Source of the DNA: Desulfocapsa sp.
Lineage (GTDB): Bacteria; Desulfobacterota; Desulfobulbia; Desulfobulbales; Desulfocapsaceae
Length of the DNA: 64,000 nt
NCBI GenBank assembly: GCA_013792135.1
Contig: VMSP01000069.1
Location: 1 to 64,000 of the forward strand
Direction: 5' to 3'
Below are positions 1 through 64,000 of the stretch, piece by piece. Numbering within the stretch: position 1 is the stretch's first letter; each line of letters begins with the position of its first letter. The translations under genes were made by a program, and so were the position numbers. Below the pieces are notes generated by a model that ran no database searches, had not been told where the DNA came from, and saw only the letters and a list, made by a program, of their open reading frames with translations.

Positions 1-279
1 AAAATCAGCACGGGTCAGGGACAAATGACTGGATAAATGGGTCATTTGCCTCTGACATCTGTCATCTTGGCCTCAAGGACGGAAATTTGGTTCGTCGGTT
101 ATGATTTTTTGATGGAATTTGGGGCTAATGAGAAATGCGGGTTAGGATTGATATAACGGTGTTTAGATAGAATTCGCAAACTTTACAATGGTACAGTTCT
201 AAGGGGGAAGGTCAGAACAAGGTAGTGTTATACAAAAAGACGGCATCTTCTCAGGGAACTTGATCTAGGTCTTCGATAG
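1..279. other. Non-coding left edge
   Basis: No open frame here has recognisable protein features on either strand, and I see no tRNA-like or terminator-like structure with a T run. It lies downstream of hgcB. If the hgcB stop TGA were read through, that frame would run to a TGA at 280-282 and end at the border of this stretch. Confidence 0.5.
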
Positions 280-348
280 TCAAGATCCCTCGAAAATATG
301 TGGACTAAACGATGAGGAGATTCCCCTGCCTTTCAAAAGGGTCCCCCA

Positions 349-642
349 TCAGCAGCCGCACACTGATGGTTTTTTCCCGGTAAACTTGGCAAGCCAACTG
401 TTGAGAATATAGCGTGCACAACCGCAACCATCATCGGGATTGACAAAAATGGCCTCGACAGGACAGTTCCTGGCACAAGCCCCGCATTCCATACAGGCAT
501 CATAGTCGACAATTGTCGCTTTTTTTTCAATACATTTGAAAACCCGATGCGGACAGACTATCTCACACATCCCACAACCGATACAGACCGCCTGATCGAG
601 TTTGAGAATTGCTGCACCATCTATGTACCTGAACTCTTTCAT
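349..642 (-). CDS. hgcB: HgcB, ferredoxin of mercury methylation
   Basis: HgcB is the 2x[4Fe-4S] ferredoxin thought to reduce the corrinoid of HgcA and to help move Hg(II)/methylmercury through its cysteines. The 97-residue protein carries two clusters. The first is around CIGCGMCEIVCP (residues about 21-32). The second is in the HgcB signature CMECGACARNCP (about 50-61). Further Cys follow at DGCGC, and the C-terminus is VCGC. The gene starts 10 nt after the hgcA stop and is clearly cotranscribed with it. From memory, HgcB proteins usually end in a vicinal Cys pair. Here the last codons are Cys-Gly-Cys followed by TGA, so a single stop codon sits where a second Cys might be expected. I take the TGA as the stop but note the coincidence because hgcA also has an odd TGA. 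Confidence 0.9.
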   Translation of the reverse strand: MKEFRYIDGAAILKLDQAVCIGCGMCEIVCPHRVFKCIEKKATIVDYDACMECGACARNCPVEAIFVNPDDGCGCARYILNSWLAKFTGKKPSVCGC

Positions 643-652
643 TGTTTATTTC

Positions 653-1843
653 TTAAAGAAAAAATGGCCCGGCAAGCCAGCAGAGCAGGCCAAGCAGGGC
701 GGAAACGATCTGTATTGCTAAGCCTTTGCGCATTTCCATTTCAACCCCGGAAAGAGAGGTATAGGGGGTAGAACCGGTGAAGTTCATGGCCAGAAAGGAG
801 CTGACACTCATTGCCCATAAGGCCATACCGATCACGGCAATCCAGCCGACAAAGGGCAAAAACCGCAGAACAGTAAAAACTGCGACCAGAATCCCTAATA
901 GCACACCTTTGAGCCAGAACTGCCTGCCCGGTATCCAAGGCAGCAGAAGTGGAACCAGAACCGCCCCGGCAAGGACGCTCATAATCGTCACGAGGGTGAT
1001 GCTTCCTCCTCTATGCAAGGCACGGTCCAGCGAATAGATATCCGGTCCGAAACCGGAGAACAGGACCAGGCAGACAAGAATGAGAGTAAGCGGTTTCAGG
1101 AGTAAAAAAATTTCCAAAGGGATCAAGACGGCGCGTTCCTTCAGGGTAAAGGTGACGCTGCGCATGGACTCGTCTGCTGTGTTACCGCCAGTCAGAAATG
1201 CCCTGATATCAGTTGCCCTGATCGGGCCGAAGGTACTTTTGAAACCACATGCAGTTTTCAGTTTCAGGGCAGAGACTCCAGGGGCGCTACATTGCGGAAG
1301 AATCAGTTCGCGGTGCTTGACCACTTCCACAAGTCTTGCCCGCTGGACCTGGTAAACAATTTCCTCAGTGGAAAATGTTCCTTTACCTGCGGCACACCAG
1401 ACGTTGATGCCTCTGGTGTCAACTACCAGCATCCAGACATTCATGCCCCCTAGTTCATTACGCAGGGTATCGAAAGTCAGTTTATAATTGGCGGTAACTA
1501 AAACGGGCGCATCACCGGTTGGCTTACCGACACAATACAGTCCTGGCGTTATGGTGTACTTATCACGCTGAATACCGAGTCGCACTCCGATCGTCCCAAT
1601 ATGATCAGCACGACTCAGAATGGTATCAATCTGCGGCACCCAACCTACCGGCGAGTCGACAAACCCGCAAACAAAAGGGTAGATGGCGTATCCCGCCAGT
1701 TCATGCTCCCCGGACCGGGGTTCCGTTTTGGGACCTCAGCAGACTCCGGCTTCTACTTCCGGCGGCGGGGCTAAAGATACAGAACAGGATGAAGGATTTT
1801 CCGATTTTGATAAACTGGCAAGAGGTTGCAAGGATTGTGTCAT
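653..1843 (-). CDS. hgcA: HgcA, corrinoid mercury methyltransferase with in-frame UGA (probable selenoprotein)
   Basis: HgcA transfers a methyl group from its corrinoid to Hg(II). The cap-helix motif NVWCAAGKG, with the lower-axial-ligand Cys (about residue 150 in this model), is present. So is the rest of the corrinoid domain (GLYCVGKP, VTANYKLTFDTLR). A C-terminal domain follows with about five hydrophobic segments and the conserved MNFTGSTPYTSLSG. Without readthrough the longest frame starts at a GTG at 1639, inside conserved sequence. Codons upstream of that GTG encode YPFVCGFVDSPVG, which clearly belongs to HgcA. No start codon separates this block from an in-frame TGA at 1736-1738. The same frame continues above the TGA as a Pro/Ser-rich tail ending EAGVC, back to an ATG at 1843. 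Read through, the protein is 396 residues with Cys35-Sec36-Gly-Pro. There is no good Shine-Dalgarno before 1843; a GTG at 1924 is an alternative. Identity as HgcA is near certain; selenocysteine is inference. Confidence 0.85.
1708..1720 (-). promoter_or_regulatory. SECIS-like hairpin after the hgcA UGA
   Basis: The mRNA reads CCCCG-GUC-CGGGG, a 5-bp G+C stem. If the last G-C pair is open it is a 4-bp stem with loop GGUCC. It starts 16 nt after the UGA at 1736-1738, so the loop begins about 20 nt after it. Bacterial SECIS elements recognised by SelB lie immediately 3' of the UGA and have a short stem with G among the first loop bases; the E. coli fdhF loop also contains GGUC. The lower stem is poor, and no selA, selB or selC is visible in this window. 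Confidence 0.5.
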
Positions 1844-1976
1844 GATAGTGATAATTCCATTTGTATCAGCAACAGATTGAGAGAATATCCTCCCCTGGCC
1901 GGGAGCAAACTTCCCTTTTGGCACACTACATGTTTTTAGTTTATCAATAAATGCAAGATATGACCATTACAGCAAT

Positions 1977-2876
1977 TCATCCCGCAATCTTTGTCGCCAG
2001 AAACTCAACAAAAAGTTCACTATCATTTTGCACCTGACAAACCCGGTAATCGTGCAGACCGATGCTCCGGGCCAGCTCCTTATATTCAATGGCCAGCTCC
2101 AGATCAGTCTCGGAATTATCAATGGTAAACGAGAGGGGATAGACAATCACCTTCTCTCCCGACAGTCCCTTCAGCGTTGTCTCCAGTGATGGCTCCAGCC
2201 AGCGCATGGGTCCGACCTTGGACTGATAGGCCAGATGAACTCTTTTAAAGTCCAGTCCGGCGTCAGGCAATAGCGTTTTCAACAGGGCAACATGCGCCTC
2301 AATCTGCCCTTCATAGGGATCGTCGACGGCAATCTTCTGTGGCAGGCCATGGGCTGAAAAGATCAAATGAGCACTGCTGTCCAGATACTGTTCGCGAATA
2401 CGCTCCACTATTGAGGCATTAAACAGAGGATCATCATAATAAGGGCCGATTTCCCTGATCTCCGGCCGTTGCCCATAACTCTCAATCGCCCGATAGACAT
2501 CTTCAAGACTCGACTGAGTTGTGGTCGAGGAATAGTGTGGATAGAGTGGAACAAGCACCAATTGATCAAACTCTCTTTCTGCAAAGAGATCGGCAGCCAG
2601 AGGATGGGTATAACGCATGACCGGAAAAACCGCTTCCCCGGTTCGTTGTCGAAGCTTTTTCACCAACCTCTCAGTATGCTGATAAATCCTGCTACCGTTA
2701 ATCAACTCATACTTTCGCCATGTTTTTTTATAACGAAGAGTTGAAATAAGCGGAGCGAGGAGATAACGCACTGGCGAGCGAATAATATACTTATCACTGA
2801 ACATATTGAACAGAAAAGACCTGAGCTCCTGTTCTGACCGCGCTCCGCCCATGTTGAGCAACAAGACCCCTTTCAT
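1977..2876 (-). CDS. hemH: Ferrochelatase
   Basis: This protein inserts Fe(II) into a porphyrin as the last chelation step of haem synthesis. The 299-residue protein is a single ferrochelatase domain. It opens with the family start LLLNMGGARSEQELRSFL, has the catalytic-His segment LIFSAHGLPQK (about residues 172-182), the YQSKVGPMRWLEPS block, and the acidic metal-site segment FTIDNSETDLEL. AGGAAATGA gives a good ribosome site just before the ATG. Many sulfate reducers make haem b through the sirohaem (Ahb) route, so a classical HemH is a point of interest. Whether it accepts protoporphyrin or coproporphyrin cannot be told from sequence alone. It lies 133 nt upstream of hgcA on the same strand, so readthrough transcription into hgcAB is possible. 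Confidence 0.92.
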   Translation of the reverse strand: MKGVLLLNMGGARSEQELRSFLFNMFSDKYIIRSPVRYLLAPLISTLRYKKTWRKYELINGSRIYQHTERLVKKLRQRTGEAVFPVMRYTHPLAADLFAEREFDQLVLVPLYPHYSSTTTQSSLEDVYRAIESYGQRPEIREIGPYYDDPLFNASIVERIREQYLDSSAHLIFSAHGLPQKIAVDDPYEGQIEAHVALLKTLLPDAGLDFKRVHLAYQSKVGPMRWLEPSLETTLKGLSGEKVIVYPLSFTIDNSETDLELAIEYKELARSIGLHDYRVCQVQNDSELFVEFLATKIAG

Positions 2877-2906
2877 TTCCTTTCCCCTACCTTCTGCTCA
2901 GCAATT

Positions 2907-4400
2907 TCAGTTTATTATCGGGGCAGTACTGACACAGTTCCGTCCCTGATTCTTGGCTGTGTAAAGTGCCGCATCGGCACGACTGATGGTTTGTTCAAAC
3001 AATTCCACCCCATCATATTGGCTGATACCAATACTTACGGTCAGTGCAATGAATTTGCCATTTTCCTCGAAGCGTCTTTGTTCAATTGTCTCGCGCAGCT
3101 TTTCGGCAAGGCATTTTGCCTGATCAAGATCACAGTCATTCAGGACCACCAGAAATTCCTCGCCTCCCCAGCGCACGGCAATGTCCGACTGACGCAGCGA
3201 ATTCTGTAAGAGTTGAGCGATACCGCTCAAAGTGCGGTCTCCAACAAGATGCCCATGGATATCGTTGATGGCTTTAAAATGGTCTATATCTATAAATAAT
3301 ATGGACAACGGTCTGGGATTACGAAGATATTCAGCAAGGAGTTTTTTAATGAAGATGATGAAAACCTGCCGATTGAGCAGGCTAGTCAGCTTGTCGGTGG
3401 TGGCCATCTCCTCAATGCGGTTCTGGTAACGGTCAAGGGTCAGATGGGCCAACACTAATACCAGCAGCGTCATTGCCAGACTAACGGCGAGATTAATATA
3501 AAGTGTCCGGCGTATGCCAGCCAATGCCATGTCCTCATTCTGTTCAACAAACAAGAACCACTTGAGCTCAGGCAGATAGTTGACGTTTAAAATATAATTG
3601 TCACCATTCACTTCATACTGATAAAAACCACTCTTTTCGTGTAGAATACGTTCTACAAGGACCCCCAGCCCCGGCGCGGTATGCATGTCGATTTCCTCTT
3701 CGGTAGTACTGCCGAACAGAACCTTGTGTCCCTGGTCATTGACGAAGTAGATGACGCGCTGATAGCGCTGCTGGTAGTCTGCAATCAGGTGGCGTACGGC
3801 ATCCACGGTGAGGCCTATACCGGTTGCGCCGATATAGTTGCCTCCAAAATCGAAGACACGATAGTTGATAAAGATAGTCAACGTATCCTTGTTGGCCAGA
3901 TCGGGATCCACATTAATCTCGTAGGATTCCTTCATATTGCGCACCCGGTAGTACCAGGCATCACGTGGCTCCGTTGGTACCACATGTTTCATGATGCCTT
4001 TACCGGTATAATAAATCGCACTTTTTTCCGAGACGAAAAAGCTGCTGAATGCACCGTAGCGTTCTTTCACCTCGGCCAGGTAACGCGCCAATTCACCCAC
4101 ATCTTTTTCACCCTGCATAACCCATTCACGCAGAAAGGTGTCGTGGGCCATGGTGGAAGAAATCAGCACAGGGCGGACCAGATCCTTTTGGATCTCCGAA
4201 TAGATGTTACTCGAGGTAAGCGGAAGATTCTGACCAATAATTGCCGTGCGGATGGCCTGCTTGGAAACAAAGTAGCCGAACAGTGTGGTGGCAAAAAACC
4301 CGGCAATCAGCAACAGGCTCAAGAGGAAAAGAAGCCGGCGACGGTCAAAAATACGATAGGTTTTGGTCATGGCAGTGCTACGCAGGTAATTGACCCGCAT
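2907..4400 (-). CDS. Membrane diguanylate cyclase with Cache-type sensor
   Basis: The protein makes c-di-GMP from two GTP in response to an extracytoplasmic signal. The 497 residues are an N-terminal membrane helix (about 23-47), a periplasmic region of about 250 residues with dCache-like features (YYTGKG, DAWYYRVRN, FDFGGNYIGATGIGL), a second helix (about 302-324), and a GGDEF domain (about 335-490). The active loop is RWGGEEFLV and the inhibitory I-site RQSD lies five residues before it, so the enzyme should be active and product-inhibited. The ATG at 4370 (MTKTYRIFDRR) is an equally possible start. It stands alone, with no obvious operon partner. A PilZ target is encoded about 10 kb away (the MtnA-PilZ fusion), but no link is shown. 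Confidence 0.9.
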   Translation of the reverse strand: MRVNYLRSTAMTKTYRIFDRRRLLFLLSLLLIAGFFATTLFGYFVSKQAIRTAIIGQNLPLTSSNIYSEIQKDLVRPVLISSTMAHDTFLREWVMQGEKDVGELARYLAEVKERYGAFSSFFVSEKSAIYYTGKGIMKHVVPTEPRDAWYYRVRNMKESYEINVDPDLANKDTLTIFINYRVFDFGGNYIGATGIGLTVDAVRHLIADYQQRYQRVIYFVNDQGHKVLFGSTTEEEIDMHTAPGLGVLVERILHEKSGFYQYEVNGDNYILNVNYLPELKWFLFVEQNEDMALAGIRRTLYINLAVSLAMTLLVLVLAHLTLDRYQNRIEEMATTDKLTSLLNRQVFIIFIKKLLAEYLRNPRPLSILFIDIDHFKAINDIHGHLVGDRTLSGIAQLLQNSLRQSDIAVRWGGEEFLVVLNDCDLDQAKCLAEKLRETIEQRRFEENGKFIALTVSIGISQYDGVELFEQTISRADAALYTAKNQGRNCVSTAPIIN

Positions 4401-4514
4401 CCTATGCGCGTCATCAGGATTCGGGTCATTGTTAACCCAAGAATATACAAAGCCTCACTCCTGTTGTATTGGCCAGAGAGTAGACAGAAAGAAACACTGT
4501 CCGCTGCCTTTACC

Positions 4515-5330
4515 TCAACCCAGGGCCACATCGAGTACCATCATCACCGTGAATCCAGACATGGTGGCCATGGTGACCATGTCAATATGGGCCTCATTGA
4601 GTTGTGAGGTCGGAATTAATTCCTCCACCACCACAAAGATCATGGCCCCGGCGGCAAAACAGAGGGCATAGGGAAGAATGGTCTGCATCTGGAGGACAAA
4701 AAAAGCCCCCAAAACACCGGCCACAGGCTCGACCATCCCCGAAGCCTGGCCCATGAGAAAACTCTTCATCCGCCCCATCCCCTCTCTTCGCAGGGGCATG
4801 GAGACCGCTGCTCCTTCCGGAAAATTCTGAATTCCAATACCTATGGCCAAAGCAATCGCCGCACCAATAGTGGCTGAGGGAAGACCGGCAGCCACTGCTC
4901 CGAAGGCAACCCCCACAGCCAGCCCCTCCGGAATATTGTGGAGGGTGATAGCCAGGACCAGCAAGGTACTTCGTTGCCACGAAGTCTTGACTCCCTCGCT
5001 CTTATTCATCGCCAGCCCTGGATGAAGATGGGGAAGAAAGGTATCAGTCAGGCGCATGAAAATTCCGCCACCCATGAATCCGATCACGGCAGTCAGCCAG
5101 GGAACAAGTCCCATCTGCCCCGCCATCTCTATGCCTGGGGCCAGTAGCGACCAGAAGCTGGCCGCAATCATAACCCCGGCCGCAAATCCTAGCATTGCAT
5201 CCATGAACCGCTGATTAACGGTCCTGGTGAAAAAAACCAGTGCTGCACCGGCGGCGGTCACCCCCCAGGTAAAAAGGGTGGCCAGAAGCGCCTGCATAAC
5301 CGGATCAAATTGCTGTATAAAACTGATCAC
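4515..5330 (-). CDS. ZIP-family metal transporter
   Basis: This is an inner-membrane divalent-metal importer of the ZIP (GufA/ZupT-like) family, likely for Zn2+ or related ions. The 271 residues form about eight hydrophobic segments. The two metal-binding helices carry the hallmark [14 protein letters not shown] (about 133-146) and [11 protein letters not shown] His-containing loop ([11 protein letters not shown]) lies between helices 3 and 4, as expected for ZIP proteins. The ATG start and length match the family. The protein ends without an obvious terminator of its own. Substrate cannot be assigned from sequence. Confidence 0.88.
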
Positions 5331-5434
5331 CTTGATTCCCCGCCATTTAATTCTCTTACCATGCCACGGGTAATCTATCGATGACAGACAGCTACCGCAC
5401 CATATATTATTATTCTTACCAGATGCTGACCAAT

Positions 5435-5470
5435 AAAAAAAGGGGAGCCAGATGGCTCCCCTTTTTTTTA
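5435..5470 (-). terminator. Rho-independent terminator after glnN
   Basis: A GGGGAGCC stem with an AGAT loop and its complement GGCTCCCC is flanked by a T run on one strand and an A run on the other. It lies 23 nt past the glnN stop on the minus strand. It could also act bidirectionally. Confidence 0.85.
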
Positions 5471-5492
5471 TCCATAGAACGACAGCTAAGGT

Positions 5493-7634
5493 TTACAGAT
5501 TGAAAAGCAGATCGCTGTAGGTCGGCACCGGCCAGAGATCACTTGGCAGAATCGCCTCCAGGGCATCGACGTCAGCGCGCAGACTCACTGCCGCAGCCAT
5601 CACCTTGTCGCGATAGGCGGCAGCCTGCTTCTCCAGTTTATCATTGCTCTGAGCCTTCTTGGTCTCATCCTCAAGCTTTGCCACCTTTTTGCTGGCCGCC
5701 TCAAGATGCTTTGATACCTGCTCCAGCAGTTCCTTCTGCACCGTTCCCAACTTTCCGGCAACAGACAGAGAGGCTCCGAGCTCCGTCACGAAACGAATGG
5801 CAGCAGGGATATACAGGCGCCGCGTCATCTGAATCGCGGTCAACGCCTCGATATTGATATGCTTGGCATACTGCTCCACATAAATTTCATAACGAGAATC
5901 CAACTCATCCTTGGAAAGTACATTATACTTACCAAAGAGCTTGATCGCCTTAGGAGTCACAAAGGCCTTCAGGGCATCCACGGTATTCCGGACATTAGGA
6001 AGACCACGCTTCTCCGCCTCTTTGGCCCACTCTTCTGAGTAATTATTACCATTGAAGATGATCCGGCCATGCTTGGTCATGACTTCGGTCAGAATGGCCA
6101 AGATCTCTTTATTAACATCCTTGGCCTTTTCCAGACGAGTCGCGATTTCATCAAGGGCCTCGGCGGCGATTGTATTCAACGTCACATTGTGACCGGCAAT
6201 GGACTGGGCAGAACCGACCATGCGGAACTCAAACTTATTACCGGTAAAAGCAAAGGGCGAAGTCCGATTCCGGTCCGTATTATCCTTGGGCAGTTCCGGC
6301 AGGGAATCAACCCCTATTTTCAAGGTCTGACAGACGTCTGACTTGCAAATTTTCTCACCCTTGGCCAGTTTTTCCAGGACATCAGACAGCTCATGACCGA
6401 GAAAAACAGAGATGATCGCCGGCGGGGCTTCGTTGGCGCCCAGACGATGATCATTACCGGAGCTCCCGCAGGTGGCACGCATGATATCGGCATGGGTGTC
6501 CACCGCCTTGAGCAGGGCGGAGAGGAAGATCAGGAACTGGGCGTTATCCTCAGGGGTCTGGCCCGGGTCAAGCAGGTTGATACCGTCATCAGTGGAGAGC
6601 GACCAGTTGTTGTGCTTGCCGGAACCATTAACCCCGGCGTAAGGTTTCTCATGAAGCAGGCAGACCATGCCATGACGGATAGCCACCTTCTGCATGGTCT
6701 CCATGACCAGCTGGTTGTGGTCGGTGGCGATATTAGTGGTGGTGAAGACCGGGGCCATCTCAAACTGGGCCGGGGCCACCTCGTTGTGCTTGGTCTTGGA
6801 GGCGATGCCCATCTTCCACAGCTCAATATCCAGATCCTTCATATAGGCGGAGACCCGATCCTTGATGGCGCCGAAGTACTGGTCTTCCAGCTCCTGGCCC
6901 TTGGGAGCGGGAGCGCCAAAGAGAGTGCGGCCGCAGGTCATCAGGTCAAGGCGCTGCTGATAGTATTCCTTCTCGACCAGAAAATATTCCTGTTCGGCGC
7001 CGACGGTTGACATGACGCGTCTGGAGGTGGTGTTGCCCATGGCCTTGAGCACCCGCATCGCCTGCTTGGCCACGACATTCATTGACCGAAGCAGCGGAGT
7101 CTTCTTGTCCAGGGCCTCACCCTTGTAGGAACAGAAGGCGGTGGGGATACAGAGGGTCACATCACCGGCGGTATCCTCTTTCAGAAAGGCGGGGGAGGTG
7201 CAGTCCCAAGCGGTGTAGCCGCGGGCCTCAAAGGTCACGCGCAGGCCGCCGCTGGGGAAGGAGGAGGCATCCGGCTCGCCCTGGATCAGCTGCTTGCCGG
7301 AAAACTCCATGATCACACCACCGTCATCGGTGGGGGCAATAAAGGAATCGTGCTTCTCGGCGGTGATCCCGGTCAAGGGCTGGAACCAGTGAGTGTAATG
7401 GCTGGCACCTTTTTCAATGGCCCAATCCTTCATGGCATTGGCCACCACCGAGGCGACCTCGGGGGCAAGGGCAACGCCGGTAATGATGGTCTTGCGCAGG
7501 GCCTTGTAGGTATCCTTGGGCAGCCTCTCTTTCATGACCCTGTCATTAAAAACATTGGACCCGAATAACTCGGGCACGGGGATAGCATTCTGACCATAAC
7601 CGCTATCACAACAGCAATTTGGATTATCACACAT
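5493..7634 (-). CDS. glnN: Type III glutamine synthetase
   Basis: This ATP-dependent enzyme joins ammonia and glutamate to glutamine; the GSIII form is a dodecamer of about 80-kDa subunits. The 713 residues match the family length. Recognisable blocks are [10 protein letters not shown] near the N-terminus, [16 protein letters not shown], the catalytic [12 protein letters not shown], the [16 protein letters not shown] segment, [14 protein letters not shown] and the GNEx-type [23 protein letters not shown] at 6 nt fixes the ATG start, which makes the N-terminus Cys-rich ([11 protein letters not shown]). That is unusual for GSIII and might bind a metal or act as a redox latch (inference). Downstream of glnD/glnB/amtB on the same strand, it is the ammonium-assimilation enzyme of the block. 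A repeat-containing 376-nt leader separates it from glnD. Confidence 0.95.
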
Positions 7635-8010
7635 TCGTTGCTCCTCCTGATCTTTTTAAATCATGATTTTTAGAGGCGTCATGAAACAAGCAATGTCTTT
7701 TTCTTGCTTGCTTCATCTACGGCCTCTTATGCCGCGCCAAAGAAACAGCTAATCTTTTTAGGCTGTTTCTTTGCGTGGCGCCTGACGAATAACAACATAC
7801 AAGGAGCCGTTACAAAATAACCGGGGCATTTCCGACCATTTCATTACGGATCATTATGCCGTTTATTGCTATCACGATGACGGCAATATTTTTTATAACG
7901 GCTTGTACTTCATTACCCAACCATCACACAATGTGAATACGTTTATCTTTTTACCATTTTGACCACAAAAAGTAATCAAAAAATATTTTTTCTTACATAT
8001 ATGTAACATT
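7635..8010. repeat. Intergenic region with repeat copy A and a palindromic repeat
   Basis: Between glnD and glnN lies a 376-nt non-coding stretch. Bases 7718-7800 form a hairpin-rich unit (CTCTTATGCCGC, then inverted AAAGAAACAGC / GCTGTTTCTTT, then GTGGCGCCTG..AATAAC). The same unit recurs in inverted orientation at about 10745-10855. Bases 7807-7849 are an imperfect palindrome (CCGTTACAAAAT.../...ATTTCATTACGG) that also occurs at 25664-25705. The remainder (7850-8010) is AT-rich with no clear promoter. I did not find a sigma-54 site here. Confidence 0.6.
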
Positions 8011-10710
8011 TCACAATACGCGCTCTATTGCATAGAGCACACCCGCCCTGATCTCGGCCGCAAAAGACGCATCAGTAATCTTCTGCCCCTCGCTATCCAG
8101 TACATAAAAAATATCGATCAGCTGCTGCACCTCTGTAGCAATAAAGGCCCGATAGATGTTAATTCCAAAATCAGCCAGGGTCTGTGCAATATGGTACAAT
8201 TGCCCGGCCCTGTCCTCAGAATGCACCTCTATGACAGTATAACTGTCTGAAATCTCATTATCGATCTCAACTCGGGGCTTCTGCTGCCCCAGCAACATCG
8301 CCCCCGACAACTTACTCCGTTCATAAATGGAGGCCAGTTTCTGATAGATCCTGTGCTCTAGCCCCAAACGATGATTGAGGGCACGATCCAGGTCGTCATT
8401 AACCGCCTGCCAGTCTTTTTCAACAAAGCTCAGACCATCAAGGGAACGCAGCTCCAGTACATCCACCGCCAAGGCCATCCGCTCTTTCTCTACCCTTGAC
8501 GCAAGCAATTCTGGGCCTTCTTTGGCCGGCAAGGATTCACCACTCTCCCAGGTAAAGATCTTCGCGCTCAGCACCGAGAAATTATGAAGTGCCAGCACCC
8601 CACAGATCTTCGCCAGCAGGCCGGACCGGTCTCTGGCCATAATCAACAGTGACCAATGCTGATCGAGCTCCTGCGGCAAGATCAGGGCCTTTTTCCGCAA
8701 AACCTGATAATTCTGCCGATAAATCTGGATATGCTCAACAACTACCTCAGGACTAAAGCTCAAGAGATAGTCTGCGGGTAGATGGGCAACATCAGCGACA
8801 GCGAGGGATGAACCGACACTTTCAGTCACTGCCTGCGCCTCTTCATCACCGCCAAGCAGCGACACAACCTGCTCCCGCAGCCAGTCAACTCCCTGCTCTA
8901 CCTGCTGCTGCACAGTATCTGGATGTGCGACAGCAATCAGACCAGCTTCCAGATAGGGAGAGATTTTTAGAAACAATTCATGCAGCAGAGCAGCCTTCCA
9001 TTCACTCCATGCTGAAGGACCTGTCGCCTTGGAATCAGCAATAGAGAGGAGATAGAGCATGGCCAGCCGATCACTGTCACCAATGGTTTCGGCACAACGC
9101 CTGATAAAAACTTCATCATTCAAATCACGACGAAGGGCGTTTTCCGGCATAAACAGATGATAGCGTATCACAAAGGCCAGACAGGAACATTCTGCAGGAT
9201 CAAGACCAAGCCTCACCCCCACAGCCCCTACCATATCTGCCCCAATCAAGGAGTGATTGCCCCCTGCACCCTTGCCAATATCATGAAGCAGCGCTGCCAG
9301 ATAGAGGATATGCGGCGATGCCACCGAAAGATAAACAGTGGCATCATGTTCCACTATCAATCGCAGTTCGGCCACAGTCTGCAACAGATGCCGATCAACC
9401 GTGTAGATATGATAAATGTCATGCTGGGCCAGGGTACTGATCCGCGCAAATTCAGGAATGTAGGCCGTCAGCAGCCCAGTCTCCAGCATCACCTCCAAAA
9501 CAGGGAGCGGATCAGCGGGGTGCAGCAAAAGTTCAAAAAAAGGCCTGGACATACGCGGCGACACCCGCATCTTGTCATCGATGAGATCAAGATTGGCGCT
9601 GACAATTTTGCGTGTTCGATGATGAACAGAAGCTCCCGTTCTCACCGATGCCAGGAAAAGACGCATAAGCAAATACGGCCTGGATGCCAGCTCTTTGGCG
9701 GAAACAACCAGATGAAGGCGATCGTTACGCAGCTCAATCCCCTTTTCTAGGATCCGGTCACTGTTTGGCCTTTCTCCTTTTACAGCAAGACCAAGGACCT
9801 CATCCACGTGCTCAAAAAAGAGATCCGTGATTACCGCAATAGTCTGAAGATGACCATGCATCTCCCGCATAAACCTCTCTACGCCCAGCTTACCCGTTCC
9901 TGTTTTATACCCGAATGCCTGGGCCAGCTCCTCCTGATGTTCGAAATAGAGCTGATCATTCTTGCGCCCACTGATATAATGCAGGCGATTTCTGATCTTC
10001 ACCAACTCGTCCCAGGAAGTCGCAAAGGCTTCGCGCTCTTCCTCCAGAAGAACAGCCGCCTCAACAATGTCCTGAAGGCTGTCCAGACCAAAAACAACCT
10101 TTGCCGTCCAGAGCATGGCCTGGATATCACGCATTCCTCCTTTCCCCTCCTTGATGTGAGGTTCAAGCAGATAACTGTGACTGCCAAAGCGCTTCCTGCG
10201 TGCCGCGCGGAAGGCCTTCATACTGCGTACAAATTCCTCCCGGCCACCGTCAATAAAACGCAACCGATACTGGGCCAGCAATCCATTAAACAATTCCTGC
10301 GACCCCACAAGAAACCTGGCATCAAGCATGGCGACCTGGAAGAAAAAATCCTGGCCGGCATGCTCCATGGACTCCTCAACAGTGCGCACTCCATGCCCGA
10401 CCTCAAGCCCTGCGTCCCAGAGCGGGTAGAGAATAGCCTCTACCACCTGTTTGATCTCTGCCTTTTGCTCCGGCTGATAAAGGATCATAAGATCAATATC
10501 AGAATAAGGAAAAAGCTCCTGACGGCCATAGCCACCGAGAGCCACCAAGGCAATCGAGCCAGTCAACTCACTGGCCCCGGCCTGAAAATGCTGACAGATA
10601 AAGACATCAACCAGTCGGCTCTGCTCAGCAAGCAGGGCCTGACCACTCAAACCCTGCTGCCACAGTTTTTCCAAGGCGACGCGTTGGGCACGAAGATGTG
10701 TTGACTTCAT
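8011..10710 (-). CDS. glnD: GlnD, PII uridylyltransferase / uridylyl-removing enzyme
   Basis: GlnD senses glutamine and adds or removes UMP on PII (GlnB). The 899 residues give the standard four-part layout. The nucleotidyltransferase domain has GGYGRQELFPYSDIDLMIL (about 59-77, with catalytic Asp71 and Asp73). The central helical and HD domain has LLHDIGKGAGGNHSLIGA (about 470-490). Two C-terminal ACT domains follow (about 690-770, LLIMARDRSGLLAKICGVL, and about 820-895, IEVHSEDRAGQLYHIAQTL). Start is the ATG at 10710. It sits between glnB and glnN, 189 nt after glnB, separated by repeat copy B. Both catalytic centres look intact. Confidence 0.95.
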   Translation of the reverse strand: MKSTHLRAQRVALEKLWQQGLSGQALLAEQSRLVDVFICQHFQAGASELTGSIALVALGGYGRQELFPYSDIDLMILYQPEQKAEIKQVVEAILYPLWDAGLEVGHGVRTVEESMEHAGQDFFFQVAMLDARFLVGSQELFNGLLAQYRLRFIDGGREEFVRSMKAFRAARRKRFGSHSYLLEPHIKEGKGGMRDIQAMLWTAKVVFGLDSLQDIVEAAVLLEEEREAFATSWDELVKIRNRLHYISGRKNDQLYFEHQEELAQAFGYKTGTGKLGVERFMREMHGHLQTIAVITDLFFEHVDEVLGLAVKGERPNSDRILEKGIELRNDRLHLVVSAKELASRPYLLMRLFLASVRTGASVHHRTRKIVSANLDLIDDKMRVSPRMSRPFFELLLHPADPLPVLEVMLETGLLTAYIPEFARISTLAQHDIYHIYTVDRHLLQTVAELRLIVEHDATVYLSVASPHILYLAALLHDIGKGAGGNHSLIGADMVGAVGVRLGLDPAECSCLAFVIRYHLFMPENALRRDLNDEVFIRRCAETIGDSDRLAMLYLLSIADSKATGPSAWSEWKAALLHELFLKISPYLEAGLIAVAHPDTVQQQVEQGVDWLREQVVSLLGGDEEAQAVTESVGSSLAVADVAHLPADYLLSFSPEVVVEHIQIYRQNYQVLRKKALILPQELDQHWSLLIMARDRSGLLAKICGVLALHNFSVLSAKIFTWESGESLPAKEGPELLASRVEKERMALAVDVLELRSLDGLSFVEKDWQAVNDDLDRALNHRLGLEHRIYQKLASIYERSKLSGAMLLGQQKPRVEIDNEISDSYTVIEVHSEDRAGQLYHIAQTLADFGINIYRAFIATEVQQLIDIFYVLDSEGQKITDASFAAEIRAGVLYAIERVL

Positions 10711-10899
10711 GAATTATCTTTGTCCGTGGCGGTGCTTCTGCAAAGCGGCATAAGTAAATAACATGGCCACCTAAGCAGCTTGTTCGTTATTTGGCAGACG
10801 CCACTCACAGAAACAGCCACAAAGATGCTGTTTCTGTGAAGCGGCATAAGAGTCTGTAACGAAATGAGCAGAAAAGCACTGCTCATTTCATAACGGACT
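10711..10899. repeat. Intergenic repeat copy B and strong palindrome
   Basis: Bases about 10745-10855 contain the repeat unit seen at 7718-7800, in the opposite orientation. Shared parts are the GCGGCATAAGAG end, the inverted CAGAAACAGC / GCTGTTTCTG arms and the GTTATTTGGCAGACGCCAC side. Bases 10849-10901 form a hairpin with 23-nt arms (20 of 23 paired) and a 7-nt loop, centred on GTAACGAAATGAGCAG. No T run follows, so it is not a classical terminator. It lies in the glnB-glnD gap. Confidence 0.65.
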
Positions 10900-11280
<381 letters not shown>

Positions 11281-11346
11281 CTACCCACATTATGTGGTCG
11301 TGCTTCCGTATCTTATTTTCAACTTCTTTATTCCGTTTTTAAATCC

Positions 11347-11362
11347 AGCGTAAATGTTGCCA
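11347..11362 (-). promoter_or_regulatory. Sigma-54-like promoter before glnB
   Basis: TGGCAACATTTACGCT fits the -24/-12 pattern GG-N10-GC (consensus TGGCACG-N4-TTGCW). It lies between amtB1 and glnB, about 110 nt upstream of the glnB ATG. A nitrogen-control (NtrC-type) promoter would be expected here; the activator site was not identified. Confidence 0.5.
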
Positions 11363-11393
11363 CCTTGGCTTAAATGCGGAATTACTCACCTCA

Positions 11394-12608
11394 TTACAGG
11401 TTATAACCAACCTCACTGTGCTGGGTTAGATCCAGTCCTTGAGTCTCGTCATCAGAGCTTACCCGAAGACCAATGATTACGTCTATGACTTTCAAGAGAA
11501 TAAAGGTCACAACAACCGAGTACGCTATGGTTGAACCAACGCCAATGGCCTGAACCACCAACTGATGCGGATTCCCGTTAAGAAGTCCATTGCCAGCCGG
11601 ATTCACAACAGATGACGCAAAGATACCGGTCGCCAAGGCGCCCCAGATCCCACCGACACCATGCACTCCAACCACGTCCAGAGAATCATCGTAACCAAGT
11701 TTGCTTTTGGCAAGTACAGCAAGATAACAGAGCACACCAGCCACACCACCCATAATGATCGCAGAGACAGGACTGACAAAACCTGCTCCCGGAGTAATTG
11801 CCACCAGCCCAGCCAGGGCGCCGGATGCGGCTCCCAAAGTGGTCGGTTTCCCCTGTACCTTCCATTCGGCAATGACCCAAGCAAGGGCACCTGCACCTGT
11901 TGCCACCTGCGTTGTAAAAAGGGCAAGAACCGCAATAGGACTTGCGCCAAGCGCACTCCCAGCATTAAATCCAAACCAGCCAAACCAGAGCAGGCCAGCA
12001 CCTAGAACGGTCATTGGCAGGTTATGGGGATGCATGGAGTCACGACCATATCCTTTTCGCTTACCAAGAACCAGGGCTGCCACCAGGGCCGCAGCACCAG
12101 AATTAATATGAATAACCGTACCGCCTGCAAAATCTAGAGCGCCCATCTTAAAGAGCCATCCTTCTTGTCCCCACACCCAATGACAAACGGGAAGGTAAAC
12201 CAGGGTTGACCACAAGATCGTAAAAGCCAGAAAAGCGGTAAATTTCATCCGTTCGGCAAAGGCCCCGGTAATCAGCGCCGGAGTAATAATGGCAAACATG
12301 AGCTGAAAGGCACAAAACAACAAGGACGGGATAGTGGCGGAATAAGGCCCTGGCTCAAGCCCTACACCTTTCAAAAATGCATGATCAAGATTACCGATAA
12401 AATGACCGACATCCGGACCAAAGGCCAGAGAATAACCATAAACAACCCAGAGCATAGAGATTAGCCCCAGACAGACAAAACTCTGCATAGTTGTTGCCAG
12501 CACATTTTTACTGCGAACCAGACCACCGTAAAACAGGGCCAGCCCCGGCGTCATCAACATCACCATTGCCGTGGCAATGAGCATAAAAGCAGTATCTCCA
12601 GTATTCAT
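11394..12608 (-). CDS. amtB: Ammonium transporter Amt (copy 1)
   Basis: Inner-membrane ammonium channel/transporter of the Amt/Mep/Rh family, a trimer with about eleven membrane helices. Visible hallmarks are MTPGLALFYGGLVRSKN near the N-terminus, CHWVWGQEGWL, the pore His segment GGTVIHINSGAAALVAA and the second pore His in GVHGVGGIWGALATG. The C-terminal cytoplasmic tail ends GLDLTQHSEVGYNL, as is common for PII-regulated Amt. AAGGAGGA five bases before the ATG at 12608 selects this start (404 residues); the adjacent ATG at 12611 is possible. It lies between amtB2 and glnB. It differs clearly from copy 2 but shares the same overall fold, so this is a duplicated or doubly acquired transporter. 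Confidence 0.95.
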   Translation of the reverse strand: MNTGDTAFMLIATAMVMLMTPGLALFYGGLVRSKNVLATTMQSFVCLGLISMLWVVYGYSLAFGPDVGHFIGNLDHAFLKGVGLEPGPYSATIPSLLFCAFQLMFAIITPALITGAFAERMKFTAFLAFTILWSTLVYLPVCHWVWGQEGWLFKMGALDFAGGTVIHINSGAAALVAALVLGKRKGYGRDSMHPHNLPMTVLGAGLLWFGWFGFNAGSALGASPIAVLALFTTQVATGAGALAWVIAEWKVQGKPTTLGAASGALAGLVAITPGAGFVSPVSAIIMGGVAGVLCYLAVLAKSKLGYDDSLDVVGVHGVGGIWGALATGIFASSVVNPAGNGLLNGNPHQLVVQAIGVGSTIAYSVVVTFILLKVIDVIIGLRVSSDDETQGLDLTQHSEVGYNL

Positions 12609-12707
12609 CATCTCCTCCTTGTTAACATATTTATTAATGCGGCTCTTAATGATTCTCAACTAAAGCGCCCACAACAACCGTAGCTGAGATTTATTAAAAT
12701 CCTTTTT

Positions 12708-13931
12708 TTATTGATGATTATAAGCCGTTTCCGAATGTTCCACTGAATCAAGACCCGTAACTTCATCCTCTTCTGTCAATCTGAGCCCCATGACTGAATC
12801 AATAACCTTCAAAAGAATCCAGCTGACCACCAGAGTATAGCCTCCAACAACCAAAACACCTATTGCCTGCTTTACCAGTTGAGCAGAATTTCCAGCCAGC
12901 AAACCGTCAACTCCAGCAGGATTTACCTGAGTGGAAGCAAAAATCCCCAGACAGAGTGTGCCAACTATTCCCCCAACCCCATGAATTCCAACTACATCAA
13001 GCGAATCATCAAACTTGAGTCGGCTTTTTAAACGTACAGCAAGAAAACAGATAACCCCAGCAAGAAAACCAATGACTATGGCCGCATTAGGACCAACAAA
13101 ACCGGCTGCAGGAGTGATCGTAGCAAGCCCGGCTATGGCTCCGGATGCTGCACCCAAGGTAGTGGCATTGCCCATGACAAATCGCTCCATAAGCACCCAC
13201 ATGAACATGCCGGCCATGCCGGCAAGATGAGTAGACACAAAGGCGGTGGCCGCAACCTCATTGGCAGCAAGGGCCGACCCACCATTAAAGCCAAACCAGC
13301 CGAACCACAGCAGACCTGTACCCATCAAGGTCATTGGCAGATTGTGAGGCATAAAACTTGTCCGACCATATCCGCGTCTTGGTCCCACGACAAGAACTGC
13401 CGCTAAAGCTGCTGCCCCACAAGTTACATGGACAACCAGGCCACCGGCAAAATCAAGCACACCCATCTGCGCCAACCAACCCCCCTTGGCCCAGACCCAG
13501 TGACAGACAGGATTATAAACTAATATTGTCCACAACAGAGCAAAGACCAGAAAAGGCACAAAGCGTACCCGCTCAGCAAAGGCGCCGGTTATAAGGGCCG
13601 GGGTAATAATGGCAAACATGCACTGATAAATCATAAAAACAGTCTGGGGGATAGTGGTCGCGTAATCAGGGCTGGGTGCATTCCCCACCCCATTTAAGGC
13701 AAACCATGACAAATCTCCTATTACCCCCGCAACATCAGGACCAAAAGACATTGAATAGCCCAGATAGACCCATTCAATGGATATAAGGGCAATCATGAAA
13801 AAACTCTGCATGATCGTCCCCAAAACATTCTTTCCACGCACCATCCCACCGTAAAAAAGGGCAAGTCCGGGTGTCATCAATAACACCAGACCTGCCGACG
13901 CCAGGATAAATGCTGTATCCGCCTTGTCCAC
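12708..13931 (-). CDS. amtB: Ammonium transporter Amt (copy 2)
   Basis: Second Amt-family ammonium transporter, 407 residues with about eleven helices. Motifs are MTPGLALFYGGMVRGKN, CHWVWAKGGWL, GLVVHVTCGAAALAAV (first pore His) and GIHGVGGIVGTLC (second pore His), with tail GLDSVEHSETAYN. I place the start at a GTG (VDKADTAF...) at 13931 because AAGGAGGGAGAAG precedes it directly; longer frames upstream lack a ribosome site. It is the first gene of the minus-strand nitrogen block and is followed after about 100 nt by amtB copy 1. The two tails end in the same motif type, consistent with both being gated by the GlnB encoded downstream. Confidence 0.94.
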   Translation of the reverse strand: MDKADTAFILASAGLVLLMTPGLALFYGGMVRGKNVLGTIMQSFFMIALISIEWVYLGYSMSFGPDVAGVIGDLSWFALNGVGNAPSPDYATTIPQTVFMIYQCMFAIITPALITGAFAERVRFVPFLVFALLWTILVYNPVCHWVWAKGGWLAQMGVLDFAGGLVVHVTCGAAALAAVLVVGPRRGYGRTSFMPHNLPMTLMGTGLLWFGWFGFNGGSALAANEVAATAFVSTHLAGMAGMFMWVLMERFVMGNATTLGAASGAIAGLATITPAAGFVGPNAAIVIGFLAGVICFLAVRLKSRLKFDDSLDVVGIHGVGGIVGTLCLGIFASTQVNPAGVDGLLAGNSAQLVKQAIGVLVVGGYTLVVSWILLKVIDSVMGLRLTEEDEVTGLDSVEHSETAYNHQ

Positions 13932-14355
13932 CTTCTCCCTCCTTGATAATGTGAGTAAAATGCACGGGATCTCCAATCCCGTACACTATCAGACCAGACG
14001 CTGCTCTTTGCTCCATGGAGGAACTACATAAACAGCACAAAAAATTATTTTACCATCCCATCTATATACAAATAGTATGCCATACCCATAATAGGCGCAT
14101 AACTACAAAAAATAATTCAATATTTTTTGAATAAAAACCAATCTTCACAGGAAATAATTTTACATTTTTGTGAAAATAAATGAAAAAGATACCAATTTTG
14201 TCAATTCGAATCAATATATGACAAATTAATCCAATCTTTTTCACTAATGAAATTATTTTACATTTTATCACAGGGTGAGTATTCTTAAAAAAAAGAAAAG
14301 ATCCTTACTGTCATTTTTACCGTTATCCCTTCTAAGAAAAGAGAACATTTCTGCC
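13932..14355. other. AT-rich divergent intergenic region
   Basis: This stretch separates the divergent amtB2 and the mtnA-PilZ gene. It is strongly AT-rich from about 14040 to 14260. It holds a sigma-54-like site for amtB2. The first part of the frame upstream of the mtnA ATG (14275-14355) is open but lysine-rich and unlike MtnA. No RNA gene was recognised. Confidence 0.5.
14067..14082 (-). promoter_or_regulatory. Possible sigma-54 promoter before amtB2
   Basis: TGGCATACTATTTGTA resembles TGGCACG-N4-TTGCW with correct spacing, but the -12 element has GT instead of GC. It lies about 135 nt upstream of the amtB2 start in an AT-rich leader. The weaker match makes this a tentative call. Confidence 0.35.
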
Positions 14356-15840
14356 ATGAATATCAATGGACGCCACTTCAGGACCATCTGGCCAGACCCG
14401 GAAGACAGGAACAAGATCTGCATTATTGACCAGCGTCAACTGCCCCACCAATTTATCATCGAGACCCTGACCTGCCTCGACGATTCGATAAGAGCCATCA
14501 AAGGTATGCATGTACGGGGTGCAGGCCTGATTGGAGCCACTGCAGGGTTTGGCATGTATCTGGCGGTAATCAATGCTCAGGATCATGATGTGGATGAGAA
14601 ACTGGAACAGGCGGCAATATTATTAAAGAGGAGTCGACCCACCGCCAGAAATCTGGGATGGGCCGTTGAACGTGTTCTTGCCGCAGTTACAAAACTTGAC
14701 AACGGAACAGATAAAAAGAAAGTAGTATACAAAACTGCCTGCGAAATAGCAGACGAAGATGCCGCATTCTGCAGACAGATTGGCATCCACGGACTCGAAA
14801 TCATTGCTGCCATCAGCAAAGAGAAGAATGGAGAACCGGTTAATATCCTCACCCACTGCAATGCTGGATGGCTGGCCTTTGTTGATTATGGCAGCGCCAC
14901 AGCCCCCATATACGCAGCAAGAGACGCAGGAATCGATGTACATGTCTGGGTGGACGAAACTCGCCCCTGGAATCAAGGGGCAAAGCTCACCACTTGGGAA
15001 CTGCAACAGGAAGGTATTGCCAATACATTGATAACCGATAATACCGGCGGCCATCTGATGCAAAACGGCATGGTAGATATGGTCATTGTCGGGACCGACC
15101 GTACAACCCACACTGGGGATGTGGCCAACAAGATAGGAACCTACCTGAAGGCGCTGGCTGCCCATGACAACAACATCCCCTTTTATGTTGCCCTGCCCTC
15201 CTCTACCTTTGATTGGGAACTGGAAGACGGCGCCGACATCCCCATCGAAGAGCGTTCAGGGGATGAAATCACCCGGATCAGCGGCATGAATGATAAAACA
15301 GGCGAGATCGAGACCGTTCGACTGGTTGCACCCGGAACACAGGCAATCAATTACAGTTTTGATGTAACACCAGCACGACTTATCAGCGGACTTATTACGG
15401 AAAGGGGAATCGTCCAGGCCAACAAAGAGGCAATTGACGCTCTTTTCCCGGACAAGACAAAAAAAAATGACTCAAGGATGACCATGACACTCACAGAACA
15501 TAGACATTTTATTCGTAAAAATGCCCTCCACCTTCTCGACTATCTCGTCATCGACCAGCATGGCCGGCATACAACATACTCCATGGGGCGGACTCTTGAT
15601 GTAAGCGAAAAGGGCCTTAAGCTGGAAACAACCCAGCCGATATCACAAGGGGACACCCTGCTGATTACGGTTGGTGTAGAGGATGACCTTGTAGATCTTC
15701 GCGGTGAGGTTGTCCATACAGAGATGCTTGATGGACGTCACATTACCGGAGTTGAATTTGAGGATATTTCACAGGATGGAATAAGAATTTTCAAAAAATA
15801 TGCAGAGGCTTTTCACTCAGCACGTGCTCAAAATTCCTGA
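14356..15840 (+). CDS. mtnA: MtnA-type sugar-phosphate isomerase fused to a PilZ domain
   Basis: The N-terminal ~370 residues are a 5-methylthioribose-1-phosphate isomerase, converting the aldose to the ketose 1-phosphate. Visible motifs are MHVRGAGLIGATAGFG, the Cys segment ILTHCNAGWLA, DETRPWNQGAKLTTWEL, the catalytic-Asp block VGTDRTTHTGDVANKIGT and IPIEERSGDE. The sequence style (NAGW, GTDRTT) resembles the Rhodospirillum-type enzymes linked to methylthioadenosine and 5'-deoxyadenosine by-product salvage. After a short linker (about 395-405) the C-terminal ~90 residues are a PilZ domain. Both c-di-GMP-binding motifs are intact: RHFIR (RxxxR) and DVSEKG (DxSxxG). The ATG at 14356 matches the family start (MNINGRHFRTIW); the frame extends to a GTG at 14275 without family similarity. 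No methionine-salvage partner is adjacent. Coupling to c-di-GMP is inference from the fusion. Confidence 0.88.
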   Translation: MNINGRHFRTIWPDPEDRNKICIIDQRQLPHQFIIETLTCLDDSIRAIKGMHVRGAGLIGATAGFGMYLAVINAQDHDVDEKLEQAAILLKRSRPTARNLGWAVERVLAAVTKLDNGTDKKKVVYKTACEIADEDAAFCRQIGIHGLEIIAAISKEKNGEPVNILTHCNAGWLAFVDYGSATAPIYAARDAGIDVHVWVDETRPWNQGAKLTTWELQQEGIANTLITDNTGGHLMQNGMVDMVIVGTDRTTHTGDVANKIGTYLKALAAHDNNIPFYVALPSSTFDWELEDGADIPIEERSGDEITRISGMNDKTGEIETVRLVAPGTQAINYSFDVTPARLISGLITERGIVQANKEAIDALFPDKTKKNDSRMTMTLTEHRHFIRKNALHLLDYLVIDQHGRHTTYSMGRTLDVSEKGLKLETTQPISQGDTLLITVGVEDDLVDLRGEVVHTEMLDGRHITGVEFEDISQDGIRIFKKYAEAFHSARAQNS

Positions 15841-15907
15841 TTTTCATTACAACTCGGCCGCACGCTCCAAGCATGACAACGAGATATCCAGCCAATAGAG
15901 ATATTTT

Positions 15908-16927
15908 TCATTGAGACAAAACACTGTGTGCCACAACAGTCTTTCCTGCCTCAATAACAGATCCCTGAAGATAGCTATACGCTCCGACATAAACATTTTC
16001 GTTTAGCACACAGTCTTTCATGACAACTCCGTTTTCCAGGATACAATTTTTTTCTACAACAGAATGACCTGTGAGATGTACGCCCGGATAAATTGTAACA
16101 TCCAGACCTACTTTCACCTCAGGGGCAATGGAAGTGGTCGCCGGGTCATACATTGTAACCCCTTCCAACATCAATTGCCGGTTGCGACGCATTTGTAATT
16201 CCTTGTGCGCCTCCGCCAACTCAATCCTTGAATTTACACCCAGAACCTCTTGCGACAATGGCACCATATACTTTTCCACAAAATATTGTTGTGCTGTTGC
16301 CATAGCAACAATATCAGTAAGATAGACCTCACCCTGACTATTATCAGTCCCAACTTTTTTCAGGCTTGTAAAGAGAAAGTCCGCATTCACGCAGTAAATC
16401 CCGGCATTGATCTCCTTTATTTTTTTTTGATCAACGGTGGCATCTTTTTCTTCAACAATGGAAAGCACTTTACCGGCATCACTGCTAATAATTCGTCCAT
16501 AATTCATAGGATTCTCAAGGACAGTGGTCATAACCGTAAGTGGCCCCCCAGTGGCCAGGTGCTGCCTGTACATCTGTTCAAGGCTTTCACTCTGAATCAA
16601 CGGAGTATCACCACAAAGGATCATGACCGTACCGGTTTTGCTGCCGATTATCGGCTCCGCACAGAGCACGGCATGACCTGTCCCCAGTTGTTCTTTCTGG
16701 ACGCAGAGCTCTACATCAAAGGTGGCAAGAGACCGTTCTACCTCATCACGCTGGTGACCAATGATGGCAACAGTTTTATCTGCCCCTAAAGGCTTGACTG
16801 CAATCAGGACATGATGCAACATCGGGGCATAAAAAACCTGATGCAAGACTTTGGCCTTTTCTGATTTCATGCGGGTACCTTTACCCGCTGCCAGAACGAT
16901 AATAGAAAAATTTGATTGATCGCTCAC
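15908..16927 (-). CDS. glmU: UDP-GlcNAc pyrophosphorylase, shortened GlmU
   Basis: The enzyme forms UDP-GlcNAc from GlcNAc-1-phosphate and UTP for peptidoglycan and LPS. The N-terminal nucleotidyltransferase is complete: LAAGKGTRMKSEKAKVLH (about 12-29), EQLGTGHAV, the metal-binding LCGDTPLI, VEEKDAT and EINAGIYC. A left-handed beta-helix begins at about residue 265 (VKVGLDVTIYPGVHLTG). The protein stops at 339 residues, whereas full GlmU is about 450. It therefore lacks the part carrying the acetyltransferase catalytic His and acetyl-CoA site. It may be a monofunctional uridyltransferase with the acetyl step done by another protein. The frame ends at a clean stop with no further LbH sequence in the 67-nt gap, so this is a short form rather than a recent frameshift. 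It is convergent with the mtnA-PilZ gene. Confidence 0.87.
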   Translation of the reverse strand: MSDQSNFSIIVLAAGKGTRMKSEKAKVLHQVFYAPMLHHVLIAVKPLGADKTVAIIGHQRDEVERSLATFDVELCVQKEQLGTGHAVLCAEPIIGSKTGTVMILCGDTPLIQSESLEQMYRQHLATGGPLTVMTTVLENPMNYGRIISSDAGKVLSIVEEKDATVDQKKIKEINAGIYCVNADFLFTSLKKVGTDNSQGEVYLTDIVAMATAQQYFVEKYMVPLSQEVLGVNSRIELAEAHKELQMRRNRQLMLEGVTMYDPATTSIAPEVKVGLDVTIYPGVHLTGHSVVEKNCILENGVVMKDCVLNENVYVGAYSYLQGSVIEAGKTVVAHSVLSQ

Positions 16928-17004
16928 AATAAGTCCATTAAGTTGAATAGAATGTAGCTATTTTTCAGGATCTATCACCTTGATCGCGTTGGATTGTTTT
17001 TTAC

Positions 17005-18390
17005 ATGAATAAAAATACTCTAAAAAAAATAGCCGAAATCGTTGGACGTGAACACTGTACCACCAGCCTCGAGGATCTGCATTGTTATTCCTACGACGGC
17101 ACAAAGAAGACATTCCTCCCCGAAGTCGTGGCCTTTCCTGATTCCACGGATCAGATAGCTGCATTAATGCGTCTGGCCAGCTCTCATGTCTTTCCTGTGG
17201 TGGCCAGAGGTGCAGGCAGCGGCATGACCGGCGGTTCCCTACCCATAAAAGGCGGCATGGTGCTGGCGCTCTCCCGCCTGAACCGTATTCTGGAGATCGA
17301 CAGAAACAACCAGATTGCCATCGTTGAGCCAGGTGTCATTACCGGAGAATTCCAGCAGGAGGTAAAAAGGTTTGGCCTGTTTTACCCCCCTGACCCGGCC
17401 AGCCTTAAGTTCTGCACCATGGGCGGTAATGCGGCTGAATGCGCTGGCGGCCCTTCCGCCGTCAAATACGGAGTGACCAAGGACTTTATTATTGGCCTGG
17501 AAGTAGTGCTGGCCAGCGGAGAGATTCTAACTACCGGGACCCGCACAGAAAAGGGGGTGGTCGGTTACGATCTGACCCGCTTGTTCATTGGCTCGGAGGG
17601 AACCTTAGGCATCATCACCAAGATCATCACCCGCCTCATCCCCCTGCCGGAACACAAAGAGACATTTCTGATCAGCTCCAACTCGCTGCCCCAGGCAACT
17701 GCCCTGGTGGCGGAGATCCTGAACCACAATATCAACCCCTGCACCCTTGAATATATGGATAGAACTGCGCTGAGTCTGGTGGCAAAACTGCTACCGGCGC
17801 CCCCCGCCCCAGATATCCAGGCCATACTCCTGCTCGAGATTGACGGCAGCAGAAATGCAGTTTTTGAACAGACAGAATGCCTGTATATGCTCTTGAACAC
17901 AACCCCCCATTGCACCATCAGACAGGCAACCACTGATGCAGAGAGACAGGACTTGTGGCAGGCCAGGAGATCAATCTCGCCTGCCACCTTTCAGCTGAGC
18001 CCCCATAAAATAAGCGAAGATGTAGTTGTGCCCCGTACCCGGATCCCTGAGCTTGTTCAATTTACCGAAAAGCTGGCCCAAGAGCTCGATCTCACCATCC
18101 TCACCTTCGGCCATGCCGGGGATGGTAATATCCATGTCAACATCATGCTGGACCTTGACCAGGAAGAGCAACTCCGCAAAGGCGAGATTGCAAGAGAGCG
18201 GCTTTTTCGCCAAGTCATCCACCTTGCAGGAACCTTATCCGGAGAACATGGAATCGGCATCACCAAATCTAAATTTCTACCCCTTGAGCTGAACGACACC
18301 ACCCTGAAGGTCATGAAACAACTAAAAACACTCTTCGATCCGCAAGGAATCCTCAACCCCGGAAAAATCTTCCCGACAGAGACTTCGTAA
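17005..18390 (+). CDS. glcD: GlcD-type FAD-linked 2-hydroxyacid oxidoreductase
   Basis: This is a flavoprotein of the glycolate oxidase subunit GlcD / D-lactate dehydrogenase family, oxidising D-lactate, glycolate or a related 2-hydroxyacid. The 461 residues are an N-terminal PCMH FAD-binding domain (PVVARGAGSGMTGGSLP at about 66-82, TMGGNAAECAGGPSAVKYG, GSEGTLGIIT) and a C-terminal FAD-oxidase domain (HAGDGNIHVNIM, SGEHGIGITK with the metal/active-site His, ILNPGKIFP). No adjacent Fe-S partner (GlcF/LutA-like) is visible, so the electron acceptor is unknown. It is divergent from glmU with 77 nt between starts. Confidence 0.9.
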   Translation: MNKNTLKKIAEIVGREHCTTSLEDLHCYSYDGTKKTFLPEVVAFPDSTDQIAALMRLASSHVFPVVARGAGSGMTGGSLPIKGGMVLALSRLNRILEIDRNNQIAIVEPGVITGEFQQEVKRFGLFYPPDPASLKFCTMGGNAAECAGGPSAVKYGVTKDFIIGLEVVLASGEILTTGTRTEKGVVGYDLTRLFIGSEGTLGIITKIITRLIPLPEHKETFLISSNSLPQATALVAEILNHNINPCTLEYMDRTALSLVAKLLPAPPAPDIQAILLLEIDGSRNAVFEQTECLYMLLNTTPHCTIRQATTDAERQDLWQARRSISPATFQLSPHKISEDVVVPRTRIPELVQFTEKLAQELDLTILTFGHAGDGNIHVNIMLDLDQEEQLRKGEIARERLFRQVIHLAGTLSGEHGIGITKSKFLPLELNDTTLKVMKQLKTLFDPQGILNPGKIFPTETS

Positions 18391-18492
18391 CCCCTTGTAA
18401 CAATTTAACAACAGTGCCACCAAAAAGTGACTGGAAAAGGACTGTCTCTTACACAGCACCTCCTAATTCTCTTATGGTTTTTTAAAATTCCA

Positions 18493-18521
18493 TTGACAGA
18501 CTGAGAAGTTCCATTTATAAA
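18493..18521 (+). promoter_or_regulatory. Sigma-70 promoter of rpsU
   Basis: A perfect -35 TTGACA is followed after exactly 17 nt by a -10 TATAAA. It lies 99 nt upstream of the rpsU start with no other gene between, so it is the likely rpsU promoter. This is the best sigma-70 match seen in the window. Confidence 0.8.
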
Positions 18522-18619
18522 AGGAGATTCTTGTCAGAAATTAGCTATTTTTATTTTTTTTAAAAGGAAGATACCTTTCAACGGTTTCTTCCTCGAACCT
18601 AGATACACTGGAGTCATAA

Positions 18620-18811
18620 ATGATAGAAGTTGAAGTTCGTGGAGATATTGAATACGCCATCAGACAATTGAAGAAAAAACTGCAGATTGATGGTATTAAA
18701 AGAGAGTTGAAACGTCGTGAATGCTATGAAAAACCCAGCATCATGAAGCGTCGCAAACAAGCTGAGGCCCGTAGAAAGCTTCGGAAATTCAATCGTACAC
18801 GAAGGGCGTAG
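18620..18811 (+). CDS. rpsU: 30S ribosomal protein S21
   Basis: Small basic protein of the 30S head/platform needed for initiation. The 63 residues match the family length and sequence style (start MIEVEVRGDIEYAIRQLKK, central RELKRRECYEKPSIMKRRK, end RKLRKFNRTRRA). A consensus sigma-70 promoter precedes it. The Xer recombinase gene follows after about 40 nt on the same strand. Confidence 0.96.
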   Translation: MIEVEVRGDIEYAIRQLKKKLQIDGIKRELKRRECYEKPSIMKRRKQAEARRKLRKFNRTRRA

Positions 18812-18849
18812 GCTCACAGAGACAGTAACGCCTGGAGCTGTTCCAAGCC

Positions 18850-19815
18850 TTGGGCGTTGATTTCTTTCTCTGCCGAGAACCTGCGGCACATCTTCTGTCC
18901 ATATCTCGCCAGTCCATTCCCCAGCAGTTTCAATCCGCAAGGTCGCTCTTTCTTCGCTACCTGATCACCGAAAGGCGCCTTGCAGATAACACTATTCAGG
19001 CCTATCAGGCTGATATTGATATTTTTTTCAGCTTTCTCCGGCAACAGAGAATCTCAACGCCGGAAGAAATTCAAAGCACGACCCTTCACACCTTCCTGGA
19101 ACAGTGCAGCGCGCGACAGCTCTCCCATCGCAGTAACGCCAGGAGGGTCTCGTCCCTCAAAAGCTTCTTTAGCTTTTTACAGGCCAACAACATAACTAAC
19201 CACAACCCCTTTGCTACTGTTGACCTCCCACGAATCGGCAGCCATCTTCCCAAGGCCCTTTCCTTGAAGGAAGTGACCAAACTCCTGACCCCACCAGCCG
19301 TTATAACCCCACAGATCCAAAGAAATTACACCATGCTGCATCTCCTCTACTCCACAGGATTAAGGGTCTCAGAGCTGGTTTCTATTCCCCTTGCAGCCTG
19401 CAATCTCTCGTCCTGTTTTGTCAGGGTGATCGGCAAGGGCAACAAGGAACGACTCATACCTTTTGGTGTCCCGGCCCGGGAAATCGTAGAACAATACCTA
19501 AAGACAGCACGCCCGCTGATCCTCAAGGGTAGGCGCAGCAATATCCTTTTTGTCAGCAACCGTGGCCGCGCCATGAGCAGACTCCGTTTCTGGCAGATCA
19601 TCAAGGAGGCGGCACAAGCTGCCGGAATCAATAAATCCGTTTCCCCACACATGCTTCGTCATTCTTTCGCCACCCACCTCCTGACCCATGGTGCGGACCT
19701 GCGATCCGTCCAACTCATGCTTGGCCATTCAGACATCGCCACCACCCAGATTTACACTCACATCGACCAGGACAGACTCAAAGAACTCCATAAAAAATTT
19801 CACCCGCGCGGATGA
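18850..19815 (+). CDS. xerD: Tyrosine recombinase of the XerC/XerD type
   Basis: Site-specific recombinase, likely for chromosome-dimer resolution. An N-terminal SAM-like core-binding domain (FLRYLITERRLADNTIQAYQ...) precedes a C-terminal catalytic domain. The catalytic set is complete: Arg in STGLRVSEL, Lys in GKGNKERLIPFG, His-x-x-Arg in HMLRHSFATHLL, His in MLGHSDIATT and the nucleophile in QIYTHID. The end KELHKKFHPRG is typical of Xer proteins, and length (about 300) agrees. The start is uncertain: the longest frame opens at a TTG at 18850, and no ATG/GTG with a ribosome site lies before the conserved region. XerC versus XerD cannot be settled here. Confidence 0.9.
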   Translation: MGVDFFLCREPAAHLLSISRQSIPQQFQSARSLFLRYLITERRLADNTIQAYQADIDIFFSFLRQQRISTPEEIQSTTLHTFLEQCSARQLSHRSNARRVSSLKSFFSFLQANNITNHNPFATVDLPRIGSHLPKALSLKEVTKLLTPPAVITPQIQRNYTMLHLLYSTGLRVSELVSIPLAACNLSSCFVRVIGKGNKERLIPFGVPAREIVEQYLKTARPLILKGRRSNILFVSNRGRAMSRLRFWQIIKEAAQAAGINKSVSPHMLRHSFATHLLTHGADLRSVQLMLGHSDIATTQIYTHIDQDRLKELHKKFHPRG

Positions 19816-19928
19816 AAGGTTGCCGAATCAGCTTGAATACCCTTATACTGAAAATACCTTTGAGAGGAAGAAAGCGAAACAAGATGACACCATCTTGAAT
19901 GAATAAAGCAACGGAGAAAAAACAGCAC

Positions 19929-20402
19929 ATGCGAATTGCAACAATCATTTACCATCTTGCGGTCAGTTGTTGGCTGGGCGGCTCAGCTCTGTTCACCTTT
20001 GTCCTGACCCCAATTCTCTTCAAATCGTATCCCCGCGATACGGCCGGCAGCATCGTCGGAACCCTCTTCCCCGGTTATTTCCAATGGGGTCTCGCCTGTG
20101 GTGCAGTGGCGTTCATCTGTCTGCTACTCGGCAAAAACCACCGCAAAATTGCCTCGGGACTTATTCTTACTATTATGCTCACCGTTACTGCCACTCAAGC
20201 TTTTATCATCGAACCTCGCGCAGCCGAACTTAAAAAACAAATCCCTTCTTTCGAGACAACCCCGCCCGACCATCCACTGCGTGTTCAGTTCAGAAAATTA
20301 CATGGGATCTCAGCAGTTGCAAACCTTATGCTTATCGGCGCCGGAGTAGTCCTGGTAATCTTTTCTTCCCCTCCAGCCCAAAGAAAAGAGGATGCCAATT
20401 GA
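19929..20402 (+). CDS. DUF4149-type membrane protein
   Basis: Small integral membrane protein of about 157 residues with four hydrophobic segments. The first is YHLAVSCWLGGSALFTFVLT. The LHGISAVANLM segment near the end is typical of the DUF4149 (TMEM205-like) group. Function is unknown. I prefer the ATG at 19929 (MRIATIIYH), with GGAG upstream; the frame also opens at an ATG at 19899 with no ribosome site. It lies between the Xer gene and the tRNA nucleotidyltransferase on the same strand. Confidence 0.75.
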   Translation: MRIATIIYHLAVSCWLGGSALFTFVLTPILFKSYPRDTAGSIVGTLFPGYFQWGLACGAVAFICLLLGKNHRKIASGLILTIMLTVTATQAFIIEPRAAELKKQIPSFETTPPDHPLRVQFRKLHGISAVANLMLIGAGVVLVIFSSPPAQRKEDAN

Positions 20403-20490
20403 CCTTGACTGACAGCGATTACATATCGTCATATTTTTCAATCTTATTGCCCACAAGACCACTCTTTCCGTTGACCATGAAGCTTGGACC

Positions 20491-23196
20491 ATGCAAGTAA
20501 TCACCACCCATATCAATGCCGACTTTGATGGTCTGGCCTCAATGGTTGCCGCCCAGAAGATATACCCTGACGCGGTCATGGTCTTCTCCGGGTCCCAGGA
20601 AAAGAACCTGCGCGACTTCATCAATGAAAACCTGCAAGATCGTTATGAATTTACCAAGATAAAACAGATCGAGCTGAAGACAATCACCAGACTCATCGTG
20701 GTAGACACCCGGAATTCGAAACGAATCGGCGTCTTTGCCACCTGCCTCGACAATCCAGACATCTCGGTCCACCTCTTCGACCATCACCCGGACAGTCCAG
20801 GGGACATGAAGGGTGACCTGGAGCTGGTCAAAGAAGTGGGCTCAACCACGACCCTCTTCACCCAGCTCTTCCAGGAACAACAAGTCCCTATCTCGGCCTC
20901 AGAGGCCACCATCTTTGGCCTTGGCATCTACGAAGACACCGGCTCACTCACGCATCTGACCACAAGGCCAGCCGATCTACAAGCCGCTGCCTGGCTCCTT
21001 GAACAAGGGGCCCAATTGGAGATTATCTCCCAATTCATCACCTACGACCTCACCGCCCACCAAGTTGAGTTGCTGCACAAGCTAATAGAGACCGCACGCA
21101 GTTACACTATCCAGGGCATCGAAGTCGTGGTAATTACCCTGACTCTCCAGGACTACTTCGATGATTTCGCCCTGATTGTCCGTCGTTTCATGGTCATGGA
21201 AAACCTGGATGCCATCTTCGCCCTGGTATCCATGGCCGGACGCATCTATCTGATTGGTAGGAGCCGCATCACAGAGGTCGATACAGGAATAGTCGCGAAG
21301 GATTTTGGCGGAGGAGGCCATGCCACAGCGGCTTCAGCCACAATCCATGACATGACCCTGATTGAAACTCAGGACAAGCTGATCCGCATCCTGCACCGAC
21401 ACATCCGGCCCCAGGCCATTGCAGAAGAGATGTTGTCCCAACCCGTCATCAGCGTACCGGCCGAAACCAGCATCAACCAGGCTCACAATCTACTCACCAG
21501 ATACAATATCACGACATTGCCAGTGATTGATACCAACCAAAACAAGCCACATCGCCCAGTCTCACTGGTTACAGGGATCATCACCCGTCGAGTCATAGAA
21601 AAGGCTATTCATCATGCACTCGGTCACCTGCCGGTGAGCGAATATATGACCAGCGACATTAAAACTCTTCCTTTAAGCGCAACGCTTTCCGACATTGAAG
21701 AGCTGATTATTGAACGCAGACAGCGCCTGATTCCCATTGTTCATGACCATCAGTTGGCAGGAGTTATAACCCGAACTGATCTGCTGAACATGCTGGTCAA
21801 TGATCCGGCCCATCTGCCGAGAAATCTGCTGCACGAAAATGAACAACCACTTCAGGAACGAACCAGAAACTTGAGTGCACTGATCTTTGAAACTCTGGAC
21901 AAGAAGCTCATTGCCATCCTGCAGGCCATTGGTGAGGTGGCTGAATCGCTTGGTTTCAAGGCCTTTGCCGTCGGCGGTTTCGTTCGCGACCTGCTGCTGC
22001 AGAACAAAAATCAGGATCTCGACATTGTTGTTGAAGGGGATGGTATTATCTTTGCGAAGAAACTGGCCCGAAGACTTCAAGGCCAAGTCAAGGCCCACGA
22101 ACGATTCATTACCGCCATGATCCTGTTGCCAAGCGGTTTCAAGATCGACGTGGCCACAGCCAGACTCGAATACTATGACTATCCGGCTGCCCTGCCCACG
22201 GTTGAGCTCTCTTCCATCAAGCTTGACCTGTACCGCCGCGATTTCACCATCAACGCCATGGCCATCCAACTCAACCCTGCCCATTTTGGCACCCTGATCG
22301 ATTTTTTCAACTGCCAGAGCGATTTGAGAGAAAAGACCATAAAGGTCCTGCACAACCTCAGCTTCGTGGAAGACCCCACTCGTATCTTCCGGGCCATCCG
22401 TTTTGAAAAACGCATGGATTTCAAGATTGACATCCATACCAGCCGTCTGATCCAGAGTGCGGTCAAGATGAAGCTCTTTGGCAAGGCCACTGACCCCCGT
22501 TTTTTCACCGAACTTCAGCTTATCTTTTCCGAGGAAAACCCGCTGCCTGCCATCAACCGCCTGGCAGAATTCAAGCTCTTCCAGTTCTTATGGCCAGACC
22601 TGAAACCCCACCTGAAAATAGACCGCCGATTCAACCATATCCTGACCCAGGCTGGGCAGGCCCTCTCCTGGCATCATCTTCTCTATCTCGATGAACCATG
22701 CCCAGCCTGGCAGGTATATCTGCTGGCAATCATGGGCCGCTCCAAGGCCGCTGAACTTTCTGCCTTTTGTCAGCGTTTTCAACTCCCACCCAAGACCAGG
22801 GATTTTCTTGTCCAGCAGAAGCTCACAGCCGACAAGATCTCCCATATTCTCTACCAACGATTAACCATAGGCAGATCTGAGCTCTACTGGCTACTGAAAG
22901 AACTTTCAAACGTTGGCCTGCTTTACCTCATGGCCATTGCCAGAAAAAATGAGATCAAGAAAGGAGTTTCTCTTTATGTAACCGAACTGCGTAAGGCGAA
23001 ATCCCAGATAACAGGCAGGGATCTCAAAGCAATGGGTTATTCTCCCGGCCCACGTTTTAAGACCGCACTGAACAAACTGCTGACCGCCCACCTTGACGGA
23101 GCAGTACAGAGCAGGCAAGAGGAAGAGACCTTCATCCAGCAACATTTTCCGCTGGATGAAGGTCTCCAGCATCATAACAAGACAACCTTACAATAA
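20491..23196 (+). CDS. DHH-CBS-tRNA nucleotidyltransferase (A-adding/CCA enzyme)
   Basis: A 901-residue fusion of three modules. The first (about 1-320) is a DHH/DHHA1 phosphoesterase with THINADFDGLASM, FDHHPDSPG and FGGGGHATAASA, the type that cleaves nanoRNA or cyclic-nucleotide phosphodiesters. The second (about 325-460) is a pair of CBS domains that may bind adenine nucleotides. The third is a class II nucleotidyltransferase with AVGGFVRDLLLQ, catalytic DLDIVVEGDG, RRDFTINAMA and the template motif EDPTRIFRAIRF, then a helical RNA-binding tail. Related fusions are known as A-adding enzymes that finish tRNA 3' ends with a separate CC-adding partner. No CC-adding partner is in the window, so full CCA activity cannot be excluded. 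The chain looks intact. Confidence 0.9.
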   Translation: MQVITTHINADFDGLASMVAAQKIYPDAVMVFSGSQEKNLRDFINENLQDRYEFTKIKQIELKTITRLIVVDTRNSKRIGVFATCLDNPDISVHLFDHHPDSPGDMKGDLELVKEVGSTTTLFTQLFQEQQVPISASEATIFGLGIYEDTGSLTHLTTRPADLQAAAWLLEQGAQLEIISQFITYDLTAHQVELLHKLIETARSYTIQGIEVVVITLTLQDYFDDFALIVRRFMVMENLDAIFALVSMAGRIYLIGRSRITEVDTGIVAKDFGGGGHATAASATIHDMTLIETQDKLIRILHRHIRPQAIAEEMLSQPVISVPAETSINQAHNLLTRYNITTLPVIDTNQNKPHRPVSLVTGIITRRVIEKAIHHALGHLPVSEYMTSDIKTLPLSATLSDIEELIIERRQRLIPIVHDHQLAGVITRTDLLNMLVNDPAHLPRNLLHENEQPLQERTRNLSALIFETLDKKLIAILQAIGEVAESLGFKAFAVGGFVRDLLLQNKNQDLDIVVEGDGIIFAKKLARRLQGQVKAHERFITAMILLPSGFKIDVATARLEYYDYPAALPTVELSSIKLDLYRRDFTINAMAIQLNPAHFGTLIDFFNCQSDLREKTIKVLHNLSFVEDPTRIFRAIRFEKRMDFKIDIHTSRLIQSAVKMKLFGKATDPRFFTELQLIFSEENPLPAINRLAEFKLFQFLWPDLKPHLKIDRRFNHILTQAGQALSWHHLLYLDEPCPAWQVYLLAIMGRSKAAELSAFCQRFQLPPKTRDFLVQQKLTADKISHILYQRLTIGRSELYWLLKELSNVGLLYLMAIARKNEIKKGVSLYVTELRKAKSQITGRDLKAMGYSPGPRFKTALNKLLTAHLDGAVQSRQEEETFIQQHFPLDEGLQHHNKTTLQ

Positions 23197-23269
23197 TCAC
23201 AAATGACAAAAGCTTCATAAGAGAGTTAGTTCCGCAATATTTCAGCAAACACGGCCCCTCCTCCCACCT

Positions 23270-23881
23270 CTAAGCAGTCAACTTCCTGGCGATCCTGGCA
23301 ACATGTTCACCCTGAAAACGGGCTCCTGCCAACTCATTTTCACTGGGAGAGCGGCTGCCATCAGCTCCGGCAATGGTTGAAGCACCATACGGGGAACAAC
23401 CGCTGATCTCACTGGTGTTCATCTGCCCCTGAAACGCATAAGGCAGCCCAACAACAACCATCCCCTGATGGAGCAAAGTAATGTGGAAACTGAGAATTGT
23501 GGACTCCTGACCACCATGCTGGGTATTAGTACTGGTGATAACACTGCCCGCCTTGCCCACCAACGCCCCTTTCATCCACAACTGTCCCGTACCATCGAGA
23601 AACTGGCGCATCTGTCCGCACATATTACCAAAGCGGGTGGGAGTGCCAAAGATTATGGCATCGGCCTCACCCAGTTCCTCCACAGTACAGACAGGGATTT
23701 GCTTCTGCAAATCCTGGGTTGCAACCGCGCCCATTTTTTCCAGCACATCAGGAGGGAGCGTTTCCGGTACCCGCCGGAGTACGGCATCAGCCCCTTCCAC
23801 TGCCCGCACTCCTTCTGCCGCAGCCTCTGCCATCTTATAAATGTGCCCATACATGGAGTAATAAACAATCAGTATTTTCAT
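23270..23881 (-). CDS. wrbA: WrbA-type NAD(P)H:quinone oxidoreductase
   Basis: FMN-dependent two-electron quinone reductase of the flavodoxin fold. The 203 residues carry the FMN phosphate loop ([14 protein letters not shown], about 7-20), the flavin-contacting [30 protein letters not shown] and [12 protein letters not shown]. These are the usual WrbA positions, and the length is right. It is convergent with the tRNA nucleotidyltransferase gene. A role in quinone or oxidative stress is known for the family. Confidence 0.94.
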
Positions 23882-24000
23882 AATTATCCACCATCATTCT
23901 GCCTGAATTGAATCTCAAATATCGCACCCTGCAAATATAAAAAAATGTTCTTGCTCTCAACTCTCTCATTAGACGGGATCCTCTTTCACTAAAAGTCAAT

Positions 24001-24198
24001 TCAAGAAGACTTGTCATCCGTGTCGATATAACCAGTTCCCTTACACATCTCACATTGCTGTTCAGGGGTACACTGACACTCGTCCCAGTCTTCACCCCTC
24101 TGAGTACCACGCCACTCCGAATTGCACTCACAGGTGCCTGCGACTACTTTCTTTCCCTGACATAACGGACAAATCACCTTATTCTTTTGAGTCACCAT
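24001..24198 (-). CDS. Small Cys-rich zinc-ribbon-like protein
   Basis: A 65-residue protein with several Cys pairs: CPLCQGKK near the start, CEC and CQC in the middle, and CEMCKGTGYI near the end. The first and last resemble half-repeats of the DnaJ zinc finger (CxxCxGxG), so it probably binds one zinc ion. A strong GGAGGAG lies four bases before the ATG. No partner gene is evident: wrbA is downstream on the same strand and a membrane methyltransferase-like gene is upstream. Function is unknown. Confidence 0.65.
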   Translation of the reverse strand: MVTQKNKVICPLCQGKKVVAGTCECNSEWRGTQRGEDWDECQCTPEQQCEMCKGTGYIDTDDKSS

Positions 24199-24340
24199 CA
24201 CTCCTCCATTAAAAAATTTGTATTATCCTACTAAAGTGCAAGGCAAGAAGCCCTAACACAAAAGCAACAACCCATTCAGGTCAGCTGTTTTCCATGCAGC
24301 TGTGGATTTGAACTATCCTCATTTGAAAAGAAAAGAATCT

Positions 24341-25558
24341 TTAGAACGTAGGCATCGGCATCTTTCCCCATTTGTTTTTTTCCGAGGTCCGAATCACAGA
24401 AATCACTTTATAGGTTGTGGCATCCAAATCAATTAATAAGACTGGCACTCGTTTAAGGCCCATGGTAAGGACCTCTTGAGGTGGCACCAAACGGTTTTGC
24501 GCATCGGTGACCTTGACAAAAACAAGACGTTCAACATCATAGTTCGTAGGAACTGACCCCAATGTGCTGACAAAGTTATAAAAAATTCTGAAGAACTTCC
24601 CCAGTCCTCCTTTGAATTTATGCTGATGCCATTCGAGAATCTCGGGAAATCGTTCAATCATATTATCAGAGAATCGTCGATCCTCATCCGTTACCAAGGC
24701 ATTCAGAAAAAAATCTCCAGGCATGACATAGACAAGATTCGCTCCTTTCTGAGTGGCAATCAGCGAATCCACTTCTTTAACAATACGCGCTTTACGATAG
24801 AGCTCCTTTATCTCTTCTGGTGGTCGGGGAAAGACAGATACCAGTGCAAGCCCTTCCTCATAAACAGGATAAATATGGTTAATCGTGTACATCCTGATAC
24901 CCATGGCCAGAAGCATCGCCCCGGCAAGGGTTACAAGATACAAAGTCACAAGACCAAGCCCTCTGGGTGTAATCCAACCAAAGAGCAGACGATATATCTT
25001 CCCTCCGGGTTCACCAGGAAGAAACATGGGAGTTTGAGCCATATAGGATTCATAGACTGCGGGTTGTTCGATCTGCATGCGCCACTCTTCGTTGCGAGCC
25101 AGAAAATAGTAGACAAACAACATGGTAACATACATGAAAACAATGATGAACCGCGGCCAATAGAGCATGAGCCCAAAGCCGGATATAGCGAGAAACAGGT
25201 ATTGAGGATGTCTGATCTTTGAATAAAAACTGATATGCACGACACCCTTCTTCGTAAACCTCCCCCAGTAAAGGGGAATCGCCGCGCTCAAAAAAAGAAT
25301 CAGGCCGATTACCAGAAGAACCTGCAGATAGGAGATAAAGAGGATGAGGGGATCATCGAGAAAAACCATATGGGGGAGAAAAAACTCGGTAGTCCACCTG
25401 GTTAGTTGGAACGATGCAAAAAAGTTAAGGATTGGCCCATATACACCATAAAAATAAAGGGCAAACGGGGAAATCATAATGATGATTTCAATTGCGATCA
25501 GAAGATATGCAAGACTTGTTGCTGCCAAAAGCCATTGAGGACTTCTTGTACGCACCAT
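24341..25558 (-). CDS. ICMT/NnrU-like membrane methyltransferase with extra C-terminal domain
   Basis: A 405-residue protein. The N-terminal half has about six membrane segments and ends with the isoprenylcysteine/phospholipid methyltransferase signature: KIRHPQYLFLAISGFGLMLY, then RNEEWRM, then YESYMAQTPMFLP. After another pair of helices (GLGLVTLYLVTLAGAMLLAMG) comes a soluble C-terminal part of about 150 residues (VFPRPPEEIKELYRKAR... to the end) that I do not recognise. The ATG at 25558 is chosen because AAGGAGAAA precedes it. The methyl acceptor is unknown. It stands alone, with repeat-containing DNA upstream. Confidence 0.65.
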   Translation of the reverse strand: MVRTRSPQWLLAATSLAYLLIAIEIIIMISPFALYFYGVYGPILNFFASFQLTRWTTEFFLPHMVFLDDPLILFISYLQVLLVIGLILFLSAAIPLYWGRFTKKGVVHISFYSKIRHPQYLFLAISGFGLMLYWPRFIIVFMYVTMLFVYYFLARNEEWRMQIEQPAVYESYMAQTPMFLPGEPGGKIYRLLFGWITPRGLGLVTLYLVTLAGAMLLAMGIRMYTINHIYPVYEEGLALVSVFPRPPEEIKELYRKARIVKEVDSLIATQKGANLVYVMPGDFFLNALVTDEDRRFSDNMIERFPEILEWHQHKFKGGLGKFFRIFYNFVSTLGSVPTNYDVERLVFVKVTDAQNRLVPPQEVLTMGLKRVPVLLIDLDATTYKVISVIRTSEKNKWGKMPMPTF

Positions 25559-25660
25559 ACATTTCTCCTTGAGAGACAAGAGGATTATCGACCCCTCACT
25601 GTGCCAGCGGACAGATGAAACAACAGCAAGAAACAACTGACCTGACGTCATTCTCCTTAG

Positions 25661-25712
25661 AACCCGTTACAAAATAACCTCTCCATCCCTGACCATTTTG
25701 TTACAATAGCTT
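25661..25712. repeat. Palindromic intergenic repeat
   Basis: CCGTTACAAAATAACC ... GACCATTTTGTTAC matches the palindrome at 7807-7849 almost base for base, including the spacer pattern. The arms pair GTTACAAAAT with ATTTTGTTAC. It lies between the UDG and the methyltransferase-like gene. Confidence 0.6.
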
Positions 25713-26466
25713 ACCTTTTTAATTTTAACTCGATGAGTTGTAGATCTTTCCAGGTCTCAGATTTCATCTCTGCAGCCTGGAGCAAATAGGAAGGATGATA
25801 AGTTGGCATAAGCGGGATCTGTCTCCCGTTAAGTGCCGTGTACACATGAAAACGTCCTCGCAATTGAGACAGGGACTGCGGCAGATCCAGAAGGGCCCTG
25901 GTCGCAATGATTCCCATAGAGCAGATCACCTCAGGTGCAACCACGGCTATTTGACGTCTCAGCGACGAGAGACAGCAATGAATATTGGTAGCCACAGGCT
26001 GACAGGATACGGGTAGGCCGCATTTCAGAATATTGGTGACAAAGACGTCACCAGGTACAAGATGGATCGCCTCCAGCATCCGGGACAGCATCCTGTCTTC
26101 CTCCAAACCGAAAATCGTTCCCACGGGAAGCGATGCCTGTTCAGGGACCGTCAGCCAACCACCGACCACGAGAAGTCTGGCCTGTGACGCCCCTCTGCCC
26201 GGTACAGGAACCACACGCTTGGCGTGCAACTCGCAATGACTACACCCATCAATTTCTGCGGCAATATCCTGAAGCGTTTCTAAAACAACAGGTGTAACTT
26301 CTCTCTGGCGTAACAACGTATTCACCAGAGCGGCAGGGGGCTCAACTTTTCTATCCAGCAACGGAAAGCTCGCGGCATCCCCAGGATAGTATTCAATTCC
26401 TATGGTGTGATGATAGACGATTAATGATCGTATCTCATCTATAATTTCATTTTTTTGCAGGTCCAT
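25711..26466 (-). CDS. Uracil-DNA glycosylase superfamily protein (family 4-like)
   Basis: A probable [4Fe-4S] base-excision repair glycosylase. Cluster cysteines are visible as GCSHCEL and, after KCGLPVSC, HCC in a region that aligns with the family-4 spacing. YHPSYLLQA is motif 2. Motif 1, normally GEAPG, is replaced by VVGGWLTVPEQ, which is divergent and could change activity or specificity. The frame extends upstream to an ATG at 26541 with a Cys-rich stretch; I prefer the ATG at 26466 (MDLQKNEIIDEIRSL), where family-like sequence begins. Neither start has a clear ribosome site. Confidence 0.72.
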   Translation of the reverse strand: MDLQKNEIIDEIRSLIVYHHTIGIEYYPGDAASFPLLDRKVEPPAALVNTLLRQREVTPVVLETLQDIAAEIDGCSHCELHAKRVVPVPGRGASQARLLVVGGWLTVPEQASLPVGTIFGLEEDRMLSRMLEAIHLVPGDVFVTNILKCGLPVSCQPVATNIHCCLSSLRRQIAVVAPEVICSMGIIATRALLDLPQSLSQLRGRFHVYTALNGRQIPLMPTYHPSYLLQAAEMKSETWKDLQLIELKLKR

Positions 26467-26873
26467 ATGCTTTTCTGCCGGTAGGTCTTTTCCATTAAAT
26501 GCAGAGCACTTGCCCGGACATAAACATGTATCACGCGACATTCAGGACAAGTCATTGTGAAAAAATCGTTATCTAAAGTGTTATGAATGGCACAAGAAGC
26601 CGGTCAATCTTCACTCCCCAATGGCGTTTCCCCCGGAAGTATCCTCTTCTAAAAGCAGTCACACAAACCTAGGCAAGCCAGTTGAGAATGAGCCCCATAG
26701 CCATAGCCATCATAACGAGATGATATCAAAAAGAATGATTACTTTGTCACTATTCCAAAACACCTTGACAAAATCCATAAAAGACAGATTATATGCATTA
26801 CTAAATAAAAAAATATTTTAAATGATACACCCTCATTTTCTTGTATCATTAAAAAGTTACAAAAGGAACAAAA
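26467..26873. other. Non-coding region between UDG and fmdB
   Basis: A 66-codon frame at 26621-26821 on the plus strand lacks a ribosome site and family features, so I do not call it. Bases 26821-26850 form a hairpin with 9-bp arms (AATGATACA / TGTATCATT) followed by AAAAAG. This could be a weak terminator or operator ahead of fmdB. The stretch is AT-rich near fmdB, where its promoter probably lies. Confidence 0.45.
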
Positions 26874-27086
26874 ATGCCTATCTACGAATTCAAGTGCGAA
26901 GACTGCAAGAAGACCTTTGAAAGTCTGGTACTCATCGCCTCCGCTATTGACACCATTCGTTGCAAACACTGCAACAGTGCAAACATCAAAAAGATACTCT
27001 CTGCCACCAGCAGCCAACCGACCAAAGGGACATCCATCCCAGCGGGCGCCCTCTCCGGCTGTTCTTCCCGTTCAGGTTTTTCCTGA
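26874..27086 (+). CDS. FmdB-family zinc ribbon protein
   Basis: Small protein of 70 residues with the FmdB zinc ribbon: MPIYEFKCEDCKKTFE at the start and IRCKHCNSANIKKIL about 18 residues later give two CxxC knuckles. The tail SGCSSRSGFS is the usual Gly/Ser/Cys-rich end. AAAGGAA precedes the ATG. The family was named for a putative regulator next to formamidase genes, but its general role is unclear. It is convergent with ftsB-like. Confidence 0.85.
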   Translation: MPIYEFKCEDCKKTFESLVLIASAIDTIRCKHCNSANIKKILSATSSQPTKGTSIPAGALSGCSSRSGFS

Positions 27087-27163
27087 GCATAGACAGCAAG
27101 GGATCCGTGTGATCCCTACCCATACCTGCCGAGGAAGTGGCAAGCTCCATTAAATGTCCCAAG

Positions 27164-27496
27164 TTATTTTTTCTGTTTCTGTCCCTTAGGTGAAAAGTCA
27201 AAGACCATTTCATCCTTTTTTAACAAACCTCGTTGTTCCCTTGCCACTTCCTCAAGAAAATGGACATCGGTGTTCAAACGCTTGATCTCTTCACGCAAAG
27301 CAGTGTTCTTTTCCATCAACTCCTGCTTTTCAGCATTCAAAGCGACAACTTGTAACTTCTGCTTTCTCAGAAAATAAAGTCCCTTGCCCGGAGTGAAAAA
27401 AATGGCCAAGAGGAGTATAATAAAAAGCAAAAACGAGATCCGACATAACTTTTTCTGCTGCAGTGGTGATAAAGATGTTTTATAAGTTCTCTTCAT
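27164..27496 (-). CDS. ftsB: FtsB/DivIC-type septum formation protein
   Basis: Bitopic cell-division protein of the FtsB/DivIC family, which links FtsL and FtsQ in the divisome. The 110 residues are a short cytoplasmic basic start, one membrane helix (about 21-37, ISFLLFIILLLAIFF), then a periplasmic coiled coil (QVVALNAEKQELMEKNTAL) and the typical end VAREQRGLLKKDEMVF. GAGGAG six bases before the ATG at 27496 decides the start over the ATG at 27502. It stands alone between fmdB and the tudS-like gene. Confidence 0.82.
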   Translation of the reverse strand: MKRTYKTSLSPLQQKKLCRISFLLFIILLLAIFFTPGKGLYFLRKQKLQVVALNAEKQELMEKNTALREEIKRLNTDVHFLEEVAREQRGLLKKDEMVFDFSPKGQKQKK

Positions 27497-27626
27497 GAAC
27501 ATCTCCTCAAAAGTTGTAGGCCATCATTAAAAAAAACTAAAACGTTGAAACACTGCACCCTGCACAATTAAATGGGCAGAAATGCCATGATTATTGCCTA
27601 ACAGTTGTTCGACAACAGACAGCTCA

Positions 27627-28061
27627 ATGACCATTCCCCACATTATGCTCTCTCAACCCACCATTTTTCTGGTCAGCGCCTGTCTTATCGGCCTTTGTAG
27701 TCGTTATGACGGCAAAACACGGCCCAACAAGGTATGTCAGCAACGCCTGCAGAATGGGATCTGGATTCCTTTCTGCCCTGAGCAGATGGGCGGCCTTCCT
27801 ACCCCAAGAACGGCCGCAGACATCATTGAGGGTGATGGCAACGATGTCCTCTCGGGAAAAGCAAGAGTGCTAACCCGAGACGGAATAGACGTAAGCCCAC
27901 AGTTTATCAAGGGGGCTGAACAAACCCTGCTACTGGCAAAGAGCCAACAGGTAACTTCCATCTGCTTAAAGAGCAGCAGCCCTTCCTGTGGAATCTCTGG
28001 GAAAATAGGGGTTACTGCCGCCCTCCTCAACAAACATGGATTTCATCTAACAGAATTTTAG
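27627..28061 (+). CDS. DUF523 protein, TudS-like thiouracil desulfurase
   Basis: Members of DUF523 include TudS, a [4Fe-4S] enzyme that removes sulfur from 2-thiouracil. The conserved cysteines are present: VSACLIGLCSRYDG near the start, PFCPEQMGGLPTPR in the middle and SSSPSCG near residue 120. The 144 residues are the usual length. I chose the ATG at 27627; the frame runs up to a TTG at 27594 and an ATG at 27645 is also possible. It is convergent with tatC. Substrate is not proven from sequence. Confidence 0.8.
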   Translation: MTIPHIMLSQPTIFLVSACLIGLCSRYDGKTRPNKVCQQRLQNGIWIPFCPEQMGGLPTPRTAADIIEGDGNDVLSGKARVLTRDGIDVSPQFIKGAEQTLLLAKSQQVTSICLKSSSPSCGISGKIGVTAALLNKHGFHLTEF

Positions 28062-28092
28062 AAGCCTAATCCCCGCCGTAGCTCCTACCCTC

Positions 28093-28788
28093 TTATTTTA
28101 TCCGCATCAGCAGAAGAATCAAGATACCTGACTCATACAAAAGATAAAGGGGTCCGCCCATGAGCAGCATATTCACGATATCAGGTGTCGGGGTCAGCAG
28201 GGCAGCAACGATCGCAATAAGCAGCAATGCATAACGCCTGTTTTTTTCAAAGAAACTGCGGGGACAGAGCCCTACTTTGGCCAGAAAGACCATAAACACA
28301 GGAAGCTCAAAGATGGCGCCAAATGCCAGGACAAACAGGGTGACAAAATTTACAAAACGACTGATAGAGATCACCGGTCGCAGCTGTTCCGAACCAAAGC
28401 CAAGGAGAAAATTAATCCCAAAGGGCAGGGTCACAAAATAACAAAACAGCGTTCCTGCATAAAAAAGCAGGGTGGTAAAGAGAATAAAAAAGAATAACGG
28501 CATCCCCTCAACCCCAAATGGTTTTCCTATAGCACGCCAGAAAACCGCCATTAGCCAGGGCACCAGTCCATAAATGGCAGAAAAAGCCGCCAGTTTCACA
28601 TGGGCGAGAAATGGACCAGCCACACTAAAAAAGTAGAGTTTTTCGGCAAGATGATGCTGAACAACTCGCAGCAGATCAGGGGTAAGGAAAAAGATTGTAA
28701 TCGTTACGGCAAGAACACCAATCCCCAATGCCCGCAGAGATTTGCGCAACTCACCTATAAAAATCACTGCTTTATTCTGCAGTTCCAT
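28093..28788 (-). CDS. tatC: Sec-independent translocase TatC
   Basis: Core receptor of the twin-arginine translocase, six membrane helices, 231 residues. Recognisable features are the amphipathic start with GELRKSLRALG, the first periplasmic loop with FLAHVKLAAFSAIYGLVPW, the LFCYFVTLPFGINFLLGF segment, and LTPTPDIVNMLLMGGPLYLLYE near the end. It would export cofactor-loaded proteins such as DsrO, whose gene in this window has a twin-arginine signal. No tatA/B is adjacent. It follows rne with an inverted repeat between the genes. Confidence 0.88.
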   Translation of the reverse strand: MELQNKAVIFIGELRKSLRALGIGVLAVTITIFFLTPDLLRVVQHHLAEKLYFFSVAGPFLAHVKLAAFSAIYGLVPWLMAVFWRAIGKPFGVEGMPLFFFILFTTLLFYAGTLFCYFVTLPFGINFLLGFGSEQLRPVISISRFVNFVTLFVLAFGAIFELPVFMVFLAKVGLCPRSFFEKNRRYALLLIAIVAALLTPTPDIVNMLLMGGPLYLLYESGILILLLMRIK

Positions 28789-28840
28789 AAAGAGAAAGAG
28801 TCAGGTCGACAGATAACGGTTGAAAAACAAAGGACAACAA

Positions 28841-28887
28841 GAGCACCTTGAAATTTGAAAAACTTTCATGCAAAGTTCAAGGTGCTC
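28841..28887 (-). terminator. Inverted repeat between rne and tatC
   Basis: Perfect 12-bp arms GAGCACCTTGAA / TTCAAGGTGCTC enclose a 23-nt loop that can itself fold (AACTTT/AAAGTT). On the minus strand it follows the rne stop by 22 nt and is followed by a T-rich tract (TTGTTGTCCTTTG). It may be a terminator or an RNase-sensitive processing element between rne and tatC. Confidence 0.45.
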
Positions 28888-28908
28888 AACACATATCACA
28901 TTAAATTT

Positions 28909-31224
28909 CTACGATTCTTTTACCTGCCGATCTATTTCACCTTTATGGAAAATAATCTCATGATCCGCCGGTTTCAAGGCAGGATCAGCGATGATATCCA
29001 CCGTGATTTTGTGCCTGTTTTCCAGATCAATCAGCTCATGCCGTTTATTATTCAAAAGATAATGGGCTACATCAAGGGGAAAACGACATTCTACCCGACC
29101 AACCATCTTGCGACTGGCGCCGGTCTGCATCCTGCGCAGATAAAAGAGGGCCAGGGTCTCCACTGAACGCACCACACCACGCCCTATGCAATGCGGGCAG
29201 ACCTGATAATTGAGGGCCTCAACAGGGGCGCCAAGTTTCTGCCGGGAGATCTGCATCAAGCCGAATTTAGAGATCCGGCTGATATCCACCTTGGCCTTAT
29301 CCCGTTTCATGGCGACCTTGACCTGCCTCTCCACCTCACGGATATTCTTCTGACTCCGCATATCGATGAAATCGACCACGATCAACCCACCCAGATCCCG
29401 AAGCCGCAGCTGGCGGGCAAGCTCTGCTGCCGCCTCCATGTTGGCCTTAAAAATAGAATCTTCAAAATTCTGACCTTTGCCGGTGGATCCAGAATTCACA
29501 TCAATAGCCACCAAGGCCTCAGTGGGATCAATGACAATTGATCCACCCGATGGCAGAAAGACCTGTGGTTGATAGATTGATTCGATCTGATCTTCCACAT
29601 TGTATTGATTGAAAATCGGACGGGCACCCTTGTGCAATCTGACCTTGGTGTTTTTTTGTTTGTCCGGCAGCATTTCGATGAAATCCCGAACCTTTTCCAT
29701 GGCGGCCAGATCATCCACCAGAATCTCTTTGATCTCTGGATCAAAATGTTCCCGAAGGAAGCGAAGGACACAATCCTGGTCCTGATAGACAAGGCCTACT
29801 CCATCCATGCCCTGCCCTTTCCCTTTGATCTCACCCCAGAGCTTCAACAGATACTTGACATCCTTGGCCAGAGAAGTTTCTGTCAGATCAAAACTGGCGG
29901 TACGCACGATCCAGCCAATCCCTTCAGGGATCTCCAGACTGTCCATAATCTCGCGCAACTGTGAACGTCTCTCTTCACCAGAGATTTTCCTCGAGATACC
30001 GGCTGAATCAGAACCGGGCATGAGCACCACGCAGCGTCCCGGTAGCGAAAGATACGTGGTCATATTGGCGCCTTTATTCCCCACCTCTTCTTTCACGACC
30101 TGAACCAGCAGCTCCTGACCTCGCTCCAGCACCTCATTGATATTCAGATTTTTCCATTGATGTTGTTCAATCAATTTCAGGGTCTTTTCACTGACATCTT
30201 GTCGATAATACTCTGGATGGATTTCACTGAAGGGCAGGAAACCGTTTTTCTCAGTCCCATAATCAATAAAAGCAGCCTGCAGGTTCGACTCTACCGCCAC
30301 AATCCTAGCCTTGTAAATATTGCTTTTCGTATGCTCTTTGGCAACAGTTGAGACATGAAGGGATTCCAGGCGACCATCTTCAAGCAGGGCTATTCGGCAC
30401 TCTTCCGGCTCCTCCGCATTAATCAACAACCTGCTGATCGTGCCCTTGACCACCTTTTCATCTTCGACATCAGGGACCTCATCATTTTCTTCGTCCTGAA
30501 TGTCAAGATTTTCCGAGGCAGGTTTCCTCCTCCCCCGAATTCGGGAAGGTCGCTTAGCCTTTTCAACGACCTGCTCCGGACTTACTGGTTTCTCTGCAAC
30601 CACTTCAGGTAGCTCTTGCCCCTGAGACTTTTCCTCGTCCTGAATCTCAATGTTTTCAGGGGCTGGCTTTCTCCTCCCACGCGACCGGGAAGGTCGCTTA
30701 GCCTTATCCGGACTTGCTGGTTTCTCTACAACCGCTTCCGGAGGTTCCGGCACCTCAGACACGCCACTGGCAGCTATTCCCTCAGCAGCAATCTCTTCTG
30801 CCGGGGTAACTGTTTCTGACTTTTTCCTCCTCGGCCTGGCAGGTCGCCTGCTACTCTTTTTCGGTGAAGAATTTATCTCTGCAACAGCCTCTTCTCCTTG
30901 CGCTTCAGCCTGGCCAGAGGTTCCTTTCTCTCCCTCCGGAGGTAATGTTTCTCCTGACTGGGATACAAGATCAGGAGCAATCACCTCAGGGGCAATGTCT
31001 GTTTTTTTCTTCCTCGGCCGAGCAGGTCTTCTGGGCGTTTTTTGTATTGGAGTACTGGCCTCTGGTACCACCTCAGAGACCGGCGCCTGCTCCTTAGCAA
31101 CAGGCTCTTGTCCTGCCTCATCGGCAACAGAACTCTTCCACCAGGCTCCCGTTGTCGCCTTTACCTTTTTCTCACTCTGCTCTGGCGCAGCTTCGTTTTC
31201 AGGACTTGTTTTTTTCTCAGTCAT
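28909..31224 (-). CDS. rne: Ribonuclease E/G with long N-terminal extension
   Basis: Endoribonuclease for mRNA decay and rRNA/tRNA processing. The catalytic core fills about residues 275-771. It has an S1 domain with SNIYKARIVAVESNLQAAF and DYGTEKNGFLPFSEIHP, the 5' sensor region, the DNase I-like domain LVAIDVNSGSTGKGQ and IVVDFIDMRSQKN with the Mg-binding Asp, and a zinc-link Cys pair VCPHCIGRG. The first ~270 residues are low-complexity (Glu, Pro, Ala) with four basic motifs of the form RPARPRKKK / RPSRSRGRR. That places the disordered, probably RNA- or partner-binding part at the N-terminus, the opposite of E. coli RNase E. AAGGAAAGTGAGA before the ATG at 31224 sets the start; the frame remains open to 31374 without a ribosome site. 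Confidence 0.92.
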   Translation of the reverse strand: MTEKKTSPENEAAPEQSEKKVKATTGAWWKSSVADEAGQEPVAKEQAPVSEVVPEASTPIQKTPRRPARPRKKKTDIAPEVIAPDLVSQSGETLPPEGEKGTSGQAEAQGEEAVAEINSSPKKSSRRPARPRRKKSETVTPAEEIAAEGIAASGVSEVPEPPEAVVEKPASPDKAKRPSRSRGRRKPAPENIEIQDEEKSQGQELPEVVAEKPVSPEQVVEKAKRPSRIRGRRKPASENLDIQDEENDEVPDVEDEKVVKGTISRLLINAEEPEECRIALLEDGRLESLHVSTVAKEHTKSNIYKARIVAVESNLQAAFIDYGTEKNGFLPFSEIHPEYYRQDVSEKTLKLIEQHQWKNLNINEVLERGQELLVQVVKEEVGNKGANMTTYLSLPGRCVVLMPGSDSAGISRKISGEERRSQLREIMDSLEIPEGIGWIVRTASFDLTETSLAKDVKYLLKLWGEIKGKGQGMDGVGLVYQDQDCVLRFLREHFDPEIKEILVDDLAAMEKVRDFIEMLPDKQKNTKVRLHKGARPIFNQYNVEDQIESIYQPQVFLPSGGSIVIDPTEALVAIDVNSGSTGKGQNFEDSIFKANMEAAAELARQLRLRDLGGLIVVDFIDMRSQKNIREVERQVKVAMKRDKAKVDISRISKFGLMQISRQKLGAPVEALNYQVCPHCIGRGVVRSVETLALFYLRRMQTGASRKMVGRVECRFPLDVAHYLLNNKRHELIDLENRHKITVDIIADPALKPADHEIIFHKGEIDRQVKES

Positions 31225-31501
31225 TCTCACTTTCCTTGATCCAGGCACCGTTTCCCTTAACGGACAAAACAATGCTGGATACATCTCATGACACCCTGCA
31301 AGACATTCTCTGCTGCAGGCTATCGTAAATAAATAGACGCCACTCCCACAACTCAAAAAGGGGGGGGCTGACACCTTCCATGGGATGGGATACCCTACAC
31401 GGCATCCACCCCATCAACATTCTTCAATACTTATTCAGGACACCATGTAAAATTAGACATCCTGTTCCACTGAACATAAAGACATCTTTTCATGGTTTCC
31501 T

Positions 31502-32470
31502 TCAGACCGTTATCTGCTGATAAAATTCTTTATCATTATAAACTTTCTTCTCAATCCTGCCGGCGACAACCAGCATCTGCACACATGCTCTGGTCATTTC
31601 CAGATCCTGCACATGCAGGGCCTTATCAATCTCTTCAATAGGACAGGGACGACGCTGCAGCAAGGCCGCGATGTCCTCCACGAGCGTCGCCTGCAACTGC
31701 TTTCCCTGCCCAATTTCTTTTTTCTCGATGGCCTGAAAATCAACAAGGATTTCCACCCGACCATCATACCCATCAGCCAGCATTGTTGCAGCCTGCTCCA
31801 TCACTTCCCGGGTCACTGGCCGGGCACGACCATCCATGGGTGGCCGGGCTACCGTATTCAACTGAATCCGCGCCGGATGTATCCTGCGCACTGCCTGTTG
31901 CAGAGCCACAAGATCCGCAAGGCTGTCATTCATATCTCGAACCAGCAGGATCTCAAGCCAGACCTCTCCCCGAAATTCACGACTGAAGAGGGCCAGACCT
32001 TCAATAACCTGTTCAAGGTTGACCGCAGCAGCCGGTTGATTCACCCGATCAAAGCTCTCCTGCCTGGCCGCATCAAGGGAAGGAATCACAATATCGGCGG
32101 CTGAAAGCTCAGCACGAACTTTAGGATCAAAAAAAAGTGTCCCGTTGGTGAGAACAGCGACTGGCTTATCCGTCTTTTTTTTCAAATAGGCAATAATTTC
32201 ACCTAAACCGGTATGCAGTGTCGGCTCACCCATAGCAGTCAAGGTAAACACATCAATATGCCGCTCAGCTGCCCCTCTGGCCAGAACCTGATCAATCTCT
32301 TTCAATATTTCTTCTGTGGGCACGTATTCTTTACGGTCACAGGTCAGGTCAGTGGTTGGACCGACTTCACAATAAACACAATTGAGGCTACAGATTTTGG
32401 GAGGAAGCAGGTCAATGCCCAGTGAATGGCCTAGACGCCTGGAATAGACCGGGCCAAAAAGATATTTCAT
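31502..32470 (-). CDS. Radical SAM protein
   Basis: The 322 residues begin MKYLFGPVYSRRLGHSLG and contain the cluster motif CSLNCVYCEVG (about 27-37). The AdoMet-binding GEPTLH (FTLTAMGEPTLH) and the NGTLF strand of the partial TIM barrel follow. The C-terminal ~60 residues (RPCPIEEIDKALHVQDLEM...) look like a winged-helix-type add-on. Related proteins are annotated only as radical SAM proteins, often of the 7-carboxy-7-deazaguanine/Elp3-like general class, so no substrate is proposed. The ATG at 32470 begins at the conserved start; no strong ribosome site is seen. Confidence 0.8.
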   Translation of the reverse strand: MKYLFGPVYSRRLGHSLGIDLLPPKICSLNCVYCEVGPTTDLTCDRKEYVPTEEILKEIDQVLARGAAERHIDVFTLTAMGEPTLHTGLGEIIAYLKKKTDKPVAVLTNGTLFFDPKVRAELSAADIVIPSLDAARQESFDRVNQPAAAVNLEQVIEGLALFSREFRGEVWLEILLVRDMNDSLADLVALQQAVRRIHPARIQLNTVARPPMDGRARPVTREVMEQAATMLADGYDGRVEILVDFQAIEKKEIGQGKQLQATLVEDIAALLQRRPCPIEEIDKALHVQDLEMTRACVQMLVVAGRIEKKVYNDKEFYQQITV

Positions 32471-32857
32471 CGTTAAGAACACTCAATGCCTTACGGCAGA
32501 AAAAGACTACTTTTCTTCTACAACTATAACAATACATAATATTTAAAAAATAAAACAATCCCCTCTCATTATCAAGGTAAATCGTCAGCGGTAACTCTTC
32601 AGTATCCAGCAGCCACTAAATTAGTATTGCATTTTCACACCTTCCTTTACATTCTCTAACCAATCGTACCAGCGTTCAGCAGGGGGAATAGAATTCATTA
32701 TGTTCATTATTAATAGGCTCCACCTTTGCCACCAATTTTCCTCTAAGCATCATGTGCACGGTATTCGTAGTTATACGAATACCGTGCACATGATGCAGAC
32801 ATGTTTTCAGAAATCAGTGACAGATTTCCCAAAAACATTCAAGAATAAGTTAAATTA
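32471..32857. other. Non-coding region with gene relics and palindrome
   Basis: Bases 32620-32750 on the minus strand keep protein-like stretches in two frames: RGKLVAKVEPI, reminiscent of Phd-type antitoxin ends, and PPAERWYDWLENVKEG. Stops and frame changes interrupt both. I read this as decayed coding sequence of unknown origin. A perfect palindrome lies at 32748-32795. No intact gene. Confidence 0.4.
32748..32795. repeat. Perfect 22-bp inverted repeat, 4-nt loop
   Basis: Bases 32748-32769 are the exact reverse complement of 32774-32795, with GTTA between. The inner part reads GGTATTCGTA-GTTA-TACGAATACC and both arms contain GTGCAC. No T run follows, and there is no adjacent intact gene, so terminator function is unlikely. 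Confidence 0.9.
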
Positions 32858-33486
32858 CCTCCGGCAAAGCCGGAGGCTTAAAAATGTGAACCGCTCAAAG
32901 CGGTATGTTCAAAAGATTAGTTGACCACCATTCGGGGGGCAACTATCTATCCTTGAACAGCGATAGTTGCTCGACACGATGATCTTCCTTTTCCTGCGCT
33001 CTGATATAGACCCGAACAACCTCTTCATCGGCTCCTACACTAGAAACAAAATAGCCACTGCCCAAAAAGACATCCCGCTGTAATTCTTCCTCTGTCCGAG
33101 ATAGGTCTGCGCAATATGAATAGCACTCTTTCCTTTGATATATCCAATAATTTGAGAAACAGAATATTTTGGAGCAATCGATATAAGCATGTGAATATGA
33201 TATGGTTGCAGGTGACCTTCCAGCACCTTGCATTCCCTTTGCCGAGCAAGTTCATGGAAAACTTCTCCAAGGTTAACGCGGAGTTGACCATATAACATTT
33301 TCCGCCGACATTTCGGAATCCAAACCACATGATACTTGCAATCCCATTTTGTATGATTTAAACTTTCTATGTTGTTCATTAAGCCTCCTTTTTCGTGACT
33401 TTGACCGGTTCACGTTAAAGGAGGCTTCTATATTATTCTGGAACTGTCAAACTTTTGTTGTCCCCCGCCAAAGCCGGGGGTTTACC
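32858..33486 (-). mobile_element. IS200/IS605-family element, inactive
   Basis: A minus-strand TnpA reading frame (broken) is bordered by hairpins typical of this family. CCTCCGGCAAAGCCGGAGG (near 32859-32877) and CCGCTCAAAGCGG lie on the low-coordinate side, and CCCCCGCCAAAGCCGGGGG (near 33462-33480) on the other. A sequence nearly identical to the high-coordinate end (33395-33486) recurs at 43491-43584. There is no TnpB gene. Exact borders are approximate because these elements lack terminal inverted repeats and target duplications. Confidence 0.75.
32943..33379 (-). pseudogene. tnpA: IS200-type transposase TnpA, frameshifted
   Basis: Y1 single-strand transposase. The start MNNIESLNHTKWDCKYHVVW, the HUH motif in PYHIHMLISI and the Tyr nucleophile in IIGYIKGKSAIHIA are intact. 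After SFWA the frame is lost: the expected GYFVSSVGADEEVVRVYI continues in the next frame to the normal end EQLSLFKDR. A single missing base near 33060 explains it. Without frameshifting the protein would lack its C-terminal helix. Confidence 0.85.
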
Positions 33487-33489
33487 TTA

Positions 33490-33645
33490 AGGAAATCACC
33501 TGCCTCCTGCCCCTCAACCATCACATCGGCAACCACATTATCCATACGATACTGTCGAAGGATCTTTGTTTTTGGATCACGCCACTCGATAACCATACGC
33601 AACTGAGAGTCATATTCAGACAAGATGATTCTTGGGTCTCAAATT
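33490..33645 (-). pseudogene. Unidentified gene fragment beside the IS200 element
   Basis: About 50 codons on the minus strand read as plausible protein (SEYDSQLRMVIEWRDPKTK, then RQYRMDNVVADVMVEGQEAG). They run from a stop at about 33643 straight into the IS end. It looks like the 5' part of a gene cut by the insertion. I do not recognise the family. Confidence 0.3.
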
Positions 33646-33953
33646 TCTGCTGGCAGAATACTCAACTTTCAAAGAAAGTGTCATATCAAGTGACAATAGC
33701 ACACTTTTAAACACGAATAACTTGAAACATTCAACCTGATTAAGTAAAGTCTTTCTAAATAGTTCTATTTTTATAATTATTCAAATTGCTCAGTTAATAA
33801 TTTTGAAGAGTTCCGTCCCAAAAGGACCTTTTATCTAACCACCTGAACAAAGTGTATCTCTGACAGACAATCCGCTTCTGGCACCTATCAACAGTCAGAC
33901 CGGCCTGAAGTCCCATAAAATATTTGCTATTCATTTCCGCAAAGGAGTTCACT
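33646..33953. other. AT-rich leader before lptD
   Basis: No coding sequence seen. The region is AT-rich and probably holds the promoter of the lptD cluster, but I could not pick out a convincing -35/-10 pair. Confidence 0.45.
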
Positions 33954-36362
33954 GTGACAAAGTTCTACCACTCCCGTCTCTGCCATCTGCTCTGCCTAAC
34001 CTCTTTGACAGCGCTGTCACTCCCAACCTGCAATGGCCTTGCCGAGACTGTCACTACTGAGGAATGGCAGATAGCTGCGGACAAAATCACCCGCTACGAA
34101 GCCCCTAGATCCATTATTGCTGAAGGTAATGTGGTTCTCGTTAAAAGGGAGCAGCTACCACCAGAACTGCCAAAAAAACAGCAGAGAAATAAACAATGGG
34201 CAGAACTTCTGGAAGAAACAACCCCTGGACCGGAAGAAACAACCGGACAGGCTTTAGAGACACATACAGCACCTCGCTATGAGACCAAAGTTACTATCCA
34301 GGCCGACTGGATTGCCTACGACGTAGATCGAAGTTCTATCAAGGCCCGCGGCCATGTGTCTATCAAGGGTGCTGACGATGAGATTAAGGCCGAAGAGGGT
34401 GTGGTCGATCTTAACAAGGAAACCGGGACATTTACCGATGCCACCATCCTGCGGAAATCCCTGGACCTGCATCTGGAAGGTACTACCATTGAAAAAACAG
34501 GGTTCAACACCTATCATATCGAAAACGGCTGGGTCATCACTTGTAAACTGGAAAACAACGAGACTCCACCTTGGAGCTTTGCCAGCACCGATACCACCAT
34601 CACCGAGGGTGGTTACGCAGTCATGAGAAATGCCACCTTTCGGATAAAAGATGTTCCTGTTCTTTACACACCCTGGATGATCCTACCTGCCAAAAATAAG
34701 CGCCAGACAGGTCTGATGTTCCCCGAAATCTCCGTCTCCGATCGCAATGGTTTTGGATTTGACTTGCCTCTGTTTGTTAATGTCTCCGACTCCACCGACC
34801 TGACCATTTTTCCTGAATACCACGCGGAGCGAGGAGTCATGCCGGGTATGGAGTTTCGTTATATTCTAGGAGAAGCACAAAAAGGGACCTTCATGGGTAG
34901 CTTTCTTCAGGATAAGCTCTCTGATCCATCTGAGATCGACTATTACCGGGAAACGGGGTACACCCATACCAACGAGGACAGATACTGGTTCCGGGGTAAG
35001 GTTGACCATGACCTTGCCAACAACTTGTACACCCGCGTTGATCTTGATGTCGTCTCCGATCGCGATTATCTGACAGAGTTCAACACCGGCTTCACTGGCT
35101 TCACGCAAACCGACAACCGATTTCTAACCATGTATGGCCGTAATTTCCAGAACAGGACAGAGGATCAGCGCATCAACACCATGAAGGTACTCAAGGCATG
35201 GGACTCCATGTCTCTGGAAACTAATTTCCTGGCCATTAACGATGTTCGCACATACGAAACCTCACCTACTCCTCTCTGGAAATTGCCGGGACTGGATTTC
35301 ACCGGTTCTCTCCCCCTTGCTGAAACCTCTCTTTCCGTTGATTGGAATGCAGACTATGTCAATTACTGGCGAGAGAATGGTGTCGGCGGCCATCGCCTCG
35401 ACCTGTTCCCCCGCCTCAGCGCCCCTGTACCTTTAAGCCCCTATCTTGAATCACGGGCTGAAGTAGGGGTACGGCAGACCTCTTACATGGTTGAGACTTA
35501 CGGAGACGGAATCTGGAATCAAGACGACAGCCCTAATCGTTCTCTCTTTAACCTGCATGGTGAGGTGGGTACCACTCTGCTTCGGAATTTTGGGTTGAAT
35601 TGGGACGAAGCTGCAAGCTGGGATCATCGGCTTCGCCCTTATGTCCAATATGACTACCTGCCTAAAACCAACCAGGACGACCTTCCTTTATTTGATGAAA
35701 TGGACCGCATCACTGACAGCAACGCCATCACCTACGGGGTCAATAATTTTTTTGAACTCTTTAACGATAACACCAGAAGCTCGGGCCGCGACTACGCCTA
35801 TTTCAAGATTTGGGAAAGCTACGACATCCGAGAAGCATATTCTGACCGCCCACTGACTCCTGTCAGTTTTGAACTTGGCTGGGCTCCTGCCAATAATTTT
35901 TTACTCTCCTATAAAACAGATATCGGCATATATGGTGAAGGAGCTACCTTCTACAGCCTTGCCAGCAATTACCGTAACAGCCGTGGCGATTCTCTCGGTT
36001 TGGATTATCGTTACAGCAGTGCCGAGAAAATCCTGGGTTCGCCTTATAGCAGCACAAATAACTACTACAGCAACACACCAAACTCTGTTTATCCTTATTA
36101 CGATTATAGCCTTGATGATATTCATCAGATCAACATCACTTTGAAAGCTAAGATCATTGACACCATTTCCGCCGCCTACCAAGTTGAACATTCGCTCTCT
36201 CAATCTCAAACCATAGAACAAAATATCTCCCTCATCTATCAACCATCCTGCTGGTCTGTTGAGCTGCGTTCCAATTATACCCCTGGCGACCAGGGCATCA
36301 TGTTGCTGTTCAACCTGGCAAATATTGGCAACCCCTTCGGTGTCAGCCTCCCAGGACAGTGA
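33954..36362 (+). CDS. lptD: LPS-assembly outer-membrane protein LptD
   Basis: LptD with the LptE lipoprotein inserts LPS into the outer leaflet. The 802-residue protein has a signal peptide ending near LSLPTCNGLA. An LptA-like N-terminal domain (about 30-190) includes AADKITRYEAPRSIIAEG and a later KARGHVSIKGADDEI. The C-terminal beta-barrel starts with PVLYTPWMILPAKNKRQTG and ends NIGNPFGVSLPGQ. AAAGGAG before the GTG at 33954 sets the start. An insert of about 35 residues (KKQQRNKQWAELLEETTPG...) splits the LptA-like domain. It heads an envelope cluster with a DHH protein, mltB, mltA and a methyltransferase. Confidence 0.92.
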   Translation: MTKFYHSRLCHLLCLTSLTALSLPTCNGLAETVTTEEWQIAADKITRYEAPRSIIAEGNVVLVKREQLPPELPKKQQRNKQWAELLEETTPGPEETTGQALETHTAPRYETKVTIQADWIAYDVDRSSIKARGHVSIKGADDEIKAEEGVVDLNKETGTFTDATILRKSLDLHLEGTTIEKTGFNTYHIENGWVITCKLENNETPPWSFASTDTTITEGGYAVMRNATFRIKDVPVLYTPWMILPAKNKRQTGLMFPEISVSDRNGFGFDLPLFVNVSDSTDLTIFPEYHAERGVMPGMEFRYILGEAQKGTFMGSFLQDKLSDPSEIDYYRETGYTHTNEDRYWFRGKVDHDLANNLYTRVDLDVVSDRDYLTEFNTGFTGFTQTDNRFLTMYGRNFQNRTEDQRINTMKVLKAWDSMSLETNFLAINDVRTYETSPTPLWKLPGLDFTGSLPLAETSLSVDWNADYVNYWRENGVGGHRLDLFPRLSAPVPLSPYLESRAEVGVRQTSYMVETYGDGIWNQDDSPNRSLFNLHGEVGTTLLRNFGLNWDEAASWDHRLRPYVQYDYLPKTNQDDLPLFDEMDRITDSNAITYGVNNFFELFNDNTRSSGRDYAYFKIWESYDIREAYSDRPLTPVSFELGWAPANNFLLSYKTDIGIYGEGATFYSLASNYRNSRGDSLGLDYRYSSAEKILGSPYSSTNNYYSNTPNSVYPYYDYSLDDIHQINITLKAKIIDTISAAYQVEHSLSQSQTIEQNISLIYQPSCWSVELRSNYTPGDQGIMLLFNLANIGNPFGVSLPGQ

Positions 36363-36368
36363 CGCATT

Positions 36369-37352
36369 ATGCATTATGACATCTTTAATGGCGATGCCGA
36401 CGGAATCTGTGCCCTGCACCAACTTCGTCTTGACACGCCATACCCTGATGCCATCCTGATCACCGGACCAAAACGACATATCACCTTGTTATCAACACTG
36501 CAGGATGTAAAGCAAAGCTCGCTCACCGTCCTTGACATCTCCCTGGAGAGCAACCGACCTTTTCTAGAGAAATTGCTAAGCAACTCCAACGAGACACTTT
36601 ACATCGATCACCATTTCCCCGGAGTGATTCCTGAGACACCGGGTTTCACGGCCCATATTAATACAAGCCCTGATACCTGCACTTCTCTCATTGTCGACTC
36701 CCTGCTCCAAGGGCGTTATCGGAAATGGGCCATTGTTGCAGCCTTCGGCGACAATCTGCATGATGCAGCCCATAAGGCTGCACAAACGCTTTCTCTCTCA
36801 AAGCAGGAGCTTAAGCAACTCCAAGAACTTGGAGAACTCCTCAACTATAATGGCTACGGCGCAACTCTGGCAGATCTCTACTTTCACCCAGAGGATCTTT
36901 ACCGGGCAATTCGTCCCTTTGCAGACCCACTGGATTTTATACACTCTTCCCAGGAGATCGCCTTATTACGTCAAGGTTTCCAACAAGACATGGCTCTGGC
37001 GCTCCGTCAACACACCATAAATCCAGACAAGGTAAATCGGATATTCCACTTTCCCGACACTGCATGGGCCAGGCGAATATCTGGTGTTTTTGCCAACCTC
37101 AAGGCCCAGGAAAAAAAAGATGCTGCCCATGCAATGATTGTTGACAATGAGGACTCTACCCTGCGCATCAGCGTCAGAGCCCCTCTGACTGACAGAAAGA
37201 ACGCGGACTCTCTCTGCCGGGCTTTTCCCACCGGAGGTGGTCGCGCAGCTGCGGCAGGGATCAACAATCTGCCCCCTGAAATGCTGGATGAATTTATCAC
37301 CGCCTTTCAGGCAACTTATAATAGATTCACCCCAAGCTCGCATCGTGCCTGA
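36369..37352 (+). CDS. DHH-family phosphoesterase
   Basis: Cytoplasmic metal-dependent phosphodiesterase-like protein of 327 residues. Motifs are DIFNGDADGICALHQL (motif I), VLDISLESN, the DHH motif in LYIDHHFPG, AAFGDNLHDAA, and a C-terminal DHHA1-like glycine segment TGGGRAAAAGINNL. Homologues include RecJ-like and NrnA/GdpP-like enzymes; substrate is not evident. The start follows the lptD stop by 6 nt, so the two are cotranscribed. Confidence 0.82.
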   Translation: MHYDIFNGDADGICALHQLRLDTPYPDAILITGPKRHITLLSTLQDVKQSSLTVLDISLESNRPFLEKLLSNSNETLYIDHHFPGVIPETPGFTAHINTSPDTCTSLIVDSLLQGRYRKWAIVAAFGDNLHDAAHKAAQTLSLSKQELKQLQELGELLNYNGYGATLADLYFHPEDLYRAIRPFADPLDFIHSSQEIALLRQGFQQDMALALRQHTINPDKVNRIFHFPDTAWARRISGVFANLKAQEKKDAAHAMIVDNEDSTLRISVRAPLTDRKNADSLCRAFPTGGGRAAAAGINNLPPEMLDEFITAFQATYNRFTPSSHRA

Positions 37353-37365
37353 GACCAATAAACAC

Positions 37366-37395
37366 TTGACCAAAGCAAACAAAATTCACCATAAT
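37366..37395 (+). promoter_or_regulatory. Possible sigma-70 promoter before mltB
   Basis: TTGACC, 18 nt, CATAAT. It lies in the 64-nt gap between the DHH gene and the mltB start. The spacing is one base longer than optimal, so this is tentative. Confidence 0.4.
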
Positions 37396-37416
37396 TTAGA
37401 ATAAGAGGTTTCTGCC

Positions 37417-38478
37417 ATTAATACTTTCTATCGTCTAACCCTATTCATATCAGCCATTGTTTGTATCGGCTTTGGCTCTTTTATCCCTGTGGTCATAGCC
37501 CAAGAGACAGCAAAACCAAAAGCTGCAGACCTGGTAACAGATGGCCAATCTATTAATCTGCAACAGGAAAAATACATAACTCTGTTCAAGGAGCTTCGCG
37601 AGAAGCACCATTTTACTCAGGTTGAGATCGACCGACTCTTTACCGGTGTCAATATTGACAAAAGGGTATTGGAGCTCATGGACAAACAATGGGAAGCCAA
37701 ACCCTATTATGCCTATTGGCCACTTTTTATCACGCCGGCGGTCATCAAAAGAGGACAGCAAGAGCTCAAAACTAATCAACAGATTCTAGACCGCATTGAA
37801 AAAGAACTGGGAGTCAATCGCGAAATAGTCATTGCAATCTGGGCTATTGAATCTCGATTCGGGGAGCATAAAGGGGCATATGGGGTCTTTAAGACCTTGA
37901 ACACCCTCTTTGATGCTTATCCACGACGCAGTACATTCTTTCGGGACCAGCTTGTTCACTTTCTCCTCCTCTGTCGTGAAAACCAATTTGACCCTCTTGC
38001 TATCACCGGATCTTATGCCGGAGCCTTTGGCCAGACTCAATTCATCCCTTCCAGCTATCGGGAATATGCCATAAGTTTTGACGGCGACAAAAAACGCGAT
38101 GTTTTTACCTCCACCGAGGATATCCTGGCTTCCATTGCCAACTATCTCCGCCGCTACCATTGGATCCTTGACGCCCCCCTCTACGTGGAAATCGGCAACA
38201 AATTAAAAGGAGAGGAACTGATCAACGCCAGCAGCAAAGGAACGAAAGGCAGGGTCGACTGGCAGCAGGTCGGAACTATTCAGGGTATCAAGCTGCCCCC
38301 CCCACCTGGAAACCAACAACTATCCATCGTTGGACTTGAAAGAAGTCCTTTAATGGGGGGAGACATGCGCTATGTGGCCGCATATCCAAACTTCCAGGCA
38401 ATTACCGCATGGAACAACTCAAACAGATACGCCATGGCAGTCTGTGAACTGGCTACGGCCCTGAAACAAAACCCATGA
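37417..38478 (+). CDS. mltB: Lytic murein transglycosylase B, probable ATT start
   Basis: Periplasmic lytic transglycosylase that cleaves peptidoglycan glycan strands. The catalytic-Glu segment AIWAIESRFGEHKGAYGVF, GSYAGAFGQTQFIPSSYREYA and the SIANYLRRY helix are present. The first ATG/GTG/TTG in frame is a GTG at 37489, which would remove the signal peptide. Codons upstream encode a clear one (NTFYRLTLFISAIVCIGFG, cleavage near VIA-QE). The frame is open only back to a TAA at 37402. The sole reasonable initiator is the ATT at 37417, with AGAGG eight bases upstream. The gene is followed after 4 nt by mltA. Confidence 0.85.
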   Translation: MNTFYRLTLFISAIVCIGFGSFIPVVIAQETAKPKAADLVTDGQSINLQQEKYITLFKELREKHHFTQVEIDRLFTGVNIDKRVLELMDKQWEAKPYYAYWPLFITPAVIKRGQQELKTNQQILDRIEKELGVNREIVIAIWAIESRFGEHKGAYGVFKTLNTLFDAYPRRSTFFRDQLVHFLLLCRENQFDPLAITGSYAGAFGQTQFIPSSYREYAISFDGDKKRDVFTSTEDILASIANYLRRYHWILDAPLYVEIGNKLKGEELINASSKGTKGRVDWQQVGTIQGIKLPPPPGNQQLSIVGLERSPLMGGDMRYVAAYPNFQAITAWNNSNRYAMAVCELATALKQNP

Positions 38479-38482
38479 CCGC

Positions 38483-39742
38483 ATGATCATCACTTCACCC
38501 CACACAAAGCACGGTCCATCTCCTACCAGGGGATGGACCGTGGTCATTCTCCTTCTCTGCCTGTGGTCGTGGCCGATACTTGGCCATACTCAAAAATCAC
38601 CCCTGCTTGTCCCTCAACAAGACCAGATCCCGTCCTTACTGGATGATATGGACAGCAAGAGCCTGATCACGGCGGCAAGGCGGCACCTCTGCTACTTGAA
38701 GACGCTCCCATCTAACACAGCCATTCACCTGGGAAAAGATATTTACTCCAAGGACTGGCTTCTGGAATCAATGGAAACTTTTCTTGCCATCCTGAAGCAG
38801 AAGCAAAGTCCGGCTGAATTCGATCAGGCGATACGAGAAAATTTTACACTCTACCAGGCAAGTGGTCGGAATAATAATAGAAAGAAAGGAGAAATGTTGA
38901 TCACCGGCTATTACGAGCCACTTCTTGAAGGCAGTCTGACCAAAAACAGCTCATTCATTCATCCTCTCTACACCACGCCTGATTCCCTTCTTACCTATCT
39001 GGATCCTGCCACCAAAAAGAAAACAACAGGCTATCAGAATCCAAAGGGCGAGAAAGTTCCCTTCTGGACCCGGGCAGAGATAGAAGATGGAAAACTGCTG
39101 GCAGGAAGTGAGCTGGTATACCTGAAAGACCCGGTGGACGCCTTTGTCCTTCACGTCCAGGGATCTGGAAAGATTCGTCTCAGTGATGGTTCCCTGCGAG
39201 CCGTTCAGTTTGCTGCAACCAATGGACGGGAATACAAAAGTATCGGCAAACTTCTAGTGGATGAAGAAAAGATGTCCCGTGAGGAGGCTACCATGCCAAC
39301 TATTCGTCAATACCTGCACCAAAACCCTGGAGAACAGAAACGGATTCTGCACCACAATCCCCGATTTGTCTTTTTTCAATGGAATAAAAAAAAGGACAGC
39401 CCCATCGGCAGTTTAGGATTACCCCTTACCGCTGGACGGTCCATTGCAGTGGATCCTGGAACTCTGCCCACAGGGGTCATGGCCTATCTTGTTTCACAAA
39501 AACCAGTCATTGACCAAGGAGGTCAACTCCTGAAATGGGAGGCCATGCAGCGCTTTGTCCTGCCGCAGGACACGGGAGCTGCCATCAAAGGCGCTGGCCG
39601 AGCCGACCTGTTCTGGGGCAATGGCTATTATGCCGAAATAGCCGCCGGCAACATGAAAGAACAAGGACAGCTCTATTTCCTGGTAAAGAAAAATGCAAAA
39701 AAACACAGCTCAGTGGCAGCACAGCTCACAAGTCTTCCATGA
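38483..39742 (+). CDS. mltA: Lytic murein transglycosylase A
   Basis: Lytic transglycosylase of the MltA family, 419 residues. An N-terminal signal segment (TVVILLLCLWSWPILG) is followed by the MltA domain (ITGYYEPLLEGSL, the barrel with VDAFVLHVQGSGKIRL) and the C-terminal 3D domain. That domain carries the acidic catalytic residues in IAVDPGTLPTG, DTGAAIKGAGRADLFWG and GNG. There is no lipobox Cys, so it is probably periplasmic and soluble. Its last 50 nt overlap the start of the methyltransferase gene. Paired with mltB, it suggests a local peptidoglycan-remodelling unit. Confidence 0.88.
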   Translation: MIITSPHTKHGPSPTRGWTVVILLLCLWSWPILGHTQKSPLLVPQQDQIPSLLDDMDSKSLITAARRHLCYLKTLPSNTAIHLGKDIYSKDWLLESMETFLAILKQKQSPAEFDQAIRENFTLYQASGRNNNRKKGEMLITGYYEPLLEGSLTKNSSFIHPLYTTPDSLLTYLDPATKKKTTGYQNPKGEKVPFWTRAEIEDGKLLAGSELVYLKDPVDAFVLHVQGSGKIRLSDGSLRAVQFAATNGREYKSIGKLLVDEEKMSREEATMPTIRQYLHQNPGEQKRILHHNPRFVFFQWNKKKDSPIGSLGLPLTAGRSIAVDPGTLPTGVMAYLVSQKPVIDQGGQLLKWEAMQRFVLPQDTGAAIKGAGRADLFWGNGYYAEIAAGNMKEQGQLYFLVKKNAKKHSSVAAQLTSLP

Positions 39743-40361
39743 ACGAGCCGAAGAGTATGACAGGTGGTTTGAAAACAGCCTGCTTTTTGCCATAGAACAA
39801 GCCGCCATTCAATCCCTGGATATCGTCTTCTCCCAACCAGCCCTTGAGATTGGTGTCGGTCCCGGCCGTTTCGCTCAGGCCCTGCAGGTTCCCTTTGGCA
39901 TTGACCCTGCCATGGCCCCCCTCCTCTTGGCAAAAAAAAGAGACATCGCCACCTGTCAGGCCATAGCCGAAGAACTTCCCTTTACCAACTCCTCATTGGG
40001 CGCCATCTTCCTGCTCTTCACCCTCTGCTTTCTTGAATCTCCCGCCCGTTGTCTAGAGGAATGCGGGCGTGTCCTGCAAGCAGAAGCGCCTCTGGTCATT
40101 GGCTTTGTCCCGGCAACCAGCCTCTGGGGCAAGAATCTGCTCAGAAAAAAAGAAACGGGGCACCCTTTTTATCAATCGGCCCGATTTTTCACCGTTACCC
40201 AGGTGCAAGAACTCCTCGTAGAAAAAGGATTCCATATCCTCACTAGCGCCTCTACCCTCTTTCAGGCACCAGAAGAACTGGTTGCAGTTGAACAATCCAA
40301 AACTGGGATGGAGGAGCAGGCGGGTTTTGTGATCATTGTTGCCAAATGCAAAAAACATTAA
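39693..40361 (+). CDS. Class I SAM-dependent methyltransferase
   Basis: A 222-residue methyltransferase of the Methyltransf_11/UbiE-like group. The SAM-binding motif I is ALEIGVGPGRFAQAL (about 50-64). FGIDPAMAPLLLAKKR and the post-motif AEELPFTNSSLGAIFLLFTLCF follow. Substrate is unknown. The ATG lies within the mltA coding sequence (50-nt overlap), so translation is probably coupled. Confidence 0.82.
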   Translation: MQKNTAQWQHSSQVFHERAEEYDRWFENSLLFAIEQAAIQSLDIVFSQPALEIGVGPGRFAQALQVPFGIDPAMAPLLLAKKRDIATCQAIAEELPFTNSSLGAIFLLFTLCFLESPARCLEECGRVLQAEAPLVIGFVPATSLWGKNLLRKKETGHPFYQSARFFTVTQVQELLVEKGFHILTSASTLFQAPEELVAVEQSKTGMEEQAGFVIIVAKCKKH

Positions 40362-40662
40362 TTGAGCTTCTAAATCAAGTTGGAGACGAGAGAGCGATGG
40401 ATCGTACAACGAACCCGCAGAACAAGAGTCTTCCAGTAATGCTCTGCAGGAAGTACTTTTTTTTGGAGGGCAACACTAGATTTAGAATTAGAAAGAGAAC
40501 ACGATAATCACGTGCAGTGTTCAGACTTAATCCAACATAATAATCCTACAAATGAGCATAAAGGCATGGCTGGCAGTCCAATCATTTGATGATAGTACCC
40601 CACCCCAATCGCTCATTAAGAAGGCCGACGCTTTTTTTTTAAATTTCGCGCTCCATTTGCAA
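40362..40662. other. Non-coding region after the envelope cluster
   Basis: No gene, strong terminator or RNA structure recognised. It leads into the IS-rich segment. Confidence 0.4.
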
Positions 40663-40948
40663 TCACTGATTCTTTTTCTTTAGTCTCGCCAACTCTACTT
40701 GGACATAGTCTTTCCTTCGAGCAGAATGGAAAGCAACAGTGCCACACCGCCCTCTCCTATCTCGGCTGCCAAAGCCCCACCCCCCCCAAAAAAAATCTCT
40801 CTTTAATCCCGAGATTACGGGCAACATCGGGAATTTTACAACCTTGTTCAGCAATCAACTTAACTGCCGGATCTCTGAATTCCTGTGTATAGCTGCTTTT
40901 CTCTTCTTTGTTATTGACCACCCCCTTAAGGGGGTCTAGTCCGCTCAT
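40663..40948 (-). pseudogene. IS3-family OrfA remnant
   Basis: The N-terminal helix-turn-helix of an IS3-type OrfA is readable (KSSYTQEFRDPAVKLIAEQG, then PDVARNLGI). The coiled-coil end ELARLKKKNQ follows in another frame. Between them lies a run of eight Cs and frame loss. OrfB and the termini are missing. A short relic with no expected function. Confidence 0.7.
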
Positions 40949-41213
40949 AAGAAAGTTGCCATTTTTTTCCTGCCACCTCAGTATCCCTTTGGAATATCAG
41001 TTGTAACAAGTGAACAAGCTGGGGAATTTGCCCAAAATATGACGTGGATAAGTAGGCGCTATTTGGTTGGAGAACATTAGGAAGGTGTAAAAATTATACA
41101 ATATTAATGTAACCTTGTGCAAGATTAATCGTATCTAAATAAAAAGAAACAGCCGATAGATGTCATTGGGATTTCCATCTGGTTGTTTTATAATCACAAA
41201 CGGAGAAATCATT
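40949..41213. other. Leader region of the small repeat protein
   Basis: AT-rich from about 41080. Likely promoter region of the exported repeat protein, but no confident -35/-10 pair was identified. Confidence 0.35.
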
Positions 41214-41609
41214 ATGTTGAAAAAATTGAGTACTGCTATTGCACTGGGTTTGGTTGTGGGAGTTTTGAGCATTCCTGCCGCTAGTTTTGCCGGTAAAGGC
41301 GCTGGCCCTGGCGATGGAACAGGTGATAATCTTCAATGTTTAGGTGGAATTATTGTCGATGGCGTTTGTATTTGTGACGATCTATTGGGAAGCATAACTC
41401 CGAAAGGAAATTTTGATGTCGCGGCAAACGGCAAACAGACTGGTGATCAAGATGGAACTGGACCTGATCGTTTACGGGATGGTTCATGTTTGGATAATGA
41501 GCTATCTACGCAAGGAAATTTTGATGTCGCGGCAAACGGCAACCAGACTGGTGATCTAGATGGAACTGGACCTGATCTTTTACGGGATGGTTCATGTTTA
41601 GATGTTTAG
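41214..41609 (+). CDS. Small exported protein with two near-identical tandem repeats
   Basis: 131 residues with a clear signal peptide (MLKKLSTAIALGLVVG..., cleavage near SFA-GK). A Gly/Asp-rich segment (GAGPGDGTGDN) follows, then two tandem copies of about 35 residues. These run from GNFDVAANGKQTGDQDGTG to DGSCLD, and again from GNFDVAANGNQTGDLDGTG. The DNA of the two copies is also nearly identical, implying recent duplication. Each repeat has Asp/Gly spacing like calcium-binding loops (DxDGTGxD) and one Cys; more Cys (CLGG, VCICDD) precede them. Function is unknown. GGAGA before the ATG at 41214 selects this start. It is surrounded by IS relics. Confidence 0.75.
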   Translation: MLKKLSTAIALGLVVGVLSIPAASFAGKGAGPGDGTGDNLQCLGGIIVDGVCICDDLLGSITPKGNFDVAANGKQTGDQDGTGPDRLRDGSCLDNELSTQGNFDVAANGNQTGDLDGTGPDLLRDGSCLDV

Positions 41610-41652
41610 TTGAAGTTTAGATGAAGCATCGTTTATTTGCCTCAAGCAGATA

Positions 41653-41698
41653 AAACAGGGGTTCCTCGCTCGCTGTCCTGAGTGGGTAGCCCCTGTTT
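41653..41698 (+). terminator. Possible terminator after the repeat protein
   Basis: AAACAGGGG / CCCCTGTTT arms are followed by CGTTTGATTT. The 28-nt loop is long but the position, 44 nt past the stop, fits a transcription end. Confidence 0.5.
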
Positions 41699-41787
41699 CG
41701 TTTGATTTAAAAATGATTAGTTTTTCAGCATTATGAGAGACACTGACCTTTTCCAAATGGCCCTTGGTTTGACACCTCCTTGGCATT

Positions 41788-42137
41788 AACCGTAAAAGAT
41801 CTTAATCTGAAGACCAGTCGTGCATATCACTTCCAAGAACTTTTCAGCCAACCGCCACATACGGCAGAGGCCTTTCTGAAGAAGTGGTTCTTCTGGGCTA
41901 CCCACACCACAGTCGGCTGGAGCCAATCAAGCAGGCTGCTTATACTATAAAACAGCACTGGAATGGTTTATACTGCGCTGGTTTCAGTCCAATATTAACA
42001 ATGGTATCCTGGAAGGCATCAATAGCCTGATCCAGGCTGCCAAGGGGGAGGCCAAGGGCTATCGCACGATACGAAATCTTACTGCCATGATCTTCTACCT
42101 CATAGGCGGAAAACTTGATTTCAAGTTACCCACTTGA
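41788..42137 (+). pseudogene. ISL3-family transposase remnant
   Basis: The C-terminal third of an ISL3-type DDE transposase is spread over three frames. First DLNLKTSRAYHFQELF and LKKWFFWATH, then HSRLEPIKQAAYTIKQHW, then RWFQSNINNGILEGINSLIQ and KGYRTIRNLTAMIFYLIGG to a TGA at 42137. At least two frameshifts make it non-functional. Only this 3' portion remains. Confidence 0.75.
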
Positions 42138-42167
42138 AACAGCGAGGAGCCACTTAAACATTCTATA

Positions 42168-43469
42168 GGGAGCCTTGAATAATTGTTTTCGTGAATACTG
42201 CATCCAGTTTGACATTGTTTCTCAGGAAAAACAGCTCACCTCGAGTGAATCACATCATGTTTCTTGGTTCATCGGAGGTGAATTTTCTCCAATGAACCTT
42301 TCGCATATCATATAGGCACACGTTACCCATGGGCAAGAGCAAGAGTTCCATATCGGTCAAGGTTATATGCAAGGTTTCGCAGCCCGATCTTTACCTTGGC
42401 CCGAACAATGCCCACACCTCGCAAGATCAAATTGCCCGCACGTTGAGTCTGAACGCCAAAGATATGCTCAACTCTGGACCTGATCTTCGAACGAGTCCGG
42501 TTACCTTGTTTCTCCCATTCGGTAAGTTTCCGGTTACGAGAGCCTTTACGTTGAAGATGCTCACGGTATCCTGCTTCTTGCAGATCTTCTATGTGTTCCT
42601 GAGAACGATATGCCGAATCAGCCCATACATCACGACTGGTGTTGCCAGAATCAAGCAACTCGGAAAAGACCCTGCTGTCATGCACCTCAGCACTAGTCAC
42701 ACTGAAATTCCGAATCAGTTTATGTTTCGCATCAACAGAGATATGATTCTTGTAACCGTAAAAACTTTTGCCGTTCTTTTTCGTCCACCGGGCATTGATA
42801 TCTTTCTGACGCTGCTTGCTTTCGCTCCACGCTTCAGGTTGCTCTCCATCCTTGATCTGCTTATTTTCCTCACGGCTGTTGCGTTGTACGGGTACTCGTA
42901 CAATACTGGCATCTATGATCTGGCCTTTCTGAGCCCTAAATCCATGGTCATGGAGAAACTGATCAAACTGGGAAAACAAGGTTTCAATAGTACCGGATTT
43001 GGCCAGATCTTCCCGGAATCGCCAAATGGTCGTGGCGTCTGGAACCTTACTGGCGGCATGAAATCCGAGGAAGCGAGAGAAGGAATAGCGATCGAGGATT
43101 TGAAATTCCATCGACTCATCGGAAAGATTGTACAAGGACTGCAGAACAAGAATTTTGAACAACAGAACAACATCAAAGCCTTTGGCTCCGGCATTCGATT
43201 TTTTCTCTTTCATTCTGGCCCGCTCAAGAGTTGGACGAAACAACTCCCAATCAATAGTCTCATTGATTTTGGTCAACGGATCACCTGCCTTGTCGATACG
43301 ATGAAGACGGCTATCAAAATCGAGAAATCCAAGCTGAATCATGTCGGGCTCCATGTAGTTGCTATTAATGCTTGATGAATTCCCAGTTAAAATAACACAA
43401 TATCTTGAATTTGTTAATATAATTATATAATTCCGTGCGTGAATTCAAGGTGGATTTTTCAAGGAACCC
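42168..43469 (-). mobile_element. Complete IS5-family insertion sequence
   Basis: An intact transposase gene lies between imperfect terminal inverted repeats. The left end reads GGGAGCCTTGAATAA and the right end (reverse complement) GGGTTCCTTGAAAAA. TATA flanks both ends and may be a 4-bp target duplication or part of the repeats. The element is about 1.3 kb. It lies next to the ISL3 relic on one side and a solitary IS200 end on the other. Confidence 0.82.
42323..43354 (-). CDS. IS5-family transposase
   Basis: DDE transposase of 343 residues, apparently full length. The N-terminal DUF772-type region contains FDVVLLFKILVLQSLYNLSD and FLGFHAASKVPDATTIWRFRE. Catalytic residues are the Asp of QIIDASIVRVPVQ, the Asp of VWADSAYRSQEH and the Glu of RSRVEHIFGVQTQ. 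No stop or frameshift breaks the frame, so the element may still be mobile. A long open frame on the opposite strand (42329-43375) is a shadow of this gene. Confidence 0.92.
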   Translation of the reverse strand: MEPDMIQLGFLDFDSRLHRIDKAGDPLTKINETIDWELFRPTLERARMKEKKSNAGAKGFDVVLLFKILVLQSLYNLSDESMEFQILDRYSFSRFLGFHAASKVPDATTIWRFREDLAKSGTIETLFSQFDQFLHDHGFRAQKGQIIDASIVRVPVQRNSREENKQIKDGEQPEAWSESKQRQKDINARWTKKNGKSFYGYKNHISVDAKHKLIRNFSVTSAEVHDSRVFSELLDSGNTSRDVWADSAYRSQEHIEDLQEAGYREHLQRKGSRNRKLTEWEKQGNRTRSKIRSRVEHIFGVQTQRAGNLILRGVGIVRAKVKIGLRNLAYNLDRYGTLALAHG

Positions 43470-43490
43470 TATATTGTTCATCCCCTCTGT

Positions 43491-43584
43491 CACAACTTTG
43501 AGCGGCTCAAGTTAAAGGAGGCTTCTATATTATCCTGGAACTGTCAATCCTTTGCTGTCCCCCGGCATAGCCGGGTGGATAACT
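43491..43584. repeat. Solitary IS200/IS605-type end
   Basis: This sequence matches 33395-33486 along its length (GTTAAAGGAGGCTTCTATAT, CTGGAACTGTCAA, then a CCCCCGGCATAGCCGGG hairpin). No transposase is attached. The IS5-family element ends about 20 bp away, so that insertion and a deletion may have removed the rest. Confidence 0.75.
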
Positions 43585-43683
43585 TAAAATAAACAAATAA
43601 CTACATGGAATAACATACAATATCGTATCCGTTTAGATAATGCGACAAATGGTATTGTACGCCATAAAAATGACAATAAACGT

Positions 43684-45129
43684 TTATGACAGATAGAGTT
43701 CATCCAACATCCTGAACAGTTCTTTCTTTGCCTTTTCAAATTCACGCATCTTGGCGTGAGCAGCCTCTGGCTTGTTCTGGTTAAAAAGACTGACTATTTC
43801 TTTGGCACTGGCGTGCACAGCTTTATGCGGGGTTGCGAGCTCCTTGAAGAGGGCGCTGTTGGTAAAGCCTTCCTTGGTGGTGTCGTACCATTTACCAAAG
43901 GCGCAGTTATGATGATCAGTCACATGGTCGACATGCATTTTTTTTCGACCTTCAAGCACTGCCTCAAGCTGAATTTTCCAGTTGAGATGAGCTGTCTTTA
44001 TTACACCTATGTTAAATATCGGTGGATCGATATCGATATGACTGACAGCATCGCTCATGACTTTACTCAACTTATTGAGTTCACTGGCATATTCCTTTAC
44101 TTCCAGGCAGCGATTAGTAATCTGATCAGTGGTATCACGTACAGTGGTGATATTTACTGCTACCTCTTGATTAACTGCCGATGCCTGTGAAATATTTTCA
44201 CTGATTTCCTGCATACCGGAAGATGCTTGAGAAATATTAATGGAAATCTCGCCACTGGCAGTGGCCTGCTGCTGTACAGAAGCAGCAATAGTCTCCATCA
44301 GCTCACTCATCGAAGTAATCGTTGTCGTAATGTTGTTAATAACCGCAACCGCCTGCATGGTCGCTTGCTGGATTCCCTCTATCTGCTGAGAGATATCCTG
44401 AGTTGAATCCCTGGTCTGCTTGGCCAGGGCTTTGATTTCATTGGCCACTACGGCAAAACCCTTGCCTGCCTCACCTGCCCGTGCCGCTTCTATGGTGGCA
44501 TTTAAGGCCAGCAGGTTGGTCTGCTCGGAAATCTCGGCAATGGTCTCTGTAACCTTAGTTATCTCCTTAGCTGCTTTGCCTAGATCCCCAACGCTAAGGG
44601 AGGCTTTCTCTGCCTCAGCAACTGCTTCTGCAACAATAAAGCGCGCCTTGTCGGAGTTACTGGCAATCTCGTTAATCGTTGCCGTCATCTCCTCGGAGGC
44701 AGCAGCGACCATGGACACATTTGTATTGGACTGCTCCATCGCTGCTGCTACAGCATTCATATTGGCACTCATCTCTTCAGCGGCCACGGCGACAGTATTG
44801 GTCAAAGCATACAAGTCCTTGGCATCATTGGTTAATTCGGTAGAGGCTATGCTCATTGCCTCTGAGGTAGCGTCCAGAGTAGACGTGTTGCCTCGCATCA
44901 ATCGGAAGTTTTTAGACCAATTACAACACAATTTATTGAGTACCGAGCCGATGATAGGAAATTTTTCTTTACCAGGTACCTGGATTTTCAGGGTTAATTT
45001 ACCGTTGGCAATCGCTTCGACATTTTTTGCGAGTATGGAAATATGCTTGCTTGCGCGGGTTGTGTTAAAAAATGAAACGAGTCCGAAAAGTGCCCCCAAA
45101 AGCCCAAAACTCAAAATAATATGTTGCAT
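43684..45129 (-). CDS. Chemoreceptor (MCP) with C-terminal CZB domain
   Basis: Methyl-accepting chemotaxis protein of 481 residues. It has one N-terminal membrane helix (about 5-24) and a HAMP-like stretch ([20 protein letters not shown]), with no periplasmic sensor domain. The signalling coiled coil follows, with the hairpin tip [20 protein letters not shown] and [17 protein letters not shown]-terminal zinc-binding CZB domain has [26 protein letters not shown] and [14 protein letters not shown] domains sense zinc or hypochlorous acid through the Cys-Zn site in other bacteria. AAGGAGGC lies seven bases before the ATG. No che genes are nearby. Confidence 0.9.
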
Positions 45130-45482
45130 ACGTTCAGCCTCCTTAAAAAAAAAATCATATTGATCTCCTATCCCGCACTTCCCATCGTGTGTTGCAATCT
45201 TTTTTTCGGCTTACCGCCAAGTAACATCTATTTCCCCCGTAAATAGATGGATAACTAATCAAAGTGCTCGAACGAGTATTTAAGATAATGATTTCGCAGA
45301 CCACATTATCAATAATATTGACTATTAATAATATGCTATAAAAATAGACGTGATACTGTCAACACAGGGGGAAATACACGAATACTACAGTATAAAACAT
45401 TGAGGTGTTAGGATAACACGGAGGGATGGTTGGAATAATACGATGTAATTTAAGGTAGTTACCAACATATTGATATCATGCA
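45130..45482. other. AT-rich gap between the PAS-LuxR gene and the chemoreceptor gene
   Basis: Non-coding. It contains a 9-bp perfect hairpin at 45225-45249 (CATCTATTT / AAATAGATG) in the chemoreceptor leader, with no T run. The rest is AT-rich, and the chemoreceptor promoter probably lies here. Confidence 0.4.
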
Positions 45483-47129
45483 TTATGAAAACTTTTCTTT
45501 TAAGTAACCATGGAGATTTATTTTTTTTCCACAGATTTTTAATTTTTTTCTGATAGTATTTCGATAGACTTCGACCGTTCGTATGGTCAGGTTGAGCAAT
45601 TTGGCTATATCGGCTGAACTTTTGCCATGCCTGATCATATCGGTCACCAACAACTCTTTAGGGGTGAGACCAATACAGGGACTATCAAGTTTTGTACAGC
45701 AGGAATCCATTAAAGTGTTCAGATGGGCAGTTATCAGTTGAAGATATTCCCGTCCCTCCTCTTGCAAATCAGTGTGGCCGAGAAGCTCTATATAGGGGAA
45801 AACAATCCGCTTGAGATTCAGCAGCAGCTGTTGCGCCAATTGTTCATGGCGGCCTTGATGCTGATCCAAAAGAACCTGGAGGGCGATATTAGTATCATGG
45901 ATTTCTTTATTTTTCCTTTGGAGTTCTTCACTGGCCCGTATATCTTCAGTAATATCGCAGGCAATAACCACCAAACCTTTTCGTCGACCGTCGGCATGGA
46001 ACAATGGCACCTTTATTGTATTGTAGATTTTAACCTTTCCGGCCGCGTGCATAATCTTTTCTTGTTGGTGCGTTAATGTTTTTCTCCTCCAGGCACTTTC
46101 ATCCGTTTTCTGACAGGCCAGAAATGCCTCACGATAAGGTTCATTGTACTCAGCAAGCTGAACGTCGGTTTTACCGATATAGTCAACGTCTTCCAGAGCG
46201 AATAATTGAAGACCATTTGCATTGGCCAGTAACCACCGTCCCTCTCCGTCTTTAAAAAAGATGAAATCCGGGGCGGCATTGATCAGACTGAGCAGCTGTT
46301 CGCTTCTGTCCAACAAGGCCTGTTCGGCCTCTTTTACCTCACGTGTCATCTCGAAGAAGTCAGTCAAGTCGTGGAAAACGGTAAAAACACCCCTAACTGT
46401 GCCATCAGTTAATCTATCGGGATAGTAGATAACATCTCTATATCGTCGACCGATGGCGCAGCATTCAAACCATTCCTGATAACGTACTATCTCACCTGAC
46501 AGGCAGCGATCAAACTGTTTTTTGACGGTCTGCGTAAAGAGCCCTTCCCCACAGACTTCGGCAATCGTGCGACCAATAATTTCTTCCCGTGTTTTCCCAT
46601 GATCATGGCAAAACTGTTCGTTAATCATCTGGTAGATATAATCGCCATCAACAAAAGCGATAAGGTCCTGTGACAGTGAAAAAATTTTCTCATAACGGCG
46701 CAGGATGTCTTCTTGCAGTTTTCGTTGTGTAATATCCCTGACAACAAGCTGAATGAGTGTTTCGTTTGCCGGTTGCACCACGGAACCGGATAGTTCACAG
46801 GGAATGGAACTTCCGTCCTTCCGGAGACAAACCGTCTCTAAAAAAATGTTACCCAGTTCTTTCAATGCATTTTGCTCTTGTTTGAATACCGTATGCAGTG
46901 CAGACGGCTTCAGGTCAGTGGCCTGCATTTGAAGCAGCTCTTCACGGCTATATCCCATCAAAGTGCAAAATGCCGCATTGACTTCTATAAATTTTCCATC
47001 AATGTCCTGTAACGCCATAGCATCGTTTGATGCTTGAAAGGCGGTTTCAAATTTTTGCAGTTTTTTGATCCGTTTTTCAAGATCAGTAATTTTTTGAATA
47101 AGTGTATCGTGGGATAATTTTACAGACAT
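45483..47129 (-). CDS. PAS-domain LuxR-type transcription regulator
   Basis: A 548-residue cytoplasmic protein. A short coiled coil is followed by three PAS domains: about 28-135 (FETAFQASNDAMALQDIDG), about 145-265 (LSQDLIAFVDGDYIYQMINE) and about 275-400 (INAAPDFIFFKDGEGRWLL). Then come a helical linker and a C-terminal LuxR-type helix-turn-helix (LTPKELLVTDMIRHGKSSAD, NLTIRTVEVYRNTIRKKLKI). There is no histidine kinase or receiver domain, so PAS signals would act directly on DNA binding. It is upstream of the chemoreceptor gene on the same strand, 353 nt apart. No ligand-binding residues were assigned. Confidence 0.88.
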   Translation of the reverse strand: MSVKLSHDTLIQKITDLEKRIKKLQKFETAFQASNDAMALQDIDGKFIEVNAAFCTLMGYSREELLQMQATDLKPSALHTVFKQEQNALKELGNIFLETVCLRKDGSSIPCELSGSVVQPANETLIQLVVRDITQRKLQEDILRRYEKIFSLSQDLIAFVDGDYIYQMINEQFCHDHGKTREEIIGRTIAEVCGEGLFTQTVKKQFDRCLSGEIVRYQEWFECCAIGRRYRDVIYYPDRLTDGTVRGVFTVFHDLTDFFEMTREVKEAEQALLDRSEQLLSLINAAPDFIFFKDGEGRWLLANANGLQLFALEDVDYIGKTDVQLAEYNEPYREAFLACQKTDESAWRRKTLTHQQEKIMHAAGKVKIYNTIKVPLFHADGRRKGLVVIACDITEDIRASEELQRKNKEIHDTNIALQVLLDQHQGRHEQLAQQLLLNLKRIVFPYIELLGHTDLQEEGREYLQLITAHLNTLMDSCCTKLDSPCIGLTPKELLVTDMIRHGKSSADIAKLLNLTIRTVEVYRNTIRKKLKICGKKINLHGYLKEKFS

Positions 47130-47381
47130 GCCGGTACTTTCTCAAAAAGAGTTAACTATGGAGAATGAAAATCATTGTAGATATTCACACCTAATCTGAC
47201 AGTTATCGATTTTGACGTTACGACAAAACTCACGATTTCCACGACCATAATACTACTTTCGAGGTCATGGAAATGGGAAACTACTTCAATAGACGATCGT
47301 AAATATTAGCTTCCTTTTGTAACTATCGGCTGGCATAAAACTTTTTTCAGATTTGTCAGATCGGGCCTGAGTTACCATAAA

Positions 47382-48650
47382 TCAGCCAAGCCAGCTGAAA
47401 CGCTCCCAGAAATCGGGAAAGGATTTGGCGACACAGCCCTCATCGCTGATCTGCACTCCAGTCACCCTGAGACCAGTCACCGCAAAGCTCATGGCCATGC
47501 GATGATCCTTATAGGTATCAATAACCGCACCATGCAGCCTCGCCCCGCCATCACCATGAATAATCATACTGTCCTGCCGCTCTTCCACCTGCGCCCCCAT
47601 TTTGGTTAATTCAGTGACCACAGCGCTCAAACGATCGCACTCCTTGATCCGCAGGTGGGCAATATTATTGATCACGGTCTTGCCATGGGCAAAGGCCGCA
47701 ACCACGGCCAAAGTGGGCACCACATCCGGCATATCGCCCATGTCAACGGTTATCCCTTCCAGCCGTTTGCGTCCCTGGACCATAATCCCGCCCCCTTCCC
47801 GGCTGACCTCACACCCCATTCTGGCCAATAACGGAACGAGACCGGCATCCCCCTGTAGAGAAGGAACCGGCACATTACTCACCGTAACCCGGCCAGCCGT
47901 AATGGCGGCGGCCGCCCAGAAATATGAGGCATTGGAGGCGTCTCCTTCAATCTCATACTCCATGGCCCGGTAACAACCCTGAGGAATGACGAAGTGGGTC
48001 AAGTCCTGATTACAATCAACATCAATACCAAAATCGGACATAACGGAAAGGGTCATGGCCACATAGGGTTTTGACAGGACCTCACCCTTGACCTGCAGGA
48101 TTGCCGGACGTGCCGCATAGGGCGCAACCAGCAGGAGTGACGAAAGATACTGACTGGACTTTCCTTCCGGCAGGATCGTCTCCCCGCCCAGTAGCCCATG
48201 GCTGTTAATGGTCAGTGGCGGGCAAGCAGTGCCGGCGACCGAACTGATATCCACTCCCCAGCCCCTGAGCGCCTCCATAAGCGGGCCAATGGGACGCTCG
48301 CGCATCCGCTCTTCACCATCGATGATAAAGAGACCATGGCCCAAGGCCGTAACCGAGGTAAGAAACCTGGTGGCAGTGCCATTATTGCCCAGATAAATCT
48401 CGCCGCCCGGGGTAGCAATCCTGCCGCCATTCCCTTCCACCTGCCAGACGTCATCCTCTTTATCGACCTGAATACCCATCTGCCCCAAGGCCTTTGAGGT
48501 ATACTCTGTGTCTTCACTAGTCAAAGGGCCAACCAAACGACTGCTGCCATCAGCCAGGGCCGCGGCAATCAGCGCCCTCTGGGTCAGGCTTTTGGAACCG
48601 GGAACCACGATAGTTGCATCAACACTTGCAACGGGGGATATCTCTTTCAT
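47382..48650 (-). CDS. aroA: 3-phosphoshikimate 1-carboxyvinyltransferase
   Basis: EPSP synthase transfers enolpyruvyl from PEP to shikimate-3-phosphate. The 422 residues include VVPGSKSLTQRALIAAALAD, LGNNGTATRFLTSVTAL, the substrate loop with GEERMRERPIGPL, PEGKSSQYLSSLLL, GDMPDVVPTLAVVAAFA, RIKECDRLSAVVTEL and YKDHRMAMSFAV. The glycine-rich NNGTATRF segment is of the usual kind. The ATG at 48650 is chosen over an upstream in-frame start at 48692 because it begins at the family start and avoids overlapping aroE. It is the last gene of the pyrKD-aroDEA block. Confidence 0.95.
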   Translation of the reverse strand: MKEISPVASVDATIVVPGSKSLTQRALIAAALADGSSRLVGPLTSEDTEYTSKALGQMGIQVDKEDDVWQVEGNGGRIATPGGEIYLGNNGTATRFLTSVTALGHGLFIIDGEERMRERPIGPLMEALRGWGVDISSVAGTACPPLTINSHGLLGGETILPEGKSSQYLSSLLLVAPYAARPAILQVKGEVLSKPYVAMTLSVMSDFGIDVDCNQDLTHFVIPQGCYRAMEYEIEGDASNASYFWAAAAITAGRVTVSNVPVPSLQGDAGLVPLLARMGCEVSREGGGIMVQGRKRLEGITVDMGDMPDVVPTLAVVAAFAHGKTVINNIAHLRIKECDRLSAVVTELTKMGAQVEERQDSMIIHGDGGARLHGAVIDTYKDHRMAMSFAVTGLRVTGVQISDEGCVAKSFPDFWERFSWLG

Positions 48651-48681
48651 CTCTTTTCTTTTGCCTTTATACAATCCACAT

Positions 48682-49536
48682 TTAATTTTCAAATTCCGTC
48701 AACGTATTCCCTGTAGCCTGATACAACTTCTGACGCATCAGTTCTACCGGAGCAGTTTTGCCTGTCCACAACTCAAACTGGGCCACCCCCTGATAGAGCA
48801 GCATCTCCAGACCATTAATCACCTGACATCCAGCAACCTTTGCCTCACTAAGCAACCTTGTTACAAGCGGGGCATAGACGATATCCATCACCACCTGGAA
48901 ACGAGAAAGGATGACCCTGGAAACAGGACTGACCTGGATCGCCGGCTGCATCCCCACTGAGGTGGCATTGACCAAGACATCTCCATGCAAGCTGTCCGAC
49001 TCATCCAAGGGGTGCCAGAGACAACCCAGATCCCTGGCCAGTGCCCTGCCCCGTGATTCGGTACGGCTGCAAAGAACAACATGTGCTCCCTGTTGCTGCA
49101 GGCCAAAGCCTAAGGCCCGGGCGGAACCACCAGCGCCAAGGAGGACAACCTGTGCCCCCCGCAAGCTTATCTTCTCGGACAGAGCACAATTGGCGCCCAG
49201 CCAATCCGTATTGCTGCCGCAAAGACGCTTTTCACCTTCAACCTCGTGGATCTCAATGGTATTCACCGCCCCGATCTGCCGGGCCACATCATCAATTTCG
49301 TCAAGCAGGGGAATGACCGCCTCTTTGTAGGGGATGGTCACACTCACCCCCTTTACTCCGATGGCCTTTAAACCCGCAATTCCGGCCTCCAGATCGAGCA
49401 CGGGGAACGGCAGGTACACACTGTTCTCCCCGAGTTCAGCAAAGGCAGCATTGTGCATGGCTGGACTGAGGGAATGACTCACGGGATTACCTATAATCCC
49501 ATAGAGAGCTGTCTGACCATTGATTGTCATGACCAT
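48682..49536 (-). CDS. aroE: Shikimate dehydrogenase
   Basis: NADPH-dependent reduction of 3-dehydroshikimate to shikimate. The 284 residues show YGIIGNPVSHSLSPAMHNAAF (shikimate-binding), VTIPYKEAVIPLLDEID with the catalytic Lys, NTDWLGA with the catalytic Asp, the NADP loop LLGAGGSARALGFGL and NGLEMLLYQG near the end. The ATG follows the aroD stop by one base; the second Met (third codon) is an alternative start. Operon with aroD and aroA. Confidence 0.95.
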   Translation of the reverse strand: MVMTINGQTALYGIIGNPVSHSLSPAMHNAAFAELGENSVYLPFPVLDLEAGIAGLKAIGVKGVSVTIPYKEAVIPLLDEIDDVARQIGAVNTIEIHEVEGEKRLCGSNTDWLGANCALSEKISLRGAQVVLLGAGGSARALGFGLQQQGAHVVLCSRTESRGRALARDLGCLWHPLDESDSLHGDVLVNATSVGMQPAIQVSPVSRVILSRFQVVMDIVYAPLVTRLLSEAKVAGCQVINGLEMLLYQGVAQFELWTGKTAPVELMRQKLYQATGNTLTEFEN

Positions 49537-49537
49537 G

Positions 49538-50233
49538 TCAGTGCGATTCCTTGCCGTTTATCATCAAGGCCTCAATCTGCCGCAAAACTTCAACAGAGAG
49601 CTGACCAGGGGCGGTAGCCTCATCCTCGTGGGCAGCGCAATAGGTCATGTAGCCACCAAGCTCAACTGTTGCCACCCGACTGACAACCCCGGGCCGACCC
49701 ATACAAAAGGCAATAAGAGGAATATCCATTCTGGCAGCTTCTTCCTGAAGATTAAGCACCCGCAGGACATCATGATAATCATGGGCCATGGTCACAATCT
49801 TGGCAATATGGGCGCCCTTATCCTGAATCATGGCCAAACGACCTACCAGTTCGGCCTTCGTGGGAGTTTCCTGGAAATTATGCCAGGAAAGGATTAAACG
49901 ACTGGGAGAGTTTTCCACCTCCTCCAGCAAGGCTTTATGTGAGGACGTGGGGGCCTTAAGTTCCAGATCAACATACGAGACACCTTGTTGCACTCCCTCG
50001 AGAAGCGGAGCGATCCTCAGCTCCTCATCTCCTGCAAAGCCACCGCCCTCCCAGATCGGTCGGTTGGTCAAAAGCAGGGGCTTGCTCAGTTGGGAGATAA
50101 AAGGTGCAACCGAAATAGTCTTGAGACGATCAAGGCGGATCTCAATCACATCGGCCAGGGAGCTGATGGACTCGGCTACAGCCAATCCTTCACCAACAGT
50201 TTCTCTGGCAATCGAAACACAGATACGGATCAT
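49538..50233 (-). CDS. aroD: Type I 3-dehydroquinate dehydratase
   Basis: Converts 3-dehydroquinate to 3-dehydroshikimate through a Schiff base. The 231 residues form a TIM barrel with ADVIEIRLDRL, LLTNRPIWEGG, YVDLELKAP, the dyad-His region ILSWHNFQETP, and the Schiff-base Lys in AKIVTMAHDYHDV. The active-site lid is at MGRPGVVSRVA. The gene lies directly before aroE. Type I is the form found in enterobacteria and many anaerobes. Confidence 0.93.
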   Translation of the reverse strand: MIRICVSIARETVGEGLAVAESISSLADVIEIRLDRLKTISVAPFISQLSKPLLLTNRPIWEGGGFAGDEELRIAPLLEGVQQGVSYVDLELKAPTSSHKALLEEVENSPSRLILSWHNFQETPTKAELVGRLAMIQDKGAHIAKIVTMAHDYHDVLRVLNLQEEAARMDIPLIAFCMGRPGVVSRVATVELGGYMTYCAAHEDEATAPGQLSVEVLRQIEALMINGKESH

Positions 50234-50247
50234 GTTTCCTGTCCTCT

Positions 50248-50529
50248 TTATTTTTTATTCTCAGGTGGAGCTTGGGGTAGGCGACTAACAAGACGGATCG
50301 CCAGCCCCACAAGCAAGGAGACAATAGCAAGATCGTCAAGCAGTCCCAGGCCAAGAATCCAGTCCGGGACAAAATCAAAAGGCGAGAGGAGGTACAAAAT
50401 GGCCAAGAGCAGAATCCCCTTCACTGTCCAGGGTGTATCGGCACGAGTAAGGAGACGAGCATAGGATGCAACCGTTGTCCACAGGGAGGTATTTGGTTGC
50501 TGGCCGGAAAAGGAATCATTCATACTCAT
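50248..50529 (-). CDS. DUF1232 (YkvA-like) membrane protein
   Basis: 93 residues with a DUF1232 domain: WTVKGILLLAILYLLSPFDF, then VPDWILGLGLLDDLAIVSLL. There are two hydrophobic segments. Function is unknown. It is enclosed in the pyrD-aroD operon with 5 nt and 14 nt gaps, which seems incidental to the biosynthetic genes. Confidence 0.82.
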   Translation of the reverse strand: MSMNDSFSGQQPNTSLWTTVASYARLLTRADTPWTVKGILLLAILYLLSPFDFVPDWILGLGLLDDLAIVSLLVGLAIRLVSRLPQAPPENKK

Positions 50530-50534
50530 TCTTC

Positions 50535-51476
50535 CTAGCCAATCCGCAGCGCACCAATTAAATCGCGCACAGACTCTAGTTTCTGTTCCCGGACATAGGT
50601 AGCTATCCCGTCAAGCACATCCTCAGTGGCCCTGGGGTTTACAAAACTCGCAGTTCCCACCTGTACTGCACAGGCCCCGGCCAGCAAGAATTCCATGGCA
50701 TCTTCTGCGCTTGCAATCCCACCAATGCCGATGATCGGAATAGAGACCGCTTGGGCAACCTGATAAACCATACGCAATGCCACCGGCTTGATGGCAGGCC
50801 CTGACAGACCGCCAATGACATTGGCAAGGCGGGGACGCCTGGACTTGAGATCAATAGCCATGCCGATCAGGGTATTGATCAGGGAGACCGCATCCGCTCC
50901 TGCTTCCTCAACTGCCCTGGCCACCAGGGTCACATCGGTGACATTGGGAGAGAGTTTAACTATAACCGGCACCTGACAACCCTGTTTCACAGCCTTAGTC
51001 ACGGCTGCAGCCATTTGAGGATCTGTTCCGAAGGCCACTCCACCCTTCTTCACATTGGGGCAGGAGATATTCACTTCAATGGCAGCAACGCCCGGAGACT
51101 CAGCCAAGCGTTCAGCAAGCTGTCGGTATTCGTCAACAGAATCACCAAGTATATTGACAATAACCGGAACACCAAGGGCAGAGAGATAGGGCATCTTCTC
51201 ACTGATAAAACGATCCACCCCCACATTTTCCAGACCGATGGCGTTGAGCATGCCGCAGGCGGTTTCAAAAATGCGGGGAGGTGGATTGCCGGCACGCGGC
51301 TCGAGGGAGATCCCCTTGACCACCACGGCCCCGAGACGTTGCAAATGCACATACGACTCAAACTCACGGGCATAGCCAAAGGTTCCCGATGCGGTCATAA
51401 CTGGATTTTGCAGCTTAAGGCTGCCAATAGAAACCCGTAGATCAAGCTCGTCCATTTTCACATTTACAGGCTCCAT
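50535..51476 (-). CDS. pyrD: Dihydroorotate dehydrogenase B, catalytic subunit
   Basis: Class 1B dihydroorotate dehydrogenase, FMN flavoprotein of pyrimidine synthesis. The 313 residues carry [33 protein letters not shown], the catalytic-base Cys segment [42 protein letters not shown] and [20 protein letters not shown]. It partners with PyrK, encoded immediately upstream with a 13-nt overlap. That arrangement marks the NAD-linked 1B type. Confidence 0.95.
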
Positions 51477-52252
51477 AATAACTCCCCCGCCTCAAAGACA
51501 GGCCCGTCGGAACAGACATGGGCATACCCACCTGCCTTCAGGGGTACGGCACAGCCAAGACAGGCCCCCATCCCGCAGGCCATCACCGTCTCCACCGAGA
51601 CCTGACAGGGGATATTCTCTTTCTGGCACAGATGATGAACCGCAGCCATCATCGGTTTAGGGCCACAACTATAAACCGAGCTTTGCGAGGTCAGATTTAA
51701 TGTTTTCAGGACGTCAGTAACCAGACCATGATAACCGAATGATCCATCATCGGTGGCGGCAAGCACCTCAATCCCCAAAGCCAGGAAATCACCCATGAGC
51801 GGAACAAGCTCCTCACGATTACGGGCTCCCAGAATCACCCTGGGTGTCACACCCCCATGAGACTGTTGCAGAAAACGACTGGCAAGAAAGAGCAAAGGAG
51901 CAATTCCCATACCACCACCCACCAGACAGGCATTACCAGACTCTCCAAGGTTGAACCCATTACCAAGGGGACCAAGAATCGACAGCTGTTCCCCTGTCCG
52001 ACATTGGGCAAGCCGTTCCGTACCCCGGCCAACCACCTTGAAGAGAATCTGCAGCAAACCTTCACTGTTGATCTGGTGAATGGAAAAAGGACGCCTGAGC
52101 AGAGGATCCAAGCCTTGAGCAGTTTGAACCATAACAAATTGCCCGGGAACCGCCGCAGCGGCAATATCCGGCGCGTTCAAGGTTAGCCTGACAGTTCCTG
52201 CAGCAATGACTTCAGATTGAATCAGCTCGACTTTTTGTTGGATTTGAGACAT
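51464..52252 (-). CDS. pyrK: Dihydroorotate dehydrogenase B, electron transfer subunit
   Basis: FAD- and [2Fe-2S]-containing partner passing electrons from PyrD to NAD+. The 262 residues have an FAD-binding barrel ([20 protein letters not shown]), an NAD-binding region ([25 protein letters not shown]) and the iron-sulfur loop [16 protein letters not shown] with a further Cys in YAHVCSDGP. The gene overlaps pyrD. It is the first gene of the minus-strand block; the region upstream is only 128 nt to the divergent prepilin peptidase start. Confidence 0.94.
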
Positions 52253-52380
52253 AGTATAAAATTAATTAACAAATTCGGTAGTTGAAAACAGACAACAGCT
52301 CAACAGGAAACTACTACTTACCAAGTTCCTGCACTGCTTGCCCAGATTCCTGTAAACAAATTACACGCACAGACCACACA

Positions 52381-53169
52381 ATGGAACAATTAACTCTGAC
52401 TCTCTTATTTGCACTTCTCTTTGGCGCGATTATCGGTAGTTTTCTCAATGTCGTCATCCTCCGACTGCCTTCCGATAATGGTTCCATCATCTTTCCAGCC
52501 TCGCATTGTCCACGATGTCAGAATACTCTTTCCTGGTACGAGAACATCCCAATACTCAGTTTTCTCATCCTCCGCGGTAGATGCAAGCACTGTAAGGAGA
52601 AGATATCATTACAATACCCTGTAGTGGAGCTGTGCATGGCCCTGCTATCAGCGGCAATCATCCATCGATTCGGTCTCACCGTAACGGGCGCCGGTTATTT
52701 CCTCTTCTGTGCAGCATTACTGGTCATCATCTGGATCGATCTCGAACATCAGATTATTCCAGATGTGATCAGCCTACCTGGAATTCTCGTGGGGCTCATT
52801 TTTTCCTTCGTAAGCCCTGCCCTAACTTGGCAGAGCTCTCTCATCGGCCTGCTTCTGGGTGGGGGCGTTCTCTACGCCATAGCCCTGATTTATTACCTTT
52901 GGAGGAAACAGGAAGGAATGGGAGGCGGTGATATCAAACTGCTGGCAATGATTGGGGCATTCCTGGGCTGGCAGGCACTCCCTTTTGTCATCTTTGCCAG
53001 TTCCCTCTCTGGTTCCTGCATTGGGATCCTTGCCATGATCAAACAAGGAAAAGGTACCAAAACGCGTATTCCATTTGGTCCGTTTCTCTCCCTCGCCGCT
53101 CTAGTCTATCTCTTTTTTTCAGATAAGGTTCTCTTACTTTATCAGTTATATCTCCACGGCAGCTTATAA
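52381..53169 (+). CDS. pilD: Type IV prepilin peptidase/methyltransferase
   Basis: Inner-membrane bifunctional enzyme that cleaves prepilin leaders and N-methylates the new terminus. After GAIIGSFLNVVILRLP comes the zinc-binding cytoplasmic domain with CPRC and CKHC. The catalytic aspartates lie in IWIDLEHQIIPDVI and GMGGGDIKLLAMIG. About eight hydrophobic segments, 262 residues from the ATG at 52381. The frame opens further upstream to an ATG at 52282, but that extension is polar and not family-like. No pilin genes are adjacent. Confidence 0.92.
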   Translation: MEQLTLTLLFALLFGAIIGSFLNVVILRLPSDNGSIIFPASHCPRCQNTLSWYENIPILSFLILRGRCKHCKEKISLQYPVVELCMALLSAAIIHRFGLTVTGAGYFLFCAALLVIIWIDLEHQIIPDVISLPGILVGLIFSFVSPALTWQSSLIGLLLGGGVLYAIALIYYLWRKQEGMGGGDIKLLAMIGAFLGWQALPFVIFASSLSGSCIGILAMIKQGKGTKTRIPFGPFLSLAALVYLFFSDKVLLLYQLYLHGSL

Positions 53170-53190
53170 TGGCAATGAGCCATTATAAGC
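53162..53190. repeat. Perfect hairpin at the pilD end
   Basis: GCTTATAATGG / CCATTATAAGC arms with a 7-nt loop overlap the last codons of pilD. No T run follows. It may stabilise the 3' end of the transcript. Confidence 0.6.
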
Positions 53191-53268
53191 AACTGTTACC
53201 TTATCTATTTTCGTATATGAAAACAGTCCTTGCAACATCATTACCGTAAGCAACCTTTCAATATAGTT

Positions 53269-53970
53269 TTACAGGTCATCATCCCCACCACTCCTGACGG
53301 GTGTGGGAAAAAGAGGACGATCAAGTGAATTCCCTGCCATAATGTTTTCTCCAAGCTCGAACCCTACCCTCCGACTATCAGCCACCTGTTCTCTGCTATG
53401 CCCATATTTGGGATAGAAGCGATGAAACCAGGAGCTTCCAGCCTCCGGTACCTTCCCTGCCAATTTCAGGAAAACACCAATCGTTCTCCAAGGTTCAGGG
53501 GTGGGATGTGAAAAGACAATGGGAGCGACCACTTTCGCCCCACATCCTCTAAGCAATCTCCTGAGTCCAAAATAATGAACCCGCCAATACCCACGGCACG
53601 AGATAAAAGGAAGAACAACCTTGTCCCTAAACAATTTCTTCCCATCACGATCGAGGAGAGAGAGTACGGGACCGCTGGGATTATAAGACCAGGTTGGCCC
53701 AGCAAGAATAATAAGGTCCCATTGGTCAAAGCATCTGGAATTGACTGATTGCACAGGGTAACGTTTACGAAGAAAGGTCAGTACCATCATCAAAAACGTT
53801 GCACTGATAGACCCAATGGGAAATCGTAATTCAGATTCCGGAGTCAGTTGCTCCCAAAAAACATCTGCACCACTCTGCTCAAGCCCTTCAATCAAGCCAT
53901 TGAGGAGGTTTCTTGTTTGGCTGCTGAATGAGTAGGAAATTATAAGAATTCTTTTTTTATTCAAGGTCAT
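53269..53970 (-). CDS. Flavodoxin-fold NAD(P)H-dependent reductase-like protein
   Basis: A 233-residue protein with a flavodoxin-type phosphate loop near the start (IISYSFSSQTRNLLNGLIEG) and the second flavin contact LAGPTWSYNPSGPVLSLLD. The remainder (FISCRGYWRVHYFGLRRLL) resembles the group often annotated as dialkylresorcinol-condensing-type or simply flavodoxin family. Physiological role unknown. It stands alone between pilD (convergent) and the dsr operon. Confidence 0.65.
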   Translation of the reverse strand: MTLNKKRILIISYSFSSQTRNLLNGLIEGLEQSGADVFWEQLTPESELRFPIGSISATFLMMVLTFLRKRYPVQSVNSRCFDQWDLIILAGPTWSYNPSGPVLSLLDRDGKKLFRDKVVLPFISCRGYWRVHYFGLRRLLRGCGAKVVAPIVFSHPTPEPWRTIGVFLKLAGKVPEAGSSWFHRFYPKYGHSREQVADSRRVGFELGENIMAGNSLDRPLFPTPVRSGGDDDL

Positions 53971-54039
53971 AAACCACTATATACTTTCTGACTTACCATA
54001 CGTGAAAAACCTGTGAGAGACTATACCGCAGTTAGACAT

Positions 54040-54070
54040 AAAAAAAAAGCCCCCGATCTCTCGGAGGCTT
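54040..54070 (-). terminator. Rho-independent terminator of the dsr operon
   Basis: On the minus strand, GCCTCCGA-GAGA-TCGGGGGC is followed by nine Ts, 33 nt past the dsrP stop. A strong intrinsic terminator. Confidence 0.88.
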
Positions 54071-54102
54071 TGTATACAAGAAAAACTTGACTCGTTTGTT
54101 GT

Positions 54103-55275
54103 CTATTCTTCTATTTCATGCTCAACACCAACTGCGATCTTATAGAGCAGGGTCACAATCAGAAAACCAGTGGCCCAGATACCGAGGGTAATACCCAGCT
54201 CATTGGCAGTTGGAATATACTCGGTAATCTCATCCAGAGGATTAGGAACAAATCCGGCAAACACAAAACCAAGTCCCTTGTCAATCCACAAGGCAAAAAA
54301 GATCATTACGCAGGAAAGGCCAAGCAAAAATTCATTCTTTTTTCGGGCATAAGGCCAAGCAAAAAGTCCCAGGGCGCCGAAGTTCAACACCACTGAAGTC
54401 CACATGAATGGCACCAGATTGTTATACATATGTCCATGGTGCTCAAGTCCGAAGAAGAGATATTCTATGCTGTGCTTATGACCAGGCATATTGGAATAAT
54501 AGCCCACAAAAACCTCAAGTAACACAAAGAAGGTGTTCAAGATGGCGGCGTACATGATGATCGTCACCAGCTTGTCCATCGCTTTCTTGCCAGCATCAAA
54601 ATTAGCAACACGCTTCAGAATCAGACAAGCAATGATGATAAGGGCAGGACCGGCGGCAAAGGCTGAAGCCAGAAAACGTGGGGCAATAATGGCTGACAGC
54701 CAGAAGTGCCGCCCGGGCAGACCACAGTAGAGCATGGCGGTCACGGTGTGGATTGAAACCGCAAAGGGTATGGAGAGATAGACAAAGAAGTAGATCCACT
54801 TGGGAGGATGCACCTGTTTTCTCTCAGCAGTCAGGATCACCCAGCCGCAAAGGATATTGAGAAAGAGATAGCCATTCAGAACAATCATGTCATAAAAGAG
54901 CATGGAACTGGGTGTTGGATGGAACACCACATTCAAGGCCCTGGTTGGCTGACCAAGATCGGCCATGATAAAGAGCAGACACATGACGATGGCAGCAATA
55001 GCCAGAAACTCTCCAAGAATCGTAATCTTACCAAAGACCTTAAAATCATGAACATAATAGGGCAGTACCAGCATCACCCCTCCAGCGGCTACACCAACCA
55101 GAAAAGTAAACTGGGAAATATAAAGCCCCCATGAGACATCACGGCTCATACCCGTCATTCCAAGGCCGAAGAGATACTGCCGGGCATAACAGGCAACACC
55201 TACAGCAATGAACATTCCTAAAAATGCAAGCCAGATCCAATAAGCCGGCTTGCCTTTGAGTGTTTTTTCAATCAT
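54103..55275 (-). CDS. dsrP: DsrP, NrfD-type quinone-interacting membrane subunit
   Basis: Integral membrane subunit of DsrMKJOP, of the NrfD/PsrC type, exchanging electrons between the quinone pool and periplasmic DsrO/DsrJ. The 390 residues make about ten helices. Visible segments are YARQYLFGLGMTGMSRDVSW, FLVGVAAGGVMLVLP, MADLGQPTRALNVVFHPTPSS and FWLSAIIAPRFLASAFAAGP. It is the last gene of the operon, 7 nt after dsrO, with a strong terminator behind it. It contains no haem motif, as expected. Confidence 0.95.
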   Translation of the reverse strand: MIEKTLKGKPAYWIWLAFLGMFIAVGVACYARQYLFGLGMTGMSRDVSWGLYISQFTFLVGVAAGGVMLVLPYYVHDFKVFGKITILGEFLAIAAIVMCLLFIMADLGQPTRALNVVFHPTPSSMLFYDMIVLNGYLFLNILCGWVILTAERKQVHPPKWIYFFVYLSIPFAVSIHTVTAMLYCGLPGRHFWLSAIIAPRFLASAFAAGPALIIIACLILKRVANFDAGKKAMDKLVTIIMYAAILNTFFVLLEVFVGYYSNMPGHKHSIEYLFFGLEHHGHMYNNLVPFMWTSVVLNFGALGLFAWPYARKKNEFLLGLSCVMIFFALWIDKGLGFVFAGFVPNPLDEITEYIPTANELGITLGIWATGFLIVTLLYKIAVGVEHEIEE

Positions 55276-55282
55276 GACTCCC

Positions 55283-56110
55283 TCACACTATGTAGAAGAC
55301 TGAAGGTTTAGTACCCAGTGCAGCATTCCGCTGGATAGTAAACTCCTTATCAAGAAGCTGTCTGATCTCTGACTGTGCATCATTCAGATCACCAAAAACA
55401 ATGGCTCCCGTTCCTTGGCAGGCCTCTACACAGGCAGGTTCCTGCCCAAGGGCCAAGCGCTCGCCGCAGAAGTTGCATTTCTCGACAACGCCCCGCATAC
55501 GGCTTGGAAAATCCTTATTATATTTTTTAATATACGGTCGAGGATCTTCCCAGTTGAAGCTTCTCGCCCCGTACGGGCAGGCAGCCATACAGAATCGACA
55601 GCCGATACAGCGATGAAAGTCCATAGCCACAATGCCATTCGCCTTCACCCTGAAGGTGGCCTTAGTAGGACAGGCACGCACACATGGCGGATTGTCACAA
55701 TGGTTACAGAGGACCGCAAAGTCAGTTTCCTTAACATCTTTTGCTAAATGGTAGGAAGACTCTACGGGAAAGACATTTGCAAAAGGGGCCTTCCAGAGCC
55801 ATTTGATCTCACTCTTCCGGTTATCAAACTGAGGAATATTATGGGCATCAATACAGGCGGCAATTGCCTTATCAAGCAGCTCAGGCTGTTCCGTAATCTT
55901 GCGCATATCGATGACCATGCCCAGACGAACTCCCTGCGGAGCAGCCTCGACCGGCGCCCCATGAACAGCCTCTGCCGCATGTCCTTCAGCAGCACCCTGC
56001 TCGGAGGCAAGGGCGCTTGCAGAGCTCAGCCTGACAAAAGCCGGGGCTCCGATCCCTGCAAGCGCGGTTACACCTGCGATCTTGAGGAAATTTCTTCTTT
56101 GCTTATCCAT
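55283..56110 (-). CDS. dsrO: DsrO, periplasmic iron-sulfur subunit
   Basis: Periplasmic ferredoxin-like subunit with several [4Fe-4S] clusters. The 275 residues start with a twin-arginine signal (MDKQRRNFLKIAGVTALAG). Cysteine blocks are CNHCDNPPCVRACP, CIGCRFCMAACPYG and CNFCGERLALG...CVEACQG. The ATG at 56110 overlaps the dsrJ stop (TAATG) and has AAGGAGG ten bases upstream; longer starts are out of register with the signal peptide. TatC encoded at 28 kb could export it. Confidence 0.95.
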   Translation of the reverse strand: MDKQRRNFLKIAGVTALAGIGAPAFVRLSSASALASEQGAAEGHAAEAVHGAPVEAAPQGVRLGMVIDMRKITEQPELLDKAIAACIDAHNIPQFDNRKSEIKWLWKAPFANVFPVESSYHLAKDVKETDFAVLCNHCDNPPCVRACPTKATFRVKANGIVAMDFHRCIGCRFCMAACPYGARSFNWEDPRPYIKKYNKDFPSRMRGVVEKCNFCGERLALGQEPACVEACQGTGAIVFGDLNDAQSEIRQLLDKEFTIQRNAALGTKPSVFYIV

Positions 56111-56508
56111 TATTGGGTCTCCTCCTTCGATACCGCTTCCTTGGGAGTCAGATGACAGTCCCAACAGTATGGTTTTACAGCTGCATAGGTATGGCAACTA
56201 TCACAGAATTTTTCTTTATTGCTATGACACTGCATGCACGCCTGTTGCAGGCCCTTGCGGTAGTCCTTTCCTTCGACCGTAACAACGGTACGATTGTCGT
56301 CGCGCAGGACATTATCCCGCCACTCATTTAAGAGCTGCATATGATTGGCCCGCATATACTCAACAGACTCAACACATTTTTTTTCTCCACCCGGGGGTAG
56401 CTCAGGTTTTGGCACGGTAGCTGCCTTTAAACCATTGAACCAGATGGGGAAAGTCACAATGAGGACGAAAATAATCAGTCCTGGTATGATTGTTCCTTTA
56501 TTGTACAT
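56110..56508 (-). CDS. dsrJ: DsrJ, triheme cytochrome c
   Basis: Small periplasmic triheme cytochrome c of the Dsr membrane complex, 132 residues. An uncleaved N-terminal membrane anchor (about 7-24) precedes three haem motifs: CMQCH, CDSCH and CWDCH. An additional Cys (KKCVESVEYMRANHM) lies where DsrJ proteins have the unusual Cys ligand of one haem. It is 28 nt after dsrK and overlaps dsrO by one base. Confidence 0.95.
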   Translation of the reverse strand: MYNKGTIIPGLIIFVLIVTFPIWFNGLKAATVPKPELPPGGEKKCVESVEYMRANHMQLLNEWRDNVLRDDNRTVVTVEGKDYRKGLQQACMQCHSNKEKFCDSCHTYAAVKPYCWDCHLTPKEAVSKEETQ

Positions 56509-56536
56509 TATACTGTTTCCTCCGTTCCGGTCCGGT

Positions 56537-58168
56537 TTAGACTAAGGTCCTGAGACCCTCATCAAGTTCTTGTCGATTCTCACCATCCATTACCAGGGCA
56601 TTACCAACCAGTTCAGAAAGTCCGCACACTTTACATCCAGGGTTCCAGTAATTCATGAGCGAGGTCAGGGTGGCACGGTCAATGGCACACACACAAGCAA
56701 GGGTATTGACATCATGCTTATCAATCACATGTTTCACGGCATTGGCTCGTGGCAGTCCTGAACGCATCCTGAGCTCCATGATCTCATCGGTGTTGAGACC
56801 GGTACCGGATCCGCAACAGAAGGTCTGTTCCCGAATGGTATTCTCGGGCATCTCGACCCAGTTATCCAAAACATGATCGAGGATATAGCGTGGTTCATCC
56901 AAAAGCCCCATGGCTCGGGCCGGATTACAGGAATCATGGAAGGTTGCCTTGACATGGGCATTGCGGCTCTTGTCAAGTTTCAACTTACCATTTTTGATCA
57001 AATCAGCTGTAAACTCGCTTATATGCACCATCTTGGTGGAAGCGGCATTGTTAAATGTGGTTCCGGTAATAGCTGATTTCGGCACCTCCAGGAAATCAGC
57101 AGGGCCATTCATGGTATCCATATACTGATGAATAACGCGCCACATATGACCGCATTCACCACCTATTATATACTTCACACCCAGGCGCTTAGCCTCGGCA
57201 TACATCTTGCCGTTGAGCTTCTTCATCAACTCATTGTTGGTAAAGAGGCCGAAATTTCCACCCTCAGAGGCATAAGTGGACAGGGTGTAGTCCAGGCCGA
57301 TATGCTCAAAGAGAAGTAGATAACCCATGGCCGTATAGAGACCAGGTTCGGCAAAGACATCAGCGGAAGGGGTGATAAACAGAACCTCCGCCCCCTTGCG
57401 GTTAAAGGTGTGATTCATCTTTACACCGGTCAGATTCTCAACATCTTCGGCCAGGAAATCAACATTATCCTTGAAGGTATGAGGCTGTAACCCCATATGA
57501 TTACCGGTACGATTGGAATTTGAGGCTGGCTCGAGGATCCAGTTGATCCCCACACCCACCAGATGCAGTAGTTCACGGAGCATCATGGTGACCTCGGCAG
57601 TATCAATACCGTAGGGACAGAAAACTGAGCAACGACGGCACTCGGTACACTGGTAGGAGTACATGAACCACTCCTTAAGTACTCCTACAGTCATCTCCCG
57701 AGCACCAGCCATTTTCCCAAGTAACTTACCACCAAGAGTAAAGTCATTGCGATAGACAGACCTCAGCAGCTCTGCGCGTAAGACCGGCATGTTTTTGGGA
57801 TCTCCGGTTCCGAGGAAGAAGTGACACTTATCGGCACAGGCCCCGCAGCGGACGCAACAATCCATAAAGATCTTCAGAGAACGGAATTTATCCAGACGCT
57901 CTTTGAGACCCTTGAGGATAATATCCTGCCACCCCTCAGGAAGCTTCCAGTCATCATCCTCCGGAGACCACTCACGGGCATTGGGAAAGCTCAGGTCCTT
58001 CTGGCTGTTCAGGTATTCGACCTTTTCCTTTTTGGCCGGATAGGCAAAATTACCCGGTTTAAAAATCGCAGGGATATCCATCCAATCTTTGGTCGGCACT
58101 GCTCCTGTCGCCAAGGACGGCCCCTGCACTACGCTTTTCGATAATTGTTCTAATTTTGGAACTGCCAT
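56537..58168 (-). CDS. dsrK: DsrK, cytoplasmic HdrD-like catalytic subunit
   Basis: Cytoplasmic iron-sulfur subunit related to heterodisulfide reductase HdrD, thought to reduce the DsrC trisulfide. The 543 residues have ferredoxin-type blocks CCVRCGACADKCHFF (about 104-118) and CTECRRCSVFCPYG. CCG-type cysteine regions follow with GGECGHMW, HDSCNPARAMGL, TFCCGSGTG and a final CKVCGL. The N-terminal region is as long as in other DsrK. It lies between dsrM and dsrJ. Confidence 0.96.
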   Translation of the reverse strand: MAVPKLEQLSKSVVQGPSLATGAVPTKDWMDIPAIFKPGNFAYPAKKEKVEYLNSQKDLSFPNAREWSPEDDDWKLPEGWQDIILKGLKERLDKFRSLKIFMDCCVRCGACADKCHFFLGTGDPKNMPVLRAELLRSVYRNDFTLGGKLLGKMAGAREMTVGVLKEWFMYSYQCTECRRCSVFCPYGIDTAEVTMMLRELLHLVGVGINWILEPASNSNRTGNHMGLQPHTFKDNVDFLAEDVENLTGVKMNHTFNRKGAEVLFITPSADVFAEPGLYTAMGYLLLFEHIGLDYTLSTYASEGGNFGLFTNNELMKKLNGKMYAEAKRLGVKYIIGGECGHMWRVIHQYMDTMNGPADFLEVPKSAITGTTFNNAASTKMVHISEFTADLIKNGKLKLDKSRNAHVKATFHDSCNPARAMGLLDEPRYILDHVLDNWVEMPENTIREQTFCCGSGTGLNTDEIMELRMRSGLPRANAVKHVIDKHDVNTLACVCAIDRATLTSLMNYWNPGCKVCGLSELVGNALVMDGENRQELDEGLRTLV

Positions 58169-58209
58169 CGTTATCTATCCTTATAAGCTAGTTTTGGGTG
58201 TGGACAATC

Positions 58210-59235
58210 TCACGCCTCGTCCTTTGTGGCTGACAGCTCTTTCTCAACCGGAATACCCGCATCCACCATAAACTCCCTGAACTCATCCTCGTACCCTGCA
58301 TAGGAATGAGGTTTAATCGCTGGATCATTCCAGGGATTGATGTGTCGTTTTGCCCGGCTGTTATTGGCCATATTCCTGGTGGGACTCATGAACACGCCAC
58401 CCATGTGCATCAATTTACTGAATGGGAAATAGGCAAGCAGGATAGAGACCAGAAAGAGATGGATATAAAAGATGGCCCCGATCTTGGCATTGATCACCGG
58501 AGAAAAGGTCACCAGGCCCGTTGCCAGATTCTTGATATTGACGATGTCAATATCAGTGCGCAGAAAGTAACGCATCAGAATACCGGTCACACCGATGGCA
58601 AAGATCAGCACCAGCGGGAAATAATCGTTATTCAGTGAGATATAACGAACATGACGGTTCACAAGACGACGCCCGAAGAGAAGAAGAAGCCCGCCCAGAA
58701 GTGTCACACTTGAAAGATAGAGTGTAGGTGCACCGATCTGCAGCATGGAATCGACGCTTTCAATGGCAGACAGCCAGAAAGGAATGGAATCAACAAAAAG
58801 ACGCATATGCCTGATCACTATCAGGAGGAAGGAATAATGAAAGAGCAGGGCAAAAAGCCACAACCACTTGGATGATTCATAGGTGATTTTGGGTCCGTCA
58901 TGGATCTCTGATTTTGTATTCCTGAACAGTGATCTGAAGAGAAAAATCTCCAGAAACATCCTGGCCACGACTTCAGAGGTCTTAGTGGGACAGTCCAGTT
59001 TGTCCTGCTTAATGAAATCCAATGACACACCCTGACCACATGTGGTGGGGATGGAAAAAGGAACAGGTGATTTTGCCCATTGTGTGATCCGGTAGACAAA
59101 GCCACCCACAAAGAGCATCATGGCCAGATACGGTATGGCAACACCAAATAAGTATTGCATACCCGGTATCTGGGATCCTAGCCCTGCAATCAAGATCAGA
59201 GCAATGACTGCCAGGAATGAGAAGGCGTACTTCAT
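58210..59235 (-). CDS. dsrM: DsrM, membrane cytochrome b subunit
   Basis: Membrane cytochrome b related to NarI/HdrE that takes electrons from menaquinol and passes them to DsrK. The 341 residues have about six membrane helices with candidate haem His in LFHYSFLLIVIRHMRLF and FYIHLFLVSILLAYFPFSKLMH. The C-terminal segment HMGGVFMSPTRNM is typical. First dsr gene proper; 75 nt after the RsbRD-N gene. Confidence 0.95.
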   Translation of the reverse strand: MKYAFSFLAVIALILIAGLGSQIPGMQYLFGVAIPYLAMMLFVGGFVYRITQWAKSPVPFSIPTTCGQGVSLDFIKQDKLDCPTKTSEVVARMFLEIFLFRSLFRNTKSEIHDGPKITYESSKWLWLFALLFHYSFLLIVIRHMRLFVDSIPFWLSAIESVDSMLQIGAPTLYLSSVTLLGGLLLLFGRRLVNRHVRYISLNNDYFPLVLIFAIGVTGILMRYFLRTDIDIVNIKNLATGLVTFSPVINAKIGAIFYIHLFLVSILLAYFPFSKLMHMGGVFMSPTRNMANNSRAKRHINPWNDPAIKPHSYAGYEDEFREFMVDAGIPVEKELSATKDEA

Positions 59236-59310
59236 TTCTTACCTCGCTTCAAATTGAACAGTGTTGGAAACTGCGTGGAATTTCAACCCCCCTTCCAGCC
59301 CAGCACCCAG

Positions 59311-59865
59311 TTAGTGGCTTTCAACAGCCTTAATAGACTCCTGAATATTGGTTTTCAGCAAATTCGTCGGACATTTGCTGTCAGTAAGAATATAATTGCC
59401 GGTCTTTATTTCCTGAATCCGGACCTGATACAAGCGTTCCCGACATTGCATGTACAGGTCAAAGGCGGCAAGCACAGCTAGATCAACCGCAAACTCAAAA
59501 TCATACAGTTCCTGAACGAGATGACATCTTTCCTTGTCCTTTGCCAGAATCTCACGGGTGATATGCTTGACCGCATGGATCGGCCCCACTGCTACTGATG
59601 CTGCAAACTCTTGAATGGCGCGAATGAGCATGATCTGCTCCAGAGGCGCAACAAACTCTTTGGGGTCGGCATTTCGAGCAAGCAGGCCGAATAGGGACTC
59701 CAAGGCTTCCCTGATATTGCCGCCAACAGGATTAGCGAACTTATCCTTTTCTTTTTTAAAAAAGGATGATGACTCATAGGTCGACAGGGTGTAATTAACC
59801 CACCTGTCAACAATCTTCTCCCTATGATTTCTAAATGCCTCATCAAGCTTGATTTCAAGATTCAT
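59311..59865 (-). CDS. RsbRD N-terminal-domain protein upstream of dsrM
   Basis: A 184-residue helical protein with the RsbRD-N type fold (IVDRWVNYTLSTYESSSFF, NIREALESLFGLL, IMLIRAIQEFAASVAVGPIH). In many sulfate reducers a gene of this type sits directly before dsrMKJOP, and its function there is unproven. Stressosome-type RsbR proteins carry this domain in front of STAS, but no STAS is present here. AAGGA lies six bases before the ATG. It probably shares one transcript with dsrMKJOP from the promoter at 59904-59932. Confidence 0.85.
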   Translation of the reverse strand: MNLEIKLDEAFRNHREKIVDRWVNYTLSTYESSSFFKKEKDKFANPVGGNIREALESLFGLLARNADPKEFVAPLEQIMLIRAIQEFAASVAVGPIHAVKHITREILAKDKERCHLVQELYDFEFAVDLAVLAAFDLYMQCRERLYQVRIQEIKTGNYILTDSKCPTNLLKTNIQESIKAVESH

Positions 59866-59903
59866 TCATCACCAATCCTTAGCCCTTCATAGGCACTATA
59901 CTA

Positions 59904-59932
59904 CTATTAAATGAATCATCATTCATAAGCAA
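59904..59932 (-). promoter_or_regulatory. Putative dsr operon promoter with palindromic spacer
   Basis: On the minus strand, TTGCTT, 17 nt, TAATAG. The spacer almost exactly contains ATGAATGATGATTCAT, an inverted repeat (ATGAAT/ATTCAT). A dimeric repressor bound there would cover the promoter. About 39 nt lie between the -10 and the start codon of the RsbRD-N gene. Confidence 0.5.
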
Positions 59933-60132
59933 CGAGCTTTATCACTTTTTTTTCTGTAAATCAAGATTTTTTTACAGCACCTCACATATCTGTTTCGCCC
60001 ATATTTTTTTATATAAAGCGATGAATATTCTTTCATTCAAAGCATGAACCATCACAGCCGGACAGCTTTTTATTCTCTTTCATCGCCATCTCATTTTTAA
60101 TCTTCAGGATTGAGCATCCGCCCCCGCTGTTA

Positions 60133-60915
60133 CTATTTTTTTTCCACCTGCTGGATGGCCTTTGCCTGATCCTGAGCGAGGTCCAGTGTGGCAAAGGTCG
60201 GGGAACGGGGCAAGCTCATTACGATCTCACTGATTTCATCTATCTCGATCTTTCCAAATCCTGTCTGCAGGTCGAGGACATGCCCACCTCGAGTCCTGTT
60301 TCTATTCAGAAAATGAAAGTGATACCCCGGAACATTTAACCCCTGCATAAAATCGGGAGTATAAAACCCGATTAGAGTCCCCTCCGTATCTTCATATTGG
60401 AACACGGCCTGTTCCTTGACCACCTCGACCAAAGGGCGGTAGGGAGGAAGCTGGGTCGGGACAGAACGAACCATCATTTTGCGAAAAAGGCCAGGAATTC
60501 GGAAAGCGTAAAAGTGATTCCGATTGGTTACGAGTCGATCCAGATTCTGCTGCAACCCCTGATAATTCACTTCACCAGGCAGATCCGCATTCTGATCGAC
60601 ATCAAATTGGGTAACAACGGCAAACGGTGTATTCTGCTCGCCTTTAACCGGATAGGCAACGCCGTCCATCTTGACCTGATAAAAACGTCCGCCCAGAGCC
60701 ACCATTTCTCCATCCAGGTGGTTAAAGGTGCCCAGCCCCAAATCACCATGAGCCGCTAAATCTGAAAAACTCAAATCTCCATCATAGAACCCCTTGAGCA
60801 GACCATTGATTGTCGAATACTGAAACAGGCTATCTGCCAATTCTGCTGCATGAGCGGTTAAGGTCAGTGTTAAAAAAAGAAAGGAAAAGACGACCAACCG
60901 GATACATACTAGCAT
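60133..60915 (-). CDS. budA: Exported alpha-acetolactate decarboxylase
   Basis: Converts alpha-acetolactate to acetoin. The 260 residues begin with a signal peptide (MLVCIRLVVFSFLFLTLT..., cleavage near AHA-AEL). The AlsD/BudA domain follows: LFQYSTINGLLKGFYDGDL, HGDLGLGTFNHLDGEM, the PVKGEQNTPFAVVTQFD strand, EDTEGTLIGFYTPDFMQGLN, and the zinc-binding GYHFHFLNRNRTRGGHVLD. GGAGGG directly before the ATG at 60915 sets the start and therefore the signal peptide. An exported form would act outside the cytoplasm. No acetolactate synthase is adjacent. Confidence 0.9.
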   Translation of the reverse strand: MLVCIRLVVFSFLFLTLTLTAHAAELADSLFQYSTINGLLKGFYDGDLSFSDLAAHGDLGLGTFNHLDGEMVALGGRFYQVKMDGVAYPVKGEQNTPFAVVTQFDVDQNADLPGEVNYQGLQQNLDRLVTNRNHFYAFRIPGLFRKMMVRSVPTQLPPYRPLVEVVKEQAVFQYEDTEGTLIGFYTPDFMQGLNVPGYHFHFLNRNRTRGGHVLDLQTGFGKIEIDEISEIVMSLPRSPTFATLDLAQDQAKAIQQVEKK

Positions 60916-61290
60916 AATCCCTCCAGAATTCTTTTTGCCCCTTAATGCGGGGCAACTATAGAACAAGAAAAGGTGAAAAATTCTTCATTCAATTCATCAA
61001 TAATATTTAGCGAGAACTCAGGTAACTGTATTTTCAGGGCCCGTAGATTCTGATGATTGAGCTGTTGGAAATTGACCCAGAGGGGCCTGAGGGGCCTGGC
61101 AAGCATGCGGGGCCAAAGTAAAGTGCACAGGTAAATGATTTATTACAATGGTGTTATCTCCCCATAGTTACCTGAAGGAAAAGATAGCATCATGCTTTTA
61201 CTGAGAAATTTTCAAGCCAAGATACATATTACTCTCAAAGAAAAGTTGCCATATCAAAACGTTCAAAGACTCTCCTCTCTAATCCACTCT
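60916..61290. other. Non-coding region with a short direct repeat
   Basis: No gene seen. A short GAGGGGCCTG duplication occurs near 61080-61096. Probably holds the budA promoter, which I could not define. Confidence 0.4.
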
Positions 61291-61339
61291 GTACCAAACC
61301 AAAAAGGAACGACAAAGTCGTTCCTTTTTGGTTTGGTAC
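61291..61339 (-). terminator. Very strong hairpin terminator
   Basis: Perfect 23-bp arms (61291-61313 and 61317-61339) with loop AAA (loop TTT on the minus strand). The arms include AAAAAGG/CCTTTTT, so an internal T run lies on either strand. It is 17 nt past the stop of the exported protein gene. Confidence 0.8.
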
Positions 61340-61355
61340 ACGGAGCGGGAGCTCC

Positions 61356-61799
61356 CTATTTCACCTTTTCAATCTCGATAAGGCCAATCCTCGAATTATT
61401 CTCTTTATCGCCGTCATTGAGGATGACAAGCTCTATGGAATCATTTTCAAGGATATCACCCATCAGGATATCTTCATCATGATCAACCATATAGAGATGC
61501 TTACCATCCTTTGATATAACACCGGAAAAACCTTCCGTAATCTTTTTATTGTCATGGGATTTAAGGAAATAGGTACGTTCTCCAGTGAAAAATCGTCCTT
61601 GCTGCTCCTTGATTGTCCATTTACCCTCCACATCTGCAGCCGTAAAAAAACCTCTTGTCTCATGATGATGGCCATAGCTCATTGTTTTCCACTTTCCGGT
61701 AAGATCAGGCATCGGGCTTGAAGCCGCTAGAACACCACCCGCTGAAAACAGTATACAGGACGCAAATGCAACAGCCACTGCAATCGTTTTTTTCATCAT
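61356..61799 (-). CDS. Exported hypothetical protein
   Basis: 147 residues with a signal peptide (KKTIAVAVAFASCILFSAGG, cleavage near VLA-AS). A beta-rich domain follows, with LTGKWKTMSYGHHHETRGFF, WTIKEQQGRFFTGERTYF, FSGVISKDGKHLYMVDHDED and an acidic end. The GKW opening and strand pattern suggest a small lipocalin-like or avidin-like barrel, but I do not recognise the family. The GHHHE run could bind a metal. Transcribed alone between the protease gene and a strong terminator. Confidence 0.7.
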   Translation of the reverse strand: MMKKTIAVAVAFASCILFSAGGVLAASSPMPDLTGKWKTMSYGHHHETRGFFTAADVEGKWTIKEQQGRFFTGERTYFLKSHDNKKITEGFSGVISKDGKHLYMVDHDEDILMGDILENDSIELVILNDGDKENNSRIGLIEIEKVK

Positions 61800-61911
61800 A
61801 TCTCCTTAAGTGTTGAGTGTTAGCAAATCTACTTTCAAGTCAATTTTTCCTAAGGATAATCTGGAGCAGAGCAACTTTTTATAGTCAAAAGCTATTAATG
61901 GTTATACGTTT

Positions 61912-64000
61912 TTAGAACTGATTCATATCCCCCAGCACTCGCATTGCCTCTCCAATATAGGGGTCATCCTTGACCTCTTCCAGCCATTTCAAACGGTCAT
62001 CTCCTTTCTTTGCCCCATTTTCCGTCTCCTCGTCCATCGCGCCCTCTTGCTCCACACGATATTTACGATAATGGGAACCAATTTTCTTGCGGGCCGACTC
62101 CGCCTCTTCACGCCTTTTCTTCATGTCACTCAACTGCTGTGACACTACAGTGTCCTTGCTTCGCTCTTCCGCCTTCTTCGCTTCATCGGCAATGGCCAGC
62201 AATCCCGTATCAGAATTAACCCGTTGCTTACTGGCCGCAACCAAGCGCTTCAAGTCAATTTTTTTACCGCCATACATGACAAAAGGAACAGGATCAACTT
62301 GATCCCAAGGCAACGAGTAATCAATGTACTGCTCACCGGATTTCAGGTATTGAAAAAGACTTGGCAAGACAATATCCGACTCTACGCCTTTATATTGTGT
62401 TGATCCGCCAGTCACCCGATAAAATTTCTGAATCGTTACCTTGAGCGCCCCCAAGTCATCATAGCTACGCAAATGTAACGTTGGAATATTTTCATTCATA
62501 TCCACCAGGGTCTGCACCGTTCCCTTACCGTGAGTATGCCTACCGCCAATGATCACTGCCCGACCATAGTCCTGCAGGGCAGCCGCCACAATCTCTGAGG
62601 CAGAGGCGGAAAACTGATTCACCAGAACCACCAGAGGGCCGTCGTAGACGATCTCCGAATCTTCATCGTTGAGAATCCGCTGGGCACCGGAACTGTTTTT
62701 AACCTGCACAATCGGCCCTGATTTGATAAAAAGGCCCGCAGTATCCACCGCATCCACCAGCGAGCCACCACCATTATTACGCAAATCAAGAATGAGACCA
62801 TTTATGCCCGTTTTCTTCAGATCTTCAATGGCCTTTCTGGTATCCTCCGTACAATTTCGGGCCTTATTCCCATTCTTAGTCCCTTCAAAATCACGATAAA
62901 AACTGGGGATCATGATATAGCCAATCTTTCCTCCAGCTGGAGCATCAAGAAGCACCGATTTCACAAAAGTCTCTTCAATCTGAACCACATCGCGAATCAA
63001 AGAGATCACCACCTTCACCCCATCCGGTTTCTTCACCGTCAGACGTACTTCCGTACCCTTGGGCCCCCTGATCAGACGAACGGCATCTCGCAGGCGCATA
63101 TCGGTAATCTCGACCGGGTCCCCATCCTTCTGGGCCACCTCAAGGATACTATCCTCTGCCTCAAGCTTTCCCTGTCTGGCAGACGCGCTTCCCGGAATAA
63201 TGGACACTACCTTGATATAGCCATCCTCCTCTCGCAACACCGCTCCAATCCCTTCAAGACTACCGCGCATGTGGATATCAAAGTCCTCCTTATTATCCGG
63301 CGGCATATAGTCGGTGTGGGGATCAAAGGCCCTTGCCACCGCATCAAAAAAACGATCAATGTGATCCTGAACGGTCTCCTGATGCAGACGGTGAAAGAAC
63401 TGTTTGTTCAACTTGGTCACCCTCTCTCTGGCCTCCTTCCACAGGAGGTCATCATTTTTCTTCTCTTTTGCCGTCTGCTGCTCAGTCAGGGCGTCAAGAT
63501 ACTTGGAAATGATCTGCTCCTTCAGTATCTTGCGCCAATACTCCCGCAAACCCTGCAGGTCCGTGATATAGGTTAATTTTTCAGGATCAGTCTCCAATAA
63601 TTCTTTCTGATTCACATCAATATCCGCGGCAAGAATCTCAGAAACCATCTTTTCCACTTGCTGAATGCGGATATTGAGAAGATCGAAACCTTTCTGCGGC
63701 AAAGTTAGATTGCCGTGCAACAGTTCATCATCAATAGATTGGGAGTAAGTAGTCAAGACATCAACATCTTGCTGCAGCAGAAAACGCTTCTGAAAATCAA
63801 GCTGTTTCAGGTAAAGATCAAAGGCCGCACGACTGAGTGAATCATCCATCTGCTTATCACTGAAATGCATAGCCGGTAACTGCTTGCTGATCATATAACC
63901 AATCATCATGTCTCTTCCCTTATCCACCGTGGCCAAGCCATTTGCAGACCCGGTACCGATTGAGGTAAGAAACAAAAAGACAGAGAGAAAGAAGCTGAAA
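61912..64000 (-). CDS. prc: Tail-specific (Prc/CtpA-type) protease, 5' end cut by the window
   Basis: Periplasmic C-terminal-processing serine protease. About 695 residues are in view. The first ones visible (FSFFLSVFLFLTSIGTGSAN) are the end of a signal peptide, so the true start lies past 64000. A long helical N-terminal domain precedes the PDZ domain (about 240-330 of the visible part, MRGSLEGIGAVLREEDGYIK). The S41 core has LILDLRNNGGGSLVDAV, the catalytic Ser in NQFSASASEIVAAAL and Lys in HTHGKGTVQTL. The C-terminal DUF3340-like region ends VLGDMNQF. Related to E. coli Prc/Tsp, which trims penicillin-binding protein 3 and murein hydrolases. Confidence 0.92.
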   Translation of the reverse strand, partial: FSFFLSVFLFLTSIGTGSANGLATVDKGRDMMIGYMISKQLPAMHFSDKQMDDSLSRAAFDLYLKQLDFQKRFLLQQDVDVLTTYSQSIDDELLHGNLTLPQKGFDLLNIRIQQVEKMVSEILAADIDVNQKELLETDPEKLTYITDLQGLREYWRKILKEQIISKYLDALTEQQTAKEKKNDDLLWKEARERVTKLNKQFFHRLHQETVQDHIDRFFDAVARAFDPHTDYMPPDNKEDFDIHMRGSLEGIGAVLREEDGYIKVVSIIPGSASARQGKLEAEDSILEVAQKDGDPVEITDMRLRDAVRLIRGPKGTEVRLTVKKPDGVKVVISLIRDVVQIEETFVKSVLLDAPAGGKIGYIMIPSFYRDFEGTKNGNKARNCTEDTRKAIEDLKKTGINGLILDLRNNGGGSLVDAVDTAGLFIKSGPIVQVKNSSGAQRILNDEDSEIVYDGPLVVLVNQFSASASEIVAAALQDYGRAVIIGGRHTHGKGTVQTLVDMNENIPTLHLRSYDDLGALKVTIQKFYRVTGGSTQYKGVESDIVLPSLFQYLKSGEQYIDYSLPWDQVDPVPFVMYGGKKIDLKRLVAASKQRVNSDTGLLAIADEAKKAEERSKDTVVSQQLSDMKKRREEAESARKKIGSHYRKYRVEQEGAMDEETENGAKKGDDRLKWLEEVKDDPYIGEAMRVLGDMNQF

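Follow-up and report, generated by a model that had tools for sequence, protein, structure and literature searches.

A mercury-methylation gene pair hgcAB from Desulfocapsa with an in-frame UGA, very probably encoding a selenoprotein HgcA

The window, i.e., the whole analysed stretch of 64,000 nucleotides from Desulfocapsa sp., begins at base 1 of its contig (C129) and carries close to this end two neighbouring genes resembling hgcA and hgcB, the first of which is interrupted by an in-frame UGA codon. This locus raises the question of whether the two genes constitute a genuine mercury-methylation pair, and whether the UGA ends a protein or is read as selenocysteine (Sec). Passages of PMC11588087 describe Cys93 as the lower ligand of the HgcA cobalamin, SAM as methyl donor in vitro, HgcB as the supplier of electrons, and HgcB residues Cys73, Cys94 and Cys95 as relevant, and mention possible selenoproteins among the homologues of hgcA and hgcB. 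A 2026 review (PMC13188914) includes HgcA (motif CU) and HgcB (motif GVGU) among the selenoproteins, with reference to Zhang & Gladyshev 2008 and Haft & Gwadz 2023; Sec-containing HgcA was therefore already known. Terms for CODH gave no match in PMC2398784, the work cited by this review for HgcA. With the integration of the findings described below, we hold with high confidence that the window encodes a complete hgcAB pair with a selenoprotein HgcA, in which Sec would be inserted at UGA codon 36 by means of a hairpin.

The hgcAB pair and the cysteine sites of HgcB

Both genes lie on the minus strand and are separated by 10 bases, in agreement with the adjacency claimed in a preliminary description of this DNA. 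Full-length hgcA (653-1843, minus), which includes the internal UGA, comprises 396 residues and a TAA stop, and the downstream gene hgcB (349-642, minus) encodes a ferredoxin of 97 aa with two [4Fe-4S] clusters. The two motifs on which the same description relied were located as well, namely NVWCAAGKG in HgcA (1379-1405, minus), which agrees with the cap-helix pattern N(V/I)WCA(A/G)GK, and CMECGACARNCP at the second cluster in the ORF translation of HgcB (460-495, minus). The former includes Cys150, which corresponds to Cys93, the cobalt ligand in ND132, and Cys150 was invariant in the 45 aligned UGA-type HgcA sequences (45/45). When compared with the curated NCBIfam models, as had been proposed, both proteins scored over the cut-offs: HgcA reached 422.6 bits against NF040863 (cut-off 275), and HgcB reached 102 bits against NF040864 (cut-off 99), a narrow margin obtained with an alignment that leaves out profile positions 85-93. 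The window thus contains a genuine hgcAB pair, and its gene content suggests that the Desulfocapsa source organism may form methylmercury.

The pair shares the cap-helix Cys, the two [4Fe-4S] motifs and the membrane domain with HgcAB of Pseudodesulfovibrio mercurii ND132, but the cysteine sites of HgcB were found to be altered. The essential Cys73 site is present as Gly-Cys-Gly-Cys (residues 72-75; 418-429, minus) in place of the usual Gly-Val-Gly-Cys, and the usual terminal Cys-Cys is replaced by Cys-Gly-Cys (residues 95-97; 352-360, minus), whereas HgcB of ND132 ends in Cys94-Cys95, as given in passages of PMC11588087. Regarding the Sec-containing proteins named in PMC13188914, the HgcA with motif CU belongs to the same family (NF040863) and likewise has a Cys-Sec pair, and no difference from the HgcA studied here was established; the HgcB with motif GVGU also belongs to the same family (NF040864) and has Sec within the same two-gene system, but in the window Sec would be in HgcA, and HgcB has a Cys at that site with one more Cys before it (GCGC). 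The Cys-Gly-Cys form of HgcB had no mention in the results of the literature searches, which were directed at other terms, and we make no claim that it is unpublished.

As hgcB ends in CGC-TGA, Sec at this terminal TGA (349-351, minus) was also considered and rejected: of 31 relatives whose HgcB ends in this way, 5 have TAA or TAG as the stop, and the downstream frames were mostly unrelated, which indicates that this TGA is the real stop of the gene. In another HgcB (L181; ...APPD-TGA-SDGCGDGPSSPSSCC), a possible Sec lies near the C-terminus at a site unlike GVGU, with sequencing error as the alternative.

The in-frame UGA, the downstream hairpin and the Sec machinery

The preliminary description placed the end of the gene span at 1843, which is the true ATG, but the frame 1843-653 is not open, and its in-frame TGA at codon 36 (1736-1738, minus; ...GVC-TGA-GPKTEPRSG...) went unmentioned; its hgcAB interpretation is supported but incomplete, since both this recoded codon and the altered HgcB cysteines were overlooked. 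Owing to the UGA, an ordinary gene call retains only the last 328 residues of hgcA, starting from GTG at codon 69 (1637-1639, minus), the first start codon past the UGA and 33 codons away from it. Homology extends to either side of the UGA, and Cys occupies the aligned site in relatives, so that codon 36 is almost certainly read as Sec, to judge from these comparisons, giving Cys35-Sec36-Gly-Pro. ATG 1843 is preceded by a weak Shine-Dalgarno sequence, and the codon-position bias just 5' of the UGA is slight (5, 2 and 5 variable of 12). Further frames interrupted by TGA were also listed in the window.

For the survey of this site, hgcA loci were collected from 18 named public contigs, a family search (match in 60 of 93 genomes) and a phylum search (match in 125 of 395 genomes, over the cut-off in 113), and 110 further regions were fetched. 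Removal of exact duplicates around the cap-helix motif, with the exclusion of 3 motif-less loci, left 172 distinct hgcA records. Most open frames from the family search measured ~356-362 aa, which implies that family members stop at about the same site, and their DNA displayed the same codon there, TGA. The aligned site was occupied by UGA in 94 of the 172 distinct loci, a fraction that does not represent a natural frequency, as sampling was heavy in the window's own family; an in-frame start upstream, with no intervening stop, was present in 94/94. Cultured relatives with a UGA-type hgcA include Desulfobulbus sp. Tol-SR and Desulfopila sp. IMCC35008. The UGA was preceded by Cys in 85 of them and by Gly, Thr or Leu in the other 9; within the alignment group of the window, both the preceding Cys and the following Gly and Pro were found in 55/55. 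By comparison, TAA or TAG occurred only once at the aligned UGA positions (L162), in a locus with other stops close upstream where no N-terminal Cys or Sec was found. Relatives with Cys-Cys at the aligned site (CCGG or CCGP) have frames open through it. Classification by short patterns, whose counts are approximate, assigned the 166 HgcA tree rows to Sec (91), Cys-Cys (47), Cys-x-Cys-like (6), single Cys (7) and no Cys (15) types; given these last two types, the Cys/Sec pair is not needed in every HgcA.

The nine UGA genes without a preceding Cys correspond to loci L107, L109, L114, L121, L152, L168, L154, L093 and L134. A Cys follows the UGA in four of them (L109, L114, L121 and L152), whose HgcA would display the order Sec-Cys instead of Cys-Sec.

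A SECIS-like hairpin, CCCCGGUCCGGGG (1708-1720, minus), was identified, whose stem begins 18 nt downstream of the initial base of the UGA. Folding of nine-codon windows was compared with that of synonymous shuffles in the 94 UGA genes and in 34 Cys-Cys genes, these being the genes whose pair falls in a narrow window. For codons 4-12 after the UGA, the mean energy z was -1.97 (n=94) vs +0.52 in the Cys-Cys genes (n=34), with -0.74 in the overlapping window of codons 1-9 and values from -0.47 to +0.36 from codons 7-15 onward. Furthermore, stems of at least 5 pairs (84/94 vs 11/34) and a GG within the loop (70/94 vs 5/34) were more frequent in the UGA genes, and in 85 of the 94 the distance from the first UGA base to the start of the loop was 20-23 nt. 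RNAalifold found no common structure (energy 0) among 52 distinct family sequences, whose stems lie, by eye, in different registers owing to unequal loop lengths; the per-sequence folding and stem tests took the place of this consensus fold and agree with a bacterial SECIS element. In a 34-sequence group, the common-fold computation did find a structure, and none of 200 column shuffles was as low.

The genome of the source organism contains selA (619.9 bits, contig C87), selB (392.6 bits, contig C151) and two tRNA-Sec(UCA) genes called by ARAGORN, i.e., the SelA, SelB and tRNA-Sec components together. Among the surveyed genomes, selA was found in 76 of 80 with UGA-type hgcA and in 70 of 78 with other types, which makes this gene a poor discriminator; the 4 UGA-type genomes in which selA had no match contained selB (4/4) and, in three cases, tRNA-Sec (3/4). 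None of the three genomes without selA, selB and tRNA-Sec (G468, G375 and G380) was UGA-type, G380 being judged by open-frame length. In the source genome, four tRNA-Sec-like matches exceeded the Rfam gathering score (L066, L067, L068 and L069, on contigs C71, C158, C62 and C114), including the two called by ARAGORN; the other two contain an anticodon-like loop with UCA and are located immediately beyond long frames, which we take to resemble HdrA-type FAD proteins.

Structure, competing explanations and proposed mechanism

The AlphaFold2 model of HgcA, with 45 UGA-type sequences as input, had a mean pLDDT of 87.2. It contains five predicted helices at residues 241-262, 272-303, 309-332, 334-354 and 364-395, consistent with the complete membrane domain (residues 241-395; 659-1123, minus) attributed to this protein in the preliminary description. 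The best fold match was the HgcAB entry 9a0b (54% identity over 325 columns), which by its title is a computed model and not an experimental structure, followed by CFeSP structures. The N-terminal tail was modelled with low confidence (pLDDT ~37-64; block means of 64, 54 and 63 for residues 21-50), and the Cys-Sec segment within it would fit a mobile metal-binding tail.

Were the UGA a real stop, HgcA would begin at GTG 1639, and the 35 upstream codons would be a remnant or noncoding. By itself, the 328-aa ORF attains 423.4 bits, with an alignment to NF040863 from the first position onward; however, we regard this explanation as very improbable, since UGA, rather than TAA or TAG, recurs at one aligned site and is mostly preceded by Cys, the residues past it are conserved, the frames of Cys-Cys relatives continue across the site, the hairpin signal is restricted to UGA genes, and a start at residue 69 would remove the strand predicted at residues 58-64 of the AlphaFold2 model. 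Even less credible is a regulatory arrangement in which the 35-codon frame would specify a leader peptide, the hairpin would act as an attenuator and translation would re-initiate at GTG 1639: the hairpin does lie directly after the UGA, but there is no terminator-like site at 1708-1720 on the minus strand, and the protein homology runs through the UGA into the Cys-Cys relatives.

The explanation to which we give the least credence is that of an HgcA-like paralogue, i.e., a CODH/ACS corrinoid protein or an HgcAB-like fusion, an outcome that the preliminary description had named as the one that would overturn its assignment. The protein has a weak similarity to CdhD (PF03599, 47.3 bits), it matched solved CFeSP structures (E 1.8e-12), and it shares a homologous corrinoid-binding domain of ~140 residues with the large subunit of the CODH/ACS corrinoid iron-sulphur protein (CdhE/AcsC). 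CdhE/AcsC is not known to have a membrane domain or an HgcB partner. Against its score far over the HgcA cut-off, the protein of the window remained under those of the CODH/ACS gamma model PRK04165 (71.4 bits, cut-off 306) and of the HgcAB-like fusion model (193.8 bits, cut-off 285), and CFeSP/CdhD paralogy was rejected on these scores; the five membrane helices, the adjoining hgcB and the top fold match with 9a0b also speak against it. A separate CFeSP-like homologue with 32% identity is found elsewhere in the same genome (contig C96).

Under the selenoprotein reading, translation would start at ATG 1843, and the SECIS-like hairpin would allow SelB and tRNA-Sec to insert Sec at UGA codon 36, yielding a product in which an N-terminal Cys35-Sec36-Gly-Pro precedes the corrinoid domain and the five-helix membrane anchor. 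Homology suggests that the cobalamin of HgcA, with Cys150 as its ligand, would carry the methyl group, that the ferredoxin HgcB would reduce this cobalamin, and that Hg(II) would accept the methyl group. For the flexible Cys-Sec pair, the most probable function would be the binding of Hg(II) and its delivery to either the cobalamin or HgcB, in concert with the Cys-Gly-Cys sites of the latter.

If this is true, methylmercury formation in this lineage would require a supply of selenium, a possible link between two element cycles. The antagonism between selenium and mercury is well known, and a possible selenium dependence of methylation bears on it. Conventional calls drop the first 68 residues of HgcA, including the Cys-Sec motif, and NF040863 itself begins at residue 69; consequently, derived models and expression constructs would be devoid of a possible mercury-binding site.

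Distribution of Sec within the HgcA tree and genomic surroundings

A FastTree phylogeny was obtained with 166 HgcA rows (6 of the 172 records were dropped). The Sec label changed 15 times on this tree, with at least 6 changes forced by well-supported branches, and this repeated gain or loss offers a comparative way to test what the N-terminal pair does. The HgcA of the window belongs to an all-Sec clade of 53 rows (99% support) and, within it, to a nested clade of 44 rows (99% support) whose named members are mostly Desulfobulbaceae and Desulfocapsaceae MAGs. In this nested clade, HgcB has GCGC and not GVGC in all 40 rows read, of which, by the same approximate classification, 31 end in Cys-x-Cys, 5 in Cys-Cys and 4 otherwise. 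As GCGC is confined to one clade, a functional tie between Sec-containing HgcA and GCGC-type HgcB is inseparable from descent. One speculative proposal, which we consider rather unlikely, is that one Desulfobulbales-type lineage rebuilt the mercury-handling residues in both subunits, with Cys-Sec at the HgcA N-terminus and, at the two Hg-binding sites of HgcB, Cys-Gly-Cys replacing Val-Gly-Cys and Cys-Cys; such a change might provide a distinct Hg(II) relay based on a selenolate and chelating Cys-x-Cys, an altered affinity for mercury, and methylation that requires selenium. Elsewhere, the location of Sec shifts between subunits: L205 combines a Cys-Cys HgcA with an HgcB reading GVG-TGA-AALVV, i.e., with Sec at the Cys73 site.

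Upstream of hgcA, also on the minus strand, the genes were named as hemH (1977-2876), a GGDEF protein (2907-4400), a ZupT-like transporter (4515-5330), a glutamine-synthetase-like protein (5493-7634) and glnD (8011-10710), and no name among these neighbours (1977-10710) points to mercury. Near glnD and the glutamine-synthetase-like gene, two ammonium transporter genes are arranged in tandem on the minus strand (11394-12659 and 12708-13976).

What the first reader, a model, noticed from the sequence alone, without database searches (positions are those of the whole stretch)
1700..1843. hgcA carries an in-frame UGA that looks like selenocysteine next to a Cys
Conserved HgcA sequence (YPFVCGFVDSPVG) continues upstream of the GTG at 1639 and meets a single TGA at 1736-1738, with no start codon between them. 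The same frame above the TGA is a typical Pro/Ser-rich tail reaching an ATG at 1843. The TGA follows a Cys codon and precedes Gly-Pro, so the product would read Cys-Sec-Gly-Pro. From memory, unverified, many HgcA proteins have a Cys pair before Gly-Pro at this place. A CCCCG-GUC-CGGGG hairpin begins 16 nt downstream, consistent with a bacterial SECIS. A selenol in HgcA would be mechanistically striking, because selenium binds mercury very strongly. I know of no described selenocysteine HgcA.
Basis: partly seen in the sequence, partly recalled or inferred. Interest (0 to 1): 0.95.

Follow-up and report, generated by a model that had tools for sequence, protein, structure and literature searches.

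The report
Selenocysteine in mercury-methylating protein HgcA
The mercury-methylation gene hgcA in this bacterium contains a 'stop' codon that is almost certainly read as the rare amino acid selenocysteine; this kind of HgcA was already predicted in 2023, but the motif is very widespread and probably also lies just outside the textbook version of the protein.

Summary

A TGA at 1736-1738 (minus strand) sits in an otherwise open hgcA frame, after Cys and before Gly-Pro. In 114 distinct HgcA genes read here (mostly same order), 71 have TGA at this exact codon and 22 have Cys there; the other 21 lack the pair, are cut short, or are distant outgroup rows. A hairpin meeting the published bacterial SECIS rules follows the TGA; it covaries and is absent from the Cys genes. 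The genome encodes SelA, SelB, SelD and tRNA-Sec.

Sec-HgcA (motif CU) is catalogued in PMC13188914, citing Haft & Gwadz 2023, so this is a new member of a known kind. Two points I did not find in the papers I could read: the site is common across the phylum (at least 24 of 83 hgcA-bearing genomes), and 20 of 20 evaluable Pseudodesulfovibrio relatives carry it 22 codons upstream of where the 338-residue reference HgcA of strain ND132 starts, so that reference is probably an N-terminally truncated gene model. The role of the Cys-Sec pair is inferred only: a flexible soft-metal or redox arm.

The parts
653..1843 (-). hgcA, 396-residue selenoprotein form (ATG 1843 to TAA 653-655, TGA at codon 36 read as Sec)
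   Evidence: NF040863 422.6 bits, cut-off 275; whole frame conserved in relatives
1736..1738 (-). Sec codon UGA, residue 36
   Evidence: TGA in 71 and Cys in 22 distinct HgcA at this column
1739..1741 (-). Cys35 codon TGC, partner of Sec36
   Evidence: residue before U is Cys in 71 of 71
1708..1720 (-). bacterial SECIS hairpin CCCCG-GUC-CGGGG
   Evidence: meets published bSECIS rules; MFE -8.2, 2% of synonymous recodings as low; covariation across Sec genes
349..642 (-). hgcB, ferredoxin partner, ends C-G-C; not a selenoprotein here
   Evidence: NF040864 102 bits, cut-off 99; its stop codon varies among relatives

Best explanation
The gene encodes a selenoprotein form of HgcA. Shown by sequence: the UGA at 1736-1738 is a conserved Sec codon, interchangeable with Cys in homologues, followed by a bacterial SECIS, in a genome with SelA, SelB, SelD and tRNA-Sec. 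Inferred: SelB brings Sec-tRNA to the ribosome at this UGA and a 396-residue HgcA is made. The Cys35-Sec36 pair sits in a flexible N-terminal tail ahead of the corrinoid domain. The likeliest role of the pair (about 0.55) is a soft-metal ligand arm, the counterpart of the flexible C-terminal cysteines of HgcB, that passes Hg(II) or CH3Hg+ to or from the corrinoid; a redox role is second. The confidence below is for the Sec reading.
For: TGA at the same codon in 18 of 18 relatives from genome contigs and in 71 distinct genes, Cys in 22; always preceded by Cys. Coding constraint above the TGA. SECIS criteria met, GG at loop nt 22-23 in 67/71 Sec and 0/22 Cys genes, stems 5.8 vs 3.3 bp, compensatory changes. 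selA, selB, selD and two tRNA-Sec genes in the own genome. Tail predicted disordered. Independently catalogued as a selenoprotein.
Against: No protein-level or selenium data. The role of the pair is inferred: a subset of HgcA lacks it, and the ND132 protein without the tail makes CH3Hg in E. coli lysate, so the pair is not indispensable. Shuffle controls do not correct for relatedness.
Confidence: 0.95

Rival explanations
1. The TGA is a true stop: HgcA starts downstream (for example at GTG 1639) and the upstream frame is untranslated or a pseudogene remnant.
For: Standard ORF calling gives 328 aa from GTG 1639, and NF040863 begins only at residue 69.
Against: The frame is constrained on both sides of the TGA, the TGA is invariant in 71 genes and is replaced only by Cys within the motif, and a covarying SECIS follows.
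Confidence: 0.03
2. Assembly or sequencing error in the metagenome bin (TGC/TGT misread as TGA).
For: The window comes from a fragmented genome of 186 contigs.
Against: The same TGA is found in dozens of independent genomes, among them the complete chromosome of Desulfopila sp. IMCC35008 (L016).
Confidence: 0.01
3. Both forms are made: with little selenium translation stops at the UGA and a short HgcA starts at a downstream GTG; with selenium the full form is made.
For: In-frame GTG codons recur downstream in relatives; the short ND132 form is active in E. coli lysate.
Against: These GTGs also encode conserved valines, and their ribosome-binding sites were not examined.
Confidence: 0.1
4. The Cys-Sec pair is a redox couple (selenenylsulfide) that reduces or protects the corrinoid or HgcB, not a mercury ligand.
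For: Adjacent Cys-Sec pairs occur in redox selenoproteins (general knowledge); Sec and Cys replace each other here.
Against: HgcB already supplies electrons in the accepted scheme (PMC7305189); HgcB has a similar flexible cysteine tail proposed to move mercury.
Confidence: 0.3

Closest known systems
Sec-containing HgcA (NF040863, motif CU, WP_250697417.1; Haft & Gwadz 2023, catalogued in PMC13188914)
   Same: Same family, same Cys-Sec motif.
   Different: No difference found in kind; this is another genome. The 2023 paper could not be read, so finer comparison is open.
HgcA of Pseudodesulfovibrio mercurii ND132 (model chain 9a0b_A)
   Same: Same fold and cap-helix Cys; 54% identity over 323 columns.
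   Different: The published protein (338 aa) begins 22 codons after the position of the Sec codon in its relatives and has no Cys-Sec tail.
Cys-type HgcA of the same order (CCGPKPGPP motif, for example L071, L074)
   Same: Same protein with Cys in place of Sec.
   Different: No SECIS-like hairpin with G-rich loop.
Corrinoid iron-sulfur protein CFeSP large subunit (2h9a, 2ycl, 4djd)
   Same: Corrinoid-binding domain.
   Different: [quoted passage not shown] the match covers only the corrinoid domain.

Membership tests
Selenoprotein (Sec at UGA) | In-frame UGA conserved and replaced by Cys in homologues | tested here: met
   71 UGA, 22 Cys at one column
Selenoprotein (Sec at UGA) | Bacterial SECIS: loop 3-9 nt with G in first two positions, stem 4-16 bp, spacing 16-37 nt, MFE at most -7.5 | tested here: met
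   3 nt, G first, 5 bp, 20 nt, -8.2 kcal/mol (rules)
Selenoprotein (Sec at UGA) | SelA, SelB, SelD and tRNA-Sec in the genome | tested here: met
Selenoprotein (Sec at UGA) | Selenium in the protein | not testable with these tools
   needs 75Se labelling or mass spectrometry
HgcA | NF040863 above its curated cut-off | tested here: met
   422.6 bits, cut-off 275
HgcA | Cap-helix cysteine (N-V-W-C-A) | tested here: met
   NVWCAAGK, Cys150, invariant in 28 aligned sequences
HgcA | Corrinoid domain followed by a five-helix membrane domain, with hgcB next door | tested here: met
   five long C-terminal helices in the model, match to 9a0b_A, hgcB at 349-642
HgcA | Methylates mercury | not testable with these tools
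   needs culture or expression

The most novel reading that the evidence does not exclude
Most HgcA of Desulfobulbales and of Pseudodesulfovibrio, the model methylator ND132 included, are selenoproteins whose true N-terminus carries a Cys-Sec mercury-handling arm. The reference HgcA used in the published biochemistry would then be a truncated gene model that starts after the UGA and lacks this arm.
Probability: 0.55. Interest if true: 0.8.

Novelty: new member of a known kind. Interest (0 to 1): 0.5.

Why it matters
HgcA makes the neurotoxin methylmercury, and selenium binds mercury very strongly. If a large share of HgcA proteins carry a Sec-Cys arm that annotation cuts off, selenium supply could modulate methylmercury production, and the purified HgcA studied so far may lack a natural part. 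Gene surveys that trust automatic start calls truncate hgcA, and the standard family model NF040863 begins downstream of the motif (its match starts at residue 69).

Tried and rejected
Sec machinery as a discriminator between Sec-type and other genomes failed: SelB is found in 57 of 65 Sec genomes and in 34 of 38 Cys-type or motif-less genomes. Rfam search of the SECIS region gave only chance matches. HgcB as a second selenoprotein in this operon was rejected because its stop codon varies among relatives. One RNA register for all SECIS hairpins was rejected; the stem slides by one to three nt between clades. Finding ND132 itself among the held genomes failed: the best fingerprint fit was 16 of 19 residues. 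Haft & Gwadz 2023 and the 2015 HgcA mutagenesis paper are not held.

Full report
OBSERVATION. On the minus strand, hgcA runs from ATG 1843 to the TAA at 653-655 with a single in-frame stop, TGA at 1736-1738. The read-through product is 396 aa, matches NF040863 (HgcA) at 422.6 bits against a cut-off of 275, and is followed by hgcB at 349-642. The hairpin CCCCG-GUC-CGGGG lies at 1720..1708.

IS THE FRAME ABOVE THE TGA CODING? Yes. In six close relatives of equal length, substitutions in codons 1-35 fall 108/49/140 on codon positions 1/2/3, against 315/306/318 in the 105 nt upstream of the ATG. A search of 84,980 species genomes returned 18 relatives, and all 18 have TGA at the same codon in the context C-U-G-P, down to 51% identity. 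One of them is the complete chromosome of Desulfopila sp. IMCC35008 (L016).

CYS HOMOLOGUES. 194 genomes of the same order were searched, the hgcA regions fetched and read with TGA as U. Among 114 distinct HgcA, 71 have U at this column, 22 have Cys (CCGPKPGPP-type), and 21 fall in neither group: these lack the pair, are cut short (for example L096, L098), or are the three distant outgroup rows L137-L139. The site lies at a fixed distance, 111 or 107 codons before the cap-helix motif. The residue before U is Cys in 71 of 71. On a maximum-likelihood tree the labels are clustered: 5 changes for the three classes against 36 on shuffled labels.

SECIS. A published consensus requires a 3-9 nt loop, a 4-16 bp stem, a G in the first two loop positions, 16-37 nt spacing and MFE at most -7.5 (PMC13188914). 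Here these are 3 nt, 5 bp, G first, 20 nt and -8.2 kcal/mol. Only 2% of synonymous recodings of this gene fold as well. Across genes, GG at nt 22-23 after the UGA is found in 67 of 71 Sec genes and 0 of 22 Cys genes. The mean stem is 5.8 bp in Sec genes and 3.3 bp in Cys genes. In the 107-type group 89% of cells pair, with 23 compensatory cells against 8.8 in shuffles (0 of 500 reach it); the 111-type group shows 24 against 10.6 in its best-covarying register (0 of 500); the Cys genes pair at 55% of cells at best. Shuffles do not correct for relatedness, so these numbers support but do not alone prove the structure.

MACHINERY. The window's own genome holds SelA (619.9 bits), SelB (392.6 bits), SelD (376.9 bits, itself with an in-frame TGA) and two tRNA-Sec genes with anticodon TCA. 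SelB is common in the whole order, so its presence does not separate Sec-type from Cys-type species.

BREADTH. In a phylum-wide sample, 83 of 297 genomes have an hgcA match at E 1e-60 or better. I verified U at the same site in at least 24 of the 83 (and the order-level set). Variants include a swapped Sec-Cys order (L172 and L181, T-U-C) and a U without a Cys before it (L176). In the genus of Pseudodesulfovibrio sp. MAG6 (L014), 20 of 20 evaluable HgcA carry the TGA; L210 starts at a contig end and cannot be judged.

ND132. The reference HgcA of P. mercurii ND132 has its cap-helix cysteine at residue 93. The deposited model chain has 329 residues and the first nine were left out, so the protein is 338 aa; PMC11588087 expects 37 kDa. 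In the 20 relatives the Sec codon lies 114 codons before that cysteine, which is 22 codons before the ND132 start. In 12 of the 21 relatives the codon at the ND132 start position is GTG. The simplest inference is that the ND132 gene model was truncated at the UGA. ND132 itself was not among the genomes held, so this is not shown.

MECHANISM. Shown by sequence: a conserved Sec/Cys column, a SECIS and the machinery. Inferred: Sec insertion, and a full-length product. The tail that holds Cys35-Sec36 is predicted disordered, with pLDDT under 50 over residues 1-39, and precedes the corrinoid domain. HgcB has a comparable flexible tail with cysteines that have been proposed to move Hg(II) or CH3Hg+ (PMC7305189). 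I think a soft-metal arm is the likeliest role of the Cys-Sec pair (about 0.55), a redox role second (about 0.3). The pair cannot be indispensable: some HgcA lack it, and E. coli lysate with the tail-less ND132 protein makes CH3Hg.

LITERATURE. PMC13188914 lists HgcA (NF040863, motif CU) and HgcB (motif GVGU) among selenoproteins, citing Haft & Gwadz 2023 and, for HgcA, a 2008 ocean survey. I could not read the 2023 paper, so I cannot say whether it already noted the breadth, the ND132 point or the swapped order.

VERDICT. A well-supported new member of a known predicted selenoprotein family. Sec reading about 0.95; role of the pair open.

Noticed in passing
L192-L212 (genus of Pseudodesulfovibrio sp. 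MAG6): All 20 evaluable HgcA carry C-TGA-GP 22 codons upstream of the position where the published 338-aa ND132 HgcA starts, so the reference gene model is probably truncated.
   Followed up: partly
L172, L181, L176, L218: Variants of the motif: swapped Sec-Cys order (T-U-C) in L172 and L181, U without a preceding Cys in L176 and L218.
   Followed up: no
window 349-642 and relatives: HgcB of this clade has NPDDGCGCA and a C-terminal C-G-C where others have PGVGCA and C-C; the two features seem to go together.
   Followed up: partly
own genome, L019, L022 and L145: Two tRNA-Sec genes (anticodon TCA), and a selD that itself carries an in-frame TGA.
   Followed up: no
L075 (G017): A Cys-type HgcA with a TGA at a different place, where its close relative L074 has Gly; probably an error or a broken gene.
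   Followed up: no
window 1977-5330, minus strand: Upstream neighbours on the same strand are ferrochelatase, a GGDEF protein and a ZIP-family metal transporter.
   Followed up: no
NF040863 model: The HgcA family model starts at residue 69 of this protein, so it cannot see the Sec site.
   Followed up: no
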